Assembly (NCBI RefSeq): GCF_900091515.1
Contig: NZ_LT607410.1
Span: 2,976,001 to 3,040,000, forward strand
Reading direction: 5' to 3'
DNA: 64,000 bases
Origin: Micromonospora purpureochromogenes
Lineage (GTDB): Bacteria; Actinomycetota; Actinomycetes; Mycobacteriales; Micromonosporaceae
Shown: one piece after another, positions 1-64,000 of the stretch
How the letters are laid out: each line of letters starts with the position of its first letter
Numbering within the stretch: position 1 is the stretch's first letter
Translations under genes and position numbers: made by a program
The notes under the pieces: generated by a model
What the model saw: the letters and a program-made list of their open reading frames with translations, nothing else
Databases searched by the model: none
What the model was told of the DNA's origin: nothing

Positions 1-58
1 GTGAGGCGACCCGCCCGGGGAGCACCGGTCCACCGTGCGGGCGTGGTAGACATGCCGC

Positions 59-640
59 GTGGAGGACCTGGTGCTGGACGCCGCCCGGGACTGCGTGCTG
101 GCCTACGGGGTGCGCCGTACGACATTGACAGACGTCGCGCGTCGTGCCGGGGTTTCGCGAATGACCGTCTACCGGCGATGGCCCGACGTGCAGTCACTGA
201 TCGGGGACCTGATGAGCCGGGAGTGGCATCAGGTGCTGGTGGCCACCGGGGAGGACGAACCGGACGGGCCGGCGCGGTCCCGCCTTGTGGCGCGGGTGGC
301 AGCGGGGGCGCGGCTGCTGCGGGAGCACCCGCTGCTGTGCAAGATCCGGGATGTCGACCCGGAGGTGCTGCTGCCGTACCTCCTGGACCGGCGCGGCGGC
401 GGTCAGGACGAGATGCTGCAGTTCCTCGCGACGGCGTTGGCCGGCGGCCAGGCCGACGGCTCGGTCCGGCCAGGCGACGCCGCACTGATGGCCCGCGCGG
501 TCTTCCTGACCACGCAGTCCTTCGTGCTCTCCGTCCGGACGGTCACCGACGGCGTGCCGGTCGCCGAGTTCGACCGTGAGCTGGCCCGCCTGGTCGACGG
601 CTACCTGCGTCCGGACCAGGACCTGCGTCAAAGCCCCTAG
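59..640 (+). CDS. TetR-family transcriptional regulator
   Basis: Likely a ligand-responsive repressor of 193 residues. A TetR-type helix-turn-helix lies at about residues 22-42 (TDVARRAGVSRMTVYRRW), followed by the usual variable helical ligand domain. An in-frame TAG at 47-49 leaves GTG 59 as the first possible start, so the gene looks complete. I see no Shine-Dalgarno sequence. It converges on the kinase-like gene, and the two stop codons overlap in the tetranucleotide CTAG (637-640). Its place next to kinase, flavoprotein and glpD genes resembles the M. tuberculosis Rv2249c-Rv2252 neighbourhood, where a TetR gene also sits in the group. Control of the 3070-3094 operator is inference. Confidence 0.9.
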   Translation: MEDLVLDAARDCVLAYGVRRTTLTDVARRAGVSRMTVYRRWPDVQSLIGDLMSREWHQVLVATGEDEPDGPARSRLVARVAAGARLLREHPLLCKIRDVDPEVLLPYLLDRRGGGQDEMLQFLATALAGGQADGSVRPGDAALMARAVFLTTQSFVLSVRTVTDGVPVAEFDRELARLVDGYLRPDQDLRQSP

Positions 641-1500
641 CCGGCAATGATCCGGAGCGCCCCGGTCCGTACCTCGACGTGCACCTCCGCTGCCCGGGCG
701 ACGGGATCCCCGTCCCCGTACACGGCGACCGGACGGTCCGCGCGCACGGTGACCGAGCTGCCGCGGTAGGAGGTGACCTGCCGCAGCCGCACGTGCGAGC
801 CGGTACGCATCCGCCACAGGGCGACCGGGAACAGCAGTCGACTGGCGTGTCGGATCACCACCACCTCCAGGGCCCCGTCGTCGGGCCGCGCCGCCGGGGC
901 GACGTGGAGTCCACCCCCGTAGTACCCGCAGTTCGCGGCGACGACGGTGTAGGCGTGCACCTGCTCCGTCCGGCCGTCGAGGGTGATCGTGTACCGGGTG
1001 CGGGGCCAGCGCAGCAGCGCGCGCAACCCGGTGGTGGGATACACCAGCGACGCGGGCAGGCGGGACCGGTTGGCCAGTTCGTTGGCGGCGGCGTCGATGC
1101 CGGCGTAGACGCTTCCGATGATCGTCTGCCCCGCTACGCGGAGCACGTCCAGCTGCCGGACCGGACCGTGCAGCAGCAGGTCGGCGACCTCGGTGGGGGA
1201 GTGCGGTAGCAGCAGTTGACGGGCCAGGTCGTTGCCGCGCCCGGCGGGGATGACGCCGAGCAGCCCGCCGGCGTCGACGACGGCGCCGGCGAGCAGTCGG
1301 ATGGTGCCGTCGCCGCCGGCGGCGACGACGACCTCACCGGCGTCGACCGCCTCGGCGGCGCACCGGCGGGCCTGCTCGACAGTTTGCGTGTACTCCACCC
1401 GGATCCGCGCGCCGGCGGCACGCAGGTGGTGGGCCACCGGCATCAGGCGGGACAGTCCCCGGCGCGCGGCCGGCCCGAGGATCACCGCGAAGGCGCGCAC
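637..1500 (-). CDS. Diacylglycerol/lipid kinase family protein
   Basis: Probably an ATP-dependent lipid kinase of the DagK/YegS catalytic fold, 287 residues. The nucleotide-binding GGDGT motif is at residues 62-66, followed by PAGRGND at about 86-92. The C-terminal beta-sandwich region ends in the typical CYGDGDP-like stretch (YGDGDPVARAAEVHV). GTG 1500 is chosen because it begins one base after the TGA of the flavoprotein gene upstream, so the pair is translationally coupled. The longer open frame to 1653 only shadows that gene. The M. tuberculosis relative Rv2252 is a diacylglycerol kinase beside an AGPS-like flavoprotein. The exact lipid substrate cannot be told from sequence. Confidence 0.87.
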   Translation of the reverse strand: MRAFAVILGPAARRGLSRLMPVAHHLRAAGARIRVEYTQTVEQARRCAAEAVDAGEVVVAAGGDGTIRLLAGAVVDAGGLLGVIPAGRGNDLARQLLLPHSPTEVADLLLHGPVRQLDVLRVAGQTIIGSVYAGIDAAANELANRSRLPASLVYPTTGLRALLRWPRTRYTITLDGRTEQVHAYTVVAANCGYYGGGLHVAPAARPDDGALEVVVIRHASRLLFPVALWRMRTGSHVRLRQVTSYRGSSVTVRADRPVAVYGDGDPVARAAEVHVEVRTGALRIIAG

Positions 1501-1501
1501 C

Positions 1502-3067
1502 TCAGGGCACCAGGATGCCGGGGTTGAGGGTGCCGGCCGGATCCAGGTGCCGCTTGACCGCCCGGAGCAGGTCCACGGCGACGTCCCCGATCTCGGTGGC
1601 GTACCACGTCCGGTGGTCGGCGCCCACCCCGTGGTGGTGGGTGATGGTGGCACCCGCGGCGACGATCGCGTCGCCGGCGGCCGCCTTCGCGGTACGCCAG
1701 CGGCCGATCGGGTCGGAACCCGGGGAGCAGATCACCGTGAAGTACAGCGAGGCGCCGGTTTCGTAGACGTGGGACACGTGGCCCAGCACCAGCGCCCCGT
1801 CCGGTAGCGCGTCGAGGAGGGCCTGCCGGACGCGGTCGTGCACCTGCGGCAACGTCGACCAGTACGCCGCGGTCTCCAGGGTCTCGGCGAACGCCCCGGC
1901 GTCCAGCAGCGCGTCGCGCAGGTACGGGGCGTCGAAGCGGTGCCGGGCCCACTGCTGCCCCGCCTCCGCTCCCAGCGGCCCGCCGCCGTGTGCGGCCAGC
2001 ACGTCGGCGGCCGCCTCGGCGGTGGCCCGGACGTCGGCGCCCTCGTACCCGGCGATCAGCAGGCACCCCCCGTCGGAGCGGCCGGAGCCGGCGGCCCCGA
2101 TCATGGTCTCGATCTCGTCGGAGAGTCGTAGCACCGTGGGTCGGGGCCCGTCCTGCGCCAACCGGCGTACGGCGTCCAGGCCGGCGGCGAACGACTCGAA
2201 CCGCCAGCCCTCGTAGTGGGACTGCGCCGGCAGGGGACGCACCCGCACGGTGACGTCGGTGATGATGCCGAGCGTGCCCTCGCTGCCCAGGAAGAGCTGC
2301 CGCAGGTCGGGGCCGGCGGCCGAGGCGGGCGCGCGACCGATCCGGAGGGTGCCGCGGGGCGTGGCGACCGTCAGTGCCGTCACCATGTCGTCGAAGCGGC
2401 CGTAGCCGGCCGACGCCTGGCCGGAGGAGCGGGTGGCGGCGAATCCGCCGATGGTCGCGTACTCGTAGGACTGTGGGACGTGGCCGAGCGTCAGCCCGTG
2501 CGCGGCGAGCAGCTCCGCGGCCCGCGGGGCGGGCAGCCCCGCCTGCAGGGTGGCGGTCCGGGACACCGGGTCGACGGCGACGACGCGGTCGAGCCGGCCG
2601 AGGTCGACGGTCACGTGCCGGGCCGCGGCGGGCGTCAGGCCACCCACGACGGAGGTGCCGCCGCCGAAGGGAACGACCGCGACGCCGTGCGCGGAGCAGG
2701 CGTCGAGTACGGCCACGACCTCGGCGTGCTCGGCCGGTCGGACCACCGCCTGCGGGGCGAGGGTCGGCCGGCCGAGCCGGTCGCGCAGCAGGTCGGGCGT
2801 CGACATGCCCGCCGCGTGGCGCGCCCGAGCCGGCGCGGTGGTGACCACGTGCTCGTCGCCGACCGCGCGCCGCAGCGCGTCGAGGACGGCGTCGTCGAGT
2901 TCGCAGTCCGGCAGGGTGACCTCGGCCAGCGGCACGGCCGGCGGTGGCGGCGCCAGGTCGAGCACGTGCGCCAGCAGTCTCCTCGCGCCGTCGGGCAGCT
3001 CCCTCGCGGCCTCCGCCGTTCCCCAGCGGGCCCAACCGGTGCGCGACGCTTCCCCTCGTTTATTCAT
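1502..3067 (-). CDS. FAD-binding oxidase, alkyl-DHAP synthase-like
   Basis: A 521-residue flavoprotein of the VAO/PCMH fold. Its FAD-binding region has the PFGGGTSVVGG motif, then IGGFAATRSSGQASAGYGRFDDMV and LFLGSEGTLGIITDVTV as in alkyldihydroxyacetone-phosphate synthase (AGPS). The C-terminus carries a conserved HHHGVGADH segment, as seen in AGPS relatives. AGPS swaps the acyl chain of acyl-DHAP for a fatty alcohol to make ether lipids; whether this protein does so is inference. ATG 3067 is preferred over GTG 3094, because the GTG lies inside an inverted repeat that looks like an operator. Neither start has a strong ribosome-binding site. It is coupled to the kinase gene downstream. Confidence 0.85.
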   Translation of the reverse strand: MNKRGEASRTGWARWGTAEAARELPDGARRLLAHVLDLAPPPPAVPLAEVTLPDCELDDAVLDALRRAVGDEHVVTTAPARARHAAGMSTPDLLRDRLGRPTLAPQAVVRPAEHAEVVAVLDACSAHGVAVVPFGGGTSVVGGLTPAAARHVTVDLGRLDRVVAVDPVSRTATLQAGLPAPRAAELLAAHGLTLGHVPQSYEYATIGGFAATRSSGQASAGYGRFDDMVTALTVATPRGTLRIGRAPASAAGPDLRQLFLGSEGTLGIITDVTVRVRPLPAQSHYEGWRFESFAAGLDAVRRLAQDGPRPTVLRLSDEIETMIGAAGSGRSDGGCLLIAGYEGADVRATAEAAADVLAAHGGGPLGAEAGQQWARHRFDAPYLRDALLDAGAFAETLETAAYWSTLPQVHDRVRQALLDALPDGALVLGHVSHVYETGASLYFTVICSPGSDPIGRWRTAKAAAGDAIVAAGATITHHHGVGADHRTWYATEIGDVAVDLLRAVKRHLDPAGTLNPGILVP

Positions 3068-3069
3068 GT

Positions 3070-3094
3070 GTGACAGAGTTACACTCAATGTCAC
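3070..3094. promoter_or_regulatory. Nested inverted repeat between divergent flavoprotein and glpD genes
   Basis: The arms GTGAC (3070-3074) and GTCAC (3090-3094) enclose a perfect GAGT-TAC-ACTC repeat (3076-3086). It lies in the only gap between the divergent flavoprotein and glpD genes and is AT-richer than its surroundings. A TetR-type operator serving both directions is a reasonable reading, and the TetR gene at the end of the cluster is the candidate binder. Confidence 0.5.
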
Positions 3095-3113
3095 TCAGAA
3101 TCAAGGAGTTCGG

Positions 3114-4640
3114 GTGGACGCATCGCTGACCGGCGCCCGCCGTGACCGTGACCTGGACGAGCTGGCCGCCGGCACCGCCGTCGACGTCCTCGTGGTCGGG
3201 CTGGGCGTCACCGGTGCCGGCGTGGCGCTCGACGCCGCCAGCCGTGGACTGTCCGTGGTCGCCGTCGACGCGCACGACCTGGCGCACGGCACCTCCCGAT
3301 GGAGTTCCAAGCTGGTGCACGGAGGTCTGCGCTACCTCGCCCACGGTGAGGTCGGCGTCGCCTACGAGAGCGCGGCCGAACGCCACCTGCTGCTGACCCG
3401 TACCGCCCCGCACCTCACGCGCCCGCTGCCGATGCTGCTCCCGTCGACCGGTCTCACCACCGGGTGGCAGGATCGCGCGGCGGCGGCGGGGCTGCGCGCC
3501 GGAGACCTGCTGCGTACCTGCGCCGGGACGTCCCGCCGTACCCTTCCCGGCACCCGCCGGCTCGGCCCGGCCGAGGCCGGCGCGATGGCACCGGCGCTGC
3601 GCCGGGCCGGACTGCGCGGGGCGCAGCTGTCGTGGGACGGCCAGCTCTGCGACGACGCCCGCCTCGTCGTCGGCCTCGCCCGCGCGGCCGCGGCCCGCTC
3701 CGCCCGCATCCTGCCCCGGTGCCGGGCCGTCGACCTGCACCGGGACGGCGCCACCATCGAGGACACCCGTACCGGGAGCCGGCTGCACGTCTCCGCCCGC
3801 GCGGTCGTCAACGCCACCGGTGTGTGGGCGAGCAACCTCACCCCGCACGTCCGGCTGCGCCCGTCGCGGGGTACGCACATCGTCCTGTCCGCCGCCCGCC
3901 TCGGCGGGCTCTGGACGGGGCTGACGATCCCGGTGCCGGGTGAGTTCACCCGGTACGTCTTCGCCCTGCCCCAGACCGACGGCCTGGTCTACGCCGGCCT
4001 GACCGACGAGGCGGTGGACGGCCCCGTTCCCGACGTGCCGGAACCCACCGAGGCCGACGTCGCGTTCCTGCTCGACGTGCTCAACAGTGTCCTCGACGCG
4101 CCCCTGCGCCCCTCCGACGTCCTCGGCGCGTACGCCGGGCTCCGCCCGCTGCTGGCCGGCGGCGACTCCCGGACCGCCGACATCTCCCGGCGGCACGCGG
4201 TCATCGACGACCCGGACGGCATCATCACCGTGGTCGGCGGCAAGCTCACCACCTACCGCCGGATGGCGCAGGACGCCGTCGACACTGCGGTACGTGCGCG
4301 TCGGCTCACCGCCGGCCCCTGCCGTACCCGGCGGCTCCCGCTCCCCGGCGCCGCGAGCCGCGCCCAGCTGGCCCGGGTGCCGGCACCCCGCCGGCTCGTC
4401 CAGCGCTACGGCACCGAGGCGGTCGCCGTCCTCGCCGAGGCGCCGGTCGGGCTCCGCCGGCCGATCGGGCCGGACATCCCGGTCACCGGGGCCGAGTTGC
4501 TCTGGGCCGTCCGGCACGAACTCGCGCTCACCGTCGACGACCTGCTTGACCGGCGTACCCGCATCGGGCTCGTCCCGGCGCACCGGGAGGCCGCGCTGCC
4601 CGTGGCGGAGGACGTCCTCGCCCTGGCCGGGCGGGGGTGA
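3114..4640 (+). CDS. glpD: Glycerol-3-phosphate dehydrogenase, FAD-dependent
   Basis: Oxidises sn-glycerol 3-phosphate to dihydroxyacetone phosphate with FAD, normally passing electrons to the membrane quinone pool. The protein has 508 residues, slightly shorter than typical actinobacterial GlpD. The N-terminal dinucleotide-binding motif is GLGVTGAGVALDAASRG, followed by the family signature SRWSSKLVHGGLRYL. The C-terminal part has the VGGKLTTYRRMA segment shared by GlpD proteins. GTG 3114 is chosen for AAGGAG at 3103-3108. It is divergent from the flavoprotein gene, and its product DHAP is the precursor of the acyl-DHAP an AGPS-like enzyme would use. That links the genes functionally, though this is inference. 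Confidence 0.92.
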   Translation: MDASLTGARRDRDLDELAAGTAVDVLVVGLGVTGAGVALDAASRGLSVVAVDAHDLAHGTSRWSSKLVHGGLRYLAHGEVGVAYESAAERHLLLTRTAPHLTRPLPMLLPSTGLTTGWQDRAAAAGLRAGDLLRTCAGTSRRTLPGTRRLGPAEAGAMAPALRRAGLRGAQLSWDGQLCDDARLVVGLARAAAARSARILPRCRAVDLHRDGATIEDTRTGSRLHVSARAVVNATGVWASNLTPHVRLRPSRGTHIVLSAARLGGLWTGLTIPVPGEFTRYVFALPQTDGLVYAGLTDEAVDGPVPDVPEPTEADVAFLLDVLNSVLDAPLRPSDVLGAYAGLRPLLAGGDSRTADISRRHAVIDDPDGIITVVGGKLTTYRRMAQDAVDTAVRARRLTAGPCRTRRLPLPGAASRAQLARVPAPRRLVQRYGTEAVAVLAEAPVGLRRPIGPDIPVTGAELLWAVRHELALTVDDLLDRRTRIGLVPAHREAALPVAEDVLALAGRG

Positions 4641-4746
4641 CCGCGCGGTCCGACGGCCCAGGGAGGCCATCCGACACCGCGGGACCTAGTTCAGGCGCCT
4701 GCCCAGCCAGAGACCGGCCTCGGCGTAGCCGTGCCGACCACAGGGC

Positions 4747-5178
4747 CTAGTCCTCGACGGTCACGCCGTGATTCGCGCACGCGGCAACGAGCTCGGGAAC
4801 GGCCTCACTCAACCGGCGCCGGTAGAGCTCGGCTCCGGGTGAGAAACCCGCCGCCTGCCCATCCTGCACGCGTTGCACCAGGCCGGCCACCAGGACGCCC
4901 TTCGCCTTGAGGTCCTCGTGCCGGGAGTCCTCGAACAGCCGGCCCACCCGGGTGACATCGTCAGCGGCCACCTCCTCGCCGCGTCCGGCTCGTACGAAGG
5001 CATCGGCAGCGCCGCACGCGGTCACCCCCGGGTCTTCGTTCCGCCCATCGCTGAGCCGGTACGCACCCCACCCTCCCAGGGTGAGTACGAGCAGCACGAT
5101 GGCGACGACAACCTTCCAGCGCTGCGGCCCACTCCGGCCGGACGCGGGCGGATCGGCGTCAGGACGTTGGTCGATCAT
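4747..5178 (-). CDS. Membrane-anchored protein of unknown function
   Basis: A 143-residue protein with a proline- and charge-rich N-terminus, one transmembrane segment at about residues 24-44 (VVVAIVLLVLTLGGWGAY) and an extracytoplasmic domain of about 100 residues. The exported part holds two cysteines (in VTACGAAD and VAACANHG) and a helical, charged middle. I do not recognise the family. It stands alone between glpD and furA, facing away from furA. The 413-bp gap between this gene and furA contains only the furA promoter as a visible signal. Confidence 0.7.
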   Translation of the reverse strand: MIDQRPDADPPASGRSGPQRWKVVVAIVLLVLTLGGWGAYRLSDGRNEDPGVTACGAADAFVRAGRGEEVAADDVTRVGRLFEDSRHEDLKAKGVLVAGLVQRVQDGQAAGFSPGAELYRRRLSEAVPELVAACANHGVTVED

Positions 5179-5555
5179 GCGAAAGTCCGTTCGTCAACAA
5201 GCGCGGGGTGGGAGAAGCCGAACACGTGCCGCCGGCCGTCATCGGGTTTCCTCGCCCTGCTGTGTGACGGCAGGGCAGGATACCCCGTTGATCAAGCTCC
5301 CAGAACCGCCCCTGGTGGCCCGACCGGCCCGCCAGTTGCCGCTGCCCCATTCGCTGAGATGGATTCGCGCGTCACTGTGCCACGAGGGCGCTCACGGGCT
5401 GTCGGTCGTTGAAGCTGACGGGTGCGGGGCCCAGGAAGCCCGGTGGATCGGTCCGAGCCGGGTAGGCCGCCACGGGGGTCGTCGCACGGCGACCAGAGGG
5501 GCGGGCGACGACCGGAATCGCCCGGAAGACAACGGCCACCGGATGAAGCAAAAAC

Positions 5556-5592
5556 TTGATTAGTTCCAGAAAACTGGGCTATGTTCGTCGCA
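5556..5592 (+). promoter_or_regulatory. furA promoter, probable leaderless start
   Basis: An AT-rich island gives a -35-like TTGATT (5556-5561), an 18-bp spacer and a -10-like TATGTT (5580-5585). Transcription would begin at or next to the A of the furA ATG (5592), which has no Shine-Dalgarno sequence, so the mRNA would be leaderless. The short inverted repeat AACT-TGATT-AGTT (5553-5565) overlaps the -35 box and is a candidate FurA operator. I recall that mycobacterial furA has the same leaderless arrangement. Confidence 0.6.
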
Positions 5593-6020
5593 TGCCGTCC
5601 GACTTCGAGACCCAGCTGCGGGCGGTCTCGTTGCGCGTGACCCGGCCCCGGTTGGCGGTGCTCGCCGCGCTGCGCGACCATCCGCACGTCGACACCGACA
5701 CGGTGATCGCGCTGGTCCGGGCGGATCAGCCCACGGTCTCCCACCAGGCGGTCTACGACGTGCTCCGGGCGCTCACCGACGCCGGTCTGGTGCGGCGCAT
5801 CCAGCCTGCCGGTGCGACCGCCCGGTATGAGTCGCGGGTGGGGGACAACCACCACCATGTCGTGTGCCGCTCCTGCGGCGCGATCGCCGACGTCGACTGC
5901 GCCGTCGGCCATGCTCCCTGTCTCACCGCCTCGGACGACCACGGTTTCGTGCTCGACGAGGCGGAGGTTGTGTATTGGGGCACCTGTCCCGACTGTGCGA
6001 CCGAACGCACCTCCCAGTGA
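5592..6020 (+). CDS. furA: Fur-family redox-sensing repressor FurA
   Basis: A 142-residue metal-binding repressor that in actinobacteria controls itself and katG and is inactivated by peroxide. It has the Fur winged-helix region (VTRPRLAVLAALRDHPHVDTD, then SHQAVYDVLRALTDAGLVRR), the NHHHVVCRSCG metal/dimerisation motif and a C-terminal CPDC pair, giving a CxxC...CxxC structural zinc site. ATG 5592 is preferred to the longer frame from 5556 because homologues begin with a short MxxDFExxLR stretch and the promoter lies just upstream. It is 23 bp from katG and surely co-transcribed with it. Confidence 0.94.
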   Translation: MPSDFETQLRAVSLRVTRPRLAVLAALRDHPHVDTDTVIALVRADQPTVSHQAVYDVLRALTDAGLVRRIQPAGATARYESRVGDNHHHVVCRSCGAIADVDCAVGHAPCLTASDDHGFVLDEAEVVYWGTCPDCATERTSQ

Positions 6021-6043
6021 TCCGCCAGCTCGGAAGGAAGTAG

Positions 6044-8320
<2,277 letters not shown>

Positions 8321-8335
8321 CCCGGCTCCAACCGC

Positions 8336-8373
8336 CGAGCCCCGGTCGATCCACAAAGATCGACCGGGGCTCG
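8336..8373 (+). terminator. Terminator hairpin after katG
   Basis: A perfect 15-bp stem (8336-8350 with 8359-8373) with an 8-base loop, CCACAAAG. It starts 16 bases after the katG stop codon. There is no long T run, as usual in high-GC actinomycetes. Confidence 0.85.
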
Positions 8374-8537
8374 TCCGCTTGGATTCGGTCCTCTGGGCCG
8401 GGCATCACAGCTCGCCGGCTCGTCATCACGTGGAGTCCGGGCGGATGGCAACTGGTAAGTAGCAAAGTGGCTTAAAGTTCCGATATAGGATGTTCGGGGA
8501 GGTGTGCACGGGGGTTGCGGAAGGGCGGTAGGAGTAC

Positions 8538-10262
8538 TTGCTAGCCGGTACACATAGGCAACAGGGCGAGGTTGATCTGCAGGCGGATCTGGCAGTCCGG
8601 CCAGTCACCCGGCGTTCACGTCGGCGAATCGTCGCGGTGCTGGTGCTGGCGCTGGCGGTGTCCCTCCCCCTGGTTGCGCATGTTCTCGAGCTCAGGTCGA
8701 ATCGGGGAGCCGTTCCGCCCGTGATCCACACGTACCATCTCAGCCCGACCGGGGACGATGCCCTCGACGGTTCCTCGCCCGCCAATGCATGGCGATCGCT
8801 GGACAAGGCCGCCGCCTTCGCCTTCAAGCCGGGAGACAAACTTCTCCTCGAAGGCGGTGTGCGCTTTCGTGGGAGCCTGACCTTCGGGCCCGGCGAGGCG
8901 GGTGACGCGGCGAATCCGGTCGTCGTCGGCACCTACGGCGCCGGCCGTGCCACGATCGAGGCCGTCGGCGGCGCGGGGGTCAGGGTGCACAACACGGCCG
9001 GCGTCGAGATTCGCGACCTGGTGGTCGTCGGCGGCGGGGCGGACAACAGGACCACCGGCGGGATCGAGCTCTACTCCGACCTGACCGACGGCCGGCAACT
9101 CGACCACGTGGACATCTCCGGGGTCGAGGTGAGCGGATTCAAGAACGGCATCCAGATCGGCGCCGGCCCGAAATCCACCGGCTTTCGTGGTGTACGGATC
9201 CGTGCTGCCAACCTGCACGGCAACACGGAGAACGGGCTGATCAGCTTCGGACCTCGCTTCGACGCCGCGGCGCCGCGCTATGCGCACGAAGACGTCGTCG
9301 TGTCGCAGGTCGAGGCGCACCACAACTCGGGAGACCCGAGCAATCACTTCAGTAACACCGGCAGCGGAATCGCGCTCGGAAGTGTGCGAGGTGGGCGCAT
9401 CGAGCGGTCCAGCGCGCACGACAACGGGTGGGCGGCTGCGGCGCCCGAAGGGCCGGTCGGCATTTGGACCTGGGATTCGACCGCCGTGGTCATGGAGCGC
9501 AACGTCTCATTCCGCAACCACACGGCCGGCCAGAAGGACGGCGGTGGCTTCGACATGGACCAGAACGTGTCCTCGTCGGTCCTGCAGTACAACCTGTCGT
9601 ACGACAACGACGGCGCCGGCTACCTGCTCTACAGCGGCCAAGCCAACGCCGCGCACACCGACAACGTGGTCCGTTTCAACATCAGCCTCAACGACGCCCG
9701 CAAGCTGCCGGAGTACGCGGGTATCCACCTGGCCGGGTCGGTCAACAACGCCGAGGTCTACCACAACACCGTGGTGATGGAGGCGAAGGGCTGGGCCCCC
9801 GCGGCCATCCGTTTGCAGAAGTTCTTTGGTGGCTTGTCCAACGTCGTCCTGCGCAACAACCTGATCGTCTCGGGCGGGACCAACCTCGTGATCGCCGATG
9901 AGTTCTCGAGGGCCGACGTCCTGCTGCAGGGCAACAACTTCTTCACCGAATCGGGGACCTGGGCCGTTTCGTGGGCCGGCGCGTCCTACGCCAATCTGGA
10001 CGATTGGCGCGCGGCGACCGGGCAGGAACGGCTCGGGGGGAAGGCCAGCGGATCGAGCGCAGACCCGCGTTTCGGGAGGGCCAGCCGCTCCGGCTCGCCG
10101 GCCCAACGGGCCGAAGCGCTCACGCCGCGCCGCGATTCGCCGCTGGCGGGCCGCGCCCTCAACCTCCGGGCGCTTTTCGATGTCGATCCGGGACCGGTGG
10201 ACTTCCTCGACCGGCCGCTCGTCCGGGCCGGCACCGTCGGAGCCATCCAGCCCGCCGCCTGA
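8538..10262 (+). CDS. Exported right-handed beta-helix protein
   Basis: A 574-residue protein with an arginine-rich N-terminus and a membrane/signal segment at about residues 33-51 (VAVLVLALAVSLPLVAHVL). The rest looks like a right-handed parallel beta-helix. It begins with the HLSPTGDDALDGSSPANAWRS entry segment typical of pectate-lyase-like secreted proteins, followed by rungs rich in NN, GV and V/I-x-D/N repeats. These folds usually bind or cleave polysaccharides, but I see no diagnostic catalytic set. The start is TTG 8538 behind GGAG at 8531-8534, which is close at 3 bases. An AT-rich stretch around 8446-8490 may hold its promoter. galE and a glycosyltransferase nearby suggest a surface-glycan role, as inference. 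Confidence 0.8.
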   Translation: MLAGTHRQQGEVDLQADLAVRPVTRRSRRRIVAVLVLALAVSLPLVAHVLELRSNRGAVPPVIHTYHLSPTGDDALDGSSPANAWRSLDKAAAFAFKPGDKLLLEGGVRFRGSLTFGPGEAGDAANPVVVGTYGAGRATIEAVGGAGVRVHNTAGVEIRDLVVVGGGADNRTTGGIELYSDLTDGRQLDHVDISGVEVSGFKNGIQIGAGPKSTGFRGVRIRAANLHGNTENGLISFGPRFDAAAPRYAHEDVVVSQVEAHHNSGDPSNHFSNTGSGIALGSVRGGRIERSSAHDNGWAAAAPEGPVGIWTWDSTAVVMERNVSFRNHTAGQKDGGGFDMDQNVSSSVLQYNLSYDNDGAGYLLYSGQANAAHTDNVVRFNISLNDARKLPEYAGIHLAGSVNNAEVYHNTVVMEAKGWAPAAIRLQKFFGGLSNVVLRNNLIVSGGTNLVIADEFSRADVLLQGNNFFTESGTWAVSWAGASYANLDDWRAATGQERLGGKASGSSADPRFGRASRSGSPAQRAEALTPRRDSPLAGRALNLRALFDVDPGPVDFLDRPLVRAGTVGAIQPAA

Positions 10263-10357
10263 GCGGTGGCCGGTCGCGAAACAATGCCGGTCAGGCCTGG
10301 TTCCTCGTGGTGGTCGCAGGTTGAGGTCGCCGGGAGCACGTGGCAGGCTCATGCCCC

Positions 10358-10945
10358 ATGATCGATGACTTCGCGAAGACGCAGCTGCACAGCGATCTGC
10401 GGGAGATTCGCGAGGCGATCCTCTGGAAGCTCGACGGGCTCGGCGAGTACGACATCCGTCGCCCGCTGACCGCGACCGGCACGAATCTTCTCGGCCTGGT
10501 CAAGCACCTGTCGGTCTGGGAGGCCAGGTACTTCGGCGAGGTCTTCGGGCGGCCGTTCCCCGAACCCCTGGCCCGCTGGGACGACGCCGAGGCGCGTGGC
10601 AGCGACATGTGGGCGACCGAGCACGAGACGCGCGAGGAGGTCATCGACCGCTACCGTCGCGTGTGGGAGCACTCAGACGCGACGATCATCGCCCTGGACA
10701 TCGACTCGCCCGGCTACGTGCCCTGGTGGCCGCGCCCACAGGTCACGCTGTTCGCCATCCTGGTCCACCTGCTCACCGAGACGAACCGGCACGCCGGACA
10801 CGCCGACATCCTGCGCGAACAGCTCGACGGCCGGACAGGGACAGCAGCCCGATACGCCAACCGGCACCCCGACGAGGCCTTCTGGGAAGCCAGACGCGCG
10901 GAGATCGAGCGGGCCGCCAAGGCAGCCGGTCCCACCGTTGCCTGA
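10358..10945 (+). CDS. DinB/DUF664-family protein, possible mycothiol transferase
   Basis: A 195-residue four-helix protein of the DinB-like superfamily, in the DUF664 branch common in mycothiol-making actinobacteria. The metal-site histidines appear in GLVKHLSVWE near the N-terminus and NRHAGHADILREQLDG near the C-terminus, as in relatives that use a divalent metal to transfer thiols. ATG 10358 (MIDDF) matches the family start better than the earlier GTG 10340. The substrate is unknown. It ends 41 bp from the convergent galE. Confidence 0.85.
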   Translation: MIDDFAKTQLHSDLREIREAILWKLDGLGEYDIRRPLTATGTNLLGLVKHLSVWEARYFGEVFGRPFPEPLARWDDAEARGSDMWATEHETREEVIDRYRRVWEHSDATIIALDIDSPGYVPWWPRPQVTLFAILVHLLTETNRHAGHADILREQLDGRTGTAARYANRHPDEAFWEARRAEIERAAKAAGPTVA

Positions 10946-10986
10946 GGCGCGGTCGTAAGCCGGTGATCGCCGCCGTTGAGCGATGG

Positions 10987-12099
10987 TCAACGGTGGTCGG
11001 GTGCAGGTGATCTCGGCATCGCGTCCGCATCGAGCGATCGCGCCGTCGGGATGGCGGCCGGCCTCGTCAGGTCGTCGTCGAATCCGGCGGGATTCAGCAG
11101 TTGGAAGCGCCACGCGTCCCGGCACATCGCCGCGAGGTTACGGGTCGTGCGCCAGCCCCACTTCCGGGCCGCCGCGCCAGGGTCGGCGACCAGTCTGGCT
11201 ACATCACCTTGCCGCCGTTCGACGATCTCGTACGGTAGGGACTTTCCGCAGGTGGCGCTGACCGCCCGGACGAGCTCCAGGACCGACGTCCCCACGCCGG
11301 TGCCGAGATTGAGGGTCTCCAGTCCGGTCACCTCGTCGAGACGCTCCAGTGCGATGCGGTGCGCCTGGGCGACGTCCATGACATGGATGTAGTCGCGCAC
11401 CGCCGTACCGTCCGCGGTGGCGTAGTCGCGGCCGAAGACGCTCAGCCGTTCGAGCCTGCCGATGGCGACCTGCATCAGATAGGGCATCACGTTCTGCGGG
11501 ATGCCGCGGGGGTCCTCGCCGAGCATCCCGCTGGGGTGTGCGCCGACCGGGTTGAAGTATCGCAGCGAGTAGGCCGCCAGCTCCGGATGCTGCCGGCAGG
11601 CGTCGGCGATGATCTGTTCGCACATCCATTTCGATCTGGCGTACGGGTTCGTCGGCCGCGGCGGGGCCTGCTCGTCGATCGGGATCCGGGCCGCCTCCCC
11701 GTAGATGGAACACGATGAGGAGAAGACCAGGCGGTGCACGCCGTTTTCCCGCATGCTTCGCAGCAGGCTCGTCGTGCCACCGACGTTCGTGTCGTAGTAG
11801 TCGACCGGGATCCACACCGATTCGCCGACAGCCTTCCTCCCGGCGAAGTGGATGACCGCATCGATGGGGTTCTCCGCAAAGATCGCCGAGAGCGCCTGAC
11901 GATCACGTACGTCGGCCTCGTAGACCCTCAGCAGGGGGCGGCCCGCCACCTTCTCGACCCGGGCCGGTGCCGCTGGTGAGCTGTTGGAGTAGTTGTCGAC
12001 AACGCACACCTCGTAGCCATGCTCGAGCAACTCGACGCAGGTGTGGCTCCCGATGAAGCCGGCGCCGCCGGTCACCAGGACGGTCTTCGGATCGGACAT
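10987..12099 (-). CDS. galE: UDP-glucose 4-epimerase GalE
   Basis: Interconverts UDP-glucose and UDP-galactose with bound NAD. It is a 370-residue extended short-chain dehydrogenase. The cofactor motif GGAGFIGSHT is near residue 11. The active site has SSSCSIYG, with the catalytic serine/threonine region, and the YARSK version of YxxxK. The RYFNPVGAHPSG and GTAVRDYIHVMDVA stretches are GalE signatures. The C-terminal tail after about residue 340 is longer than usual and arginine-rich. It lies 36 bp downstream of the glycosyltransferase gene on the same strand, so the two are probably one transcript supplying UDP-galactose for a glycan. Confidence 0.92.
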   Translation of the reverse strand: MSDPKTVLVTGGAGFIGSHTCVELLEHGYEVCVVDNYSNSSPAAPARVEKVAGRPLLRVYEADVRDRQALSAIFAENPIDAVIHFAGRKAVGESVWIPVDYYDTNVGGTTSLLRSMRENGVHRLVFSSSCSIYGEAARIPIDEQAPPRPTNPYARSKWMCEQIIADACRQHPELAAYSLRYFNPVGAHPSGMLGEDPRGIPQNVMPYLMQVAIGRLERLSVFGRDYATADGTAVRDYIHVMDVAQAHRIALERLDEVTGLETLNLGTGVGTSVLELVRAVSATCGKSLPYEIVERRQGDVARLVADPGAAARKWGWRTTRNLAAMCRDAWRFQLLNPAGFDDDLTRPAAIPTARSLDADAMPRSPAPDHR

Positions 12100-12135
12100 G
12101 AGAGTTCCCTTCCTGTGGGTCCGGGCAGCGGGGCG

Positions 12136-13959
12136 TCAACGGGTATGGAGCAACGCGGCGGGGCCGGAGTAGTCGGCGATGGCCGCCGCGAGCGGGAGGA
12201 GCGCCAGCACGCCGACGAGCAGGGGTCCGGCGGCGGTCGCGACGGCTGACCGCATGCGCAGCCCGGCGGCCCGGGCGGCCTCCACCACATGCAGGGCGGG
12301 TACGGCGAGGCCCGCCGCCGCGTAGCAGAGTGCGCCGAGAATGCAGAGGAAGACGTACCCCGGAGTGTGTGCCGACCGCTCGCCGAGCAGGGCGGCCGCG
12401 GACAGCACCACGGTGATCACCGCATAGGGCAGGACGAGTCGGGTGGGGAGTGGCTCCAGGCCGGTGCGCGCCTTGGGGGTGACCTTGAACGAGACCTGTT
12501 TGGGCCGCGCGTTCAGCCGCGTCGCGGCCAGGACGCCCCACACGACGTACGGCCAGCGGGTCAGGGCGAATAGGACGCCTTCCCAGCTCAGGACTGGCAC
12601 GGACCGGGGGCGCAACAGCCCGCGCCGGCGGAGCAGCAAGGTCAGTAGGGGCAGCCACAGCGATACCGCAGCCAGGCGGGCCAGGAATTCCACGTAGTTG
12701 ACGTTGACCCAGGGCAGTCCGGTGACCGCGGCGAACGGGGGCAGGGCGAGGCCGACGACGGTCGCGATCGCCAGCAGCGGGTAGTAGGACAGCTGGAACG
12801 CGAAGCGCAACCGCACCGCGGTGCCCATCCGCCGCAGGTGATCCGGCGCGAGGTCGTAGCGCAGCGTGGTGAGGCTCCGCGACCACTGGAACTCCTGGGT
12901 CAGCATGTCGGCGACCGTGAGCGGGCCGTCGCCGTGCGCCTCGGCGTCGATGGCGAAGGCACCCTGCCAGCCGGCGGAGGCGAGCAGGAAGGTCGTGGAG
13001 AAGTCCTCGGCCAGTTCGGGGCCGAGACCGCCGATGTCGCGCAGCGCCTCCGTCCGTACGGCGTAGTGCGAGCCGATGCACAGGGGAGCCAGGCCACCGT
13101 TGTGGCCCAGCTGCACCGGGCCGTGGTAGGTCGCCTCGCGGTGCAGCCGTCCCCGCGCCGACCAGGAGTTCGCGCTGTTGGCGTCGCAGACGCTCGGTGC
13201 GGCGACGTAGCCGATGGCGGGATCGGCGAACGGTCGCGTGATCGCGGCAAGATAGGTCGGTTGGGGCACGTGGTCGCAGTCGAGTTGGGCGACCACCTCG
13301 TAGTCCCGGTAGCCCCAGTGGTCGTAGAAGTAGGCGAGGTTGCCTTCCTTGCAGCGGGTACGGCGCGGCCAGGTGGCCCGGTGGTAGGCGGCGACGCCAC
13401 GTCGGCTGGACACCCCGACGCCGTTCGCGGCGCACCATCGCAGGGCCTGCTCGGACGGGTCCTCGTCGCATAGCCAGACGTCGTACGGGTAGGGAAACTG
13501 CTGGGCCAGCATGGCGGTGAGGGTGCGGTGGGCGAGCGACCAGGGTTCTGACGGTGCGCGGGTCACCACAAAGGCCACCCGCAGCCGTGGCACCCCGAGC
13601 GCGGGATTGACCTGCCGCAATCGCGAGACGGCGAGGAGGTAATAGGCGGGCAGCGCGGTCAGATACAGCAGCAGCAGACTGTTCAGGGCCAGTCCCGCCC
13701 AGCCGACGCGGTGCGCGGGTTGCCACCACCACCACCAGAAGGCCACGAAGGAGACGGCCCAGCCGGCGGTCAGCCCGGCGACGGCCACCCGGTCGCGTCG
13801 GCGCAGGGCCGACACGAAGGTGGCTGCCCGGGTGGCGCGCAGGTACCGGAAGGGTGCGAGGGTCGGTCCACCGGGCCCGGCGCGGAGGACGTTGCCCCCC
13901 GAGAGATTCCGGATCTCGGTTTCGAGCGTCTCGAATGCTGGCCGAGCCGGAGCGCTCAT
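12136..13959 (-). CDS. Membrane glycosyltransferase family 2, cellulose-synthase-like
   Basis: A processive-type glycosyltransferase of 607 residues. Two transmembrane segments at about residues 60-110 precede a cytoplasmic GT-A domain, and five or more helices follow from about 375. The sugar-nucleotide/metal motif is DCDH at 227-230 and the catalytic base region is ELAEDF at 315-320. The acceptor-site QxxRW motif is degenerate, QEFQWSR at 355-361, so strict cellulose synthase activity is doubtful. It is followed by galE, which hints at a galactose-containing polymer, as inference. An AT-rich stretch about 170-205 bp upstream (14126-14165) is the likely promoter region. Confidence 0.85.
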   Translation of the reverse strand: MSAPARPAFETLETEIRNLSGGNVLRAGPGGPTLAPFRYLRATRAATFVSALRRRDRVAVAGLTAGWAVSFVAFWWWWWQPAHRVGWAGLALNSLLLLYLTALPAYYLLAVSRLRQVNPALGVPRLRVAFVVTRAPSEPWSLAHRTLTAMLAQQFPYPYDVWLCDEDPSEQALRWCAANGVGVSSRRGVAAYHRATWPRRTRCKEGNLAYFYDHWGYRDYEVVAQLDCDHVPQPTYLAAITRPFADPAIGYVAAPSVCDANSANSWSARGRLHREATYHGPVQLGHNGGLAPLCIGSHYAVRTEALRDIGGLGPELAEDFSTTFLLASAGWQGAFAIDAEAHGDGPLTVADMLTQEFQWSRSLTTLRYDLAPDHLRRMGTAVRLRFAFQLSYYPLLAIATVVGLALPPFAAVTGLPWVNVNYVEFLARLAAVSLWLPLLTLLLRRRGLLRPRSVPVLSWEGVLFALTRWPYVVWGVLAATRLNARPKQVSFKVTPKARTGLEPLPTRLVLPYAVITVVLSAAALLGERSAHTPGYVFLCILGALCYAAAGLAVPALHVVEAARAAGLRMRSAVATAAGPLLVGVLALLPLAAAIADYSGPAALLHTR

Positions 13960-14350
13960 GCCGCGGTCCGTGCCCGCTGCCCGGTCCAGATCTGCGGCGG
14001 TCGTCCCGATCGCCGGACGTCCTCGCCGAGGCGGTAGTGCCGACCAGCCTGTTCGCTACCGGATGCGTCCGCCCGACGATGCCCGTCGGCTCGCCGATTC
14101 CCCGAAGTCTGCGCGTGCACTTGCGGTCCCCGTATCAATATCGATGATTGTCGATGCGACAACCCTCAGTGGTCCCAGTTCTGTCCGACTGGGGCATCCT
14201 TGGTCGGCGCAAGCCCGACCAAAACGATGCTCGTGGGGGCGACCCGGCAAAGCCGGAGTATTGGTGCATAAGGGGCGTCGCCAGGAAGCCCCCTGCCTCA
14301 CCTGACGAGGGACCCGCTCGCCAGCACCGGCGGGCCGGCTACGCGGCGCG
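13960..14350. other. Intergenic region upstream of the glycosyltransferase
   Basis: About 390 bp with no convincing gene. A local AT-rich island at 14126-14165 contains several overlapping ATCGAT/ATTGTCGAT words and could be the promoter of the minus-strand glycosyltransferase. At about 14194-14222 there is a short hairpin-like GTCGG/CCGAC pair. The 3' part runs into a hydrolase relic. Confidence 0.4.
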
Positions 14351-14523
14351 GGGCATGACGGAGCCACGGCCGACAAGGCGATTCCGGCGGAGCTTGAGCG
14401 ATTCGAGTACGACCGGGCCGGCGCTCGGGGGTTGTCGAGGTGGACGCCTCGCACGTCGCGATGGTCAGCCACCCCGGTGTGGTGAGCAACCTCATCGTCG
14501 AAGCGGCCAACGCCACCGACTGA
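14351..14523 (+). pseudogene. C-terminal relic of an alpha/beta-hydrolase
   Basis: Two reading frames together encode the end of a chloroperoxidase/esterase-type alpha/beta-hydrolase. ATADKAIPAELERFEYDRAGAR in one frame is continued after a one-base shift near 14430 by VVEVDASHVAMVSHPG in the next, ending at TGA 14521-14523. The DASHVAMVSHP segment holds the catalytic histidine region of that family. No N-terminal two-thirds is found upstream, so this is a decayed 3' fragment. It ends just before a strong terminator hairpin that may once have served it. Confidence 0.65.
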
Positions 14524-14568
14524 CCCGGCGGCATCCGCCGGTTCGGATCATGCGCTTCGACAGGTGCC

Positions 14569-14602
14569 GGCGGCCAGCCCAAGAACCCTTGGGCTGGCCG
14601 CC
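14569..14602. terminator. Bidirectional terminator hairpin
   Basis: A perfect 15-bp stem (14569-14583 with 14588-14602) with the four-base loop AACC. It lies 16 bp beyond the end of the minus-strand GH15 gene and after the plus-strand hydrolase relic, so it can act in both directions. Confidence 0.8.
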
Positions 14603-14618
14603 CCGCCGTCCGTTCACC

Positions 14619-16499
14619 TCACTCGACCTTCGCCGCCCGACCGCTCTGCTCAGCGGCGGGGATGAGCCACTCTGGTGCCGGCGGAAGGTGGTGGCGCCCG
14701 GCATCCACGTCGGTGAGGTCTCCGGCGCCGTTGATGAGGCCGATGTGCGAGAACGCCTGGGGAAAGTTGCCCAGGGCTTCCCCGCTGTACGGGTCGATCT
14801 GCTCGGCGAACAGGCCCAGGTCGTTGACCCGGCCGGCGAGCCGCTCGAAAAGCTGCCCGGCCCGGTCGCGCTCGCCCGCCAGCGCCAGACAGCTCACCAG
14901 CCAGAAGGAGCAGATCACGAAGCCGGCGGGGTCGCCCTCCCAGCGGCGCAGCAGGCCGTCGTGGGACAACCTTTCCTCGATGGTCCGAATCGTGGAACGC
15001 ATTCTCGGGTCATCCGCGGGAAGGAAGCCGACCAACGGCATCAGCAGTACCGACGCATCCAGCTCATCGGTGTCGAAGGCCGCGGTGAAGGCCATCGCCC
15101 GGTCGCTCCAGCCCCGGGTCAGCACGGTTCGTCGCACCTCGTCCCGTGCCGCTGCCCACCTGGCGACGTCCGCCTCGGAGCCCAGGTGGGACCCGAAGCG
15201 GACGGCTCGGTCCAACGCCGTCCAGCACTCCACCTTCGATGACACGTAGTGGCGTTCGGCGTCGCGTGCCTCCCACATCCCGGCGTCCGGCAGGTGCCAG
15301 TCCCGTGCGGCCCGCTCGGTCATCGCGCGCAGCAGTTGGCGGACGTCCGGCGGCATCGGATCGAGGTGTTCCCGCATCAGCCAGGCGGCGTTGAGTGCCT
15401 CACCGTGCACGTCGTTCTGCCGTTGTCGCCAGGCGTCGTTGCCCACCAGCACCGGGCGGCTGCCGGCGAAGCCGGACAAGTGCTCGAGATGGTGTTCGGT
15501 GAGGTCCCGTTCGCCCTCCACCCCGTACATGATCGGCACTATGCCCTCGTTCATGCCCATCGACCGGGCCAGCCACCCGACGCGCAGGTTGACCTCGTCC
15601 GTGCAGGCCACGCGCCAGAGCGCCGCCAGAGTGAAGCTGAAGTCGCGTACCCAGGCATAGCGGTAGTCGTAGTTGCGTTCGCCGCCCAACTCCTCGGGCA
15701 GGGACATCGTCGGGGCTGCCACCACCGCACCACTGGGCCGGTAGGTCATCCCCTGCACGACCAGCGCGCTGAGTCGCACCTGCTCCCGGTAGAGGCCACG
15801 GTAGTCGTGCAGGCCCATCCAGGAGCGCCAGCCTGCGACGGCGTTGTCGATCACCTGTTCGGCATCGAGCACCGCCGGCGGGCCGGCATCGTAAGCCGGC
15901 GCGTACGCCAGCGTGAAGTGGCGCGTCTCGCCGGCCCGTACGGTGAACGACCCGAACGCCTCCCCGACCTCGCACCTCAGTGGGATGGCCGCGCGCAGAT
16001 CCAGGCGGGCCGACGCGGCAGTGGCGACCAACGCGTCGTCCTGCCGCACCAGGTGGGGGACCATCCGGCCGTACTCGAACCGTGGCCGGTAGTGCAATCG
16101 CAGCGGGACCTCGCCGGAGAGCCCTCGCACCACCCGGGCCAGCACCCTCGGCGAGTGCAGACCGACCTCATGGCCCCGCGCCCCTGGTTCCAGGGCCAGT
16201 GCATCGGTCACCGCCACGCTGCCGGTCGCGGTGGTGAAAACGGTACGAAGCACGAGCGTATCGGTCAGATAGGCACGGTCAGAGCTGAACTCACCGTCGG
16301 GACGGATCACCCAGTGCCCGGCGTCATCATCGAGCAGGCGGGTGAACACCGACGGAGAGTCGAACCGCGCAGGGCACCACCAGTTCACCGACCCGGCGCG
16401 GTCCACCAGCACCGCGCTGCGACCATCGGCCAGGAAGCCGTGCTCCGCGATCCGTCCGCACCCCATGGATCGGACTACCCGAGCGGAACGCAGTGACAC
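14619..16499 (-). CDS. Glycoside hydrolase family 15 protein (glucoamylase/trehalase-like)
   Basis: A 626-residue cytoplasmic-type GH15 enzyme; no signal peptide is seen. The N-terminal beta-sandwich opens with IAEHGFLADGRSAVLVDRAGSVNWWCPARFDSPSVF, typical of the family. The (alpha/alpha)6 barrel has NYDYRYAWVRDFSFTLAAL, MWEARDAERHYVSSK with the general-acid region, and EQIDPYSGEALGNFPQAFSH from about residue 566 with the general-base region. Actinobacterial members include trehalases (as in mycobacteria) and dextran or starch glucosidases, and sequence alone does not decide which. The start could be Met1 or Met12 (MGCGRIAEHG). It is divergent from helR across about 515 bp. Confidence 0.9.
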   Translation of the reverse strand: MSLRSARVVRSMGCGRIAEHGFLADGRSAVLVDRAGSVNWWCPARFDSPSVFTRLLDDDAGHWVIRPDGEFSSDRAYLTDTLVLRTVFTTATGSVAVTDALALEPGARGHEVGLHSPRVLARVVRGLSGEVPLRLHYRPRFEYGRMVPHLVRQDDALVATAASARLDLRAAIPLRCEVGEAFGSFTVRAGETRHFTLAYAPAYDAGPPAVLDAEQVIDNAVAGWRSWMGLHDYRGLYREQVRLSALVVQGMTYRPSGAVVAAPTMSLPEELGGERNYDYRYAWVRDFSFTLAALWRVACTDEVNLRVGWLARSMGMNEGIVPIMYGVEGERDLTEHHLEHLSGFAGSRPVLVGNDAWRQRQNDVHGEALNAAWLMREHLDPMPPDVRQLLRAMTERAARDWHLPDAGMWEARDAERHYVSSKVECWTALDRAVRFGSHLGSEADVARWAAARDEVRRTVLTRGWSDRAMAFTAAFDTDELDASVLLMPLVGFLPADDPRMRSTIRTIEERLSHDGLLRRWEGDPAGFVICSFWLVSCLALAGERDRAGQLFERLAGRVNDLGLFAEQIDPYSGEALGNFPQAFSHIGLINGAGDLTDVDAGRHHLPPAPEWLIPAAEQSGRAAKVE

Positions 16500-16654
16500 C
16501 GCCCGCAGTACGGCGCGGCGCCGAAACCCATGCGAATGGCGGCGCTCTCGACGAATTCGGGTCGGCCTTGCCGAAGAGGGGGAGGAACCGCCGTACGCGG
16601 CGTGCAGCCGTTTCGCGGGGAGTTTGTCCGTTCAGCGGACGATCAACGGAAAGG

Positions 16655-16670
16655 GGGAGTAAGCACTCCC
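16655..16670. promoter_or_regulatory. Short palindrome upstream of the RAE-like element
   Basis: GGGAGT-AAGC-ACTCCC, 6-bp arms with a 4-base spacer, in the GH15-helR intergenic region about 26 bp before the RAE-like palindrome. It may be an operator or a small hairpin. The TATA-rich stretch at 16680-16690 (CAACATATACC) just after it is the likeliest -10 region. Confidence 0.35.
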
Positions 16671-16696
16671 TTCCACTCTCAACATATACCGCACCG

Positions 16697-16717
16697 GGGG
16701 CCTTGCGGCAAGACCCC
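16697..16717 (+). promoter_or_regulatory. Rifamycin-associated element (RAE)-like palindrome
   Basis: GGGGC-CTTGCGGCAAG-ACCCC is an odd palindrome with the perfect core CTTGC-G-GCAAG (16702-16712) and GGGG/CCCC outer arms. It closely resembles the RAE, the roughly 19-bp inverted repeat (core CTTGCNGCAAG) described upstream of actinomycete rifamycin-resistance genes including helR. It lies about 300 bp before the HelR gene and immediately after an AT-rich, -10-like stretch. I compare with the published consensus from memory. Confidence 0.75.
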
Positions 16718-17015
16718 GGTCGTACCGCAGAATTGCCGGCCGAGGCCAGAAACCTACGGAAACGGGAGTCGCGAAACACCCTCACCGGCGACGAACGCAG
16801 CGGCGCGGGAAGCGGCGGCGGCACTGCACCGCGTAGCGCGGAACGCCTGGTGGTGGGGTTCCTGGACGCCGGCACACCACCGGCACACGCGGGCTTGGGC
16901 CAGTACGCCCAAGCGCGCATCGAAAAACGTCGCCCGGGTGGCCACCGAGGCGATCCGCGCACAGGGCAGCCGCCACTCGTCTCCCTGCAAGCGACCTCAG
17001 ATCGGAGCTGATGAC

Positions 17016-19169
17016 GTGAAGCCCTTGACCACCAGCGCCTTCGACCTTCCCGAGCACCTTTCCCCCAAGGCCGACCCGACGCTGATCGCTCGCGACGAGC
17101 AGCACTTCGCGGCCCTCGCGGAAAGCCTGGAGCAGTCGATCGCCGACCTGTCCGACCGCCTCGATGCCGCGCGCAAGGCGCCCGGTGGCAAAGGCCGGCA
17201 GGCGGTGGACCGGGACCAGGAGGTCCGCCGGCTGGCCGCTCGCCTGCGTGCCCTGCGGCGTTTCGGTGTGGACCTGTGCATCGGACGCATGGTCAGCGAG
17301 GACGACCCCGAGCCGGTGTACGTCGGACGACGTGGCCTCACGGACAGCGAAGGTCGCCGGCTGCTGCTCGACTGGCGTTCCCCGGCGGCCGAGCCGTTCT
17401 TCGGGGCGACCCACGCCAACCCGATGGGTCTGGCGAGCCGCCGCAGGTATCGCTGGACCCGTGGCCGGATCAGCGACTACTGGGACGAGGTGTTCACCGC
17501 GGACGGGTTGGAAGGGCACGCCGCGCTCGACGACCAGTCCGCCTTCATCGCCAGCCTGGGCAGCAGCCGGTCGGCCCGGATGCGGGACGTGCTCGGCACG
17601 ATCCAGGCCGACCAGGACGCCATCATCCGCGCGGGATCGAGCGGCGCGCTCGTCGTCGACGGCGGCCCGGGTACGGGGAAGACCGTCGTCGCTCTGCACC
17701 GCACCGCCTACCTCCGCTACGCCGACCCTCGCCTCGGTCACCGCCGGGGCGGCGTGCTGTTCGTCGGTCCGCACCAGCCCTACCTCGCCTACGTCGCCGA
17801 CGTGCTCCCCAGCCTCGGCGAAGAGGACGTGCAGACCTGCACGCTGCGGGACCTCGTGCCCGAGGGTGCCGCGGCAACCATCGAGACCGACCCGGAGGTG
17901 GCCCTGCTGAAGTCGTCCGCGGACCTGGTGAAGGCGATCGAGGCGGCCGTCAGGTTCTACGAGGAGCCACCGGCCAAGGGAATGACAGTCACGACCGACG
18001 AGTCCGACATCTGGCTGAGCGCCGGCGACTGGGCCGAGGCGTTCGACGCACCAGACCCCGGTACCCCGCACAACGAGGCGCGGGACGAGATCTGGGCGGA
18101 ACTGCTGACGATCCTGATGGCGAAGTACGACGGCGATGAGCCGGATGACCTGGTCCGCAGGTCGCTGTCGCGGAACAGGGAACTGCTCATGACCTTCAAC
18201 CGCGCCTGGCCGCTGCTCGAAGCGACCGACCTCGTCGGAGACCTGTGGTCGGTGCCCGCCTACCTGCGCAAGTGCGCTCCCTGGCTCAGCCCGGATGACA
18301 TTCGGAAGCTGCAGCGCGCAGACGCTCAGGCCTGGACGGTGTCCGACCTGCCGCTCCTGGACGCGGCGCGGCAGCGGCTCGGCGATCCGGAGGCGTCCGG
18401 GCGTAAGCGTCGGCACGAGGCCATTGTCGCCGCCGAACGCGCCCGCATGGCTACGGTCGTCGACGAGCTGATCGAGGCCCATGCCTATGACGACGGTGAA
18501 GGTGTGCTGTCGAGCCTGCGCCAACTGGATCTCCAGGATGCCCTGGTCGACGAGACCGCACTGCCCAGCACCGACCCGGACCTGCTCGCCGGCCCGTTCG
18601 CGCACATCGTCGTGGACGAGGCTCAGGAACTGACCGACGCGGAGTGGCAGATGTTGCTGCTGCGCTGCCCGTCCCGGAGCTTCACCATCGTCGGGGACCG
18701 CGCCCAGGCTCGGCACGGGTTCACGGAGTCGTGGCAGGAACGGCTCGAGCGGATCGGGCTCGACCGGATCAACCTGGCCTCCCTGAGCATCAACTACCGG
18801 ACGCCGGAAGAGGTCATGGCGGAAGCCGAGCCGGTCATCCGGTCCGTGCTCCCGGACGCCAACGTGCCGACCTCCATCCGCAGCAGCGGCGTCCCCGTCG
18901 TACACGGATCTGCTTCTGATCTGCACTCGATCCTCGACACCTGGCTCGCGGCGCACGCCGACGGGATCGCCTGCGTCATCGGCGACCCCACATTCCAGCC
19001 GACGTCCCGCGTCCGGTCGCTGACCCCGGAACTGTCGAAGGGGCTCGAGTTCGACCTGGTCGTCCTCGTCGATCCAGAGGGATTCGGTGACGGCATCGAA
19101 GGAGCTGTGGACCGCTATGTCGCGATGACCCGAGCAACTCAGCAACTCGTCATCCTGACGAGATCCTGA
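17016..19169 (+). CDS. helR: HelR/HelD-like RNA polymerase-associated helicase
   Basis: A UvrD/Rep-type superfamily 1 ATPase of 717 residues that in actinomycetes binds RNA polymerase, dislodges rifamycins and rescues stalled polymerase. The N-terminal region (residues 1-60) is helical and charged, like the HelD arm that reaches into the polymerase. Walker A is GGPGTGKTVVALHRTAYL from about residue 216. Walker B is VVDEAQELTDAEWQML, followed by FTIVGDRAQ and the C-terminal SKGLEFDLVVLVDPE and YVAMTRATQQLV motifs. GTG 17016 is chosen for GGAG at 17004-17007 and agreement with homologues. The long leader and RAE-like palindrome upstream point to rifamycin induction. Confidence 0.88.
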   Translation: MKPLTTSAFDLPEHLSPKADPTLIARDEQHFAALAESLEQSIADLSDRLDAARKAPGGKGRQAVDRDQEVRRLAARLRALRRFGVDLCIGRMVSEDDPEPVYVGRRGLTDSEGRRLLLDWRSPAAEPFFGATHANPMGLASRRRYRWTRGRISDYWDEVFTADGLEGHAALDDQSAFIASLGSSRSARMRDVLGTIQADQDAIIRAGSSGALVVDGGPGTGKTVVALHRTAYLRYADPRLGHRRGGVLFVGPHQPYLAYVADVLPSLGEEDVQTCTLRDLVPEGAAATIETDPEVALLKSSADLVKAIEAAVRFYEEPPAKGMTVTTDESDIWLSAGDWAEAFDAPDPGTPHNEARDEIWAELLTILMAKYDGDEPDDLVRRSLSRNRELLMTFNRAWPLLEATDLVGDLWSVPAYLRKCAPWLSPDDIRKLQRADAQAWTVSDLPLLDAARQRLGDPEASGRKRRHEAIVAAERARMATVVDELIEAHAYDDGEGVLSSLRQLDLQDALVDETALPSTDPDLLAGPFAHIVVDEAQELTDAEWQMLLLRCPSRSFTIVGDRAQARHGFTESWQERLERIGLDRINLASLSINYRTPEEVMAEAEPVIRSVLPDANVPTSIRSSGVPVVHGSASDLHSILDTWLAAHADGIACVIGDPTFQPTSRVRSLTPELSKGLEFDLVVLVDPEGFGDGIEGAVDRYVAMTRATQQLVILTRS

Positions 19170-19204
19170 CGTGATCGGTGACCGCTTCGGCGGTCCGCAG
19201 GAGG

Positions 19205-21889
19205 TCAGGTCGTCATGGACGCCGCGAGCCGACGGGCGGCCTCGGTGAGGCGGTTGCGGCCGGGCCTGGCGGCGAGCGCGGCCAGGCCCGGGAGGTCGGC
19301 GGAGTGGCCGTCGCGAGGAGCGGCGTTGGCGGCGAGGTCGACGAGGTCGGCCAGGCCAGGGCGCGGTCCGGCGGGCAGGAGGACCGGCAGCGCCGCGGAC
19401 GTCACCTGCCAGACCGCATCGCGGGCGCCGGCCTTGAGCGCCTCGGCCAAGGGCTGGACTATCCGCTGCAGCACGATCCGGTCCGCCGCCGCGAGGGCCC
19501 CGACCTCCGCCCCGACACCCGTGCTGTCCCAGCCCGGGCGGGTGGCGAGTTCGATGAGCGCGTCGCCTGCCGCCAGTCGCGCGGTCTGCCGGTGGTTGGC
19601 CAGCGCGTACGCCATCGTCAGGGACATCGCCGGACCGGCCGGGCCGTCGGCCGCTGCGAGCCCGGCGAGGAAACCCGTGCCGGGGTTGCCCTGGTCCACG
19701 ATGGAGGCGACGAACGGCTGGATGTGCGCGGCCATCGCCTCGCGGTGCGACGGCGCGACCATCGGCCACAGGGCTACGTCTCGTGCGTTCCGGGCGGACC
19801 TGACCCGTTCGGCCGCGCTGCGCGGATCGGCGAGTTCGGCGGGAAGGCCGGCCGGGTCCAGCATCGCAATCCGCCGGCCGGAGACGTACGGATGGTGCCT
19901 GACCTCCTCGACCCAGGTTCGCGGTTCGGCGGGAGTGGCCAGCCAGCCGGCGAACCGGCGGCCGGCCGGCGAGACCAGGCGCGCGGCGGCCGCCCGGACG
20001 GCGGGGTCCACCTCGCGAGGCAGGCGCAGGATGGCCTGCGCCAGGTCGGCTTCGCCAGGTTGCCAGCCGTCGCGTTCTGCCTCCACCAGGAGGCCGAGAA
20101 CCCGGGCCGGGTCGACGTGTCCGGCGACCGTGGCCGGAGTGGCCAGCAGCGCCACCGGCGGGGCAGTGACCAGCCGCGCGGTGAGTTCGGCAACACGGCG
20201 TGTCACGAAGAGCGTCATCGGATGCTGTTCCGTGCGGTACTGCCAGTGGTACGCGGGGTGGGGTGGCGCGTCACGTCCGATGGCGGCGGCGACCAGGCCC
20301 GGCCAGAGCCCGGGCCATTGTGGGATCAACGGCTCCAGCACCCGAGCGGCGGCGTCCCGGTCGGCGCCGGCCGCGCGCACCAGCCCGTCGAGCACCAGCT
20401 CGTGCCGGATCGGGTCGTCGTCGCCCCGACGCAGCAGGATCGCCAGCTCGCCGGCGACCGCGCCGAGGTCCAGCGGTGGCGGCATCTCGACCGGCGGCTC
20501 TGCGACGAGGGCGGGGACGGATGCGGGGGCGGGTGGCGCGGAGCCGAGCAGCGCGGCGAGTCGTTGCCCGGCGACACCGTCGAGCGAGGGGACCTCGGCG
20601 GCCAACCGTCCGCGAGATGCGTCGGACAGCTTGGGCAGCCGGGCCTCGATGAGGTCGACGGTGCGTTCGGCGAGCTCGGGCACCGGATGGTGCAGCCCGA
20701 CCACCAGTCCGTCCACGAGGTGCTCCAGCGGAAGCGTGCGCAGCCAAGCGAGATGCGCACGGACCAGCTTCTTCTCCTGGCGCGACAGCATGCCCTGGGT
20801 GATCTCGGCCAGGGTGGCCCGGTCCAGCTCGGACGTCCGGTGCAGGGTTTGCAGCGACGTGTACGCGTAGTCGGCGACCGTCGACATCGGTGCCGTCAGC
20901 AGGCCGGTCAGCTCCTGCCGGTGTCTGGCCAACTCGTCGGTGCCCGGCGCCAGCTGCTTCAGCATGTCGAGGTACGGCTGCAGCAGTCCCTTGCGCCCGC
21001 CGGCGCGCAGGCGGCGTAGGCACCCCGCGATGAGCACCTCGCGATCGACGCGCCCGCTGCTCGCCAACTCCATCAGCGCCTGCGGCCAGTCCCGGCGGGC
21101 CACGCCGGTGACGAACACGGCGGCCACCCGGTCCTCGTCGAAGAGGTACGGCAGTACGTGGTCGAGCCATGGATCGGCGGCGAGGAAGGAGGCCAGCGAT
21201 GGGCGCCACGTCTCCACGTACCGTGCGACAGCACCGGGCGTGTCCGGTGGCTCGGTGCCCACGGCCCGCATGAGCGCTTCGGTGAACGGCCACGGGGTCA
21301 TCCGGCTGCGGGATCCCGCACGCCGCACCATGCCGCGGGCCAGGGCGGTGCCCCAGGCCGCACCGCGCACGCTGAGCAGGGCGGGCACCACCTCGGGCAC
21401 CACGCGCAGCGACGGGCCGGCGGTCCACGGGCGGTGCAGGCGTCTGACCGCCTCGGTGGCCGTCGGCACGCACGCCACGATGGCCATCGCAAGGGCGGCG
21501 TGGCGGCGCTCGGTCAGCCGGTCGGCGGCCTGGGCCGCCTGCCGCTCGAGGTGCCACTTGTCCCGGGCCCACCGGCTCTCGCGCTCCCGCAGCCGCTGGC
21601 GACCGGCGTACGCGCGGAGGCCTTCGAGGTCGCGGGGCGGCGGGTCGTCGTCCCTGGACAGGACGAACGCGAAGGCGAAGACGCCATTGGTGGGCGGTTC
21701 GGGCTCGGGCTCGGGTTCCACCGGTGGGCGGACGACCGGCTCCGGCTCCGCACGCGTCGGGGTGTGCCCTTCCAGCATCGGCAGCAGCGCTGCCCGCCCG
21801 GTGGCGTCCAGACCGGCGAGCACGCCGGCGAGCGCGTCGAAGTCGGCGTCGTCGATCCGCGCGCACACGTCGCGCCAGACGTCATTCAC
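19205..21889 (-). CDS. Large HEAT-like protein, DUF6493-type
   Basis: A protein of about 894 residues with no signal peptide or catalytic motif. After an acidic, proline-rich linker at about residues 50-70 (EPEPEPEPP) it is almost entirely helical, with repeats such as LDMLKQLAPGTDELARHRQELTGLL and LSRQEKKLVRAHLAWLRTLP that resemble DUF6493 proteins. GTG 21889 is preferred to TTG 21916 because it overlaps the SWIM-gene stop codon by 8 bases, implying coupling. DUF6493 and SWIM zinc-finger genes occur together elsewhere in actinomycetes, sometimes with MoxR and VWA genes that are absent here. The function is unknown. Confidence 0.65.
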   Translation of the reverse strand: MNDVWRDVCARIDDADFDALAGVLAGLDATGRAALLPMLEGHTPTRAEPEPVVRPPVEPEPEPEPPTNGVFAFAFVLSRDDDPPPRDLEGLRAYAGRQRLRERESRWARDKWHLERQAAQAADRLTERRHAALAMAIVACVPTATEAVRRLHRPWTAGPSLRVVPEVVPALLSVRGAAWGTALARGMVRRAGSRSRMTPWPFTEALMRAVGTEPPDTPGAVARYVETWRPSLASFLAADPWLDHVLPYLFDEDRVAAVFVTGVARRDWPQALMELASSGRVDREVLIAGCLRRLRAGGRKGLLQPYLDMLKQLAPGTDELARHRQELTGLLTAPMSTVADYAYTSLQTLHRTSELDRATLAEITQGMLSRQEKKLVRAHLAWLRTLPLEHLVDGLVVGLHHPVPELAERTVDLIEARLPKLSDASRGRLAAEVPSLDGVAGQRLAALLGSAPPAPASVPALVAEPPVEMPPPLDLGAVAGELAILLRRGDDDPIRHELVLDGLVRAAGADRDAAARVLEPLIPQWPGLWPGLVAAAIGRDAPPHPAYHWQYRTEQHPMTLFVTRRVAELTARLVTAPPVALLATPATVAGHVDPARVLGLLVEAERDGWQPGEADLAQAILRLPREVDPAVRAAAARLVSPAGRRFAGWLATPAEPRTWVEEVRHHPYVSGRRIAMLDPAGLPAELADPRSAAERVRSARNARDVALWPMVAPSHREAMAAHIQPFVASIVDQGNPGTGFLAGLAAADGPAGPAMSLTMAYALANHRQTARLAAGDALIELATRPGWDSTGVGAEVGALAAADRIVLQRIVQPLAEALKAGARDAVWQVTSAALPVLLPAGPRPGLADLVDLAANAAPRDGHSADLPGLAALAARPGRNRLTEAARRLAASMTT

Positions 21890-23228
21890 CCTGCTGTCCC
21901 GTCTGCCCGATGACAACCGCCACGACGTGCTTGCACGGCCCCCGCCGGCCTTGATGTTCGGCCCACCAGGCGCAGGTGCAGGCGTGTTCGTCGCCGCGTC
22001 GATGCACGAGGTACGTGGACTCGCCGGAGGTCACCTCGATCCCGGCTGCGGTCACCACCATGCCGCCCGTCGTCGTCAGGATCCGGGCTGCGGCAAGCCT
22101 GGGGTGCAGCGCGGCGACCAGGTCTGCTCGGTACGGCAGCGGGCGGTGGAACGACGACGCCTCCGCGACGTCATACCCGACCTGGCCCGCGGTGGCCAGC
22201 GCGGCGAGGGCGGACGTGGCCCGGGCGGCGTCCCAACCGGTCAGCGCGGCGACCGACGCGCGGTCGATGACCGGATCGACGGCCAGGAGCGCATCCAGTG
22301 CGTCGGCGTCGGCGACAGCCGACCCGGACCCGAGGTCGGCCAGCAGCTGACCGTCGCCGGCGAAGCCCTGGCTGACGCCGGTCGAGAGCAGCAGGGTGAA
22401 CCGGGCCGTGCCGAAGTCCAGCACCCAGCCGCTCACCTGGGCGGGTGCGCCGGTGACCGGCGGTGCGTAGAGGGTCAACGTCTGCGCCAGGGGAAGGAGC
22501 GGCCGCAGCACCGACAGCCGGAATCCGTCGGCCACGCAGACAGCGCCGGGAACCGGCCGTGTGGTGGACCGCCACCCGGATCCGGCCGGCAGCAGCCAGC
22601 GGGCCTGCCGGGCAGTGCGCGCCGACATCTCGGCCAGCAGTGCGACGGCACGTCCGGCGCGGATCTCCAGCCGCGGGTCCATCGGCAGAGCGTGCGCCGC
22701 CACCTCGGCCAGCCCGCGCAGCCAACGCGTCGGCAGCGGCACACGCTTCTCGACGACCTTGCCGTCGAGCGTCGACATGGCGAGCCCCTCCTCGCCCACC
22801 GACATGCGCAACGGGTCGTCACCGCCGACCCTGGTCAGCGACTCGTACAGGGGAGGATTGATGTCCACGTTGGTGGTGCCACGGCCGACGGTCGCGCCAT
22901 CGAGTTCGGCGGCGGTGAGGTCCAGCCGTCCGTACAGACCACCGCATGTCGACAGCGCCTCGAACCGCAGCCGCTCGCTGTCGCCGGTGACCACCGGATC
23001 GCGGCCACGGGCCAGGTCGGTACGGGCCTGCCGGAAGTCCGCACCCGCGATGTCGGCCAGCGCCAGCAGGCCACCGGCGACCAGCCGCGGCGTACGCACG
23101 AAGCCCGCGAAAAAGGTCTGTTCGTCCACCCGATCCGGCGCAGACGTGGCGAGGGCCAGGTTACCGTCGGACAGTCCGGACGCCTGGCGATAGATCCGGG
23201 TATCCAGCGTGGGCACTGTCGCGCTCAA
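21882..23228 (-). CDS. SWIM zinc-finger family protein
   Basis: A protein of about 448 residues with a C-terminal SWIM finger, CTCAWWAEHQGRRGPCKH (C-x-C-x14-C-x-H), expected to bind zinc and DNA or protein. The rest is a globular domain of unknown role. TTG 23228 is chosen for the strong GGAAGGA at 23237-23243 and because it gives a normal family N-terminus (SATVPTLDTRIYRQAS). It is the first gene of a two-gene operon with the DUF6493-like protein. It is divergent from the ECF sigma gene across about 245 bp. Confidence 0.85.
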   Translation of the reverse strand: MSATVPTLDTRIYRQASGLSDGNLALATSAPDRVDEQTFFAGFVRTPRLVAGGLLALADIAGADFRQARTDLARGRDPVVTGDSERLRFEALSTCGGLYGRLDLTAAELDGATVGRGTTNVDINPPLYESLTRVGGDDPLRMSVGEEGLAMSTLDGKVVEKRVPLPTRWLRGLAEVAAHALPMDPRLEIRAGRAVALLAEMSARTARQARWLLPAGSGWRSTTRPVPGAVCVADGFRLSVLRPLLPLAQTLTLYAPPVTGAPAQVSGWVLDFGTARFTLLLSTGVSQGFAGDGQLLADLGSGSAVADADALDALLAVDPVIDRASVAALTGWDAARATSALAALATAGQVGYDVAEASSFHRPLPYRADLVAALHPRLAAARILTTTGGMVVTAAGIEVTSGESTYLVHRRGDEHACTCAWWAEHQGRRGPCKHVVAVVIGQTGQQGE

Positions 23229-23473
23229 GTCACTGATCCTTCCGGGAGTGCCGCTCGCAGGTCCCGCGGATCGTGCCACGCGATGCTCCAACCGCGCTGT
23301 CCCCGCGGCCAGCCCTCACCACCACCTGAGCCCGCCCACACCGAGCTAGCCAGAGATGCTCGGGGACATGGCGATTCAGCGGCTGGACCACCGCCGACCG
23401 CCCTAGTGATGAGTTGTCGCGCCCGCACCCGTCACACCTACGACGCGACACGACGAGACGGAAGGATGACGTG

Positions 23474-24472
23474 ATGAGTGCGGACACGCGGCTGGAGGAG
23501 CTGGGCGTGAGCGGTCTGGGCGAGGTCGACGAGCCGGCGTTCTCGGGGCTGGCGGAGCGGCACCGGCGGGAGCTGCACGTGCACTGCTACCGGATGCTCG
23601 GGTCGTTCGAGGACGCCGAGGACACCGTGCAGGAGACGTTCCTCCGTGCCTGGCGGCGGCGGGAGACCTTCGAGGGGCGGTCGACGTTCCGGGCCTGGCT
23701 GTACCGGATCGCCACCAACGCCTGCCTGGACCTGCTCGCCAAGCGCCGCCCGGAGGCCGCGACCGGCGGTGAGGTGCTGTGGCTGCAGCCCTATCCGGAC
23801 CGGCTGCTCGACGAGCTGCCCGCGGGCGACGCGGACGAGCCGGAGACCGTCGCCGTCGCGCGGGAGACGATCGAGCTGGCGTACCTGGTCGCGGTCCAGC
23901 ACCTCGCGCCGCGCCCGCGGGCCGTGCTGATTCTGCGGGACGTGCTCGGCTGGCCGGCGAAGGACGTCGCGGAGCTCCTCGGGGACTCCGTCAACTCCGT
24001 GAACAGCGCGCTGCAGCGGGCCCGCGCCGGCATGCGGGAGCACCTGCCCGCAGAGCGGCAGGACTGGACCGGCGGCGAGGAGGACGCCGGGACGCGCGAG
24101 CTGGTGCGCCGCTTCACCGACGCGAGCGTGGCCACGGACATCGACGTGCTCGCTGGCATGCTGCGGGACGACGTCCGCTGCTCGATGCCGCCCACGCCGG
24201 GCCTGTACGTCGGCCGTGACGCGGTGGTGAACGACTGGGTCGAGAGCGGCTTCGAGGGCATGAAGGGCCTGCGCGCGGTCCCCACCTCCGTGAATCGGCA
24301 GCCCGCCGTCGCCTTCTACCTGTGGCGGGAGCGGGAGGGCGCGTACCTGCCGCTGACGATCGACGTCCTGCGCGTCACCGGCGGGGCGATCACCGAGATC
24401 ACCATCTTCCACAACGACCAGTTCCCGCGCCTCGGGCTGCCGGAGCGCCTGCCGGCGGAGGGCACGGAGTAG
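23474..24472 (+). CDS. ECF sigma factor with SnoaL-like C-terminal domain (SigG type)
   Basis: A 332-residue sigma-70 family factor. Region 2 contains RHRRELHVHCYRMLGSFEDAEDTVQETFLRAWRR at about residues 30-65. Region 4 contains LILRDVLGWPAKDVAELLGDSVNSVNSALQRAR. After residue 210 a SnoaL/NTF2-like domain of about 110 residues follows (LVRRFTDASVATDIDVLAGMLRDDV), as in the SigG (TIGR02960) subfamily. These usually lack a cognate anti-sigma factor and are controlled by the fused domain. ATG 23474 has GGAAGGATGACGTG just upstream. A small ORF follows 5 bp after the stop codon. Confidence 0.9.
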   Translation: MSADTRLEELGVSGLGEVDEPAFSGLAERHRRELHVHCYRMLGSFEDAEDTVQETFLRAWRRRETFEGRSTFRAWLYRIATNACLDLLAKRRPEAATGGEVLWLQPYPDRLLDELPAGDADEPETVAVARETIELAYLVAVQHLAPRPRAVLILRDVLGWPAKDVAELLGDSVNSVNSALQRARAGMREHLPAERQDWTGGEEDAGTRELVRRFTDASVATDIDVLAGMLRDDVRCSMPPTPGLYVGRDAVVNDWVESGFEGMKGLRAVPTSVNRQPAVAFYLWREREGAYLPLTIDVLRVTGGAITEITIFHNDQFPRLGLPERLPAEGTE

Positions 24473-24477
24473 TCCCG

Positions 24478-24768
24478 GTGTGGACGCTCGCGCTGCGCGG
24501 TGGCGCGCGTGTCGCGGTGGTCGCGGCCGAGTGGTGCGACGCGTTCGGCGTCGTCACCCGCGGGCGGGTGCAGCTGGAGCTGCGCGACGGCGAGCCCGGG
24601 CGGGTCCTCGGACGCGACGCCGGGTTCTGGCTCCGCGGCACCGGCGTCCGCGCCCTGCGGAACCCCGGCCGTCGCACGGCGAGGGTGCGCATCGTCACCC
24701 CCAGGGCCAGGACCGTCCCTTGCCAGTCAACACACCCCTACGCCAGTTGCCGAATGATGGAGGATGAC
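24478..24768 (+). CDS. Small ORF without its own stop, in frame with the DUF6069 gene
   Basis: From GTG 24478, 5 bp after the sigma-factor stop codon, a coding-like stretch runs to about 24715. It encodes WTLALRGGARVAVVAAEWCDAF, GRVQLELRDGEPGRVLGRDAGFWL and GVRALRNPGRRTARVRIV, a small beta-rich protein of about 78 residues. Codon third positions are almost all G/C to that point and then become mixed, as in spacer DNA. No stop codon separates it from the downstream membrane-protein gene, so the frame continues to 25224. Either a stop codon has been lost or a 248-residue fusion is made. I do not recognise the family. Confidence 0.4.
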
Positions 24769-25224
24769 ATGAACAGCATGAACGACACCGGGGTCGTCGC
24801 AGGCCCGGCATCGGGCCAGACCAGCCACACCCACCGACTCCGCGGGCTCGCCGGCACCGGCTTCATTGCCACGCTCGCAGCGATGGTGGCCACCACCCTC
24901 GCCGCTGCGCTCGCCCAGGCCGTTGGCGTCGACTTCGAGGTCCCCGATGGTGGCGAGACGATCCCGTTGTCCGGGTTCGCCGTGGTGACCGGCTTCTTCT
25001 CGGTCGCGGGCATCGTCATTGCCGTCGCTCTTCTTCGTTGGAACGCTCGCCCCGCCGAGCGATTCGTGTGGACGGCAGTGTCGCTGACCGCGATCTCGTT
25101 GGTCCCGCCCCTCCTGGCCGGGGCAAACACCGCCACCACCAGCGCCCTCCTCGGGCTACACCTCGTCCCTGCGACGGTGATGATCCCCATCCTGGCGAGG
25201 AGCCTCCGCACCCGCACCGATTGA
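24769..25224 (+). CDS. Four-helix membrane protein, DUF6069-like
   Basis: A 151-residue integral membrane protein with four predicted helices: GFIATLAAMVATTLAAALAQAVG, GFAVVTGFFSVAGIVIAVALL, VWTAVSLTAISLVPPLLAG and TSALLGLHLVPATVMIPILAR. The layout and the EVPDGGETIPLSGFAVVTGFFS segment fit the DUF6069 family of actinobacteria, function unknown. ATG 24769 is chosen for GGAGG at 24759-24763. A second in-frame ATG is at 24778. The upstream open frame continues into it without a stop codon. Confidence 0.78.
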   Translation: MNSMNDTGVVAGPASGQTSHTHRLRGLAGTGFIATLAAMVATTLAAALAQAVGVDFEVPDGGETIPLSGFAVVTGFFSVAGIVIAVALLRWNARPAERFVWTAVSLTAISLVPPLLAGANTATTSALLGLHLVPATVMIPILARSLRTRTD

Positions 25225-25375
25225 CGATCCCGTAACGGGACAACACGCGGCACAAGGTCGTGCGCGAGCGCAACTACCATCCGCGCTCAGCTGAAGGCTG
25301 GCGAAAGGCCGTTCACCCAGAGAGTCATTCAGGCACGGCCCGCCGGAAAGCGCGTCGCCCGAGCTCCCCGCCGCG

Positions 25376-26110
25376 TCACGCGGGCAGTGGCCAGCCGGGC
25401 GTGGCCAGCAGGGCACCGTCGTCGCCGACGAGCAGGGCCTCGTACCCGGGTAGCGTGGCGAGCCATGTCACTGCCTGAGGCCCCTGCGCGGCCGCTGCGG
25501 TGGCGTACACGTCCGCCCAGGTGAGGGACGGCCCGATGACGGTGACCGAGCGCAGGCCCCGGGCGGATGCGCCGGTGTGCGGATCGACGATGTGCGCTCC
25601 GCGCTGTGCACTGCCCGAGGTCGCGACGGCCCCGTCGACGACCTCGATGGCGGTGAGGAGCTGATCCGGCTGTGCCGGATCCTCGACGCCCACGCGCCAG
25701 GATCCGCGTACCGTCATGTCGCCACCGGCGTTCAGGTAGAACTCGTACCCCTCCAGGTGCTCCGCGGCGCGCTCGACGGCCCAGCCCTTGACCAGGCCGG
25801 ACGGGTCGAAGCGGGGGCCACCGCCCGGTTCGGGAAGGTACGCGTTGAAGTAGCCGTCGGTACGCTGCCGCGCCTGCTCACACAGGTCGAGTACCGCTTC
25901 GACCAACGGATCGTCCACCGGCTCTCCCCGGTTCAGCGCGCTCACCCGACTGTCCGGGCGGTACGTGCTGAAGACGGCGTCCATCGCGCGCAGTTCGGCG
26001 AAGGCCCCGGCGACGGCGTCCGCCGCCGCCGGAGAGTCGGCACCGGGGCCACGTAGGTGCACGCTGACGGGCAGCCCCATGATCTGCTCGACGAATGCCT
26101 GCCTGGTCAC
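25376..26110 (-). CDS. apbE: FAD:protein FMN transferase, ApbE family
   Basis: Attaches FMN from FAD covalently to a threonine of exported flavoproteins, with magnesium. It has 244 residues, shorter than ApbE proteins with a lipoprotein leader, and no signal peptide, a compact form common in actinobacteria. Visible motifs are FSTYRPDSRVSALNRGE, DPSGLVKGWAVERAAEHL, FYLNAGGDM and the late WADVYATAAAAQG. GTG 26110 overlaps the stop codon of the FMN-binding gene in a GTGA. The substrate is almost certainly that neighbour, with its SGAT motif. Confidence 0.92.
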   Translation of the reverse strand: MTRQAFVEQIMGLPVSVHLRGPGADSPAAADAVAGAFAELRAMDAVFSTYRPDSRVSALNRGEPVDDPLVEAVLDLCEQARQRTDGYFNAYLPEPGGGPRFDPSGLVKGWAVERAAEHLEGYEFYLNAGGDMTVRGSWRVGVEDPAQPDQLLTAIEVVDGAVATSGSAQRGAHIVDPHTGASARGLRSVTVIGPSLTWADVYATAAAAQGPQAVTWLATLPGYEALLVGDDGALLATPGWPLPA

Positions 26111-26592
26111 GGCTTGGCCTGGAACTGAGCGGCGTCCAGCGCGGCCTGGAGCGACTTCGCGTAGCCCTCACTGGTCGCCGTCGCCCCGGACACCGCGTCG
26201 ATCTGGGCGCTCTGCGCGGCGAGCGCCTCCGCACGCAGCTGCGGCACCGCGTGCTTGTTGATCTCGCGGTCGCGGTTGTTCACGTTCGGCACCGCCAGCG
26301 GCGTGATGTCGGTGATCCGGCCGCCGCTGATGTGTGCCTGCACCTGGACGCGCCCGCGCTTGGTCTGTACGACTGGGCCGTCGGCGACCGTGGTGGAGCC
26401 CGATCGCGCGATGTTGCCCCGTGACCTCGCGGGGTCCGCCGGCGTACCGGGGCCGGCCACCACGCCCGGCGCGCTGGCGCCGCCACCGGTTCCGGCCGAA
26501 AGTGAGCTGTCGGGTCCGGTCGACGTCCGGTAGCTGAAGAGAAGTACCACCACGGCGATCGTTGTCAGGAACCACATCGTGATCTTGCGCAT
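26107..26592 (-). CDS. Exported FMN-binding domain protein
   Basis: A 161-residue protein with an N-terminal membrane anchor (residues 3-21, ITMWFLTTIAVVVLLFSY), a low-complexity serine/glycine/proline linker and a C-terminal FMN-bind domain. The covalent FMN site is SGATAT at about residues 135-140, with Thr138 the expected attachment residue. ATG 26592 sits behind GGAGGACGAC. The next gene, apbE, overlaps it by four bases. With the reductase-like protein upstream it probably forms an electron relay on the outer face of the membrane. Confidence 0.9.
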   Translation of the reverse strand: MRKITMWFLTTIAVVVLLFSYRTSTGPDSSLSAGTGGGASAPGVVAGPGTPADPARSRGNIARSGSTTVADGPVVQTKRGRVQVQAHISGGRITDITPLAVPNVNNRDREINKHAVPQLRAEALAAQSAQIDAVSGATATSEGYAKSLQAALDAAQFQAKP

Positions 26593-26637
26593 GTCGTCCT
26601 CCTCCGATTGCGAGCGCAATGAGGATGGATGGCTCAT

Positions 26638-28029
26638 TTACCAGGTGAAGCGTTCAAGATGAATGCGTTCCGCCGGCACGCCTGCCTGCCGAGCCGCCCG
26701 TACGACCGTTTGCATCCACTCGTCCGGTCCGCAGACGAACACGTCGTGCTGCGCGATGTCCGGGACGAGCTCACGCAAGGCTTTCGCGTCGTCGCCGAAC
26801 CCGGCCGGCAACCACGAACCCGCCCGCCCGCGCGGCCCCAACAGGTATTCCACGCGCAGGCCACGGACGGCCGCGAGGCGCTCCAGTTCCTGGCGAAACA
26901 CCAGGTCTTCTGCCGAACGCGCGCGGTACAGCAGCGTGGCTTCGCCCGGCGCATACGGTAACTCTTCCAACAACGTCCGCAGCGGGGTAATTCCGATACC
27001 GGACGCGATCATGGTGACCCGCGCAGCCGTGCGCCGGGCGGCGGTCAGCCGGCCGTACGGCCCCTCAATCAGCACACGCGTACCCGGCCGTAACTCTGAT
27101 ACCTGCTCGCTGCCCTCGCCGCGGGATCGCACCGTGATCCGCAGCGTGTCCTCACGCGGTACCGCGGACAGCGAGTACGGATGGCCGCGACTCCAACCCG
27201 GGCCGCTCAGGAAACGCCACTGGAAGAACTGCCCGGCGCGTGCCGGCAACCGGTCCAGATCGCGTCCACGCATGTAGATCGAGTACACGCCGGGAGCCTC
27301 CGGGACGACGGCGGCGACCGTGAGTCGGTGCCGCAGCGTCCGCCAGGCCGGCAGCCCGAGCCGGAAGGCGACCAGCGCGCCGGCGCACACGGCGTACGCG
27401 GTCCACCAGTACAGCGTCGCGGCCCGGGAACTGGTGAAGTCGGCCCCGGTCCAGAGCTGATGCGGCAGCGCCAGGCCGACGCCGAGGTAGGCGTACAGGT
27501 GCAGCAGGTGCCACGCCTCGTAGCGCAGCCGCCGCCGGGCGGCCCGCAGGGAGGTGAGCACGACCATCGTCAGGGCGGCCGCCCCGGCGGCCGCCAGCAG
27601 CATTCCCGGGTACGTGGTGACGAGGGTCCACGCCTCGCCTGTCACGGAGGCCCCGTCCGTCGCGGCGTACCCGACCGTGACAAGCACGATGTGCGCGAGC
27701 AGGAGATTGAAGGACGTGAACCCGACGACGCGGTGCCAACGGGCGAGCACGTCCTGTCCGTAGGTGCGCTCGATCCACGGCACGCGGGCCATCAGCAGCA
27801 CCTGGATGAGCAGCAGGTCGGCCGCGACAAGTCCGGTCAACCGGCCGAGCGACGTCAGGCCCGCCGCCCAGCCACGAAGACCCTGCACACCGCCGCCCCG
27901 CACCCAGAGCGCGACAACGACCAGAAGGCTGACCGCGGCGGCCGAGGCGATCGCATCGGCCCACCACGCCGACGCGGGGGTTCGTACGGGCCTGGCGACC
28001 GCGCCGGCCGCCTGCGCCTTCCCCGTCAC
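26638..28029 (-). CDS. Ferric-reductase-like transmembrane protein with ferredoxin-reductase domain
   Basis: A 463-residue protein of two halves. The first ~220 residues carry six transmembrane segments with haem-ligand-type histidines (WHRVVGFTSFNLLLAHIVL and WHLLHLYAYLG), as in the ferric reductase/NOX cytochrome b fold. The second half is a cytoplasmic ferredoxin-NADP reductase domain, with the flavin site GHPYSLSAVP, the IEGPYGRLT loop, ASGIGITPLRTLLEEL for NAD(P)H and VFVCGPDEWM near the end. It would move electrons from NAD(P)H across the membrane, probably to the FMN protein encoded 45 bp downstream. The final acceptor is unknown. Confidence 0.9.
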   Translation of the reverse strand: MTGKAQAAGAVARPVRTPASAWWADAIASAAAVSLLVVVALWVRGGGVQGLRGWAAGLTSLGRLTGLVAADLLLIQVLLMARVPWIERTYGQDVLARWHRVVGFTSFNLLLAHIVLVTVGYAATDGASVTGEAWTLVTTYPGMLLAAAGAAALTMVVLTSLRAARRRLRYEAWHLLHLYAYLGVGLALPHQLWTGADFTSSRAATLYWWTAYAVCAGALVAFRLGLPAWRTLRHRLTVAAVVPEAPGVYSIYMRGRDLDRLPARAGQFFQWRFLSGPGWSRGHPYSLSAVPREDTLRITVRSRGEGSEQVSELRPGTRVLIEGPYGRLTAARRTAARVTMIASGIGITPLRTLLEELPYAPGEATLLYRARSAEDLVFRQELERLAAVRGLRVEYLLGPRGRAGSWLPAGFGDDAKALRELVPDIAQHDVFVCGPDEWMQTVVRAARQAGVPAERIHLERFTW

Positions 28030-28944
28030 GAAACCCCCTCCCGCCCCGCCCCGCCTGTTCGCCCGTCAACCGTCGGATTTCCCTCCATCGCCATTTCCGG
28101 GTTCCGGCGGGGAGCGGGTGGTGCGATCGGAGAGCCGGGTCAGAAAAACGTCGCGCCGGACGAAGATGATTGAAGCGCGATAGCGTCCATCAGCCGGCGA
28201 GTCAGGGAGAAACCGTCCATACGCGCGTCGCCGGGCTCTCCGGGCACCTGTAGGCAGTTCGCCGACCGCCGTCGCACCGCCCGGTCCTTTCCCTGCCGGC
28301 CCAAGATGTCACTCTGTCCTCCTCGACCTGGTCCGCTCACAGGGGAAACCGCTTCTTCCCGCATCCGCGTCGTTCATGTCAGTGGCGGAGCAGATCGGCG
28401 GTCAGGCGCCGGGCGTGAGCGGCGTCGAGTTGTCGATGACGTATCGGAAGCGAGACGGCCTGGCCGTACGCCTCGTTGACCGTGTCGATCGGAATCAGCC
28501 GCCGGTCAGGCTCATGAACGCGGACTGCACCGCGAAGTAGCTGGCCGCGGCCCCTCCGTCGCCATCAGGGTGTACCGGTCGGCATGCGTGCCGGCTCGCC
28601 GTGCGAAACAGGTCGGGGAATCGTGACGACCCGAGCGACGGCGAAGCCCGGTCGCCCTTCGTCGGGCGGCTCGGGCGGGCTCCACCGTGGACCGCAGGCG
28701 CGCCAGCTTCGCCGTGCCATCCAGCCAAATCGAAATGTCGTTATTCCGTTCCGTCTTGCGACGGTGGGGAGAGTGGCGTTTTTGGCGTCACCGTGACCCA
28801 GGCGGTCGGCAGCCGTATCGCTCAAGGCTCCGACCATGTCGTGGTCACCTGTACCGGCGAGCAGCAGCAGGCAGCAGTCCTGGTGGTGGCTGACGTGGAC
28901 GGCACGTCGTTCCACGTTGGTGACGCCCTGGTGAGTGCCAGTCT
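28030..28944. other. Degenerate region without an intact gene
   Basis: About 900 bp where no frame on either strand shows a complete protein. On the minus strand, 28379-28505 encodes the coding-like C-terminus IPIDTVNEAYGQAVSLPI...LTADLLRH with a proper TGA. A neighbouring frame adds SYFAVQSAFMSLTGG immediately upstream, so this may be the frameshifted end of a lost gene. I could not assign a family. Base composition is more mixed than in the neighbouring genes. It separates the reductase operon from the scarred doxX-lysR-IS110 segment. Confidence 0.45.
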
Positions 28945-29025
28945 GATTTGGGCGTGCTGCTCAAATTCTTCGACGCAGGAGGTCGTCCGGATCCGGAGGT
29001 AGCGCGCCTTGGTCTGACCACTGGT
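28945..29025 (+). pseudogene. Possible Tn3-family transposase relic
   Basis: A short stretch reads DLGVLLKFFDAGGRPDPEVA, which resembles the LGFAVLLKFFxxxGRFP motif near the N-terminus of Tn3-family transposases (DUF4158 region). Neither flank continues the homology recognisably. It is a tiny remnant at best, but it lies right at the edge of the rearranged doxX-lysR segment. Confidence 0.35.
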
Positions 29026-29100
29026 GGGCCGCCGCGCTGTCATGAGACGTGGCAGGACTTCCCACCAGAGCCAACGACCTCGCGGAGTGGGCAGACGTGT

Positions 29101-29342
29101 TCAGGCGGTGAGTCCCAGCGTGAGCGCGGCGATGCTCGGCGCCAGGTACAGCAGCGGATACGGAACGTGCGAGAAGGCCCTTGCCCGCAGGACGGTGACG
29201 ACGGCGCCGGCGAAGTACAGCACCAGGCCGGTGGCCGCGATGACGCCGATGATCGGCATAGCCAGACCGGCCAGCAGGCCTGCGGCCCCGAGGGCCTCGG
29301 CTGTGGCGAGCCATGGCCACCACGAGCGGGGGACGCCGTAGT
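29101..29342 (-). pseudogene. DoxX-family membrane protein, 5'-truncated
   Basis: The minus strand encodes the last ~80 residues of a DoxX-like protein: YGVPRSWWPWLATAEALGAAG, then two further membrane helices, ending LYLAPSIAALTLGLTA and TGA. Normal DoxX proteins have about 115-120 residues, with a first helix and a conserved loop before VGVPxSWWPWL; those ~40 residues are missing. The homology stops at about 29342, exactly where the plus-strand LysR homology begins. The open frame continues beyond but only through unrelated codons. Confidence 0.75.
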
Positions 29343-30176
29343 CCGCTCCTCGTCCTGGTGGAGGAGCTGCACTTCGGTCGGACGGCGGCCCGGCTGCGGG
29401 TGTCCACCGCTCGGGTGAGCCAGACGATCCGCAAGCTGGAGCGGCAGGTCGGCGCCGCTGTTTCACCGCACCAGCCGGCGGGTGGAGCTTTCCGGGTTGG
29501 GCCGCCGGTTGTACGAGGAGATCCAGCCGCCCTGGGCGCAGATCACCGCCGCTGTCGAGGCGGCGGTCGCGGCAGGCCGAGGTGGCACCGGGACGCTACG
29601 GGTGGCCTTCGTCGGCGCTGCGGGAGGTCAGCTGCTGCTCAGCGCCGCCGAGGTGCTCCGCCATCAGCTGCCCGACTGCACCGTGCAGGTCCGAGAGGCA
29701 CAGATCGCGGACGTGTTGCCTTGGTTGCGCGACCGTACCGTGGACGTCGCATTCGCGTCACTGCCCGTCTTCGACAAAGACCTGACGACCGGCCCCGTCC
29801 TCCTCGAGGAGGCCCGGATTCTCGCGGTACCCGCACAGCACCCGTTCGCCCGTCGCGCGTCGGTCTCCATCGAGGACCTGGGGGACACGACCGTCCTGCG
29901 CTTCGCCGACGTCCCGGACGCCTACTCCGACGAACGCTCTCCCGGACGGACGCCGATGGGTCGCCCTGTCGCGCGCGGCGCATCCGCTCGGACGCTGAAC
30001 GAGCTGCTGGCGATGGTCGGGGCCGGGCTTGGCGTCTTCCCCGTCGGCGAGCAGGCGCAGCGCTACTACACCCGCCCCGACGTTGCCTACGTCCCCATCC
30101 ACGACGCTCCACTGCTGCGATGGGCACTCATCTGGCCCGCTCACTGCGCAGACTCTTCCTGTCGGCGGTCTCGTCG

Positions 30177-30373
30177 GGCACCGTGTCTGGTGCCGGCGAT
30201 TTCGGGTCGTCGGCGCACCTGGTCCCCACCGGGCCACCGCCTCGTCCGCTCGACCCTGAGAGGTCCGGCATGAGTTCCGCGGGGCCCGGTGGTCCCAGGA
30301 CACGTATGACTGGCGACAGGGCTGAGCGCCGTCGAGCGCCGATCAGTGAGCGACTGGCTTCCGTGTCCTGAGA
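30177..30373 (+). ncRNA. Candidate IS110 bridge RNA
   Basis: In order, the left end can fold into: a 5' hairpin (GGCACC/GGTGCC, 30177-30194); a target loop closed by a 14-bp stem with one bulged A (30226-30240 with 30279-30292) and capped by GACC/GGTC (30252-30265); and a donor loop closed by 30293-30304 with 30362-30373 and capped by GCGC/GCGC (30326-30339). Guide-like segments: GGCATGAG (30267-30274) is the exact reverse complement of the right target CTCATGCC. CTCGTCCGCT (30241-30250) matches the left target CTGGCCCGCT at 8 of 10, plus one wobble. ACAGGGCT (30316-30323) equals the element right end 31648-31655. CAGTGAG (30344-30350) is the reverse complement of the left end CTCACTG. Transcript ends are not known. 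Confidence 0.75.
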
Positions 30374-30416
30374 CCACTGGGTGCCCACCTGCTGCTGCAA
30401 CAGCAAGGAGGACACC

Positions 30417-31646
30417 ATGAGTGTCGAACACGACCCCTCGATGCGTCGACCAACCGCGGGCATCGACTGGGCCAGCACTGAACACGCCCTCGCGATCGTT
30501 GGCCTCGACGGTGTCGAGGTTCAACGGATGATCGTCGAACACACCGCTACGGGGCTGCGGAAGCTGCTGCGCTGCCTGCAGCAGACCGGGGTACTCGAGG
30601 TCGGTATCGAACGTCCCGACGGGCCCGTCGTCGAGGCCCTCCTCGAGGCAGGACTCACGGTCTTCGTGATCGCCCCGAACCAGATCAAGCACCTGCGCCG
30701 CCGCTACGGGGCAGCCGGCAACAAGGACGACCGCTTCGACGCCTACGTCCTGGCCGACACCGTCCGCACCGATCACCACCGCCTGCGTCCCCTCACCCCC
30801 GACTCTCCCGCGACACTCACGTTGCGGATGACCGTCCGCGCCCGCAAGGACCTCATCGCCGCCCGGGTCGCGATGGCCAATCAACTCCGAGCCCACCTCG
30901 AACACGTTCTCCCCGGCGTGATCGGGCTGTTCCGCGACATCGACTCCGCCATCACCCTGAGCTTCCTCACTCGGTTCCCGACTCAGGACAAGGTCGACTG
31001 GCTGTCGCCACGCAGACTGCAGAACTGGCTGCACGCCGTCTCCTACCCCAACCCGGCACGAGCCGGGCTGCTGCACGCCCATCTGCTCGCGGCTACCCGC
31101 GGAACCACCGGTCCTGAAGCCACCGCCCGGGCGCACGTCACCGCCGCGTTGGTGGCTGGGCTTACTACCCTGCGCGAGCAGATCAACGCGCTGGAGGAAC
31201 AGATCGAGGTCCAGTTGCTCCAGCATCCCGACGCGGAGGTGTTCACGTCCCTGCCCCGGGCGGGAATCGTGCGAGCGGCCCGCCTTCTGGCTGAGATCGG
31301 TGACGCCCGCGGCCGCTTCCCGACACCGGAGGCACTCACCTGCCTGGCCGGCGCCGCACCCTCGACCAGGCAGTCCGGGAAAGTGAAAGTCGTCGGCTTC
31401 CGCTGGGCCGTCGACAAACAACTCCGTGCAGCGGTCATCGACTTCGCCGGCGACTCCCACCACGCCAACCCCTGGGCCGCCGACCTCTACCAACGAGCCC
31501 GAGCGCGGGGCCACGACCACCCCCACGCGACACGAATCCTCGCCCGCGCCTGGCTGCACGTGATCTGGCGCTGCTGGCAAGACTGCGTCCCCTACGACCC
31601 CATCCGCCACCGAGCTCTGCAGGCCGTCCTGGCGACCACCGCTTGA
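30417..31646 (+). CDS. IS110-family transposase (DEDD recombinase)
   Basis: A 409-residue recombinase that works with a bridge RNA to join element and target at a CT core. The RuvC-like DEDD residues are Asp17 (GIDWAS), Glu65 (GIERPDG), Asp105 and Asp108 (KDDRFDAYVLAD). The C-terminal Tnp domain has SLPRAGIVRAARLLAEIGD and APSTRQSGK, with the nucleophilic serine expected in RQSGK. ATG 30417 follows AAGGAGG at 30404-30410. Length and all motifs are normal, so it looks active. It lies in the same direction as the lysR gene it interrupts. Confidence 0.93.
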   Translation: MSVEHDPSMRRPTAGIDWASTEHALAIVGLDGVEVQRMIVEHTATGLRKLLRCLQQTGVLEVGIERPDGPVVEALLEAGLTVFVIAPNQIKHLRRRYGAAGNKDDRFDAYVLADTVRTDHHRLRPLTPDSPATLTLRMTVRARKDLIAARVAMANQLRAHLEHVLPGVIGLFRDIDSAITLSFLTRFPTQDKVDWLSPRRLQNWLHAVSYPNPARAGLLHAHLLAATRGTTGPEATARAHVTAALVAGLTTLREQINALEEQIEVQLLQHPDAEVFTSLPRAGIVRAARLLAEIGDARGRFPTPEALTCLAGAAPSTRQSGKVKVVGFRWAVDKQLRAAVIDFAGDSHHANPWAADLYQRARARGHDHPHATRILARAWLHVIWRCWQDCVPYDPIRHRALQAVLATTA

Positions 31647-31950
31647 CACAGGGCTACTCATGCCGCCAGCGCGCTGATCCACGCCTTCAGCCTCGCGGCG
31701 GAGAGCGCCGCGAAGCGAGCCCGATGACGGCTCTCGAAGTTCTCGTGACGTCTTCAGCGGCGCGCCGGGCACCCGGCGTCGGCTCACCCGCGCCCCAGAG
31801 CCCGCCGGACGTCGGCGTACCGGACGGTTCCCCTGCGATCAGGGCTGCGAGGAAGCCCACCTCATCCATGGGACTGACCGTGCCGAAGAAACGACGCCGC
31901 CCGCTACCTCCTGCGACCGACACGCCGCCCGCCCCCTCCGCTCCCGGCCG

Positions 31951-34107
31951 TCACGTCGCTTCCGTGAGGGTGCTGTCGCGGCCGATGGCGTCGAGGTCCC
32001 ACCGCCGGCCCCCGGCCATCACGTCGTGCAGGCGAATTCGGCCGAGTTCGTCGGGCAGATGTGGGTCGGCGACGAGGGTGTCCGCCTGCGGTTGCAGGCC
32101 GAGCATGGTGCGCAGTAGGAGCAGGGGTGCACCGCTGGCCCAGGCCTGCGGGTTGCAGGCGGTGGGGTAGGGCACGGGTTGGCGGCCGAAGGACCGGTCG
32201 TAGCCGGAGAACGCCTCCGGCAGGCGGTGCTCGGAGTGGCGGGCGGCCTCCAGCATGCCCATGGCGATGCGGTTCGCCTCGTCCCGGTAGCCGTAGCGGG
32301 CGAGGCCGGCGGCGATGATGGAGTTGTCGTGCGGCCAGACGGTGCCGAGGTGGTAGCCGATGGGGTTGTAGCCGGTGTCGACGGTGGACAGGGTGCGGAC
32401 ACCCCAGCCGGAGAACATTTCGTCGGACATGAGCTGCCGGGCGACGTGCCCGGCGCGGTCCTCCGGCACGATGCCGCTCCACAGCAGATGACCCATGTTG
32501 GAGGTCATCGAGTCGATGGGCCGCTTGTCCCCGTCCAGCCCGACGGCGTAGTAGCCGCCGCGGCGCGGGATCCAGTAGTCCCGGTCGAACTGCTCACGCA
32601 GTCGGTCGGCCTCCGCCCGCAGCCGGCGGGCCAGGTCCGGGTCCTGCCAGGGGCCGTCGGCGAGTTCCGCGAGGCGCACCTTGGCGTCGTAGGTGTAGCC
32701 CTGCGTCTCGCAGGTGGCGATCGGCAGGACCGGGACGGTTCCGTCGGCGTACTGCACGCCGTCCGGGGAGTCCCGCCAGCACTGGTTGCCCAGGCCCTGC
32801 TCGGAGCGGGTGGCGTACTCGACGTAGCCGTCGCCGTCGCGGTCGCCGTGGTGGTCGATCCAGCCCAGGGCGGCGTCGGCGTTGCCGCGCAGCCGGCGGA
32901 CGAACTCGTCGTCGCGGGTCCACCGCCAGTACTCCGACAGCAGGATCAGCCACAACGCGGTGGTGTCGGCGCCGCCGTAGTAGGGGCGGTAGGGCTTGAG
33001 GCCGAGCAAGGTCAGCTCGCCCGACCGGTACTCGTGGAAGATCTTGCCGGGTTCCCGGTCGGTGAACTCGTCGAACGTGGTGGCCTGGTGGGCGGCCAGC
33101 ACGATCAGGGCGCCGCGGGCGACGTCGGGGCCGCACATCATGGTCTGGTAGGCGGTGATCAGGGTGTCCCGGCCGAAGACGGTCAGGAACCACGGCAGGC
33201 CGGCGGCGATCAGCACGACCGGTTCCCCGGCGATGGTCTTCTCGATCCGCATCGACACGAGATCCACCGCGGACTTGTGGTAGACGTCCCGCACCAGGTC
33301 GGTGTCGGCGTGCAGGTGCGGCTTGCTCGCCGCCCACCGGGTCGACGGATCCTCCATGCCGTGGTCGACGGCCTGTCCGAACTCGCGGGGCGTGGGGCGG
33401 TAGTCCTCCTCGCCGCAGCGCAGCGGTACCCACAGCTCGCAGCCCCACTGCTGTCCGCGGACCAGCCGCAGGTTCCATTCCAGCGCGTCGCCGTCCACCT
33501 GGTCGGCCGGCGGATCAGCTTCGATCCGCATCATCGCCGCAAAGTCGCCGTTGCGGTACGCGAACTCGAGGGCCGAGCCGTCCGGCGCGTGCCGGCGGAC
33601 GATGTGCGGGCTGCGGTCCCGGCCGGACTCCTTGATCTCGAACAGGTCCGCGAAATCGGTTCCCACCGCGAGCCGCAGCCGCACCTGGGCCGGCTCGATG
33701 CCGAAGTAGCGCAGCTCGACGCGCTCGTAGAGCCCGTCGCCGACGAACCGTTGCCGCCGCAGGCCGACCCGGTTGGCCGGCAGCCCGGGTAGCTCCGAAT
33801 TGGCCAGGAAGAAGGCCGCCGAGTACGGGTCGACGGTGCCGGAGGAGAGCACCAGCAGCGGTGCGTCGCCGATCGTCAGCACCCACCTGCTCACGAAGCG
33901 GGTGTCGTCGTGCACGAGCCCGCCGATGGACCCGTCCGGCACGTTCCCCACGGCGTCGGAGAGCATGAAGGTGCGCCCTTCCAACACGCCGATCGCGTCC
34001 GGTCCCAACTCGGGCGGGAGGTCACGGCAAGCGCCGCTCGGCACGCGACGGGTGGTCCCGGTGACCATCGGATCCGCAGGCGTGGGACGCCCGGATGTTG
34101 CCGACAC
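31951..34107 (-). CDS. Amylo-alpha-1,6-glucosidase / glycogen-debranching-like enzyme
   Basis: A 718-residue protein with an N-terminal GDE_N_bis-type domain (VLEGRTFMLSDAVGNVPDGSIGGLVHDDTRFVSRW) and a C-terminal (alpha/alpha)6 barrel (AGLPWFLTVFGRDTLITAYQTMM, LWSGIVPEDRA, GTVWPHDNSIIAAGLARYGY). Actinobacterial relatives are annotated as amylo-alpha-1,6-glucosidases that trim alpha-1,6 branches; the true substrate may differ. GTG 34107 is chosen because AGGAGG lies 5 bases before it, with another GTG inside the binding site at 34113. The MBL-fold gene is upstream on the same strand, 29 bp away. Confidence 0.87.
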   Translation of the reverse strand: MSATSGRPTPADPMVTGTTRRVPSGACRDLPPELGPDAIGVLEGRTFMLSDAVGNVPDGSIGGLVHDDTRFVSRWVLTIGDAPLLVLSSGTVDPYSAAFFLANSELPGLPANRVGLRRQRFVGDGLYERVELRYFGIEPAQVRLRLAVGTDFADLFEIKESGRDRSPHIVRRHAPDGSALEFAYRNGDFAAMMRIEADPPADQVDGDALEWNLRLVRGQQWGCELWVPLRCGEEDYRPTPREFGQAVDHGMEDPSTRWAASKPHLHADTDLVRDVYHKSAVDLVSMRIEKTIAGEPVVLIAAGLPWFLTVFGRDTLITAYQTMMCGPDVARGALIVLAAHQATTFDEFTDREPGKIFHEYRSGELTLLGLKPYRPYYGGADTTALWLILLSEYWRWTRDDEFVRRLRGNADAALGWIDHHGDRDGDGYVEYATRSEQGLGNQCWRDSPDGVQYADGTVPVLPIATCETQGYTYDAKVRLAELADGPWQDPDLARRLRAEADRLREQFDRDYWIPRRGGYYAVGLDGDKRPIDSMTSNMGHLLWSGIVPEDRAGHVARQLMSDEMFSGWGVRTLSTVDTGYNPIGYHLGTVWPHDNSIIAAGLARYGYRDEANRIAMGMLEAARHSEHRLPEAFSGYDRSFGRQPVPYPTACNPQAWASGAPLLLLRTMLGLQPQADTLVADPHLPDELGRIRLHDVMAGGRRWDLDAIGRDSTLTEAT

Positions 34108-34136
34108 CGACACCTCCTGCTGCTGCCGTGGTCGCG

Positions 34137-35108
34137 TCAGGGCACGATGCCGAACGGGCCCATGCTGCCGTAGTCCAACCGGAGGGCTTCGGCCATTGCC
34201 CAGGCGTTCGGCAGGGTGAATATGTCGGCGCCACCCAGACGCTGGCTCCACCGCGGAACGAGTTCATCGGCGGCCTGGGCGGCCACGGCGTCGAGGTAGG
34301 CCTTGAAGATGGCCCAGGCGTTGGTGGCGTCGACCGGGGCCAGGATCTTCTGCACGTCGACCGAGGAGAGCGCTGCCTCGGTGGTGGAGCGCAGGTCTTT
34401 CAGGTATTCGATCTGGATCCTGACATCGTCCGGGGTGCCGGGCCGCGTCACGTGTCCGCCGACGAGCTTGTCGAAGGGGTATTCGAGAGCCTGTTCGGGA
34501 GCGTTGACGAAGCCGGGGATGTTCGCGGAGACGGCGAGGTTGGAGAACGGGACCCAGCCGGGGAAGATCACGTCCACGAGCATCAGCACGCGTTGCGTCG
34601 GGGCGTAGATGAAGATGTTTCCCTCGGCGTGGTTGGGGCCCTTGTAGTCGAGCTGGAGGCTGTGGTTTCCCGCTTCGATGGTCACCGTGTCGTCGAAGAC
34701 GTGTGTCGGCAGCGGGCGGTTGGGGTCGCGGAGCAGCGCGAGTCGTTCCGCCGTGACGCGGTGCGCGTAGCGCGGCACGTCCTCGGGGTAGACCGACATC
34801 GCTCCGACGTGGTCGGAGTGCTGGTGGCTGTAGACGACCTGGGTTATGGATCGGCTGGTCACGCTGCCGATTGCGCGGAGAATGTTGTGGCCGAGGGTGG
34901 GTGGCGCGTCGACGGCGATGACGCCTTCGTCCGTGACCACGAACATCATCTGGTACATGCCCTCACTGAGCCAAAACACTCCGTCGGCGATCTCCTCCAG
35001 GACGTACCCGGCCTTGGGGACCTCGGGGCCCAGGGCGGTTTGCGGCACCGGGGCGGTCGGTAGCTCTCGCGCTCGCTCGGCCAGGTCCGAATACGGCGTT
35101 TTCGACAC
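34137..35108 (-). CDS. MBL-fold metallohydrolase
   Basis: A 323-residue metallo-beta-lactamase-fold hydrolase without a signal peptide. The metal-binding motif SHQHSDHVGAM is at about residues 94-105. Further ligands are likely in KGPNHAEGNIFIY and the late VGGHVTRPG. The family covers hydrolases with very different substrates. The WLSEGMYQMMFVVTDEGVIAVDAPPTLG start resembles SoxH-like and lactamase-like environmental members. It is followed at 29 bp by the debranching-enzyme gene, so co-transcription is possible, though the functions do not obviously fit together. Confidence 0.87.
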   Translation of the reverse strand: MSKTPYSDLAERARELPTAPVPQTALGPEVPKAGYVLEEIADGVFWLSEGMYQMMFVVTDEGVIAVDAPPTLGHNILRAIGSVTSRSITQVVYSHQHSDHVGAMSVYPEDVPRYAHRVTAERLALLRDPNRPLPTHVFDDTVTIEAGNHSLQLDYKGPNHAEGNIFIYAPTQRVLMLVDVIFPGWVPFSNLAVSANIPGFVNAPEQALEYPFDKLVGGHVTRPGTPDDVRIQIEYLKDLRSTTEAALSSVDVQKILAPVDATNAWAIFKAYLDAVAAQAADELVPRWSQRLGGADIFTLPNAWAMAEALRLDYGSMGPFGIVP

Positions 35109-35303
35109 GTGTGGCTCCCTGCCTCGCCAACCGCACTGACCGACGGTGCCCGCTATGGCGCGCCACGGTCCCTCGGTGAGGGGCCGCCTGGCGCACGCTC
35201 GATCGTCCTCGGCGGGGCCAGGGCCGGCAGCCGTATCGCCCGATGCTCATCCGCACGGGGACACCTGCGGGTGCGGGGGAGCTTCTCCGACGGCTCGGGT
35301 CGT

Positions 35304-35921
35304 TCAATCAGTCGGCCGGGCGTGCGCCGGCACCTGGAGCAGGTCCAGGCAGTTGCGCCACAGCGTCTCCAGCTGCCCCGGATCGTTGAGCAGCTTCGCG
35401 AGCAGGACCCGCCCCTCGATCTGCGCGACGATGGACCGGGCGGCCTCCCGGGGTTGGACCGACGGACCGGCCTGGCCCTGCTTCTTCGCCTCGATGACCA
35501 CCTGCTCGATGAGGTCGATCTGGGCCTCGAAGATCTCCTGGAGCCGACGGCGGATCTCTTCCGCCTGGTTGCTGAGTTCGAGGGCGAGGTTGCCGAACAG
35601 GCAGCCGGCGACCAGCCCGACCTGCTGCTGCCCGGTGCGCTGCACCTCCTCGGTGGCCTCGAACAGGTCCCGCAGGCGGCGCAGCGGGTCGTGTCCGCTG
35701 CCGAGCAACTCCTCCCACTGCCGGCGCTGGCTCGCCCAGTGCTCGTCGATGACGGTGAGGGCGAGTGCCTGCTTGGACTCGAAGAAGTAGTAGAAGCTGC
35801 CCTTCGGCACGCCGGCGGTCGTGCAGATCTCGGCTACGCCCAGCGCCGCGTAGCCGCGCTGCTCGATCAGCGTGGCGGCCGCGTCGAGAAGTTTGTTCCG
35901 TGCGTCACTGGTCCTACCCAT
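35304..35921 (-). CDS. TetR-family repressor
   Basis: A 205-residue regulator with the helix-turn-helix AALGVAEICTTAGVPKGSFYYFFESKQAL near residues 28-56, in the AcrR/NemR-like branch with a TetR_C-type helical domain. ATG 35921 (MGRTSDARNKLL) is chosen over 35936, which lies in the operator. Two near-identical operator copies occupy the gap to the divergent short-chain dehydrogenase gene, so it very likely represses itself and that gene together. NemR-like relatives respond to electrophiles through cysteines. Here only two Cys residues are near the N-terminal half (EICTTAG, VAGCLFG), so the inducer is open. Confidence 0.92.
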   Translation of the reverse strand: MGRTSDARNKLLDAAATLIEQRGYAALGVAEICTTAGVPKGSFYYFFESKQALALTVIDEHWASQRRQWEELLGSGHDPLRRLRDLFEATEEVQRTGQQQVGLVAGCLFGNLALELSNQAEEIRRRLQEIFEAQIDLIEQVVIEAKKQGQAGPSVQPREAARSIVAQIEGRVLLAKLLNDPGQLETLWRNCLDLLQVPAHARPTD

Positions 35922-35935
35922 GCTTTGACGATACA

Positions 35936-35973
35936 CGACCGGTCGGCTAGCTTTTAGTCGACCAGTCGTCTAG
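35936..35973. promoter_or_regulatory. Tandem TetR operator between tetR and SDR genes
   Basis: CGACCGGTCGGCTAG (35936-35950) and CGACCAGTCGTCTAG (35959-35973) are 15-bp direct repeats differing at two positions, spaced 23 bp apart start to start, about two helical turns. The first contains the perfect palindrome CGACCGGTCG. The short AT-rich stretch between them (CTTTTAG) is the likely -10 area. Two TetR dimers on the same DNA face are expected. Confidence 0.75.
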
Positions 35974-36059
35974 TGGTCATCCGGCTGCCGCGATCGCGGC
36001 TCCCGGCCCCGTCAGCCGCCGTCCTACCAGGGCTTCGGCCAGTCAGGAAGTGGTTCGTC

Positions 36060-36776
36060 ATGAGCAGCAGTCAGGTTCAGAAGGTTGCCGTGATCACCGG
36101 TGCCTCCCAGGGCATCGGCGCCGGCCTCGTGGACGCGTACCGCAAGCTCGGATACGGCGTCGTGGCAACCTCACGCTCGATCGGCGATGCCCATGATTCG
36201 GACGTCGTCACCATCCGGGGCGACATCGCCGACCCCGACACCGCGCAGCGGGTGGTCGACGCGGCCGTGGAGCGGTTCGGCCGTATCGACAGCCTGGTCA
36301 ACAACGCCGGCATCTTCGTCGCCAAGCCGTTCACCGACTACACCGACGAGGATCTCGACCAGGTCACCAAGGTCAACCTCTTCGGGTTCTTCCACCTCAC
36401 CCGGCGGGTCCTGCCGCACCTGCTGGCAGCCGGCGGCGGTCACATCGTCAGCATCACGACCAGCCTGGTGGACCAGCCCAGCGCGCACGTCCCGTCCGCG
36501 CTCGCCTCGTTGACCAAGGGTGGCCTCAGCTCCGCGACCAAGTCCCTGGCCATCGAGTACGCCAGTCGTGGGGTCCGGGTCAACGCTGTCGCACCCGGGA
36601 TCATCAAGACCCCGATGCACCCGGTCGAGACCCACGACGCCCTTGCCGGCCTGCACCCGGTCGGCCGGATCGGCGAGACCAGCGACGTGGTCGACGCCGT
36701 CATCTACCTCGAATCCGCGCCCTTCGTCACCGGCGAGATCCTGCACGTCGACGGCGGCCAGAACGCCGGACGCTGA
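36060..36776 (+). CDS. Short-chain dehydrogenase-like protein lacking the catalytic tyrosine
   Basis: A 238-residue SDR fold protein. The cofactor motif TGASQGIG is at residues 13-20, NNAG is present, and the active-site serine region is SITTSLVDQ. The usual YxxxK becomes ASLTK: Lys153 is present but position -4 is Ala149. The sequence HVPSALASLTKGGLSSATKSLAIEYA looks well conserved with relatives I remember, so the tyrosine loss seems a subfamily trait and not damage. ATG 36060 follows AGGAAG by 10 bases. It is divergent from the TetR gene, shares its operators and is followed 35 bp later by a tautomerase. Whether it is an oxidoreductase is uncertain. Confidence 0.85.
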   Translation: MSSSQVQKVAVITGASQGIGAGLVDAYRKLGYGVVATSRSIGDAHDSDVVTIRGDIADPDTAQRVVDAAVERFGRIDSLVNNAGIFVAKPFTDYTDEDLDQVTKVNLFGFFHLTRRVLPHLLAAGGGHIVSITTSLVDQPSAHVPSALASLTKGGLSSATKSLAIEYASRGVRVNAVAPGIIKTPMHPVETHDALAGLHPVGRIGETSDVVDAVIYLESAPFVTGEILHVDGGQNAGR

Positions 36777-36811
36777 CCACCCTCACCGCAACCCGTAGAC
36801 AGGAGCCTCCA

Positions 36812-37051
36812 GTGCCGATCGTCAACATCCAGATCACCCGCGAGGGCAGCACGCCTGGCGCGTCGGCGGCTACCGCCGAGGAGAAGGCGGCGCTGATCAA
36901 GGGCGTGAGCGAACTGCTGCGCGACGTCCTCAACAAGCCCTTGGACTCGACCTTCGTCGTCATCGACGAGGTCGACACCGAGAACTGGGGCCGGGGCGGC
37001 CTGCCGGTCGAGCAGTTCCGCGAGCAGCAGCGGTCACGCTCCAGCGAATAG
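36812..37051 (+). CDS. 4-oxalocrotonate tautomerase-like protein
   Basis: A 79-residue tautomerase. After removal of the initiator Met the N-terminal Pro (MPIVNIQITREG) is the catalytic base of the family. The helix TAEEKAALIKGVSELLRDVLNKPLDSTFVVIDEVDTENWGRGG is standard, with the conserved WGRGG near the end. It lies 35 bp after the SDR gene and surely in the same TetR-controlled transcript. Such SDR-tautomerase pairs are widespread; the substrate is unknown. A strong terminator follows. Confidence 0.92.
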   Translation: MPIVNIQITREGSTPGASAATAEEKAALIKGVSELLRDVLNKPLDSTFVVIDEVDTENWGRGGLPVEQFREQQRSRSSE

Positions 37052-37158
37052 GACCGCCTGTGCCGCGGCATGCGCTGCGGACCGCGGCGGTAGGTGACGT
37101 CGTCGAACCTGCATCGACAGGACCGATGGCAGCCGTGAGAGTTCCCCCAAGGGGGGAG

Positions 37159-37198
37159 TCGGCCGGTGGGCGAAGCGAGGGCTTCGCCCACCGGCCGA
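37159..37198. terminator. Strong terminator hairpin
   Basis: An 18-bp perfect stem (37159-37176 with 37181-37198) with loop GAGG, between the convergent tautomerase and Rrf2 genes. It can stop both. A short CCCCC-AA-GGGGG repeat lies just before it. Confidence 0.85.
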
Positions 37199-37271
37199 TC
37201 ATCGTCTTCGGGCCGGGTCAACCGCGTCGGGTGCAGGTCGGGACGCTGGATCCGACCGGCGCCCTCCGCGA

Positions 37272-37781
37272 TCAACTCTGCTCGCCGGTCGCGGTGTCGC
37301 CCTCGTGCCGCGCGGCGAGCCAGGTGCCGAGGCCGGCGAGCGCGGCAGGGCCGTAGTCGTCGTCGACACTGCTGGCGAGGTCTGCGATGGAAATCGCCTG
37401 GAGGGCGGCGCGCCAGGCGGCGTCGGCGCCGGCCATCGCGCGGGCGATGGGGCACGGCCGGGTGCAGGCCTCCTGCGGTGTCGCCAGGGGGCCGCGCTGG
37501 CGGATCTCGGTACACACGAACGCGGGCTGAGCGCCGTCGACGGCGGCGACCACGTCGAGCATGGTGATCAGTTCGGGTGACCTGGTCAGGACATATCCGC
37601 CCGCCTTGCCCTGGACGGAGGTCACGAGGCCGGCGCGGGAGAGTGCCTGCAGCTGTTTGGCCAGGTAGCTGCCGGAGACGTCGTGCAGTTCCGCGAGCCG
37701 GGCCGCCGGCACCGGCTCCGTCGCCGTGGTCAGCACCACGCAGCAGTGCAGTGCCCACTCGACCCCACCTGACAGCTTCAT
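37272..37781 (-). CDS. Rrf2-family transcriptional regulator
   Basis: A 169-residue winged-helix regulator. The DNA-binding region is at about residues 1-60 (VEWALHCCVVL, VSGSYLAKQLQALSRAGLVTSVQGKAGGY). Three cysteines in FVCTEIRQRGPLATPQEACTRPC match the spacing of Rrf2 proteins that carry an iron-sulphur cluster or sense thiol oxidation (IscR/NsrR-like C-x8-15-C-x3-5-C). ATG 37781 starts right at the operator region, and two palindromes lie between it and the divergent NmrA-like gene. Redox or electrophile sensing with control of that neighbour is the likely role. Confidence 0.9.
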   Translation of the reverse strand: MKLSGGVEWALHCCVVLTTATEPVPAARLAELHDVSGSYLAKQLQALSRAGLVTSVQGKAGGYVLTRSPELITMLDVVAAVDGAQPAFVCTEIRQRGPLATPQEACTRPCPIARAMAGADAAWRAALQAISIADLASSVDDDYGPAALAGLGTWLAARHEGDTATGEQS

Positions 37782-37798
37782 CCGACCCCCCGCTCGAC

Positions 37799-37845
37799 TC
37801 GGACAAAGTTTATCCGACTACTGTCTCGGACAAGAGTTGTCCGAG
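37799..37845. promoter_or_regulatory. Two Rrf2-type operator palindromes
   Basis: Site one is TCGGACAAA-G-TTTATCCGA (37799-37817, one mismatch). Site two is CTCGGACAA-GAG-TTGTCCGAG (37825-37845, perfect 9-bp arms). Both share the half-site CGGACAA and lie between the divergent Rrf2 and NmrA-like genes. They are the clear binding sites for the Rrf2 protein. Confidence 0.82.
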
Positions 37846-37907
37846 TTCGAGGCTGGTCCTCGACAAATCTGGCGTGCCCGCGCGGCGCGCGTGGAAGGGT
37901 GAGAGCC

Positions 37908-38648
37908 ATGAAGCTCACAGTCATCGGTGGTACCGGACTGATTGGCTCGCAGGTGGCCCAGAAGCTGACCGCGGCGGGACACGAGGCCGTCCCCGCGTCG
38001 CCGTCAACCGGCGTCGACCTGCTCACGGGGAAGGGCCTGGACCAGGCGCTGGCGGGCGCCGACGTCGTCGTCAACGTTTCCAACTCGCCGACCTTCGACG
38101 AGGCCTCGCTCGGCTTCTTCCGTACCTCCATGACCAACCTGCTGGCCGCCGGGGAGCGCGCCGGCGTCCGGCACCAGGTGGTCCTCTCGATCGTCGGCGT
38201 CGATCAGGTGCCCCAGCTCGACTACTACCGCGCCAAGACCCTGCAGGAAGACCTGCTCCGGCAGGGGCCCACGCCGTACTCCATCATGCGTGCCACCCAG
38301 TTCTTCGAATTCGTCAACGCGGTCCTGTCCTGGACCTCCGACGACACCACCGTTCGGCTGCCCGGCACCCGTATTCAGCCGATGGCCGCCGCGGACGTCG
38401 TCGACGCGGTGGTGGACGTCGCCACCGGGACGCCGCTGCAGGGCATCCGCAATGTCGCCGGTCCGGATGTCTTCGCCCTCGACGACCTCGGCCGGGTCAC
38501 CCTGGCCGCACAGCAGGACAACCGGAACGTCGTCAGGGACGACGGGGCCGGCATGTTCGCGGCCGTCACCGGCGACGTGCTCATCGCGGGCCCGGACGCA
38601 CACCTGGCACCCACGCACTACCAGGACTGGATGCGGTCCGCCCGCTGA
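37908..38648 (+). CDS. NAD(P)-binding NmrA-like protein (atypical SDR)
   Basis: A 246-residue Rossmann-fold protein. The cofactor motif is VIGGTGLIGSQVAQKL near the N-terminus; then VLSIVGVDQVPQLDYYRAKTLQEDLL, where YYRAK occupies the catalytic Tyr/Lys position, and TPYSIMRATQFFEFV, typical of NmrA/azoreductase-type SDRs such as YtfG. These act as quinone or azo reductases or as redox sensors. ATG 37908 follows GGAAGG. It is under the two Rrf2 operators, which suggests induction by an oxidant or electrophile. The following 290 bp to cphB hold nothing I can identify. Confidence 0.88.
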   Translation: MKLTVIGGTGLIGSQVAQKLTAAGHEAVPASPSTGVDLLTGKGLDQALAGADVVVNVSNSPTFDEASLGFFRTSMTNLLAAGERAGVRHQVVLSIVGVDQVPQLDYYRAKTLQEDLLRQGPTPYSIMRATQFFEFVNAVLSWTSDDTTVRLPGTRIQPMAAADVVDAVVDVATGTPLQGIRNVAGPDVFALDDLGRVTLAAQQDNRNVVRDDGAGMFAAVTGDVLIAGPDAHLAPTHYQDWMRSAR

Positions 38649-38940
38649 GATCGCCTGCCCGTCGGCGCTGAACTGCCGCACCTGCTCCTCCCCTGCGCGC
38701 ACCCACGGCAGGGGAGGGGCGGGCGCAACCCGGTCCTGGCCCCGTCCGGCCGGCGCAATGCCGACGCGCACCCCGAGGTTTCTCGAATCTTCGGTCAGGG
38801 GCGGCAGTCGAGACTATGCACGGCCGCGAGGGGTAAGCCGGCACGCTCGGAGCTGCCGGGTCCGTCTGTCGCTCCCGGCGCCTGCATGTGTGCGTCCGTT
38901 TCCCGGGCGCCGCCCGCGTGTTGGTTCGGTGAGGTGGTCG

Positions 38941-39789
38941 ATGGCGGAGGGTGTTCCCCGGAGAACTGCTGGAGTGGAGAGCCGCCGGATGGTCGTCATC
39001 GGCGGAGGTGAGCGGAGGGCTTCGGACGGCACGGGCATCCTCGAGCGGTTCGTGAACCTGTCGGGAGGGCCGCGGGCGCGGATTGTGGTGATCACCACGG
39101 CCAGTGGTGAGCCGCGCCGCGTGGAGTCGGAGTACCTCCAGGTCTTCGACGCGCTCGGTGTGGAGCACGTCTGTGCGCTGCGCCTGGAGGACCGGGTACA
39201 GGCCAATTCGGCACATGCGCGAGGGGTGCTGACGGCGGCTACCGGAGTCTTCTTCGCCGGTGGTGACCAGTTCAGGATCGCCGCCGTGCTCGGGGGAACC
39301 CGCGTCGATTCGCTGCTGCACGCCAGGGTCAGGGACGGCCTGGTGCTCGCCGGTACGAGTGCCGGTGCGGCGATGATGTCGAGCACCATGGTGCTGGGCG
39401 GCGAGGGCGTCGGGGTCAACAGCGACAGCGTCCGCACCGGGCCGGGCATGGAGTTCCTGCCCCACCTGCTCATCGACATGCACTTCGCCGAACGGGGCCG
39501 GCTCACCCGCCTGCTCAGCGCGGTCGCGAACTTCCCGCATGAGCTGGGCGTGGGGATTGACGAGGACACCGCGCTCGTCGTCGAGGGGGAGCGGTTCGAG
39601 GTGATCGGCAGTGGCTCGGTGACCATGGTCGATGCCGGGCCGGCCAGCCACGTCGAAGTTCTCGCCGGTCCGCACGGCCCGATCGGGATCGTCGGGGCCC
39701 GCCTGCACGTGCTGCCCGCCGGCTACGCGTTCGAACTGAACGACAGGGAGCCGTGCATCGTCCGCACCGGGGACGGTGGTGCGCCGTGA
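38941..39789 (+). CDS. cphB: Cyanophycinase
   Basis: A serine peptidase (S51 fold) that cuts cyanophycin, the aspartate-arginine storage polymer, to beta-Asp-Arg dipeptides. It has 282 residues, normal length, with no signal peptide, so it acts in the cytoplasm. The nucleophile is Ser140 in AGTSAGAAMMS. The likely catalytic His is in LIDMHFAERGRLTRLL, and the substrate-pocket FFAGGDQFRI is conserved. Its last codons overlap the cyanophycin synthetase start in a GTGA, so degradation and synthesis enzymes are translationally coupled. Confidence 0.92.
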   Translation: MAEGVPRRTAGVESRRMVVIGGGERRASDGTGILERFVNLSGGPRARIVVITTASGEPRRVESEYLQVFDALGVEHVCALRLEDRVQANSAHARGVLTAATGVFFAGGDQFRIAAVLGGTRVDSLLHARVRDGLVLAGTSAGAAMMSSTMVLGGEGVGVNSDSVRTGPGMEFLPHLLIDMHFAERGRLTRLLSAVANFPHELGVGIDEDTALVVEGERFEVIGSGSVTMVDAGPASHVEVLAGPHGPIGIVGARLHVLPAGYAFELNDREPCIVRTGDGGAP

Positions 39790-42455
39790 AGGTGCTGGAT
39801 GTTCGCCGGTTGCGGGGGCCCAACGTCTACCTCGACCGACCGGTGCAGGTTGTCCGGGTCGCGCTCGGTGACCTGACCGAGCGCGAGAGCAACGACTTCG
39901 TCGGCTTCCCGGACCGGATACTCGACGCCTTCCCCGGCCTGGCAGAGCACCATTGCGCAGCGGGCGAGCCGGGTGGCTTCGTCACCCGCCTCCATGGCGG
40001 CACCTACTTCGGTCACGTCGTCGAGCACGTCGCGATCGAGATGTCCCACCTGATCGGCCGGCCGGTCAGCTTCGGTCGTACGGTTTCCGGCGGTGCGGCC
40101 GGTCTCTACGACCTCGTCATCGAGTGCCCGCAGGACGAGCGGGCAGATTCCCCGTTGCCGGGGGCACTGCTGGAGGCCGCCATCCTGGCAGTCCGGCAGG
40201 TGCTGGCCGGGCGGCCGGCGGAGCACGAGCGGGCGCTCACCGCGCTGCGGGACCAATTCGAGGAGGAGGCGCCGGGGCCGAGCACGGCTTCCATCATCGA
40301 TGCCGCCCGTCGGCGGGGAATACCGGTGGAGCGGGTGAACGCGCTGAGCCTGCTGCAACTCGGTCAGGGGTGCCGTCGGAGGCTGGCCTGGGCGGCCATG
40401 AGCGACCAGACCAGCGCCATCGGTCTGGAGATCTGCGGTGACAAGGAGTTGACCCGGCAGTTGCTGCACCGGGCCGGTATCCCGGTCCCGGCCGGGGGAC
40501 CGGCCCGTACGCTGCCACAGGCCCTGGATCTGTTCGCTGACCTGGGAGGGCCGGTCGCGGTCAAGCCCGTCAACGGCCGGCAGGGTCGGCACGTACACCT
40601 GGCCCTGGACACCGCCGAAGCGGTGGCCGCGGCTTTCTTCGCGGCTGAGGGCGACGTGGTGGTGGAGCAGTACATCGAGGGCCGCGACTACCGGGTGCTG
40701 GTCGTGGCCGGGCGGGTCGTGGCCGCGGCCGAACGGATACCCGGGCACGTGGTCGGAGACGGCACCAACAGCGTGGAAGAGCTGGTGGAACGGCTGAATG
40801 CCGATCCCCGTCGGGGCAACGGCCACGAGAAGGTGCTGACCCGGCTGCGCATGGACGGCAACGCCACGGCGCTGCTCCGGCGGCAGGGGCTCGCCGCTGA
40901 CGCTGTCCCGGCCGCCGGTCGCACCGTCTGGCTGCGTGACACGCCGAACCTCTCCACCGGAGGCACCAGCATCGACGTGACGGATCGCGTGCACCCGGAG
41001 CTGGCCCAGCTGTGTGGCCGGGCGGCCGCCATCGTCGGTCTCGACATCGCCGGCATCGACCTGCGCCTGCCCGACATCGCGGCACCTCCGCCGCTCGACG
41101 GCGGTGCCGACGGGGCGTTGATCGAGGTGAACGCCGCTCCCGGTCTACGCATGCACCTGGCGCCGTCAGTCGGGACACCCCGATACGTCGGCGGGGCGAT
41201 CGTCGACGCCTTGTTCCCCGGTGGAGGAGACGGCCGGATTCCCACCGTCGCAGTCACCGGTACCAACGGCAAGACCACCACCGCACGGATTACCGCTCAC
41301 CTGCTGGCCGGCTCGGGGCTCCGGGTCGGATTGACCAGCACCGACGGCATCTACCTGGACGGGCGCCTGGTCCAGCGAGCGGACGCCACCGGACCGCGCT
41401 CCGCGCAGGCGGTGCTCGGCGACCCCACCGTGCAGGCCGCGGTACTGGAGACGGCAAGGGGCGGCATCCTGCGCCAGGGGCTGGGCTACGACTGGACCGA
41501 CGTGGGGGTGATCACGAACGTCACCGCCGACCATCTCGGCCAGGACGGGCTGGACACCGTCGAGGACGTCCTGCATGTCAAAGCACTGATCGCGGAACGG
41601 GTACGTGACGGCGGCACCCTCGTTCTCAACGCCGATGATCCGTACCTGCGTGAGCTGATCGCCCGTCCCCGCGTGCGCGCCGAGCGCAAGCGGCTCGTGT
41701 GGTTCAGCCTGGACCCCGACAATCCAGTGGTCCGCCAGCACTGCGCCGACGGCGGTACGGCGTATGCGCTCGCCGGCGGGCAGTTGGTGGAGATGGCCGG
41801 GCAAGGTCGAACGCCTCTGCTGCCGGCGGCGGAGCTGCCGGGAGCCTTCAACGGCGCCGCCCGGCACATGATCGCCAATGCTCTGGCCGCCTCGGCAGCG
41901 GCAAGAGAACTGGGGACGCCGAGGCAGGTGGTCGAGGCGCAGTTGCGTTCCTTCAGCCCGTACGACCGCAATCCGGGGCGGGGGACGCTGCTGCGCGTCG
42001 ACGACGTGCACGTCTTCGTCGACTACGCCCACAATCCGGCAGCCATCGAGGCGGTCGCCCGCACGGTACAGACCTTGTGGGGCGCGGACCGTTGCGTGGC
42101 CGCGGTGACCCTGCCGGGCGACCGCTCCGACCAGCTGCTCGCCGACTCCGCGCGCGTGATCGGTCGAATGTTCGCTCGCGTGGTGGTCTATCCCGACGCG
42201 GACCTGCGTGGCCGGTCGGCAGGCGAAGTCCCCGAGCTGATGTGCCGGGAGATGAGGAGGGAGAATCCCGGCGTCCGGTGCGAGCAGGCGCCGGATGTCG
42301 CCGAGGCGATCACGAAGGCGACGGCCATGAGCGGGCCGGGGGACGTCCTGTTGGTCCTGTACGAGAAGCTCGACCCCGTGCTGTCGATACTGCGGTCGAT
42401 GGGTGCGCGCCCCGTCGACGCGCCGACGCCCGCGGCTCCCGTCGCCCAGCGCTGA
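39786..42455 (+). CDS. cphA: Cyanophycin synthetase
   Basis: Builds cyanophycin by adding Asp and Arg to the polymer using ATP. It has 889 residues and the normal three-part structure: an N-terminal domain (GTYFGHVVEHVAIEMSHLIG), an ATP-grasp domain (about residues 210-480) that adds one amino acid, and a Mur-ligase-like domain with P-loop TGTNGKTT at 491-498 and MFARVVVYPDADLRGR towards the end. GTG 39786 overlaps the cyanophycinase stop codon. In cyanobacteria the pair stores nitrogen; in heterotrophic actinomycetes it is less common. Polymer composition cannot be told from sequence. Confidence 0.94.
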   Translation: MKVLDVRRLRGPNVYLDRPVQVVRVALGDLTERESNDFVGFPDRILDAFPGLAEHHCAAGEPGGFVTRLHGGTYFGHVVEHVAIEMSHLIGRPVSFGRTVSGGAAGLYDLVIECPQDERADSPLPGALLEAAILAVRQVLAGRPAEHERALTALRDQFEEEAPGPSTASIIDAARRRGIPVERVNALSLLQLGQGCRRRLAWAAMSDQTSAIGLEICGDKELTRQLLHRAGIPVPAGGPARTLPQALDLFADLGGPVAVKPVNGRQGRHVHLALDTAEAVAAAFFAAEGDVVVEQYIEGRDYRVLVVAGRVVAAAERIPGHVVGDGTNSVEELVERLNADPRRGNGHEKVLTRLRMDGNATALLRRQGLAADAVPAAGRTVWLRDTPNLSTGGTSIDVTDRVHPELAQLCGRAAAIVGLDIAGIDLRLPDIAAPPPLDGGADGALIEVNAAPGLRMHLAPSVGTPRYVGGAIVDALFPGGGDGRIPTVAVTGTNGKTTTARITAHLLAGSGLRVGLTSTDGIYLDGRLVQRADATGPRSAQAVLGDPTVQAAVLETARGGILRQGLGYDWTDVGVITNVTADHLGQDGLDTVEDVLHVKALIAERVRDGGTLVLNADDPYLRELIARPRVRAERKRLVWFSLDPDNPVVRQHCADGGTAYALAGGQLVEMAGQGRTPLLPAAELPGAFNGAARHMIANALAASAAARELGTPRQVVEAQLRSFSPYDRNPGRGTLLRVDDVHVFVDYAHNPAAIEAVARTVQTLWGADRCVAAVTLPGDRSDQLLADSARVIGRMFARVVVYPDADLRGRSAGEVPELMCREMRRENPGVRCEQAPDVAEAITKATAMSGPGDVLLVLYEKLDPVLSILRSMGARPVDAPTPAAPVAQR

Positions 42456-42537
42456 CCGACCGGCCCCCGATGCTCGCCGCCGCGTCCCGGCCGACCGGCC
42501 GGTGCCCCGGCAGCGCACTGCTTCCGCGCGTGGTGCT

Positions 42538-43119
42538 TCAGCCGACGGACGGCTTGCGGAGGGCGTCGCGGACCCGGTCGACGACCGCCAGCGCGGGACC
42601 GGCCGCCAGGTTGCCCTTGGCCGACTGTGCGCTCGGGTGTGGTCGGGTCGGCGCGGCGGCCTCCGCGGCGCGGACGGCGGCGGCGAGGGTACGCAGCCGG
42701 TCGGCCGGCACGTGCTGTCGGAGCCGGGGGAACTCGTAGCGCTCCTCGTAGCGAGCGTGGGTGAGGACCGCGTCGCGGAGCAGGATGATGCCGGTGTCGA
42801 AGCCGTCGGCGTCGACGCCGCTGGCGATCAAGGTCTTCAGCGTCTCCTTGGCCTGGCGTTCCTCGTCGAGCCGGTCGTCGACCATCGCGCCGCCGCCACC
42901 ACCGGGCAGGGTCCGGGCCAGCGGATGGATCACCTCCTCTTCGGCGGTCTCGTGCGCGGCGAGGAGCCGGACCAGGTCGTCGAACGCCTCCCGGCGGGTG
43001 TCGCCGGTGTCGCCGATGACCAGCAGGAAGAGCTGCTCGACGCGGGCGTGCTGGGCGAGCAGCAGGTCGACCACGTCCTCCTCGGGCCCGGGCGTGGTCG
43101 GGGCATCGGTGTCAGGCAT
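42538..43119 (-). CDS. Hemerythrin/HHE-domain protein
   Basis: A 193-residue helical protein. Iron-ligand type histidines and glutamates occur in LLAQHARVEQLF, LLAAHETAEEEVIHPLAR and LTHARYEERYEFPRLRQH, the HHE pattern of hemerythrin-like domains that bind a di-iron centre and oxygen or NO. The C-terminal ~40 residues are an alanine-rich tail. It overlaps the upstream ferritin-like gene by 8 bases, so the two are made together. A role in oxygen or iron stress is inference. Confidence 0.85.
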   Translation of the reverse strand: MPDTDAPTTPGPEEDVVDLLLAQHARVEQLFLLVIGDTGDTRREAFDDLVRLLAAHETAEEEVIHPLARTLPGGGGGAMVDDRLDEERQAKETLKTLIASGVDADGFDTGIILLRDAVLTHARYEERYEFPRLRQHVPADRLRTLAAAVRAAEAAAPTRPHPSAQSAKGNLAAGPALAVVDRVRDALRKPSVG

Positions 43120-44326
43120 GGCTACCTTCCCGGGCGCGCAGCCCCTCGACCGGGTGCGGTCCCTCGGTCTCGATGCGGTACTCGTCGCCGAAGCGCTCGC
43201 GGTGCATGTCGATGACCTGCTCGGTGGGCGGCTGCTGACCGCCGTGCAGCTGCTGCTGCATCCACTCGAAGCGCTCGTGTGCCTCCGTGACGTAGCCCTC
43301 GCCGAGTTTGGTGAGGTCGATCTGGGTGGCCAGCAGGTGACGCAGATACTCCTTGTTCGGTTCGAAGGTGAGCGGCTCGGGCAGGCCGGCGCTGCCGACG
43401 ATCTCCTCCGGCTCGCGGCCGTCGTGCCGGCGCAACAGGTCGGCCGCCTGCTGCAGGTGGGCCAGCTCCATCTGCAGGTGCAGCTCCCAGACCGCCTTGA
43501 TCCGCGGGTCGCTCTCCTGCTGCAGGAAGGAGTAGTACAACCAGCACTCGTTGTACTCGTGGGTCAGCAGTCGCTCCCACCAGCTCTCGCCCGGGTCCAG
43601 CAGCGACTCGTAGTGGGTGACGTGCTCCTGCTCGATCAGGCTGATCTCCTGGTAGAGCTGGCGCGCGATCGGTTCCATGTACTGGGGGCCGACGTTCATG
43701 TAGTAGAACATCACCTGCTGCTCGGCCGAGAGGATCGTCAACGCGTTCAGCTTGGAGCGCGGGTCGACCGAGTTGCGGTCGTACGGGGTACGGACCTCGT
43801 CGAACGGGTGCCGGTGCTCCTGCACGGTCGGCCGGCCGGGCATGACCTCGGTGAGGCCGTCGACGATCTTCTCCGCCTTGCGCCGCTCGACCATTTCGTA
43901 GAGGTTCGCGTAGCGGTACAGGTGGTCGAAGTCCTCCAGCACCCCGAACTCGTACGCCTGCTTCAGGTAGGGGTCCGGTTCGTGCCGGGCCACCCAGGCC
44001 GTCAGGTCGACAGCCACCTGTTCGTAGCCGAGGGTCGTCTCCAGCACGCTCGCCACCCCCGGCAGCAGCCAGTTCACCACCCGCTGCTGCTGGCTCTCCA
44101 CGTACCGCACGTACGCGAGCTGCCGCCGGACCTCCTGGTCCGGGCAGACGCGGGCGAACTGGTGCTGGAAGTTGATCGCCTCGACCTCGATGCCGTTCAT
44201 CGTGATGATCCGGCACCGGGTGTAGGGGTCGACCGCCTCGGGATCGATCGGTTCGACGTTCAGTTCACGCCAGTTGCGGATCTGGCTCTCCAGGGGGATC
44301 CCCTTGTGGTCCAGCGGGTTGAACAT
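43112..44326 (-). CDS. Ferritin-like di-iron protein, function unknown
   Basis: A 404-residue soluble helical protein. Several helices carry ExxH or similar ligand patterns: GIEVEAINFQHQFA, LYQEISLIEQEHVTHYESLL and ELHLQMELAHLQQAADLL, matching a ferritin-like four-helix bundle with a di-iron site. The C-terminus holds FEWMQQQLHGG and a charged tail. I do not recognise a named family. Coupling to a hemerythrin supports an iron or oxygen role. It may belong to the uncharacterised ferritin-like proteins of Actinobacteria, and no enzymatic function should be assumed. Confidence 0.7.
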   Translation of the reverse strand: MFNPLDHKGIPLESQIRNWRELNVEPIDPEAVDPYTRCRIITMNGIEVEAINFQHQFARVCPDQEVRRQLAYVRYVESQQQRVVNWLLPGVASVLETTLGYEQVAVDLTAWVARHEPDPYLKQAYEFGVLEDFDHLYRYANLYEMVERRKAEKIVDGLTEVMPGRPTVQEHRHPFDEVRTPYDRNSVDPRSKLNALTILSAEQQVMFYYMNVGPQYMEPIARQLYQEISLIEQEHVTHYESLLDPGESWWERLLTHEYNECWLYYSFLQQESDPRIKAVWELHLQMELAHLQQAADLLRRHDGREPEEIVGSAGLPEPLTFEPNKEYLRHLLATQIDLTKLGEGYVTEAHERFEWMQQQLHGGQQPPTEQVIDMHRERFGDEYRIETEGPHPVEGLRAREGSHA

Positions 44327-44409
44327 GGCTCTCCATTCGCGTCGGGGTGCGCCCGTCGGGTGCTATCCGGGATCGCCCAGCAGGCGCTGGTGTCGAGGGG
44401 AGGTCTCGG

Positions 44410-44940
44410 TCAGCCGGAAGGCGCCGGCTGGTCGGCAGGGACAGTGCCGTCGAAGGAGCCTCGTGGCGCCGGCCGCCGGCTGCCGCCGTGCCCGTTGGCC
44501 AGCGGGAGGCGGGTGACGACCGGAGGTGCCGTCACCGTGGCCCGGGCCGAGGCGATGTCGAGATCGGGCTGCGGTGGCCCGCCGGTCACACCGAGGACGT
44601 GGAGCACGAAGGGCGGGGCCTTACGGAGGGTCAGCCGCCCACCGGCCGAGGTGACCAGCTCGCGCACCTGCAGCAGGGCAGCCACTCCCGGCGCCCCGAG
44701 GTAGGTCACCGTTGACAGGTCGAGCGCGATCGGGGGCAGCGGAGGACGGCAGAGAAACTGCACCAGCTCCACGAGCAGGTGGGCGTTGCTCATGTCGATC
44801 TCGCCACTGGCGGTGATCACCTTGGTGGCGCCGTCGCAGCTCAACGACAACGACATGATGGGGTCACGCAATCCTGGTCGCCCTTCGGCCGAGGATCGGG
44901 CAGGTCCTCGTTCTTCGGGAAAGACCGGATCTGTCGACAT
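44410..44940 (-). CDS. STAS-domain protein lacking the phosphorylatable serine
   Basis: A 176-residue protein with an anti-sigma-factor-antagonist fold: KVITASGEIDMSNAHLL, IALDLSTVTYLGAPGVAALLQV and GRLTLRKAPPFVLHVL. Where active antagonists have D-S-S/T-G, this has G-A-P-G, so the serine that anti-sigma kinases phosphorylate is missing. The C-terminal ~45 residues are disordered and proline/glycine-rich. ATG 44940 is chosen for GGAGG just upstream; ATG 44856 is an alternative. It may be a constitutive binder or may have a lipid/ligand role. No anti-sigma kinase gene is adjacent. Confidence 0.8.
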   Translation of the reverse strand: MSTDPVFPEERGPARSSAEGRPGLRDPIMSLSLSCDGATKVITASGEIDMSNAHLLVELVQFLCRPPLPPIALDLSTVTYLGAPGVAALLQVRELVTSAGGRLTLRKAPPFVLHVLGVTGGPPQPDLDIASARATVTAPPVVTRLPLANGHGGSRRPAPRGSFDGTVPADQPAPSG

Positions 44941-45235
44941 GGCGCCTCCGCCCTTCGCCGGGGATCACCCGCTTGCCCACGCGACGGTGCGGCAGCGGCG
45001 GTTCAGGGCGCATTTCTTGACCCGGAGATGTCCCTACCCCCGGAAGCCGGTCGTACACCCGTCCGCCGCCGTCGCCGGCGGCGCGCGCCGAAGAACGCCA
45101 GGTGGGCGGTCGGGTTTCCCGGGGTGGGCATCGGGTAGTCGCCGGCTCCGGTACCGCCGGCCGATCGACCGGCAGACGACGATGGCAGGAGTGTTGTCGT
45201 GTTGCGTGCACGTCGAGCGATCTGGCACCGGTGAG

Positions 45236-47020
45236 ATGTGCGGCATCAGCGGTGAGGCGAGGTTCGACGGCGCGACCCCCGACGCCGGCGCGGTGACCCG
45301 GATGACCGAGGCGATGCGCTCCCGGGGCCCCGACGGCGAAGGGTTGTGGAACGACGGCTGGGTCACCCTGGGACACCGTCGGCTGACCGTCATCGACCTG
45401 TCGGAGGCGGGCGGCCAGCCCATGGTGCGCGAGGACCTGGGGCTGGGGCTCGTCTTCAACGGTTGCGTCTACAACTACCCGCAGCTGCGCGACGAGCTGC
45501 GGGAGGCCGGGCACACCTTCCACTCCACCAGTGACACCGAGGTCATCCTCGTGGCGTACGCGCAGTGGGGTGAACGTTTCGTCGACCACCTGGTCGGCAT
45601 GTTCGCCGCTGTGCTCGTGGACCGGCGGCGGCGCCGGCTGGTGCTGGCCCGGGACCGGCTGGGTATCAAGCCGCTCTACCTGGCGGAGTCGTCCGGGCGG
45701 CTGCGGTTCGCCTCCACCCTGCCGGCGCTGCTGGCCGCCGGTGACGTGGACACTGGCATCGACCCGGTGGCGCTGCACCACTACCTCTCCTGGCATTCGA
45801 TCGTGCCGGCGCCCCGGACCATCCTGCGCGGGGTGCGCAAGCTCCCCCCGGCCACGGTGCGGGTGGTGGAGTCCGACGGGTGCAGCCGCGAGCGCGTCTA
45901 CTGGCGGCCCGACTACCAACGGGACCCGGCACACGTCGGCATGAACGCGCGGGACTGGCAGGCCGCGACCGGCGATGCGCTGCGCACGGCGGTGCGCCGG
46001 CGGCTGGTGGCGGATGTACCGGTCGGGGTGCTGCTCTCCGGCGGCCTGGACTCGAGCATGATCGTGGCGCTGTTGGCCGAGGCCGGGCAGCACCACCTCC
46101 AGACGTTCAGCATCGGCTTCGACAGCCGCGGCGGCGAGGTGGGCGACGAGTTCCACTACTCCGACCTGGTCGCCGCCGCCTTCGGCACCGACCACCAGCG
46201 CATTCAACTCGGCAACGACGACCTGGTGCCGGCGGTCCGCCGGACGATCGAGGCGATGACCGAGCCGATGGGAAGTCACGACGTGGTCGCCTTCCACCTG
46301 CTCTCCGAGCAGGTGGCCCGCCAGGTCAAGGTGGCCCAGTCGGGACAGGGCGCCGACGAGGTCTTCGCCGGCTACGCCTACCACCAGCCCCTCACCCGGG
46401 TACCCCGCGACGGCGCCGCCGAGGCGTTCGCCGCCGCGTTCTTCGACCGTGACCACGCGGAACTGGATCAGGTGGTCGACCCGGCGTACGCGTGCGGCCA
46501 CGACGCCAGCCGCGAACTGCTCGACGCGCACCTGGCCGCGCCCGGCGCGGACACCGCGCTGGACGCGGTGCTGCGCCTGGACACCCACCTGATGCTGCCG
46601 GACGACCCGGTGAAGCGGGTGGACAGCATGAGCATGGCGTGGGGGCTGGAGGTGCGCACCCCGTTCCTGGACCAGGACCTCGTCGCCCTCGCCGCGGCCT
46701 GCCCGCCGGAGCACAAGGTGGCCCAGGGCGGCAAGGGGTTGCTCAAGGAGGTGGCCCGGGAGGTGCTGCCCGCCGAGGTGATCGACCGGCCCAAGGGCTA
46801 CTTCCCGGTGCCCGCCCTGCGCAACGTCGACGGGCCGGTGCGGCACCTCGTCGAGGAGGCGTTGACCGCGCCGGCCGCCCGCGAGCGCGGCCTGTTCCGG
46901 CCCGGGTACGTCGCCGACCTGCTCGCCGAACCGGCCCAGGCGCAGGCCGCGGCCGGCAGCAACAAGCTCTGGCAGCTCGGCCTGCTGGAACTCTGGCTCC
47001 AGACCCACGACATCCACTGA
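45236..47020 (+). CDS. Asparagine-synthase-family amidotransferase
   Basis: A 594-residue glutamine-dependent amidotransferase. Cys2 (MCGISG) is the glutaminase nucleophile, exposed after Met removal, with RGPDGEGLW and VFNGCVYNY in the N-terminal domain. The AMP-forming synthetase domain has VLLSGGLDSS near residue 266, AQSGQGADEVFAGY and LEVRTPFLDQDLV. ATG 45236 is chosen so that Cys is at position 2; earlier in-frame codons are non-homologous. It resembles the TIGR03104 (NAGGN-type) branch more than housekeeping AsnB. It is convergent with a GCS2-type ligase gene. Confidence 0.88.
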   Translation: MCGISGEARFDGATPDAGAVTRMTEAMRSRGPDGEGLWNDGWVTLGHRRLTVIDLSEAGGQPMVREDLGLGLVFNGCVYNYPQLRDELREAGHTFHSTSDTEVILVAYAQWGERFVDHLVGMFAAVLVDRRRRRLVLARDRLGIKPLYLAESSGRLRFASTLPALLAAGDVDTGIDPVALHHYLSWHSIVPAPRTILRGVRKLPPATVRVVESDGCSRERVYWRPDYQRDPAHVGMNARDWQAATGDALRTAVRRRLVADVPVGVLLSGGLDSSMIVALLAEAGQHHLQTFSIGFDSRGGEVGDEFHYSDLVAAAFGTDHQRIQLGNDDLVPAVRRTIEAMTEPMGSHDVVAFHLLSEQVARQVKVAQSGQGADEVFAGYAYHQPLTRVPRDGAAEAFAAAFFDRDHAELDQVVDPAYACGHDASRELLDAHLAAPGADTALDAVLRLDTHLMLPDDPVKRVDSMSMAWGLEVRTPFLDQDLVALAAACPPEHKVAQGGKGLLKEVAREVLPAEVIDRPKGYFPVPALRNVDGPVRHLVEEALTAPAARERGLFRPGYVADLLAEPAQAQAAAGSNKLWQLGLLELWLQTHDIH

Positions 47021-47067
47021 CGCCCGGCGCGCTCGCTCACCCGGCTCAGGTCGGCCCCGGCCGCCGA

Positions 47068-48204
47068 TCAGCAGGCGGTGGTCTGGGCGGTCAGGTGATC
47101 CAGAACGGCGCGGACATCGCCGTCGGTGCGGGCCATGATCCGCCGCTGTCGGGTCGCGCCGGTGCCGTCCCGGCGTATCCGGTCGAGCTGGCGCAGCACC
47201 GCGTCCAGATCGCCGTGCCGGGTCAGCGCGGACGTGACGGTGACGAGGAGCTCGTCGATCAGGTCCCAGGCGGGACGGGCGCCGCCGCCGCGCAGGTCGA
47301 TGAGGTCACCGTCGACCCCGTCGTGAGCGGCTCGCCAGTGCGCGGCGGCGACCAGGCAGTCCCGGACCGGAGTGGCGCGGACCCCGGCGCGGACGTCGTC
47401 GGCCATGGTGGCGACCAGCGCCCTGACCAGCGCGGCGACCAGCACCGTGTCGTCGACGGTGGGGCAGACGTCGCCGACCCGGACCTCCACGGTCGGGTAC
47501 GCGGACGACGGGCGGGCGTACCAGTAGACCATCGCCGCGTCGAGCATGATCCCTGCGGCGATCAACTCCTGCACCGTGGCGTCGTATTCGGCGACCGACT
47601 CGAAGTGCGGGGTGGGTCCGATGCTCGGCCAGCGTTCCAGCTGCATGGACCGCCAGCTGGCGTGCCCGGTGTCCCTTCCGTCGTGCAGGGGGGAGTTGGC
47701 GGTGAGCGCCTGCACCACCGGCAGCCACGGGCGCAGGTGGTTGCACACCTGCACGGCCAGCTCCCGGTCCGGCACCCCGACGTGGACATGGCAGCCGCAG
47801 ACCGCCGGGTCGTGGGCCACCGGACCGAACCGGCGGGACATGGCGTGGTAGCGCTGCTCGTCCGGCACCGAACGGTGCGCTTCGCACACCGGGGTGGCCC
47901 CTACCGCGACGAGGCGTGCCCCGGCTGCCTTCGCCGCCTCGGCGGCGGCACCGCGCAGCGCGACCAGGTGTTCGCGCAGCTGTGCCAGGTCGGTGCAGAC
48001 GGGGGTGACCATCTCCACCATGCTGTGCCGGAACTCGTGCCGGCTCTGCTCCCGAGCGGTCCCCGACAGCGTGTGGAGCACTCGGTCCGCGACGGGCAGG
48101 CTCTCCCCGGTTGCCGGGTCCAGGAGCAGGAACTCCTCCTCCACGCCCAGGGTGAGGATGGTGGGGGTGGGTGCCGAGGGGGCGGCGACTCGGTGCGACT
48201 TCAT
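47068..48204 (-). CDS. Carboxylate-amine ligase, GCS2/YbdK family
   Basis: Probably joins a glutamate gamma-carboxyl to an amine with ATP, like plant-type glutamate-cysteine ligase 2 and YbdK. The enzyme has 378 residues. Motifs are LGVEEEFLLLD near the N-terminus, CGCHVHVGVPDRELAV, LTANSPLHDGRDTGHASWRS and PTVEVRVGDVCPTVDD. ATG 48204 is chosen; a GTG lies six bases upstream at 48210 and could also be used behind GGGAGG. The homologues in mycothiol-making actinobacteria do not make glutathione, so the real amine is unknown. It converges with the amidotransferase gene. Confidence 0.88.
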   Translation of the reverse strand: MKSHRVAAPSAPTPTILTLGVEEEFLLLDPATGESLPVADRVLHTLSGTAREQSRHEFRHSMVEMVTPVCTDLAQLREHLVALRGAAAEAAKAAGARLVAVGATPVCEAHRSVPDEQRYHAMSRRFGPVAHDPAVCGCHVHVGVPDRELAVQVCNHLRPWLPVVQALTANSPLHDGRDTGHASWRSMQLERWPSIGPTPHFESVAEYDATVQELIAAGIMLDAAMVYWYARPSSAYPTVEVRVGDVCPTVDDTVLVAALVRALVATMADDVRAGVRATPVRDCLVAAAHWRAAHDGVDGDLIDLRGGGARPAWDLIDELLVTVTSALTRHGDLDAVLRQLDRIRRDGTGATRQRRIMARTDGDVRAVLDHLTAQTTAC

Positions 48205-48403
48205 GGTCACGTCCGATCGTGTCCTCCCGGAAGACACACGTCGACCGTGGGCCACGCTGACCGGACCGACGGGAGTCGGCCGACGGACCCACGCCTCTGA
48301 CCGTACGGCGGTGCGCGCGGTCCCGGTCGTCGATTCGCCTATCTCCGCACGAGACGACCGTGAGCGATGACGGGCTGGACGAACCGCCTGCACCGGCCTG
48401 ACA

Positions 48404-48967
48404 TCAGGACAGCCCGCGCTGTGCGGTGGCGCCCGCAGCCGCGTAGATCAGCGCGGCCGGCAGGACCCCCGCGGCGCTCGCCAACGTGACGCGCCACCAC
48501 CCGAGCGTGGTGGTGCCGGCGAGCAGGGCGACGGTCTCCGCCAGCACCGGTACGGGGCGGGTGACCAGCACGGCGAGCAGACCGTATCGGTTGAGCAGCC
48601 GTTCGGCCCGTGCGCGTTGCGCCGACGTGGTGGTGCGGGCGAGCAGGCCGCGGCTGCGTCTGCCGAGGCCGAAGGCGACGAGAGTGGCCCCGAGTCCGCC
48701 GAGCAGCGACAGCAGCGTTCCGGGAAGCACACCGAACAGAGCGCCGTTGGCGACCATCACCAGACTGGACGGCACGGGGAGTGCCACGTCGGCCAGCAGC
48801 AGGGCCAGGCTGGTCGCGGCCGCTACCGGCCCTGCCCTGCCGAGCAGGGGAGACGGGTCGGTCAGCAGTGGCGCTTCCAGCGCCTGCACCGCGCCGAAGA
48901 CCGCCAGCAGTGCGGCCGGTAGGCCGGTGAGCAGCAGGGGATACCCCCAGTGCCGAGGCTGGCTCAC
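48404..48967 (-). CDS. VTT/DedA-like membrane protein
   Basis: A 187-residue integral membrane protein with five or six predicted helices. The central segment VALPVPSSLVMVANGALFGVLPGTLLSLLGGLGATLVAFGLGRRSRG matches the SNARE-associated/VTT (DedA) domain, and the TRPVPVLAETVALLAGTT loop is typical. Family members are thought to move lipids between membrane leaflets. GTG 48967 overlaps the preceding gene's stop codon in GTGA. It is the last gene of a three-gene coupled operon. Confidence 0.85.
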   Translation of the reverse strand: MSQPRHWGYPLLLTGLPAALLAVFGAVQALEAPLLTDPSPLLGRAGPVAAATSLALLLADVALPVPSSLVMVANGALFGVLPGTLLSLLGGLGATLVAFGLGRRSRGLLARTTTSAQRARAERLLNRYGLLAVLVTRPVPVLAETVALLAGTTTLGWWRVTLASAAGVLPAALIYAAAGATAQRGLS

Positions 48968-49521
48968 ACGTCGCGCCGGTACAGGATCGCGTTCGACGCC
49001 ATCTCCAGAAAGCACTCGCGGATCAGAAGTTGGTGCCGGGTCTTCTCGGCCACGATGGGAAAGGTGATGTCCACAACGGCCGGTCTGCCCAGCGCCAGAG
49101 CCAGTTGCTCGGCCACCGCGAAGCCGCTGATCGCGTCGAGGTTGCTGAGCAGCAGCAGGCGCAGGTGCCGCCACGCCCGTCCCCGTGCGCCCGCGACCAC
49201 GCCCTGCGCCTCGCCGGTCAGCTCACGCAGCGCACTCAGGGCGGTGGCGGCAGCCGGGGCGGCAGCCGTCGTCCCTGTCGCCGATTGGTGGCCGAAGGCG
49301 CGGCGCAGGTCCGCCACCGCTTCTTCGTGCTGTCGGGCCGGCGCGGCGATCTCGTGCAGCCAGGCGCGGATGTGCGGCTCGCCGACCTCGTCCGCGGTGT
49401 CCTCCAGGATCTTGCGGTATGCGGATTGCAGCGTGCGGGTGGTGACCAGCCACGGTACGACGCGGTCGAGCTGAGCGGTGACGGTGTCGTGGTCGAGTTC
49501 CAGGAGCAGCGGGCGGTTCAC
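48964..49521 (-). CDS. Helical protein of unknown function
   Basis: A 185-residue cytosolic protein, mostly helical, with the charged stretch IRAWLHEIAAPARQHEEAVADLRRAF, an alanine-rich linker and LDAISGFAVAEQLALALGRPAVVDITFPIVAEKTRHQLLIRECF. The spaced E and H residues (LHEIAAPARQHEEA) give a faint ferritin-like impression that I cannot confirm. GTG 49521 overlaps the stop codon of the sorbosone-dehydrogenase-like gene. Its own end overlaps the VTT gene. It is clearly part of one operon, and I cannot assign a family. Confidence 0.75.
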   Translation of the reverse strand: MNRPLLLELDHDTVTAQLDRVVPWLVTTRTLQSAYRKILEDTADEVGEPHIRAWLHEIAAPARQHEEAVADLRRAFGHQSATGTTAAAPAAATALSALRELTGEAQGVVAGARGRAWRHLRLLLLSNLDAISGFAVAEQLALALGRPAVVDITFPIVAEKTRHQLLIRECFLEMASNAILYRRDV

Positions 49522-50972
49522 CCCCGGCTCCCGTCACGCACGACACGCCACAGCACGCCGGTGTGCCCGTAGGACATCTGCGTCGCCTCCGTGACCCGGG
49601 ACACGCCGAAGTCGAGCACGTACAGGCTGCCGTCCGGCGCGAACTTGGCGTCCACCGGACGCTCCAGCCCACCCGTGCCCAGCGCGGAGGCCGGTCCGGG
49701 CCGCGAGTTGCGCATGAACACCTCGCACGTGCCGTCGGTCGGGTCCACCGCCACCACCCGGAATCCGTGCTCCAGGTCCGTCGGGTCCGGCGAGTTCAGC
49801 GGGGCGAGCGTTCCCCACTCGCAGGCGAACAGCCGCCCCCGGTAACCGAACGCGTCGCTGCGGGAGACGTCGAGACCGGCCATCGCCGAGTGCGGCTCTT
49901 CGAGGAACACGGCCGGCCCCGCCCACGGCGGCGGGTCCTTGAGCAGCGGCTCCGCCGGTCGTCCTCGCCGAGGCAGGTGGGATTCGTGCCAGGCGGGCAG
50001 GCCGTCCCCGCAGATGTCGGGGAAGCCGTACCAGGCGGGCCGGTCGATCGAACCGTGCCGGGTGCGAGCGGCGTCGATGCGCCAGATGCGGTCCGGGTCG
50101 GCCCGGATCGCCCGGTCCCCGGTCTCCTCGAAGTCGTTGTCGGTGACGTAGAGGTTGCCGTCCTCGCCGAAGGCCATCCCGTACGGGTTGCGGAGGCCCC
50201 AGGCCACCAGCTCCATCTCGCTGCCGTCGGGCTGGGCGCGCCACAGGCCCGAACTGCACTTGAGCGTGCCGCGCACCACCTCCCCGGGCCGTGCCGGTGT
50301 GCCGAACGGCTTGAAGGGCCCGGTCTCCACCAGGTACGGATACGGTGCGGTCGGGTCGTACGTCTGCACGTTGTTGCCGGTCAGCACGACATCTTCGCCG
50401 GGTACGTCGTGCACGCCGATGTGTCGGGCGACGTCGACCTGGAACCCCTGCGGCAGCACCACGCCCTGCTGTGACACCGAGCCCTGGGCGAAGTACATCA
50501 GCCCGTCGGGGCCGAACACCGGCCCGCCCGGTTCGTGCCAACCGCCGTTGGGCAGCCCATCGATCAGCGCCTCGGTCCGCCCGCTGGCAAGGTCTATGCG
50601 ATCTATCCGGGCGTGTCGCCCGCCCTTGCACGAGACCAGCAGCGCGTCGCCGTGCACCGCCACGTGCCGCGGCCCGCCCAGATCCTCCTCGGCGACCACG
50701 CCAAGGTGGCCGTCCGGGTCCAGTCGCAGGATCCGGGCCGGGACGTAGGGGCGAGTGGGCCAGGTGCTGCCGCCCTCCAGGACGTAGAGGGTTCCGTCCT
50801 CGGCGAAACCCATCCCGCACGGCATCGACAGGCCGACGAGCACCACCTCCACGCGGTAGCCGTCGGGTACCACGACGTCGGCCGGGTCGACGCGGGGACG
50901 CGCCGGTGTCGGGAGCGTGGACAGCGCCTCCGGCTCCGCAACTGTTGCCGACAGCGGCGTCAACGAGGTCAT
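49518..50972 (-). CDS. Sorbosone-dehydrogenase-like beta-propeller protein
   Basis: A 484-residue six-bladed beta-propeller of the PQQ-dependent glucose/sorbosone dehydrogenase superfamily. It has VGLSMPCGMGFAEDGTLYVLEGG, LVAWGLRNPYGMAFGEDGNLYVTDND, WYGFPDICGDGLPAWH and FAPDGSLYVLDFGVSRV. There is no signal peptide with ATG 50972 (MTSLTPLSATVAEPEALS), unlike most secreted members, which is unusual if it uses PQQ. PQQ-binding residues cannot be confirmed by eye. It is the first gene of an operon with the 185-residue and VTT proteins. About 290 bp separate it from the divergent nagZ operon. Confidence 0.78.
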   Translation of the reverse strand: MTSLTPLSATVAEPEALSTLPTPARPRVDPADVVVPDGYRVEVVLVGLSMPCGMGFAEDGTLYVLEGGSTWPTRPYVPARILRLDPDGHLGVVAEEDLGGPRHVAVHGDALLVSCKGGRHARIDRIDLASGRTEALIDGLPNGGWHEPGGPVFGPDGLMYFAQGSVSQQGVVLPQGFQVDVARHIGVHDVPGEDVVLTGNNVQTYDPTAPYPYLVETGPFKPFGTPARPGEVVRGTLKCSSGLWRAQPDGSEMELVAWGLRNPYGMAFGEDGNLYVTDNDFEETGDRAIRADPDRIWRIDAARTRHGSIDRPAWYGFPDICGDGLPAWHESHLPRRGRPAEPLLKDPPPWAGPAVFLEEPHSAMAGLDVSRSDAFGYRGRLFACEWGTLAPLNSPDPTDLEHGFRVVAVDPTDGTCEVFMRNSRPGPASALGTGGLERPVDAKFAPDGSLYVLDFGVSRVTEATQMSYGHTGVLWRVVRDGSRG

Positions 50973-51187
50973 GCGACATCCTTGAGAATTGGGCCGAGCC
51001 GGTTCCCGGGCGCGCAAGACGCGCCCTTCCAAGCGATTCTCGCGATCCGGACAGGACGGTATGTCAGCCTCAGTCTGCTCGATGCGCCCTCAATGTGCAG
51101 GAAGTCCCGGAAAACCTCACGCCGCTACCGCAGCGACCGGTCTGCCGGCGGGCTGGGCCGGCCGGGTCGACCCAGTCCGGGACGTTC

Positions 51188-51230
51188 TGTAGCTAACCTT
51201 CTTGACTGGTCATTGATATGTAGCTAAGTT
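51188..51230 (+). promoter_or_regulatory. Promoter of the nagZ-namZ-amiE operon with flanking direct repeats
   Basis: TTGACT (51202-51207), a 17-bp spacer and TAAGTT (51225-51230) give a good vegetative-type promoter about 30 bp before the nagZ start. The 9-bp direct repeat TGTAGCTAA occurs at 51188-51196 and 51219-51227, 31 bp apart (three helical turns), the second copy overlapping the -10 box. This suggests a repressor or activator site. An ACTGGTC word in the spacer resembles half of a DasR (dre) site, but the other half is absent. Confidence 0.6.
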
Positions 51231-51260
51231 TCAGCCACCCGGACTGAGAGGTCGCCGTCT

Positions 51261-53081
51261 ATGAAGACCCGATCCGTCACCGCGACCGTCCTGGTGGCCA
51301 CCCTGGTGACCACCCTCGCGCCGCCCCCCGTCAACGCCTCGGCCGAGCCCGCGGGCCCGCTCACCGCGGAGCAGGGTTGGGTCACCTCGACGCTGCGGCA
51401 CATGAGCCTGGCGCAGAAGGTCGGGCAGCTCTTCTCCACCTACGTCTACGGCAGTGACGCCACCGAGCCCAGCGCCGCCGACCGCGCCGCCAACCGCGCC
51501 GCGTTCGGCGTCGAGACTCCGGCCGAGGTCATCGACCAGTTCCACCTCGGCGGCGTCTGCTACTTCTCCTGGTCCCACAACCTGGACAGTCCCCGTCAGA
51601 TCGCCGGCCTCTCCAACGGACTGCAGCGGGCCGCCCTGGGCGACGGCACCAAGGGGCGCGTCCCCCTGCTCATCTCCACCGACCAGGAGCAGGGCACGGT
51701 GCTGCGCATGCCCGCTCCCGCCGCGCAATTCCCCGGCGCGATGGCGCTGGGTGCCGGGCGCTCACCCCAGGACGCGCGCACGGCGGCGGACATCACCGGG
51801 CGGGAGCTGCGCGCGGTGGGCATCCACCAGCCGTACGCGCCGATCGCCGACGTCAACGTCAACCCCGGCAACCCGGTCATCGGAGTACGGTCCTTCGGGG
51901 CCGACCCCACCCTGGTGGGCGAGCTGACCGCCGCGCAGGTCGCCGGGTTCCAGGACGGCGCCGGCGTGACCGCGGTGGCGAAGCACTTCCCCGGCCACGG
52001 CGACACGGCCACCGACAGCCACACCGGCCTGCCGGTGATCAACCACAGCCGGGCCGAGTGGGACCGGATCGACGCGCCGCCGTTCCGGCGGGCGATCAGC
52101 GCGGGCGTCGAATCGATCATGACCGCGCACATCGTGGTGCCCGCGCTCGACCCGTCCGGCGACCCGGCGACGTTGTCGTCGACGATCCTCACCGGCGTGC
52201 TGCGCGATGAACTCGGCTTCCGGGGAGTCATCGTCACGGACGCCCTGAACATGGCCGGCGTGCGGCAGAAGTACGGCGACGAGCGGGTGCCCGTGCTGGC
52301 GCTCAAGGCCGGCGCAGACCAGTTGCTGATGCCGCCGAACCTCGCGCTGGCCCGGGAGGCGGTGCTGCGCGCCGTCGCCACGGGCGAGCTGACCGAGCGG
52401 CGGATCGACGAGTCGGTGCGGCGCATCCTCGGCATGAAGTACCGGCAGGGACTGGCCGGGTCACCGCTGGTCGACGTCGAGGAGGCGGTACGGACGGTCG
52501 GGGCGCCCGGGCACCTCGCCGCCGTCGCCCAGGTCACCGACCCGACGCTCACCGCGGTGCGCAACGACGCCGGGCTGCTGCCGCTGGCCGGCACCAATCG
52601 GTCGGTGCTGGTCACCGGCTGGAACAGCGCGGCGTTCGCTCCGGTCGCGGCGGTCGCCGACGGGTTCACCGCCCGCGGTGCCCGGGCCACCGCCCGGCCG
52701 GCGACGCTGCCGTCCGACGCGGTGATCGCCGCGACGGCCACCCAGGCGGCCGAGCACGACCTCACCGTCGTGCTGGTCAACAAGGCGTGGGACACCACCA
52801 TCACCGATCCGCGGGCCACCCAGCAGCGCCTCGTCGCGGCGCTGCTCGCCACCGGAAAACCCGTCGTCGTGGTGGCGGTGCGGGATCCCTACGACATCGC
52901 CCACCTGCCGGGCGTGACCACCTATCTGGCGACCTACTCGTACACCCGGGCGGCGATGGACGCGCTCGTCCGCGCGCTGTACGGCGAGCTGTCCCCCCGG
53001 GGGCGGCTGCCCGTCACGATCCCCACGGCCGAGGGTGCGGGCACCGTGCTCTACCCGTACGGCCACGGCCTGACCTGGTAG
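51261..53081 (+). CDS. nagZ: Exported GH3 beta-N-acetylglucosaminidase (NagZ-like)
   Basis: Removes terminal GlcNAc from peptidoglycan fragments. It has 606 residues, including a Sec signal peptide (MKTRSVTATVLVATLVTTLA, cleavage after about ASA) and no lipobox. The GH3 NagZ signature is KHFPGHGDTATDSHTGLP with Lys241, His242, His246 and Asp248, the Asp-His dyad of the family. The nucleophile is Asp327 in VIVTDALNMAGV. A C-terminal GH3_C-like domain (from about residue 430) makes it longer than minimal NagZ, as in B. subtilis. It is the first gene of an operon with namZ and amiE-like genes. Confidence 0.92.
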   Translation: MKTRSVTATVLVATLVTTLAPPPVNASAEPAGPLTAEQGWVTSTLRHMSLAQKVGQLFSTYVYGSDATEPSAADRAANRAAFGVETPAEVIDQFHLGGVCYFSWSHNLDSPRQIAGLSNGLQRAALGDGTKGRVPLLISTDQEQGTVLRMPAPAAQFPGAMALGAGRSPQDARTAADITGRELRAVGIHQPYAPIADVNVNPGNPVIGVRSFGADPTLVGELTAAQVAGFQDGAGVTAVAKHFPGHGDTATDSHTGLPVINHSRAEWDRIDAPPFRRAISAGVESIMTAHIVVPALDPSGDPATLSSTILTGVLRDELGFRGVIVTDALNMAGVRQKYGDERVPVLALKAGADQLLMPPNLALAREAVLRAVATGELTERRIDESVRRILGMKYRQGLAGSPLVDVEEAVRTVGAPGHLAAVAQVTDPTLTAVRNDAGLLPLAGTNRSVLVTGWNSAAFAPVAAVADGFTARGARATARPATLPSDAVIAATATQAAEHDLTVVLVNKAWDTTITDPRATQQRLVAALLATGKPVVVVAVRDPYDIAHLPGVTTYLATYSYTRAAMDALVRALYGELSPRGRLPVTIPTAEGAGTVLYPYGHGLTW

Positions 53082-53091
53082 GAGGCAACCC

Positions 53092-54399
53092 ATGCAGCGT
53101 AGGAATTTCCTCGCCGGCGCGGTCGGCGCTGGAGCGCTCGGCGCCGGCGCGGGGGCGCTCGGCGTCGGTGCGGCCCTGGCGCCCGCGGCGGGCAGCCCCG
53201 GTGTCCGCCGGGTCCGCACCGGTCTGGACCAACTGGTGGCCTCCGATTTCGCCGTGCTCGCCGACCAACGGGTCGGCGTCGTCTCGAACCCGACGGGCGT
53301 CGACGGCGCCTACCGCCACCTCGTCGACCTGATGCACGGCTCGGGCCAGGTCCAGCTGGCCGCGGCGTTCGGCCCCGAGCACGGCTTTCGCGGCTCGGCC
53401 CAGGCCGGAGGCAGCGAGGGCACCGGCGTCGACGCGCGGACCGGCATCCCCGTCTACGACGCGTACGGCGCCTCGCAGGCCCGGTGGGAGAGCATGTTCA
53501 CCGAGGCGGGCGTGGACACGATCGTCTTCGACATCCAGGACGTCGGGGTCCGCTTCTACACCTACATCTGGACCATGTACACCTCGATGGTCGCCGCGGC
53601 CCGGGTCGGCAAACGCTACGTCGTGCTGGACCGACCGAACCCGATCGGCGGGCGGGCCTACGGGCCGATGATGACGGCGCCGTACACCTCCGGGGTCGGC
53701 CTCAAGGAGATCGTCCAGCAGCACGGAATGACCGTCGGGGAGCTGGCCCGGTTCTTCAACGGCACGTTCCTGCCCGTCGAAGCCGGGCGACCGGTGGACC
53801 TGCACGTGGTGCGGTGCGAGCACTGGAAGCGTGACCGGCTCGCCGCCGACACCGACGTGCCCTGGGTGATGCCCAGTCCGAACATGCCCACCCCGGACAC
53901 CGCGCTGGTCTACCCGGGTACCGGCCTCTTCGAGGGCGTCGCGTCGATCACCGAAGGCCGGGGCACCTGCCGCCCGTTCGAGCTGATCGGCGGGCTGGCG
54001 ACCGACTTCGACCACCACTGGAGTGACCGCCTCAACGCCCGGGACCTGCCCGGGGTCGAGTTCCGCGAGGCGTACTTCGCACCGACCTCGGCCGGACAGA
54101 AGCCGGCGCTGTTGAACAAGCTCTGCGCCGGCGTCGAGGTCAAGGTCGTCGACCGGGCGGTGTACGACCCGATCCGTACCGCGGTGGCGATGCTGGTGGA
54201 GGCGCGCAGGTACCCCGCGTTCGCCTGGCGGCGCGACTCCTGGGACGCCGTCCGCCCCTACTGGATCGACAAGCTCACCGGGTCGCCCCGCCTGCGTATC
54301 CAGATCGACGCCGGGGCCGACGTGGACGACGTCGTCGGCGCCTGGGCCGACGAGCTGACCGCGTTCGACGACCAGCGCAAGCCCTACCTGCTCTACTGA
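53092..54399 (+). CDS. namZ: Exo-beta-N-acetylmuramidase NamZ (DUF1343, GH171)
   Basis: Releases terminal MurNAc from the non-reducing ends of glycan chains, alternating with NagZ. It has 435 residues. The twin-arginine-like leader MQRRNFLAGAVGAGALG suggests Tat export. Family motifs are GVVSNPTGVDG, FGPEHGFRGSAQAG, GVDTIVFDIQDVGVRFYTYI, LDRPNPIGG, WVMPSPNMPTPDTALVYPG and FEGVASITEGRGTCRPFE. It begins 11 bp after nagZ and is followed at 11 bp by the serine-hydrolase gene. This order, with nagZ and an AmiE-type gene, matches the B. subtilis ybbC-ybbD-ybbE set. Confidence 0.92.
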   Translation: MQRRNFLAGAVGAGALGAGAGALGVGAALAPAAGSPGVRRVRTGLDQLVASDFAVLADQRVGVVSNPTGVDGAYRHLVDLMHGSGQVQLAAAFGPEHGFRGSAQAGGSEGTGVDARTGIPVYDAYGASQARWESMFTEAGVDTIVFDIQDVGVRFYTYIWTMYTSMVAAARVGKRYVVLDRPNPIGGRAYGPMMTAPYTSGVGLKEIVQQHGMTVGELARFFNGTFLPVEAGRPVDLHVVRCEHWKRDRLAADTDVPWVMPSPNMPTPDTALVYPGTGLFEGVASITEGRGTCRPFELIGGLATDFDHHWSDRLNARDLPGVEFREAYFAPTSAGQKPALLNKLCAGVEVKVVDRAVYDPIRTAVAMLVEARRYPAFAWRRDSWDAVRPYWIDKLTGSPRLRIQIDAGADVDDVVGAWADELTAFDDQRKPYLLY

Positions 54400-54410
54400 G
54401 GAGTGCGGCC

Positions 54411-56228
54411 ATGACCACGTCGTCCCGCCCGCTGCACCGCCGCCCGCCCGCGCTCCGCCGACTCGCACTCGGCCTCGCCGTGGTCATCCTGGGCACGACC
54501 GCGCCGGCCACCGGGGCGGCCGGCGCGCCGCTGCTGGACGAGTCCGGGCCGCCCGTCGTCACCCCCGCCGACATCCATTTCCGGCAGGACACGCTGCGGC
54601 CCGGCAGCGCCGGCGAGGTCGGTCTGCTCCCCGCGCAGGTGGATCGCCTCCCCGCCGACCTGGCGGCCTATCTCCAGCCGACGCCGGACCACCCCGGGTA
54701 CCCGGCGTACGCGGGCGCGGTGGTCCTGGCGGCCAAGGACGGCGTGGTCGTGCAGCACGCCGCCGTGGGCACCGCGGTGCGGTACGCCGCCGTCGGACCG
54801 CCGCCCGGGCTGGTCGGGGTGGAGCTTCCCGCCGACCAGCAGATTCCGATGCGGCCCGACACCGTCTTCGACCTGGCGTCGGTGTCGAAGCTGTTCACCA
54901 CGATCGTCACCATGCAGCAGGTCGAGCGGGGGCGGGTGGACCTGGACGCCCCGGTCGCCCGCTACGTCCCGGAGTTCGCGGCCGGCGGCAAGGAGGCGGT
55001 CACGGTACGGATGCTGCTGACCCACACCTCGGGTCTGCCCGCCTTCACGCCACTGTGGAGCCGTCACCCGACGCCGGCCGAGCGGTTCGCCGCCGCGCTG
55101 GCCACGCCGCTGGCGGCCCCGCCCGGCACCCGCTACGTCTACTCCGACCTCGGCCTGATCGCGCTGGGCGTACTCGTGGAACGGGTGACCGGGCGGCCGC
55201 TGGCCGACCTGGTCCGCGACGGCGTCACCGCGCCCCTGGGCATGACCGACACCGGCTACAACCCGGGGCCGGAACGGCGGTCGCGGATCGCCGCCACCGA
55301 GTACCAGCCGTACGCCGGGCGCGGCCTGGTCTGGGGCGAGGTGCACGACGAGAACGCCTGGTCGCTCGGGGGCGTGGCCGGGCACGCCGGGGTCTTCTCC
55401 ACCGCGGCCGATCTGTCGCTGCTCTGCCAGTCACTGCTCAACGGGGGCGAGTACCGCGGGCGACGGATCCTCCGGGCGGACACGGTGCGCGCGATGCTGG
55501 TCAACTACAACGCGCCGCTGGAGGCGGCCTACCCGGAGAGCGATCGCGGGCTCGGCTTCGAGCTCAACAAGCACTGGTACATGATGGGGCTCTCCTCCCC
55601 GGTGGCGTTCGGGCACACCGGCTTCACCGGCACGTCCATCGTCATCGACCCGCTCTCCCACTCGTTCGTCATCCTGTTGAGCAACCGGGTGCACCCCGAC
55701 CGCGGCTGGGGCAGCAACAACGTCGCCCGGCGCGCGGTCGCGCGCGACCTCGCCGAGGCGATGCCGGTGCGACCCCGGTCGCGTGCGGCCTGGCGGGCCG
55801 ACCCGCGCGACCTCGCGACGGTCACCCTCACCGCCCCGCTGCGCCGGGCCGCGCAAGGCGGCGCCGCGAGCTTCCTGCTCTGGTACGACACCGAGCCCCG
55901 CTACGACAGCGCGCGGTTCGAGGTCTCCACCGACGGAGGGGGGACGTGGGCTCCGGCGCGGATGCTGCTGCGGCACGGGGACCGACACTGGACCAGCGAC
56001 GGCACGGTCACCGGCTACGGCGGCCGGGTCTGGTGGCAGGTCTCGGTGACGCTGCCCGACCAGGCGACCCACCTGCGGTGGAGCAGCAGCACCGACGGCT
56101 CCGGCCAGGGTCGTGGCGTGTACGTCGACCGGGTCGTCGCGGGGGACCGGGACGGGGTGCTCTTCGACGGCGAGGGCGTCGACGCCTCCCTCCTCGTCGC
56201 CGCCGGGTGGTCACCGCGACAGACCTGA
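54411..56228 (+). CDS. Exported serine-beta-lactamase-family amidase (AmiE-like) with C-terminal beta domain
   Basis: Likely the amidase partner that removes stem peptides from MurNAc. It has 605 residues with a Sec signal peptide (RLALGLAVVILGTTAPATGAAGA). The beta-lactamase fold has SVSK at 157-160 (nucleophile Ser157, Lys160), YSD at 244-246 in place of YxN, and HTGFTG in place of KTG. In B. subtilis AmiE (YbbE) belongs to the same family and operon. The C-terminal ~120 residues (FLLWYDTEPRYDSARFEVSTDGG) form an extra beta-sandwich of the immune-inhibitor/carbohydrate type, absent from AmiE. Esterase or carboxypeptidase activity is also possible. Confidence 0.85.
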   Translation: MTTSSRPLHRRPPALRRLALGLAVVILGTTAPATGAAGAPLLDESGPPVVTPADIHFRQDTLRPGSAGEVGLLPAQVDRLPADLAAYLQPTPDHPGYPAYAGAVVLAAKDGVVVQHAAVGTAVRYAAVGPPPGLVGVELPADQQIPMRPDTVFDLASVSKLFTTIVTMQQVERGRVDLDAPVARYVPEFAAGGKEAVTVRMLLTHTSGLPAFTPLWSRHPTPAERFAAALATPLAAPPGTRYVYSDLGLIALGVLVERVTGRPLADLVRDGVTAPLGMTDTGYNPGPERRSRIAATEYQPYAGRGLVWGEVHDENAWSLGGVAGHAGVFSTAADLSLLCQSLLNGGEYRGRRILRADTVRAMLVNYNAPLEAAYPESDRGLGFELNKHWYMMGLSSPVAFGHTGFTGTSIVIDPLSHSFVILLSNRVHPDRGWGSNNVARRAVARDLAEAMPVRPRSRAAWRADPRDLATVTLTAPLRRAAQGGAASFLLWYDTEPRYDSARFEVSTDGGGTWAPARMLLRHGDRHWTSDGTVTGYGGRVWWQVSVTLPDQATHLRWSSSTDGSGQGRGVYVDRVVAGDRDGVLFDGEGVDASLLVAAGWSPRQT

Positions 56229-56241
56229 CCACGCGCCCTGC

Positions 56242-57660
56242 TCAGCGCAGCCGGCGGATGTCGCCGTACGCCCGGTAGAACCCACCTCGGCCGGACTCGC
56301 GGACCTCGGTCACCAGGTAGCGGGCGCCCGGCTCGCGGATGCCCTTGGGGAACTGCACCGACCAGTCGCGCCGGTAGCCGTCGGAAACCACCTGGACCCG
56401 CAGCCGCCCGCGATCGTCCAGGCACTGCACGACGACGCCCGCGCCGGCGTCGCTGGTCACCTCGACCACCGTCGGCTCCACGGTCCGCGGCGCCTGCCGG
56501 GGCGCCTTGACGTCCAGCACCTGCGGCACGTCGCCGACCTGGGCCGCCCGGATCGCCGGCTCGCTGGCGTCGATGCAGGCCAGATGGCCGCCGGTGGTGA
56601 CGACATAGAGCCGCTCGTCGTGGTACTGCATGGAGTACGCCGAGCCACAGCCGGTGCCGAGCTTCCACAGTCGGGTGCCCGTCGCGTCGAAGCAGTAGAT
56701 CGAGGACTGGCTGTCGCCGGCGAAGACGTACCGGCCGCCCTCCGCGGTCGCGCAGGAGAAGACCGGGGCGTCGCACCGGTAGCGGCGTTCGACCCGACCG
56801 TTCTTGGCCAGCCGCACCACCTCGCGGGTGCTCGTCCCGGCGAAGACGCTGCCGCGCTCCTGCCACCCGAAGAGCACCGAGCCGGTGCTGGTGTGCCAGA
56901 GCTCGCGGCCGGTACGCCAGTCGAAGCCGGTCACCCCCTGGGAATGGCCGTGGTACAGCGCGTCGGTGTCGCAGCGCACCATCCAGGCGGAGCGGCCCCG
57001 CCCGGGCCGGCGCCAGAGGAACTCGTCCTCGTGGTCGATGGCGGCGATCCCGCCGTCGGCGTCCGAGACGCCCAGGACGCCGTCGTGGATGTCCAGCCAG
57101 TAGATGTCGATCTCCGGGGCGATCGCGTACGCCACCCGGGGCACCTTGCCGGAGAGGTCGTAGACGTTGCCGTCGTCGCAGCCGGCGTAGATCCAGGCGT
57201 CGTCGGCGACGATGCACTTCACCCCGTCGGGGAGGCGCACCTGGCTGCGCACCTGGGCGTCGTGGCCGAGGGTGGTGATCACGCCGTGCTCGTTGCCCAC
57301 CATGCAGTGCTGCCCGTCGACGAAGATGCCGAAGGCGGGGGCACCGGAGTCGTAGCGCCACAGCACCGGGGCGGTGCGGGCGGTGGAGCGGGTGCTGACG
57401 ATCTGCCGCCGGGAGACGCTGCGCTTCTTTCTGACGCCGGGGACCGCCGGGGCGTACCCCTTGCGGACCTTCTCCCCGATCTTCTTCGCCGCGGCGGCCC
57501 GGGCCCGCGCGTTGTCCGGATAGGCGCTCGCCTTGACCTGCCCCTGGTCGCCGATCCGGCCGTAGCGCACGGTCAGCGTGGCGTCCTCGACGACGACCTC
57601 GTAGAACTTGTGCGCACCGTCCACTTCGGACAGTTCGAGGTAGGTCGTCTCCTGCGACAT
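56242..57660 (-). CDS. WGR-domain protein with beta-propeller
   Basis: A 472-residue cytosolic protein. Residues 1-70 form a WGR domain (TTYLELSEVDGAHKFYEVVV, YGRIGDQGQVKASAY), seen in PARPs and in bacterial DNA- or nucleic-acid-linked proteins. A lysine-rich linker (KKRSVSRRQIVS) follows, then from about residue 95 a PQQ/WD-like propeller (GIFVDGQHCMVGNEHGVITTLGHDAQ, YVFAGDSQSSIYCFDATGTRLWKLG, LYVVTTGGHLACIDAS). Function unknown. It converges with the amiE-like gene, 13 bp apart. No metal or catalytic residues are evident. Confidence 0.85.
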   Translation of the reverse strand: MSQETTYLELSEVDGAHKFYEVVVEDATLTVRYGRIGDQGQVKASAYPDNARARAAAAKKIGEKVRKGYAPAVPGVRKKRSVSRRQIVSTRSTARTAPVLWRYDSGAPAFGIFVDGQHCMVGNEHGVITTLGHDAQVRSQVRLPDGVKCIVADDAWIYAGCDDGNVYDLSGKVPRVAYAIAPEIDIYWLDIHDGVLGVSDADGGIAAIDHEDEFLWRRPGRGRSAWMVRCDTDALYHGHSQGVTGFDWRTGRELWHTSTGSVLFGWQERGSVFAGTSTREVVRLAKNGRVERRYRCDAPVFSCATAEGGRYVFAGDSQSSIYCFDATGTRLWKLGTGCGSAYSMQYHDERLYVVTTGGHLACIDASEPAIRAAQVGDVPQVLDVKAPRQAPRTVEPTVVEVTSDAGAGVVVQCLDDRGRLRVQVVSDGYRRDWSVQFPKGIREPGARYLVTEVRESGRGGFYRAYGDIRRLR

Positions 57661-57828
57661 GGGGGCCTCCGAGGGGTCAGCGACCGGCCCGACGTGGCCG
57701 GCGCGGCGACAGTGACCACACGCTAACCGCCGCCCCCGACAAGATCGGCGCGGTTGACGAGCCGCCGGCGCGGCCCGTCAACCCCGATCCGTGCCCACCC
57801 TCTGGCTACTTACCGCCCCGGTGTACGA

Positions 57829-58305
57829 CTATCGCGAGGTCCCGCGAAGCACGTCGACGACGAAGCGGTGGTCGTCCAGTTGCGGAAGTCCGGAGACGCC
57901 GAACCAGCCCACCACGCCGGTGCCGCGAACGCGCAGTGGCAGCGCGCCCCCGGCGGCCGCGTACTTCGCGGCCGGCAGTCCGAATCTCTCCGCCAGGGTC
58001 ACCTGCTTGTCCTGGCACAGCCGTGCCATGTACAGCGACGAGTGCTCGAACCGCATCACCACTCGCCCCTTGCGACGCAGCCACCCGTCGTTGTCCAGCG
58101 TCGAACCGGGCAAGCCGCAGTGGAACAACTGGCGCCCGGTCCGCCACACACCGACCGAGATCGGCAGGTCCCGCTCCCTCGCGGCGGCGACCGCCCGCAT
58201 CCCCAACTCGTACGCGTCCGACTCCGACAGAGCCGGCAGCTCCAACTCGCCCTCCTCGCGCAGCAACTCCTCCAGCGTCGGCCACGCGTCATGGTCAAGT
58301 GGCAT
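57829..58305 (-). CDS. Haem-degrading/HbpS-like (UPF0303) protein
   Basis: A 158-residue protein of the GlcG/HbpS fold. It has WPTLEELLREEGELELPALSESDAYELG, ISVGVWRTGRQLFHCGLPGSTLDNDGWLRRKGRVVMRFEHSSLYM and AAGGALPLRVRGTGVVGWFGVSGLPQLDDHRFVVDVL. UPF0303 members are named after HbpS-type haem binding; whether this one binds haem is untested. ATG 58305 (MPLDHDAW) follows AGAGG. It is preceded on the plus strand by an unrelated short YjbR gene. About 180 bp separate the divergent starts. Confidence 0.85.
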   Translation of the reverse strand: MPLDHDAWPTLEELLREEGELELPALSESDAYELGMRAVAAARERDLPISVGVWRTGRQLFHCGLPGSTLDNDGWLRRKGRVVMRFEHSSLYMARLCQDKQVTLAERFGLPAAKYAAAGGALPLRVRGTGVVGWFGVSGLPQLDDHRFVVDVLRGTSR

Positions 58306-58491
58306 ACGTACCTCTTCTTGGTCGAGCGGCGGACCGCGCCGGGTTCGGCGTCCGTGTTCGTTGATTGTCGCAAGACCGATGGGCGCCTCCGCCGCGATGC
58401 GCGCGACGCAGACGACACGCGCACGAATGATCAATGTCGGTGCTGAGGCGTAACCTCGGCCCGGTGAGGATCCGACCCGGGAGGGACCCCG

Positions 58492-58851
58492 ATGGCTGAC
58501 GCCGATGATGTCCGCCGGACAGCCCTGGCCCTGCCGCACGTGGTGGAGATCGACAGCGAGGGCTTCGACTTCCGGGTCGCCGACAAGGGGTTCATCTGGT
58601 CCTACCCCGAGCGCAGGCCGGGGAAGCCAAGGGTGATCCGGACCGACATCGCGGTGCTGTTCGTCGGCGACGAGGCCGAGAAGCAGGCTCTCCTCCTCGG
58701 CGAGCCCGACCTCTTCTTCACCACACCGGGCTACGAGGGGTGGCCGCTGGTGATGCTGCGGCTGGACAAGGTCGATGTCGAGCGCCTGCGGGAGCTGGTG
58801 ACCGATGCGTGGCGGATGCGGGCCCCGGACGCGCTCGTCGGCGACCGTTGA
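58492..58851 (+). CDS. MmcQ/YjbR-family protein
   Basis: A 119-residue small protein of the YjbR fold. It has VRRTALALPHVVEIDSEGFDFRVADKGFIW and the late VDVERLRELVTDAWRMRAP, the usual start and end of the family. Proteins of this group have a CyaY-like fold and are often annotated as possible DNA-binding proteins, but the function is unproved. ATG 58492 follows GGGAGGGACCCCG, a good ribosome-binding site. It stands alone, and the IS200/IS605-type element starts about 130 bp later. Confidence 0.85.
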   Translation: MADADDVRRTALALPHVVEIDSEGFDFRVADKGFIWSYPERRPGKPRVIRTDIAVLFVGDEAEKQALLLGEPDLFFTTPGYEGWPLVMLRLDKVDVERLRELVTDAWRMRAPDALVGDR

Positions 58852-58998
58852 CGGCCGCCGGACCCGCGCGGTGCCGCGTCCACCGTGCTCTCCGGGGCGG
58901 GGCAACGCGGGCGGGTGTCCAACGCGGCGCGGTGGCGGCCCAGGTGGGACGTCGGTCGTCGATCGATCGTGAGGGTGGTCATTGACGATCTCTTCGCC

Positions 58999-60228
58999 CT
59001 AAAGGACGGAGGTTCCCTCCACGCTGCGCGTGGAACACGCGGCGTCCGGGCAGATTCCTGCTTCCTCGCGCGGTGCCGGCACGGATGCCGGTCTTACCTG
59101 CGCTCCACAGGCGTTTAGGCTCTCGGCGCGTCCCGCCGCGAGCACGTTGATGGCCGCGTTGACGTCCCGGTCGTGGGTGCTGCCGCACGGGCAGTCCCAC
59201 GCTCGGACGTCGAGCGCCATCTTGTCGTTGATCCGGCCGCAGTCCGAGCACATCCGGGTGGACGGGAAGAACCGATCCACCCGGGCGAAGGTACGCCCGT
59301 ACCGGGCGGCCTTGTACTCCAACATGGCTGTGAACGACGCCCAACCGGCGTCGTGCACGGACTTGGCCAGCCGGGTCCGGCCGAGACCGACGACGCACAG
59401 GTCCTCGACGTACACCGCTTGATTGTCGCGGATGATCGCCGTGGACAGCTTGTGCTGCCAGTCCCGCCGAGTGTCGGCCACCTGGGCATGCGCCCGAGCG
59501 ACCTTCACGACGGCCTTCTTGCGGTTGTTCGATCCCTTGGTCTTGCGGGACAGGTCTTGCTGCAACCGCTTGAGCTTGCGGGCCGCGCAGCGCAGGAACT
59601 TCGGGGCCGCCACCTTCGTGCCGTCCGAGAGCACCGCGAAGTGGGTCAGGCCCAGGTCGATACCGACCTCCGACTCCACCGGCGACAACGGCTCGTCTGC
59701 GGTCTGCACGACGAACGAGGCGAAGTACCGGCCCGCCGCATCCCGGATCACCGTGACCGAGCTGGGCTCGGACGGCAGACCCCGCGACCAGCGCACCTCC
59801 ACGTCGCCGATCTTCGGCAGGCGCAGCCGGCCGTTGTCCAGCACCTTGAATCGGGCGTTCACGGTGAACCGGATCGCCTGCCGGTTGTCCTTGCGGGAGC
59901 GGAACCGCGGCGGTGCCACCTTGCGGCCCTTGCGCTTGCCGGTGATCGAGGCGAAGAAGTTGCGGTACGCCACGTTCAGATCCGCGAGGGCCTGTTGCAG
60001 CACGACCGACGAGACCTCGCCCAGCCATGCCCGTTCCGGGGTCCCCTTGGCCGCGGTGACCCGCTTGGACAGCTCGGCGTCCGACAGGTACGGCAGACCC
60101 TGCTCGCGGGCTTCCTGCCGTGCGCGCAGCCCGTCGTTGAACACCACCCGCGCGCACCCGAACGCCCGAGCCAGCGAAGCCTGCTGACTCGGCGTGGGAT
60201 ACACGCGGTAGTTGTAACGGAGCTGCAC
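58999..60228 (-). CDS. tnpB: TnpB RNA-guided endonuclease
   Basis: A 409-residue TnpB. The RuvC-like catalytic residues are Asp191 (GIDLGLTHFAVL), Glu275 (VYVEDLCVVGL) and Asp355 (HDRDVNAAINVLAAG), with a zinc ribbon from Cys327, Cys330, Cys346 and Cys348. The N-terminal OrfB region (YNYRVYPTPSQQASLARAFG) is normal. GTG 60228 is chosen because relatives begin with a similar L/M-RYNYRVYP. TnpB uses an omega RNA transcribed from the 3' end of the element, so the RNA would cover about 58979-59150 on the minus strand with its guide from the flanking DNA. The protein looks intact and probably active. Confidence 0.93.
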   Translation of the reverse strand: MQLRYNYRVYPTPSQQASLARAFGCARVVFNDGLRARQEAREQGLPYLSDAELSKRVTAAKGTPERAWLGEVSSVVLQQALADLNVAYRNFFASITGKRKGRKVAPPRFRSRKDNRQAIRFTVNARFKVLDNGRLRLPKIGDVEVRWSRGLPSEPSSVTVIRDAAGRYFASFVVQTADEPLSPVESEVGIDLGLTHFAVLSDGTKVAAPKFLRCAARKLKRLQQDLSRKTKGSNNRKKAVVKVARAHAQVADTRRDWQHKLSTAIIRDNQAVYVEDLCVVGLGRTRLAKSVHDAGWASFTAMLEYKAARYGRTFARVDRFFPSTRMCSDCGRINDKMALDVRAWDCPCGSTHDRDVNAAINVLAAGRAESLNACGAQVRPASVPAPREEAGICPDAACSTRSVEGTSVL

Positions 60229-60250
60229 GAGCGCAAAATACCATTGGTTT

Positions 60251-60667
60251 ATGGCTGAACTCGAAGGCATCCGCACTGGTAGGCACTGCGTGTTCGCTCT
60301 GCACGCTCAGTTGGTCTTCGTGACGAAGTTCCGGCACAAGGTGTTCGGCGACCGGCACCTCGCCCGCATGGAAGAGATCATGCGGACGGTGTGTGCCGAC
60401 TTCGAGACCGAACTGGTCGAGTTCAACGGCGAGAACAACCACGTCCACCTGCTCGTCAACTTCCCGCCCAAGGTCGCCCTGGCGAAGTTGGTCAACAGCC
60501 TCAAGGGCGTGTCCAGCCGGCGGATGCGGCAGGAGTTCCCCGACCTGCGGCGGCACTACTACCGGGCCAACAAGCTCTGGTCGGGCTCGTACTTCGCCGG
60601 CTCCCTCGGCGACGCACCGCTGAGTGCCGTGCGTCAGTACATCGAACAGCAGAACCGCCCGGTCTAA
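60251..60667 (+). CDS. tnpA: IS200/IS605 transposase TnpA (HUH/Y1)
   Basis: A 138-residue single-strand transposase. The HUH motif is His64-Val-His66 (NHVHLLVNFPP), and the catalytic tyrosine is expected at Tyr130 (VRQYIEQQ). Full length, so probably active. It starts 22 bp from divergent tnpB, a short shared promoter region with the AT-rich AAAATACCATTGGTTT. It would excise and insert the element as single-stranded DNA. Confidence 0.93.
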   Translation: MAELEGIRTGRHCVFALHAQLVFVTKFRHKVFGDRHLARMEEIMRTVCADFETELVEFNGENNHVHLLVNFPPKVALAKLVNSLKGVSSRRMRQEFPDLRRHYYRANKLWSGSYFAGSLGDAPLSAVRQYIEQQNRPV

Positions 60668-60707
60668 GGCACTGCTCGGGCCTTGGCGGCCCTCCCAGCG
60701 CGGGCCT

Positions 60708-61226
60708 TCACCCCCGCCCTGAAGGGCGGAACACTGGCCCGCACCCCGGTAGCGCGACGCCGTACGGCTGCCCGTTGCGGCACCGGGTGACGGCGCCGGT
60801 AGGGCGGTCACCGGCAGCCTTGAAGGCGGAGACGACGGTGCCGCCGCCGTGGACGGCCGCGAACGCGTGCTCCAGCACGGCCACGTCGTCCTGACAGATC
60901 TCGTTGAGGGTGACCAGGTCGGGTGCCTCGGCGCCGATCACCGCCGCGGCCTCGGGCACCGATCGGCCGGTGTAGCAGCCGGCCCGGCCGCTGTTGCAGA
61001 GGTTCAGCTGGAGCACCCGCAGGGCGGTGGCTCCGGTGGCGCCGGCCACCGACGATCCGGCCGGCATCCCAGCCACGGCGATCAGGCACACCACGACCAG
61101 GGCCGGGCGGAGAATTCGGTACGAACGATCAGCCCCGCGCCGACGAAGGAATCCGAGCAGGACCGCACCGCGTAACCGACGGCAGCTGCGGGGGCGGGTG
61201 ACGTCGGCGGCGGGCTGCTCGGACAT
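60708..61226 (-). pseudogene. Exported endonuclease/exonuclease/phosphatase, truncated by the IS
   Basis: The N-terminal ~160 residues of an EEP-fold enzyme. A signal/membrane segment (YRILRPALVVVCLIAVAGMP) is followed by VLQLNLCNSGRAGCYTGRSV and DLVTLNEICQDDVAVLEHAF, which hold the catalytic Asn and Glu, and then RCRNGQPYGVAL. Homology ends there at about 60746; the frame stops at 60708 inside the IS. The remaining domain, with the catalytic His and Asp, is missing on the far side of the element. The start is ATG 61226. It probably makes no active enzyme. Confidence 0.75.
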
Positions 61227-61489
61227 GCGGGCTCCGGGTGGGGGAGGACGCGTCTTCGCCGGGTGGCAGCGATCTTACTGCTGCCGATCGGTCGCCGGAC
61301 CCGGTGTAGGCCGAGGTGTTCCGGGCGCCGGCAACGCGGAGGTGGTCCACGGCAGGCCCGGTGGGCTCGCGGCCGGTAGCCCGACCGGGTGAACCGCGCT
61401 CGCGCGGGGACCCCCGACGACGGGTGCACCGGCATGCTGCCTTCGACGATGCGGTGCCCGCACGGCAACCGGGGCGGAGAGGATTCCAG

Positions 61490-62461
61490 ATGGCAGACGG
61501 CGACGTGCCGGAGCAGATGCAGGCCGCGGCCTTCGACGAGTTCGGCGGTCCGGAGGTGATCACCCCGCGTATCCTGCCGGTGCCGCAGATCGCCGGCGAC
61601 GAGGTTCTGATCAAGGTGTGGAGCGCCGGCGTCGGGGTGTGGGACGCCATGACCCGGGAGGGCGCACTGGTGCCCGAGGGAAGCGCCTTCCCGATCGTCC
61701 CGGGTGCCGAGGCCGCCGGCAGCGTCGCCGCTGTCGGCGGGCAGGTGACCAACGTCGCCGTGGGCGACGTGATCTACGTGTACGGCTACACCCGGCCGAA
61801 GGGCGGCTTCTACGCCGAGTACGCGGCGACCAAGGCCGAGTACGTCGCGAAGCTGCCGGCGGGCCTGCCGGTGGAGCACGCGGGCGCCATGCCGACCGAC
61901 GCGCTGACCGCCTTGACGGGCCTGGACGTGCTGGGCCTGTCCGCCGGCGCGTGGTTGCTGATCTTCGGGGCGAGCGGGGGACAGGGTCACCTGGCCGTGC
62001 AGCTGGCCAAGCGGCAGGGGCTCAACGTGGTCGCCGTGGCGTCCGGGGCGGAGGGCGTGGCGCTGGTGAGCCGGCTCGGTGCCGATCTGGCCGTCGACGG
62101 TCACGGTGACCTCGCCGAGGTGCTCGGGCGGATCCGGGAGGTGGCGCCCGACGGCGTGGACGGCGTGCTGGCGATGGCCGGTGGGAAGACGCTGGAGAAG
62201 CTCAGCGAGGCGCTGCGCGACGGCGGTGTGCTCGGGTACCCCCACGGGGTGCAACCCGAACCGAGCGAGCGGCCCGGGGTGACGGTCAAGGCGTACGACG
62301 GCGAGACCGGGCCCCGGCAGTTGCAGCGCCTCAACGAGCTCATCGAGGCGGGACCGTTCGAGGTGCACGTCGCCCAGAAGTTCCCGCTGGGGCAGGCGGC
62401 GGAGGCACACCGTCGCCTGCAGACCTCCTTCCCGGGCAAGCTGCTGCTCACGGTGGTCTGA
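61490..62461 (+). CDS. Zinc-type/quinone oxidoreductase-like dehydrogenase
   Basis: A 323-residue MDR-superfamily protein: GroES-like half (MQAAAFDEFGGPEVITPRILPVP, AGVGVWDAMTREG) then Rossmann half with GASGGQGHLAVQLAKRQG for NADP. No catalytic-zinc Cys pattern is visible, so it belongs to the quinone oxidoreductase-like (QOR) group. ATG 61490 is chosen for GGAGAGGA 8 bases upstream; ATG 61517 (MQAAAF) is an alternative. The middle half of the cofactor domain has AVASGAEGVALVSRLGADLAVDGHGD. It stands alone after the truncated EEP gene. Substrate unknown. Confidence 0.9.
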   Translation: MADGDVPEQMQAAAFDEFGGPEVITPRILPVPQIAGDEVLIKVWSAGVGVWDAMTREGALVPEGSAFPIVPGAEAAGSVAAVGGQVTNVAVGDVIYVYGYTRPKGGFYAEYAATKAEYVAKLPAGLPVEHAGAMPTDALTALTGLDVLGLSAGAWLLIFGASGGQGHLAVQLAKRQGLNVVAVASGAEGVALVSRLGADLAVDGHGDLAEVLGRIREVAPDGVDGVLAMAGGKTLEKLSEALRDGGVLGYPHGVQPEPSERPGVTVKAYDGETGPRQLQRLNELIEAGPFEVHVAQKFPLGQAAEAHRRLQTSFPGKLLLTVV

Positions 62462-62551
62462 CAGCCGGTAACGCTGCTCGATGCGTCGTACGAGCCCGGC
62501 TCGCTACCCGATCTCCCGTGTGGGGGCGCGGCCGGCGGGTAGGGGTTCGCC

Positions 62552-63100
62552 ATGGTGAAGCGCGCGGTGTGGCAGGGGCTGGTGGCCGGGTTGGCGGGGG
62601 CGGCGGTGATGACCGCGGCGGAGAAGCTGGAGCAGCGGGTGACCGGGCGGCCCGACTCCCATGTGCCGGCCCGCGTACTGGCGCGGCTCACCGGCCTGCC
62701 GGAGGCACCGACACGCCAGCCACGGTGGCGCAACCTCGCGATGCACTACGGCCAGGGCGCGCTCGTCGGCGTGGTGCGCAGCATCATGGCGCAGGCCGGT
62801 CTGCGGGGTGCGTGGGCCTCGGGGATGTTCACCGTGGTGCGGTTGACCAACGATCAGATTCTGGAGAACGCCACCGGAGTGGGGGCGCCACCGCAGACCT
62901 GGCCGCGCGGCGAACTCGTCGTCGACGTCCTGCACAAGTCCATCTACGGATTCGTCACCGGAGCGGTCGCGGACACCCTCGCCGCCCGCGACGGCGCCGG
63001 CCCCGGCCAGCGGCACGCGGCGCTGCGCCCCGGCCGCCGCGCTGACGTCGGCCCGCTGCCCCGAGGCGAGGCATACGGCGTACGGGCACGGCGGGGATAG
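62552..63100 (+). CDS. Small integral membrane protein, YagU-like
   Basis: A 182-residue protein with a hydrophobic N-terminal helix (VWQGLVAGLAGAAVMTAAEKLEQ) and further helices (YGQGALVGVVRSIMAQAG, YGFVTGAVADTLAA). The GLVAGLAGAAVMTAAE and THY-like HYGQGALVG motifs recall YagU/DUF1440 membrane proteins. The C-terminal ~30 residues are arginine/proline-rich. ATG 62552 lies behind GGGTAGGGG. No obvious partner; it begins about 90 bp after the dehydrogenase. Confidence 0.65.
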   Translation: MVKRAVWQGLVAGLAGAAVMTAAEKLEQRVTGRPDSHVPARVLARLTGLPEAPTRQPRWRNLAMHYGQGALVGVVRSIMAQAGLRGAWASGMFTVVRLTNDQILENATGVGAPPQTWPRGELVVDVLHKSIYGFVTGAVADTLAARDGAGPGQRHAALRPGRRADVGPLPRGEAYGVRARRG

Positions 63101-63804
63101 CCAATTCCTTGGGCCGGTGATCCGGTGTGGCCGCCAGGCCGGCACGGCGTGGAGCCTGGTCCCGGAAATCATCGAGCCCGCGCAGATCGGGGTAACCCAG
63201 CTCGATTCATGTCGAGGTCGAGAACATTTCGCCCCTGCGGAAAGCGGGGACTGGCTCCGGGAGCTGCCTGAGGCTGATCGGGGCGGGTTGTCGCGTAACG
63301 ATCGCCATTATTTCGCCGGCATGACGAAAACATTCATAACCGAACTCCCCGGGTCGGCTCCTCCACCGGCAATTTGGCGGTGGCCGCGCCCTGGCCATTC
63401 TTGCGCGGCGGGCGGTGGCGGTGATCGCGAGGCAGCGGCCAGCGTCGCCGGCAGCGAATATGTGGACGAGAAGAATTCGCTGCGACAATCGTGAAATCGT
63501 GCGGAGCGGTGCCGAAGTGAAGCATGACACATCCGTCGGCGCCGTTTCGTCGGCGGCGCCGACGCTGAACAGCGAAAGGGACCCGCCGCGCCGGTCGCCG
63601 CGCCGCCGGAACCCGCCCGGATCTCCTTGACGGCGTATCCGTGATGCGATCTCATCGGGGCCGGCGCCGACGAATCATCAAACGGCCGGCGCCGTCCGGC
63701 GTCCCGTCTTCGTGGTCGTGCCATTCACCCTTGGCGCGCGACCACGGTGGATGCCGCCCATTTCGCCCGCCCGATCGGTGGGCCCTTTCGAAAGGGAGTG
63801 CACA
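63101..63804. other. Long intergenic region, mostly without a gene
   Basis: About 700 bp where no frame looks like a real protein. It contains a strong hairpin GTCGGCGCC/GGCGCCGAC (63535-63543 with 63555-63563), which could be a terminator or leader structure, a mixed-composition stretch near 63290-63340 (CGTAACGATCGCCATTATTTCG) that could hold a promoter, and a palindrome next to the following start. It probably carries the regulation of the secreted-protein gene at 63805. Confidence 0.4.
63783..63796. promoter_or_regulatory. Palindrome overlapping the ribosome-binding site of the last gene
   Basis: CCCTTTCGAAAGGG is a perfect 14-bp palindrome. Its right arm contains the AAAGGG part of the Shine-Dalgarno stretch AAAGGGAG (63791-63798) for ATG 63805. 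In RNA it could hide the ribosome-binding site; in DNA it could be an operator. Confidence 0.5.
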
Positions 63805-64000
63805 ATGACGTCACTCGGTGTCAGGATGCTCGGTGCGGTCGCCGTCACCGGTATCGCAGTCGCGGCCGGCGCGTCACCCGCCACGGCCTCCGCCGACAGC
63901 GACTTCGCACTGGAGAGCGCCGGGGTCAGCGCCTACGGCAGCTACGACATGATGATGAGCATCCCGGAGCGGCCGGTACCGCCGGTGGCGGTCAACGGGA
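63805..64000 (+). CDS. Secreted protein, cut by the window end
   Basis: Only the first 65 residues are present. They show a Sec signal peptide (MTSLGVRMLGAVAVTGIAVAAGASPATASA, cleavage probably after ASA), then DSDFALESAGVSAYGSYDMMMSIPERPV. No family can be given. AAAGGGAG lies 6 bases before the ATG. The product continues beyond base 64000. Confidence 0.7.
   Translation, partial: MTSLGVRMLGAVAVTGIAVAAGASPATASADSDFALESAGVSAYGSYDMMMSIPERPVPPVAVNG

Follow-up and report, generated by a model that had tools for sequence, protein, structure and literature searches.

IS110-family insertion sequences that are guided by a noncoding RNA, called bridge RNA or seekRNA, were described in 2024. In IS621, as set out in the reports on it (PMC11208160; PMC11208158), the transposase joins a DEDD RuvC domain to a Tnp domain with a catalytic serine, and the left-end RNA consists of a 5′ stem–loop, a target loop and then a donor loop, each of the two loops being composed of a left guide, a hairpin and a right guide. 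Its core is CT, a promoter spans its joined ends, and its RNA carries handshake guides. In ISEc21, another member of the family, an upstream noncoding RNA matches both target strands, and ISMch6, a relative of ISEc21, was naturally redirected (PMC11187229).

The window analyzed here is a stretch of 64,000 nucleotides from Micromonospora purpureochromogenes, whose genome (G000) is a single contig of 6.67 Mb. An earlier note, made from the sequence alone, had proposed that this window carries a bridge RNA in an IS110 element, with the guides in the same order as in published bridge RNAs. This proposal held: the transposase matches the IS110 model NF033542, the two-loop RNA covaries, the guides track the sites, a second copy exists, intact sites are found, and the order of the guides is that of IS621. 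All the IS621 features listed above recur here, the promoter and handshake guides as putative ones, as does the RNA match to both target strands seen in ISEc21. Hence, with a probability of about 0.96, the element is an intact IS110-group insertion sequence, probably recently active, with a left-end bridge RNA that guides by both loops. The bridge RNA system is well supported, its kind is already known, and its differences from IS621 are modest. In this clean natural example, the target guides and the donor guides are both legible in the sequence and can be compared with a large number of separate insertions.

The element, its transposase and its boundaries

The element and the host DNA around it comprise the following features:

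30133..30141, + strand: host DNA, left target TGGCCCG and left core CT (30140-30141), the junction being fixed by intact sites
30140..30146, + strand: right donor site (core CT and CACTG), pairing with the right donor guide
30142..31656, + strand: IS110-group element body, 1515 bp, flanked by CT cores
30417..31646, + strand: IS110 transposase (PF01548 and PF02371), 409 aa, from domain matches, alignment and profile searches
31645..31656, + strand: right end, or left donor, GACACAGGGCTA, from close copies and relatives
31657..31663, + strand: host DNA, right core CT (31657-31658) and right target CATGC, from intact sites and relatives

The transposase matched the NCBIfam model NF033542 (“IS110 family RNA-guided transposase”) with 173.5 bits at a cut-off of 140, and the domains PF01548 and PF02371 with 116.1 and 60 bits, while its score for TIGR-Tas (NCBIfam NF052498) was 28.4 bits, below the 100-bit cut-off. 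It has the DEDD RuvC-like domain and the Transposase_20 domain with a conserved serine that define the IS110 group. The residues D17, E65, D105, D108 and S320, which we take to be catalytic from the match to IS621 (8wt6), were invariant in all eight aligned relatives. A profile of aligned relatives retrieved IS621 and ISCro4 from the PDB; the latter (PDB 9t56, E 3e-13) is a relative in sequence. The noncoding ends extend 275 bp upstream of the start codon and 10 bp downstream of the stop codon. The long left end that holds the RNA and the short right end are typical of the IS110 group, in contrast to the IS1111 group, where the RNA lies in a long, right noncoding end.

Transposase relatives (E ≤ 0.001) were found in 76 of the 151 genomes searched; below, G numbers other than G000 denote these genomes, and L numbers denote loci. 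The window copy (G000:C1:3006142) has one further copy in its own genome, which differs from it at one of 1514 bases and is inserted at TAAATCCG-CT-CATGCCG. Close relatives (93–94% identity) are present in G086, with four copies, and in G046, with one copy, and a relative at 92% in Micromonospora sicca (L083). Locus L006 (G077) is identical to L097, from Micromonospora sp. HNM0581, over all 4185 bp of the locus. Among the titles of IS110 papers covered, a partial set of the literature, none mentions this element, and we do not claim that the element is undescribed. The possibility that it is an immobile relic, with an RNA that merely looks functional, is very improbable given the intact 409-aa reading frame, the single difference between the two copies, and the intact TTGACA motif and all four guides.

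The left and right limits of the element were determined from intact sites. At the site occupied in G046, with the sequence CGCCCG-CT-CATG or variants of it, the junction was gap-free in 12 of 13 relatives that span it, and the remaining one (L060) had a 2-base insertion at the junction. For one G086 copy (L035), both relatives with an intact site (98.5% and 93.3% identical, aligned to no more than about 20 bp beyond the core) have the sequence GTGCACG-CT-CATGCCG. The comparison with an empty lysR site, proposed as a check in the earlier note, gave the same picture, as the homologue L184, which is 75% identical to the window lysR flanks and possibly a paralogue, aligned over 371 bp, gap-free, with the two flanks fused at one CT. 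Because the intact sites show the target as ...G-CT-CATGC..., A31656 is part of the element, the right core CT is 31657-31658, and the element comprises 30142-31656 with the CT cores outside it, so that the right end at 31655 given in the earlier note was 1 bp off. These sites also show insertion at the core dinucleotide with no further target duplication. The bases that precede CTC are GGGCTA throughout the close copies, and those before the core are GGGCTT, GGGCTC, GGGCCA or GGGCAA in distant relatives; this variability before CTCA indicates that these bases belong with the element. A right core at CT 31654-31655 was rejected, as CT is missing there in relatives whose CTCA is preceded by GGGCAA, and the intact sites have no extra bases.

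In the interrupted lysR-type gene (29313-30141), the helix–turn–helix match is in frame with 29313 and the substrate-domain match with 29482. As these two matches lie in different frames, the gene may already have been disrupted when the element inserted.

The left-end RNA and its donor guides

The RNA features needed in this section are listed below. The left and right target guides are abbreviated LTG and RTG, the left and right donor guides LDG and RDG, and the matching sites LT, RT and RD.

30189..30219, + strand: predicted 5′ stem–loop of the bridge RNA, from the single-sequence fold
30226..30292, + strand: target-binding loop, stem 30226-30240/30279-30292 with bulged A30236, inner hairpin 30252-30255/30262-30265
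30294..30372, + strand: donor-binding loop, stem 30294-30304/30362-30372, inner hairpin 30326-30329/30336-30339
30316..30323, + strand: LDG ACAGGGCU, equal to 31648-31655
30344..30350, + strand: RDG CAGUGAG, 7 contiguous nt, from the relatives compared

A search with nhmmer and nine seed RNAs detected the RNA in 77 of 85 fetched loci (the loci without a match were L121, L132, L149, L156, L158, L159, L165 and L167), and 55 of these 77 RNAs together with that of the window made up the structure alignment of 56 RNAs. The 36 named base pairs were formed in 94.0% of the cells, compared to 83.9% in shuffled alignments and 34–40% in slid controls, a comparison in which the latter favor the structure because it was drawn from the window. 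Both sides had changed in 26 of the 36 pairs, compared to 15.2 after shuffling, and no shuffle out of 500 was as high as the real alignment on any measure. Hence, both loops are supported by covariation, which was the check on the fold that the earlier note had named. Changes on both sides were found in 11 of 14 pairs of the outer stem and three of four pairs of the inner hairpin of the target loop (98.9% and 97.8% of cells paired), and in eight of 10 and two of four pairs of the corresponding donor-loop helices (86.2% and 100%); a lower inner donor helix, 30310-30313/30354-30357, was weaker (86.6% of cells).

RNAalifold, used unaided, predicted the outer stem and the inner hairpin of each loop. 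The single-sequence fold (z = –3.0) contained the 5′ hairpin and the target stem, as the earlier note had drawn them, but not its donor stem, which rests on comparison, that is, on RNAalifold and covariation. An Rfam scan of 30000-31800 at the gathering threshold gave no match. In Kineococcus xinjiangensis (L084, 1974-2475) the bridge-RNA left end occurs twice, head to tail, 251 bp apart, with one transposase after it.

The RDG, which the earlier note had recognized as the reverse complement of the left end, matched RD in 442 of 448 cells across 64 distinct rows, compared to 410.6 when permuted, and so covaries with it. Left ends that read CTCATTG are accompanied by the guide CAATGAG, and GTCACTA by TAGTGAC. 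Further covariation was found at loci missed by the left-end pattern, with CTTACTG (L123, L144) and CTGACTG (L128, L129); among the six loci missed in this way, the RDG matched fully in L123, L128, L129, L131 and L144, and with one mismatch in L154. On the other side, right ends with ACAGGG or ATAGGG have the same letters in the guide, the second LDG position matching in 60 of 66 distinct rows versus 42.0 expected.

Counted toward the core, the first 7 nt of the LDG (–9 to –3) matched the right end in 60–65 of the 66 rows, the eighth (–2) in 39, and –1, which is donor position 7, in 15 (15.9 expected). The guide base after that equals the first core base in nine of 66 rows. The few matches at –1 and in the core indicate that the LDG does not read the core-adjacent base or the core, and the guide leaves A31656 and the core unpaired. 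The letters that the earlier note gave for this guide, ACAGGGCT at 30316-30323 and again at 31648-31655, are present, as is CAGTGAG at 30344-30350, while the core coverage that it implied did not hold.

A short RNA could in principle guide by the target loop alone, with the donor loop unread and the ends recognized by protein, and for ISEc21 a 58-nt RNA is described that is sufficient for transposition (PMC11187229). There, the functional RNA is 58–74 nt long, which is different from the two-loop RNA with covarying donor guides deduced here. The donor-loop guides that change together with the ends, on both sides of the element as listed above, make guiding by the target loop alone highly unlikely for this element, and we favor the reading in which both loops guide.

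Target guides and the sites occupied

Two guides lie in the target loop:

30242..30250, + strand: LTG TCGTCCGCT
30268..30274, + strand: RTG GCATGAG, 7 nt including the core

Everything that the earlier note cited for this loop by letter and position is present, including the stem, the bulged A30236, CTCGTCCGCT (30241-30250) and GGCATGAG (30267-30274). Guides and sites were compared using 94 aligned RNAs, of which 77 came from the fetched loci and 17 were others. Both the 9-base right site and the full RTG were available in 76 RNAs, and both the left site and the full LTG in 83; the rows dropped had no recognizable end, were cut by a contig or were misaligned, while misaligned guides (e.g., L124, L125, L145) were scored unchanged. 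Sites from draft genomes lose flanks, as in Blastococcus capsensis L088, L092, L093, L126, where scaffolds begin or end at or inside the element.

The 7-nt RTG matched its site at all seven positions in 61 of the 76 copies and at six in the other 15. Over 55 distinct guide sets scored across nine positions, 414 of 495 cells matched, compared to a permuted mean of 303.1 and a maximum of 332 in 20000 permutations. From the core outward, Watson–Crick matches were found in 55, 55, 54, 52, 55, 53, 51, 10 and 29 sets, while 47, 55, 48, 39, 23, 26, 27, 9 and 27 were expected with permuted guides. Sliding the site by 1–2 bases lowered the matches from 84% to 11–26%. The right boundary was mostly located by a pattern ending [CG]TCA, so that positions 1–4 were set or almost set in advance while 5–7 stayed free, and at the latter positions 159 of 165 cells matched versus about 76 with permuted guides. 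At 17 loci the right end was placed manually by the right-end motif, with knowledge of the guides, and this test used 16 of them; when hand-set ends were left out (42 sets), positions 5–7 still matched in 121 of 126 cells, versus 65.8 expected and a maximum of 82 in 5000 permutations.

On a quick tree of 90 transposase rows, the site followed the guide at positions 5, 6 and 7 in 7.8 of 8, 12.5 of 14 and 10.2 of 12 pairs, with no pair in the opposite direction, and at position 4 in 6.5 of 7 pairs; the pairs were independent and on supported branches, and the values are means over random pairings. The match at positions 1–7 and its fall to chance at 8–9 define the RTG as 7 nt including the core. 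A guide of 8–9 nt was rejected (10 and 29 of 55 matches versus 9.1 and 26.6 expected), and position 8 followed on the tree in none of 12 pairs. Hence, the right guide of the earlier note did match the target, but at 8 nt was one nucleotide too long.

Full 7-nt matches extend beyond the usual TGAG/TGAC guides, with CTCGTCC (L118), CTGAAAT (L133), CTCTCAG (L136), CTCCTAT (L139), CTCGCTC (L146) and GTCGTCA (L157), all at hand-set right ends. Among other hand-set loci, the RTG of L103 matched with one G–U, and those of L085 and L086 had one mismatch each. In a related group (L011, L153, L157, L160-L162, L164, L166) the core is GT instead of CT, and the RDG, RTG and left end are changed to match.

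The LTG is the weaker half of the target match. Over 61 distinct guide sets 350 of 549 cells matched, compared to 276.7 when permuted (maximum 309), and sliding LT by 1–2 bases lowered the matches from 64% to 16–35%. The signal is graded: from the outside to the core, 16, 25, 29, 33, 37, 46, 55, 57 and 52 of 61 sets matched, versus 14, 15, 20, 22, 19, 37, 49, 48 and 52 with permuted guides, the outermost position being near chance. No single LTG position reached a median p of 0.05 on the tree. Among the 83 copies, 52 matched at 4 to 6 of nine positions and seven at fewer than four, some of these from misaligned guides. The match of CTCGTCCGCT to the left target, which the earlier note had weighted equally with the right one, is thus above permutation but weaker.

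The LTG TCGTCCGCT matches the window site TGGCCCGCT at seven of nine positions plus a wobble, and the site of the second copy, AAATCCGCT, at six of nine plus a wobble, while the RTG matches CT-CATGC at both, so that with wobble allowed both sites fit RYCCG-CT-CATGC. The 10-mer CCGCTCATGC has 13 other occurrences in the genome, all unoccupied. Guides and sites have also changed together in nature. In G000 and G046 the guide has CGUCCG and the sites end in CCG, while in the G086 copies, which are 93–94% identical, the guide has UGCACG or CGCACG and all four sites end in GCACG-CT. The G086 LTG is TTGCACGCT, or TCGCACGCT in L004, whose site equals its own LTG at nine of nine positions; the site of the fourth copy has G for A at position 4, a G–U pair. 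The sequence GCACGCTCATGC has no unoccupied sites in G086 and three in G046. Of the four G086 copies (L004, L033, L034, L035), three fill every GCACG-CT-CATGC site of that genome and the fourth lies at the wobble site; target saturation is possible.

Across the distinct guide sets, 55 for the right and 61 for the left, the guides track their sites. As the earlier note had claimed, they predict the site, by permutation and tree tests more often than chance; the other copies that it had proposed to check, the second own copy and those in three related genomes, agree with the guides. The view that the recombinase protein picks the site and that the RNA match is coincidence or shared ancestry could draw on the weak left-target match of some elements, such as L104, L105 and L107 (one element, one guide), which share only G-CT on the left, but it has almost no probability left, since the targets are host DNA, not inherited with the element, yet they track the RTG over many independent changes, and the G086 copies switched left guide and sites together.

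Joined ends and a proposed route of insertion

Three further features may act when the ends are joined or exchanged:

30275..30276, + strand: target loop, putative handshake guide UU, its first base complementary to donor A31656
30351..30351, + strand: donor loop, putative handshake C, complementary to the G that precedes the target core
31643..31648, + strand: TTGACA, –35-like half of a putative circle promoter, with a NANNNT hexamer 17 bp on, in the left end

The handshake model expects a target-loop base complementary to donor position 7 (PMC11208158). The base after the RTG was complementary in 60 of 62 cases (T:A 45, A:T 15), versus 37.1 expected; on the tree there were only 4–5 changes and three usable pairs, two in the same direction and one without difference (sign test p 0.5). 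With so few independent changes, the data are consistent with a target-loop handshake but do not prove it. The second base gave a weak signal (26 of 62 versus 18.5). The donor-loop C was complementary in 77 of 82 cases, versus 75.1 expected from composition, and is too invariant for covariation. Of 59 distinct end pairs, 55 had TTGACA in the right end, with NANNNT at 18 bp in 49 and at 17 bp in six. As the hexamer is loose and left ends are conserved, the promoter reading is suggestive only; the promoter-like halves agree with the published circle promoter (PMC11208160).

By analogy with the published IS621 mechanism, excision would join the ends into a circle with the junction ACAGGGCTA-CT-CACTG under the corrected boundary (ACAGGGCT-CACTG with an end at 31655), and TTGACA of the right end together with the –10-like hexamer of the left end would drive transcription of the bridge RNA, which the transposase would bind. 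The first loop, with the left guide UCGUCCGCU and the right guide GCAUGAG, would read a host site of the type RYCCG-CT-CATGC on its two strands, and the second, with ACAGGGCU and CAGUGAG, the joined ends of the element itself. A serine-mediated exchange of top strands at the CT core, possibly aided by the handshake base U30275 with A31656, would be followed by insertion that leaves only the core at both ends.

The guides differ from those of IS621 in several dimensions. The RTG has 7 nt here and carries most of the discrimination, versus 4 nt in IS621 and more in some of its relatives; the RDG is a contiguous 7 nt here and discontiguous in IS621; and the LDG covers –9 to –2, with position 7 and the core unread, versus positions 1–8 in IS621 (PMC11208158). 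The nucleotides GCU 30321-30323, at the end of the LDG, are almost invariant and could pair with AGC 30349-30351 in 54–55 of 56 RNAs. Tentatively, and with more doubt than confidence, we suggest that these elements form a mostly actinobacterial clade with its own geometry, in which the RTG provides the main specificity, the LTG is loose, and the LDG is shifted outward with position 7 and the core unread, while the GCU may hold the donor loop closed via AGC until the donor binds. Such pairing could explain why the final U of the LDG ignores the donor base. The clade yields a per-position measure of guide-base strictness and many independent natural retargetings, and such data would help in the choice of bridge recombinases whose right guide is longer and discriminates better. 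Two of the loci (L123, L155) come from a metagenome-assembled genome labeled Chloroflexi, which could reflect either horizontal spread or a binning error.
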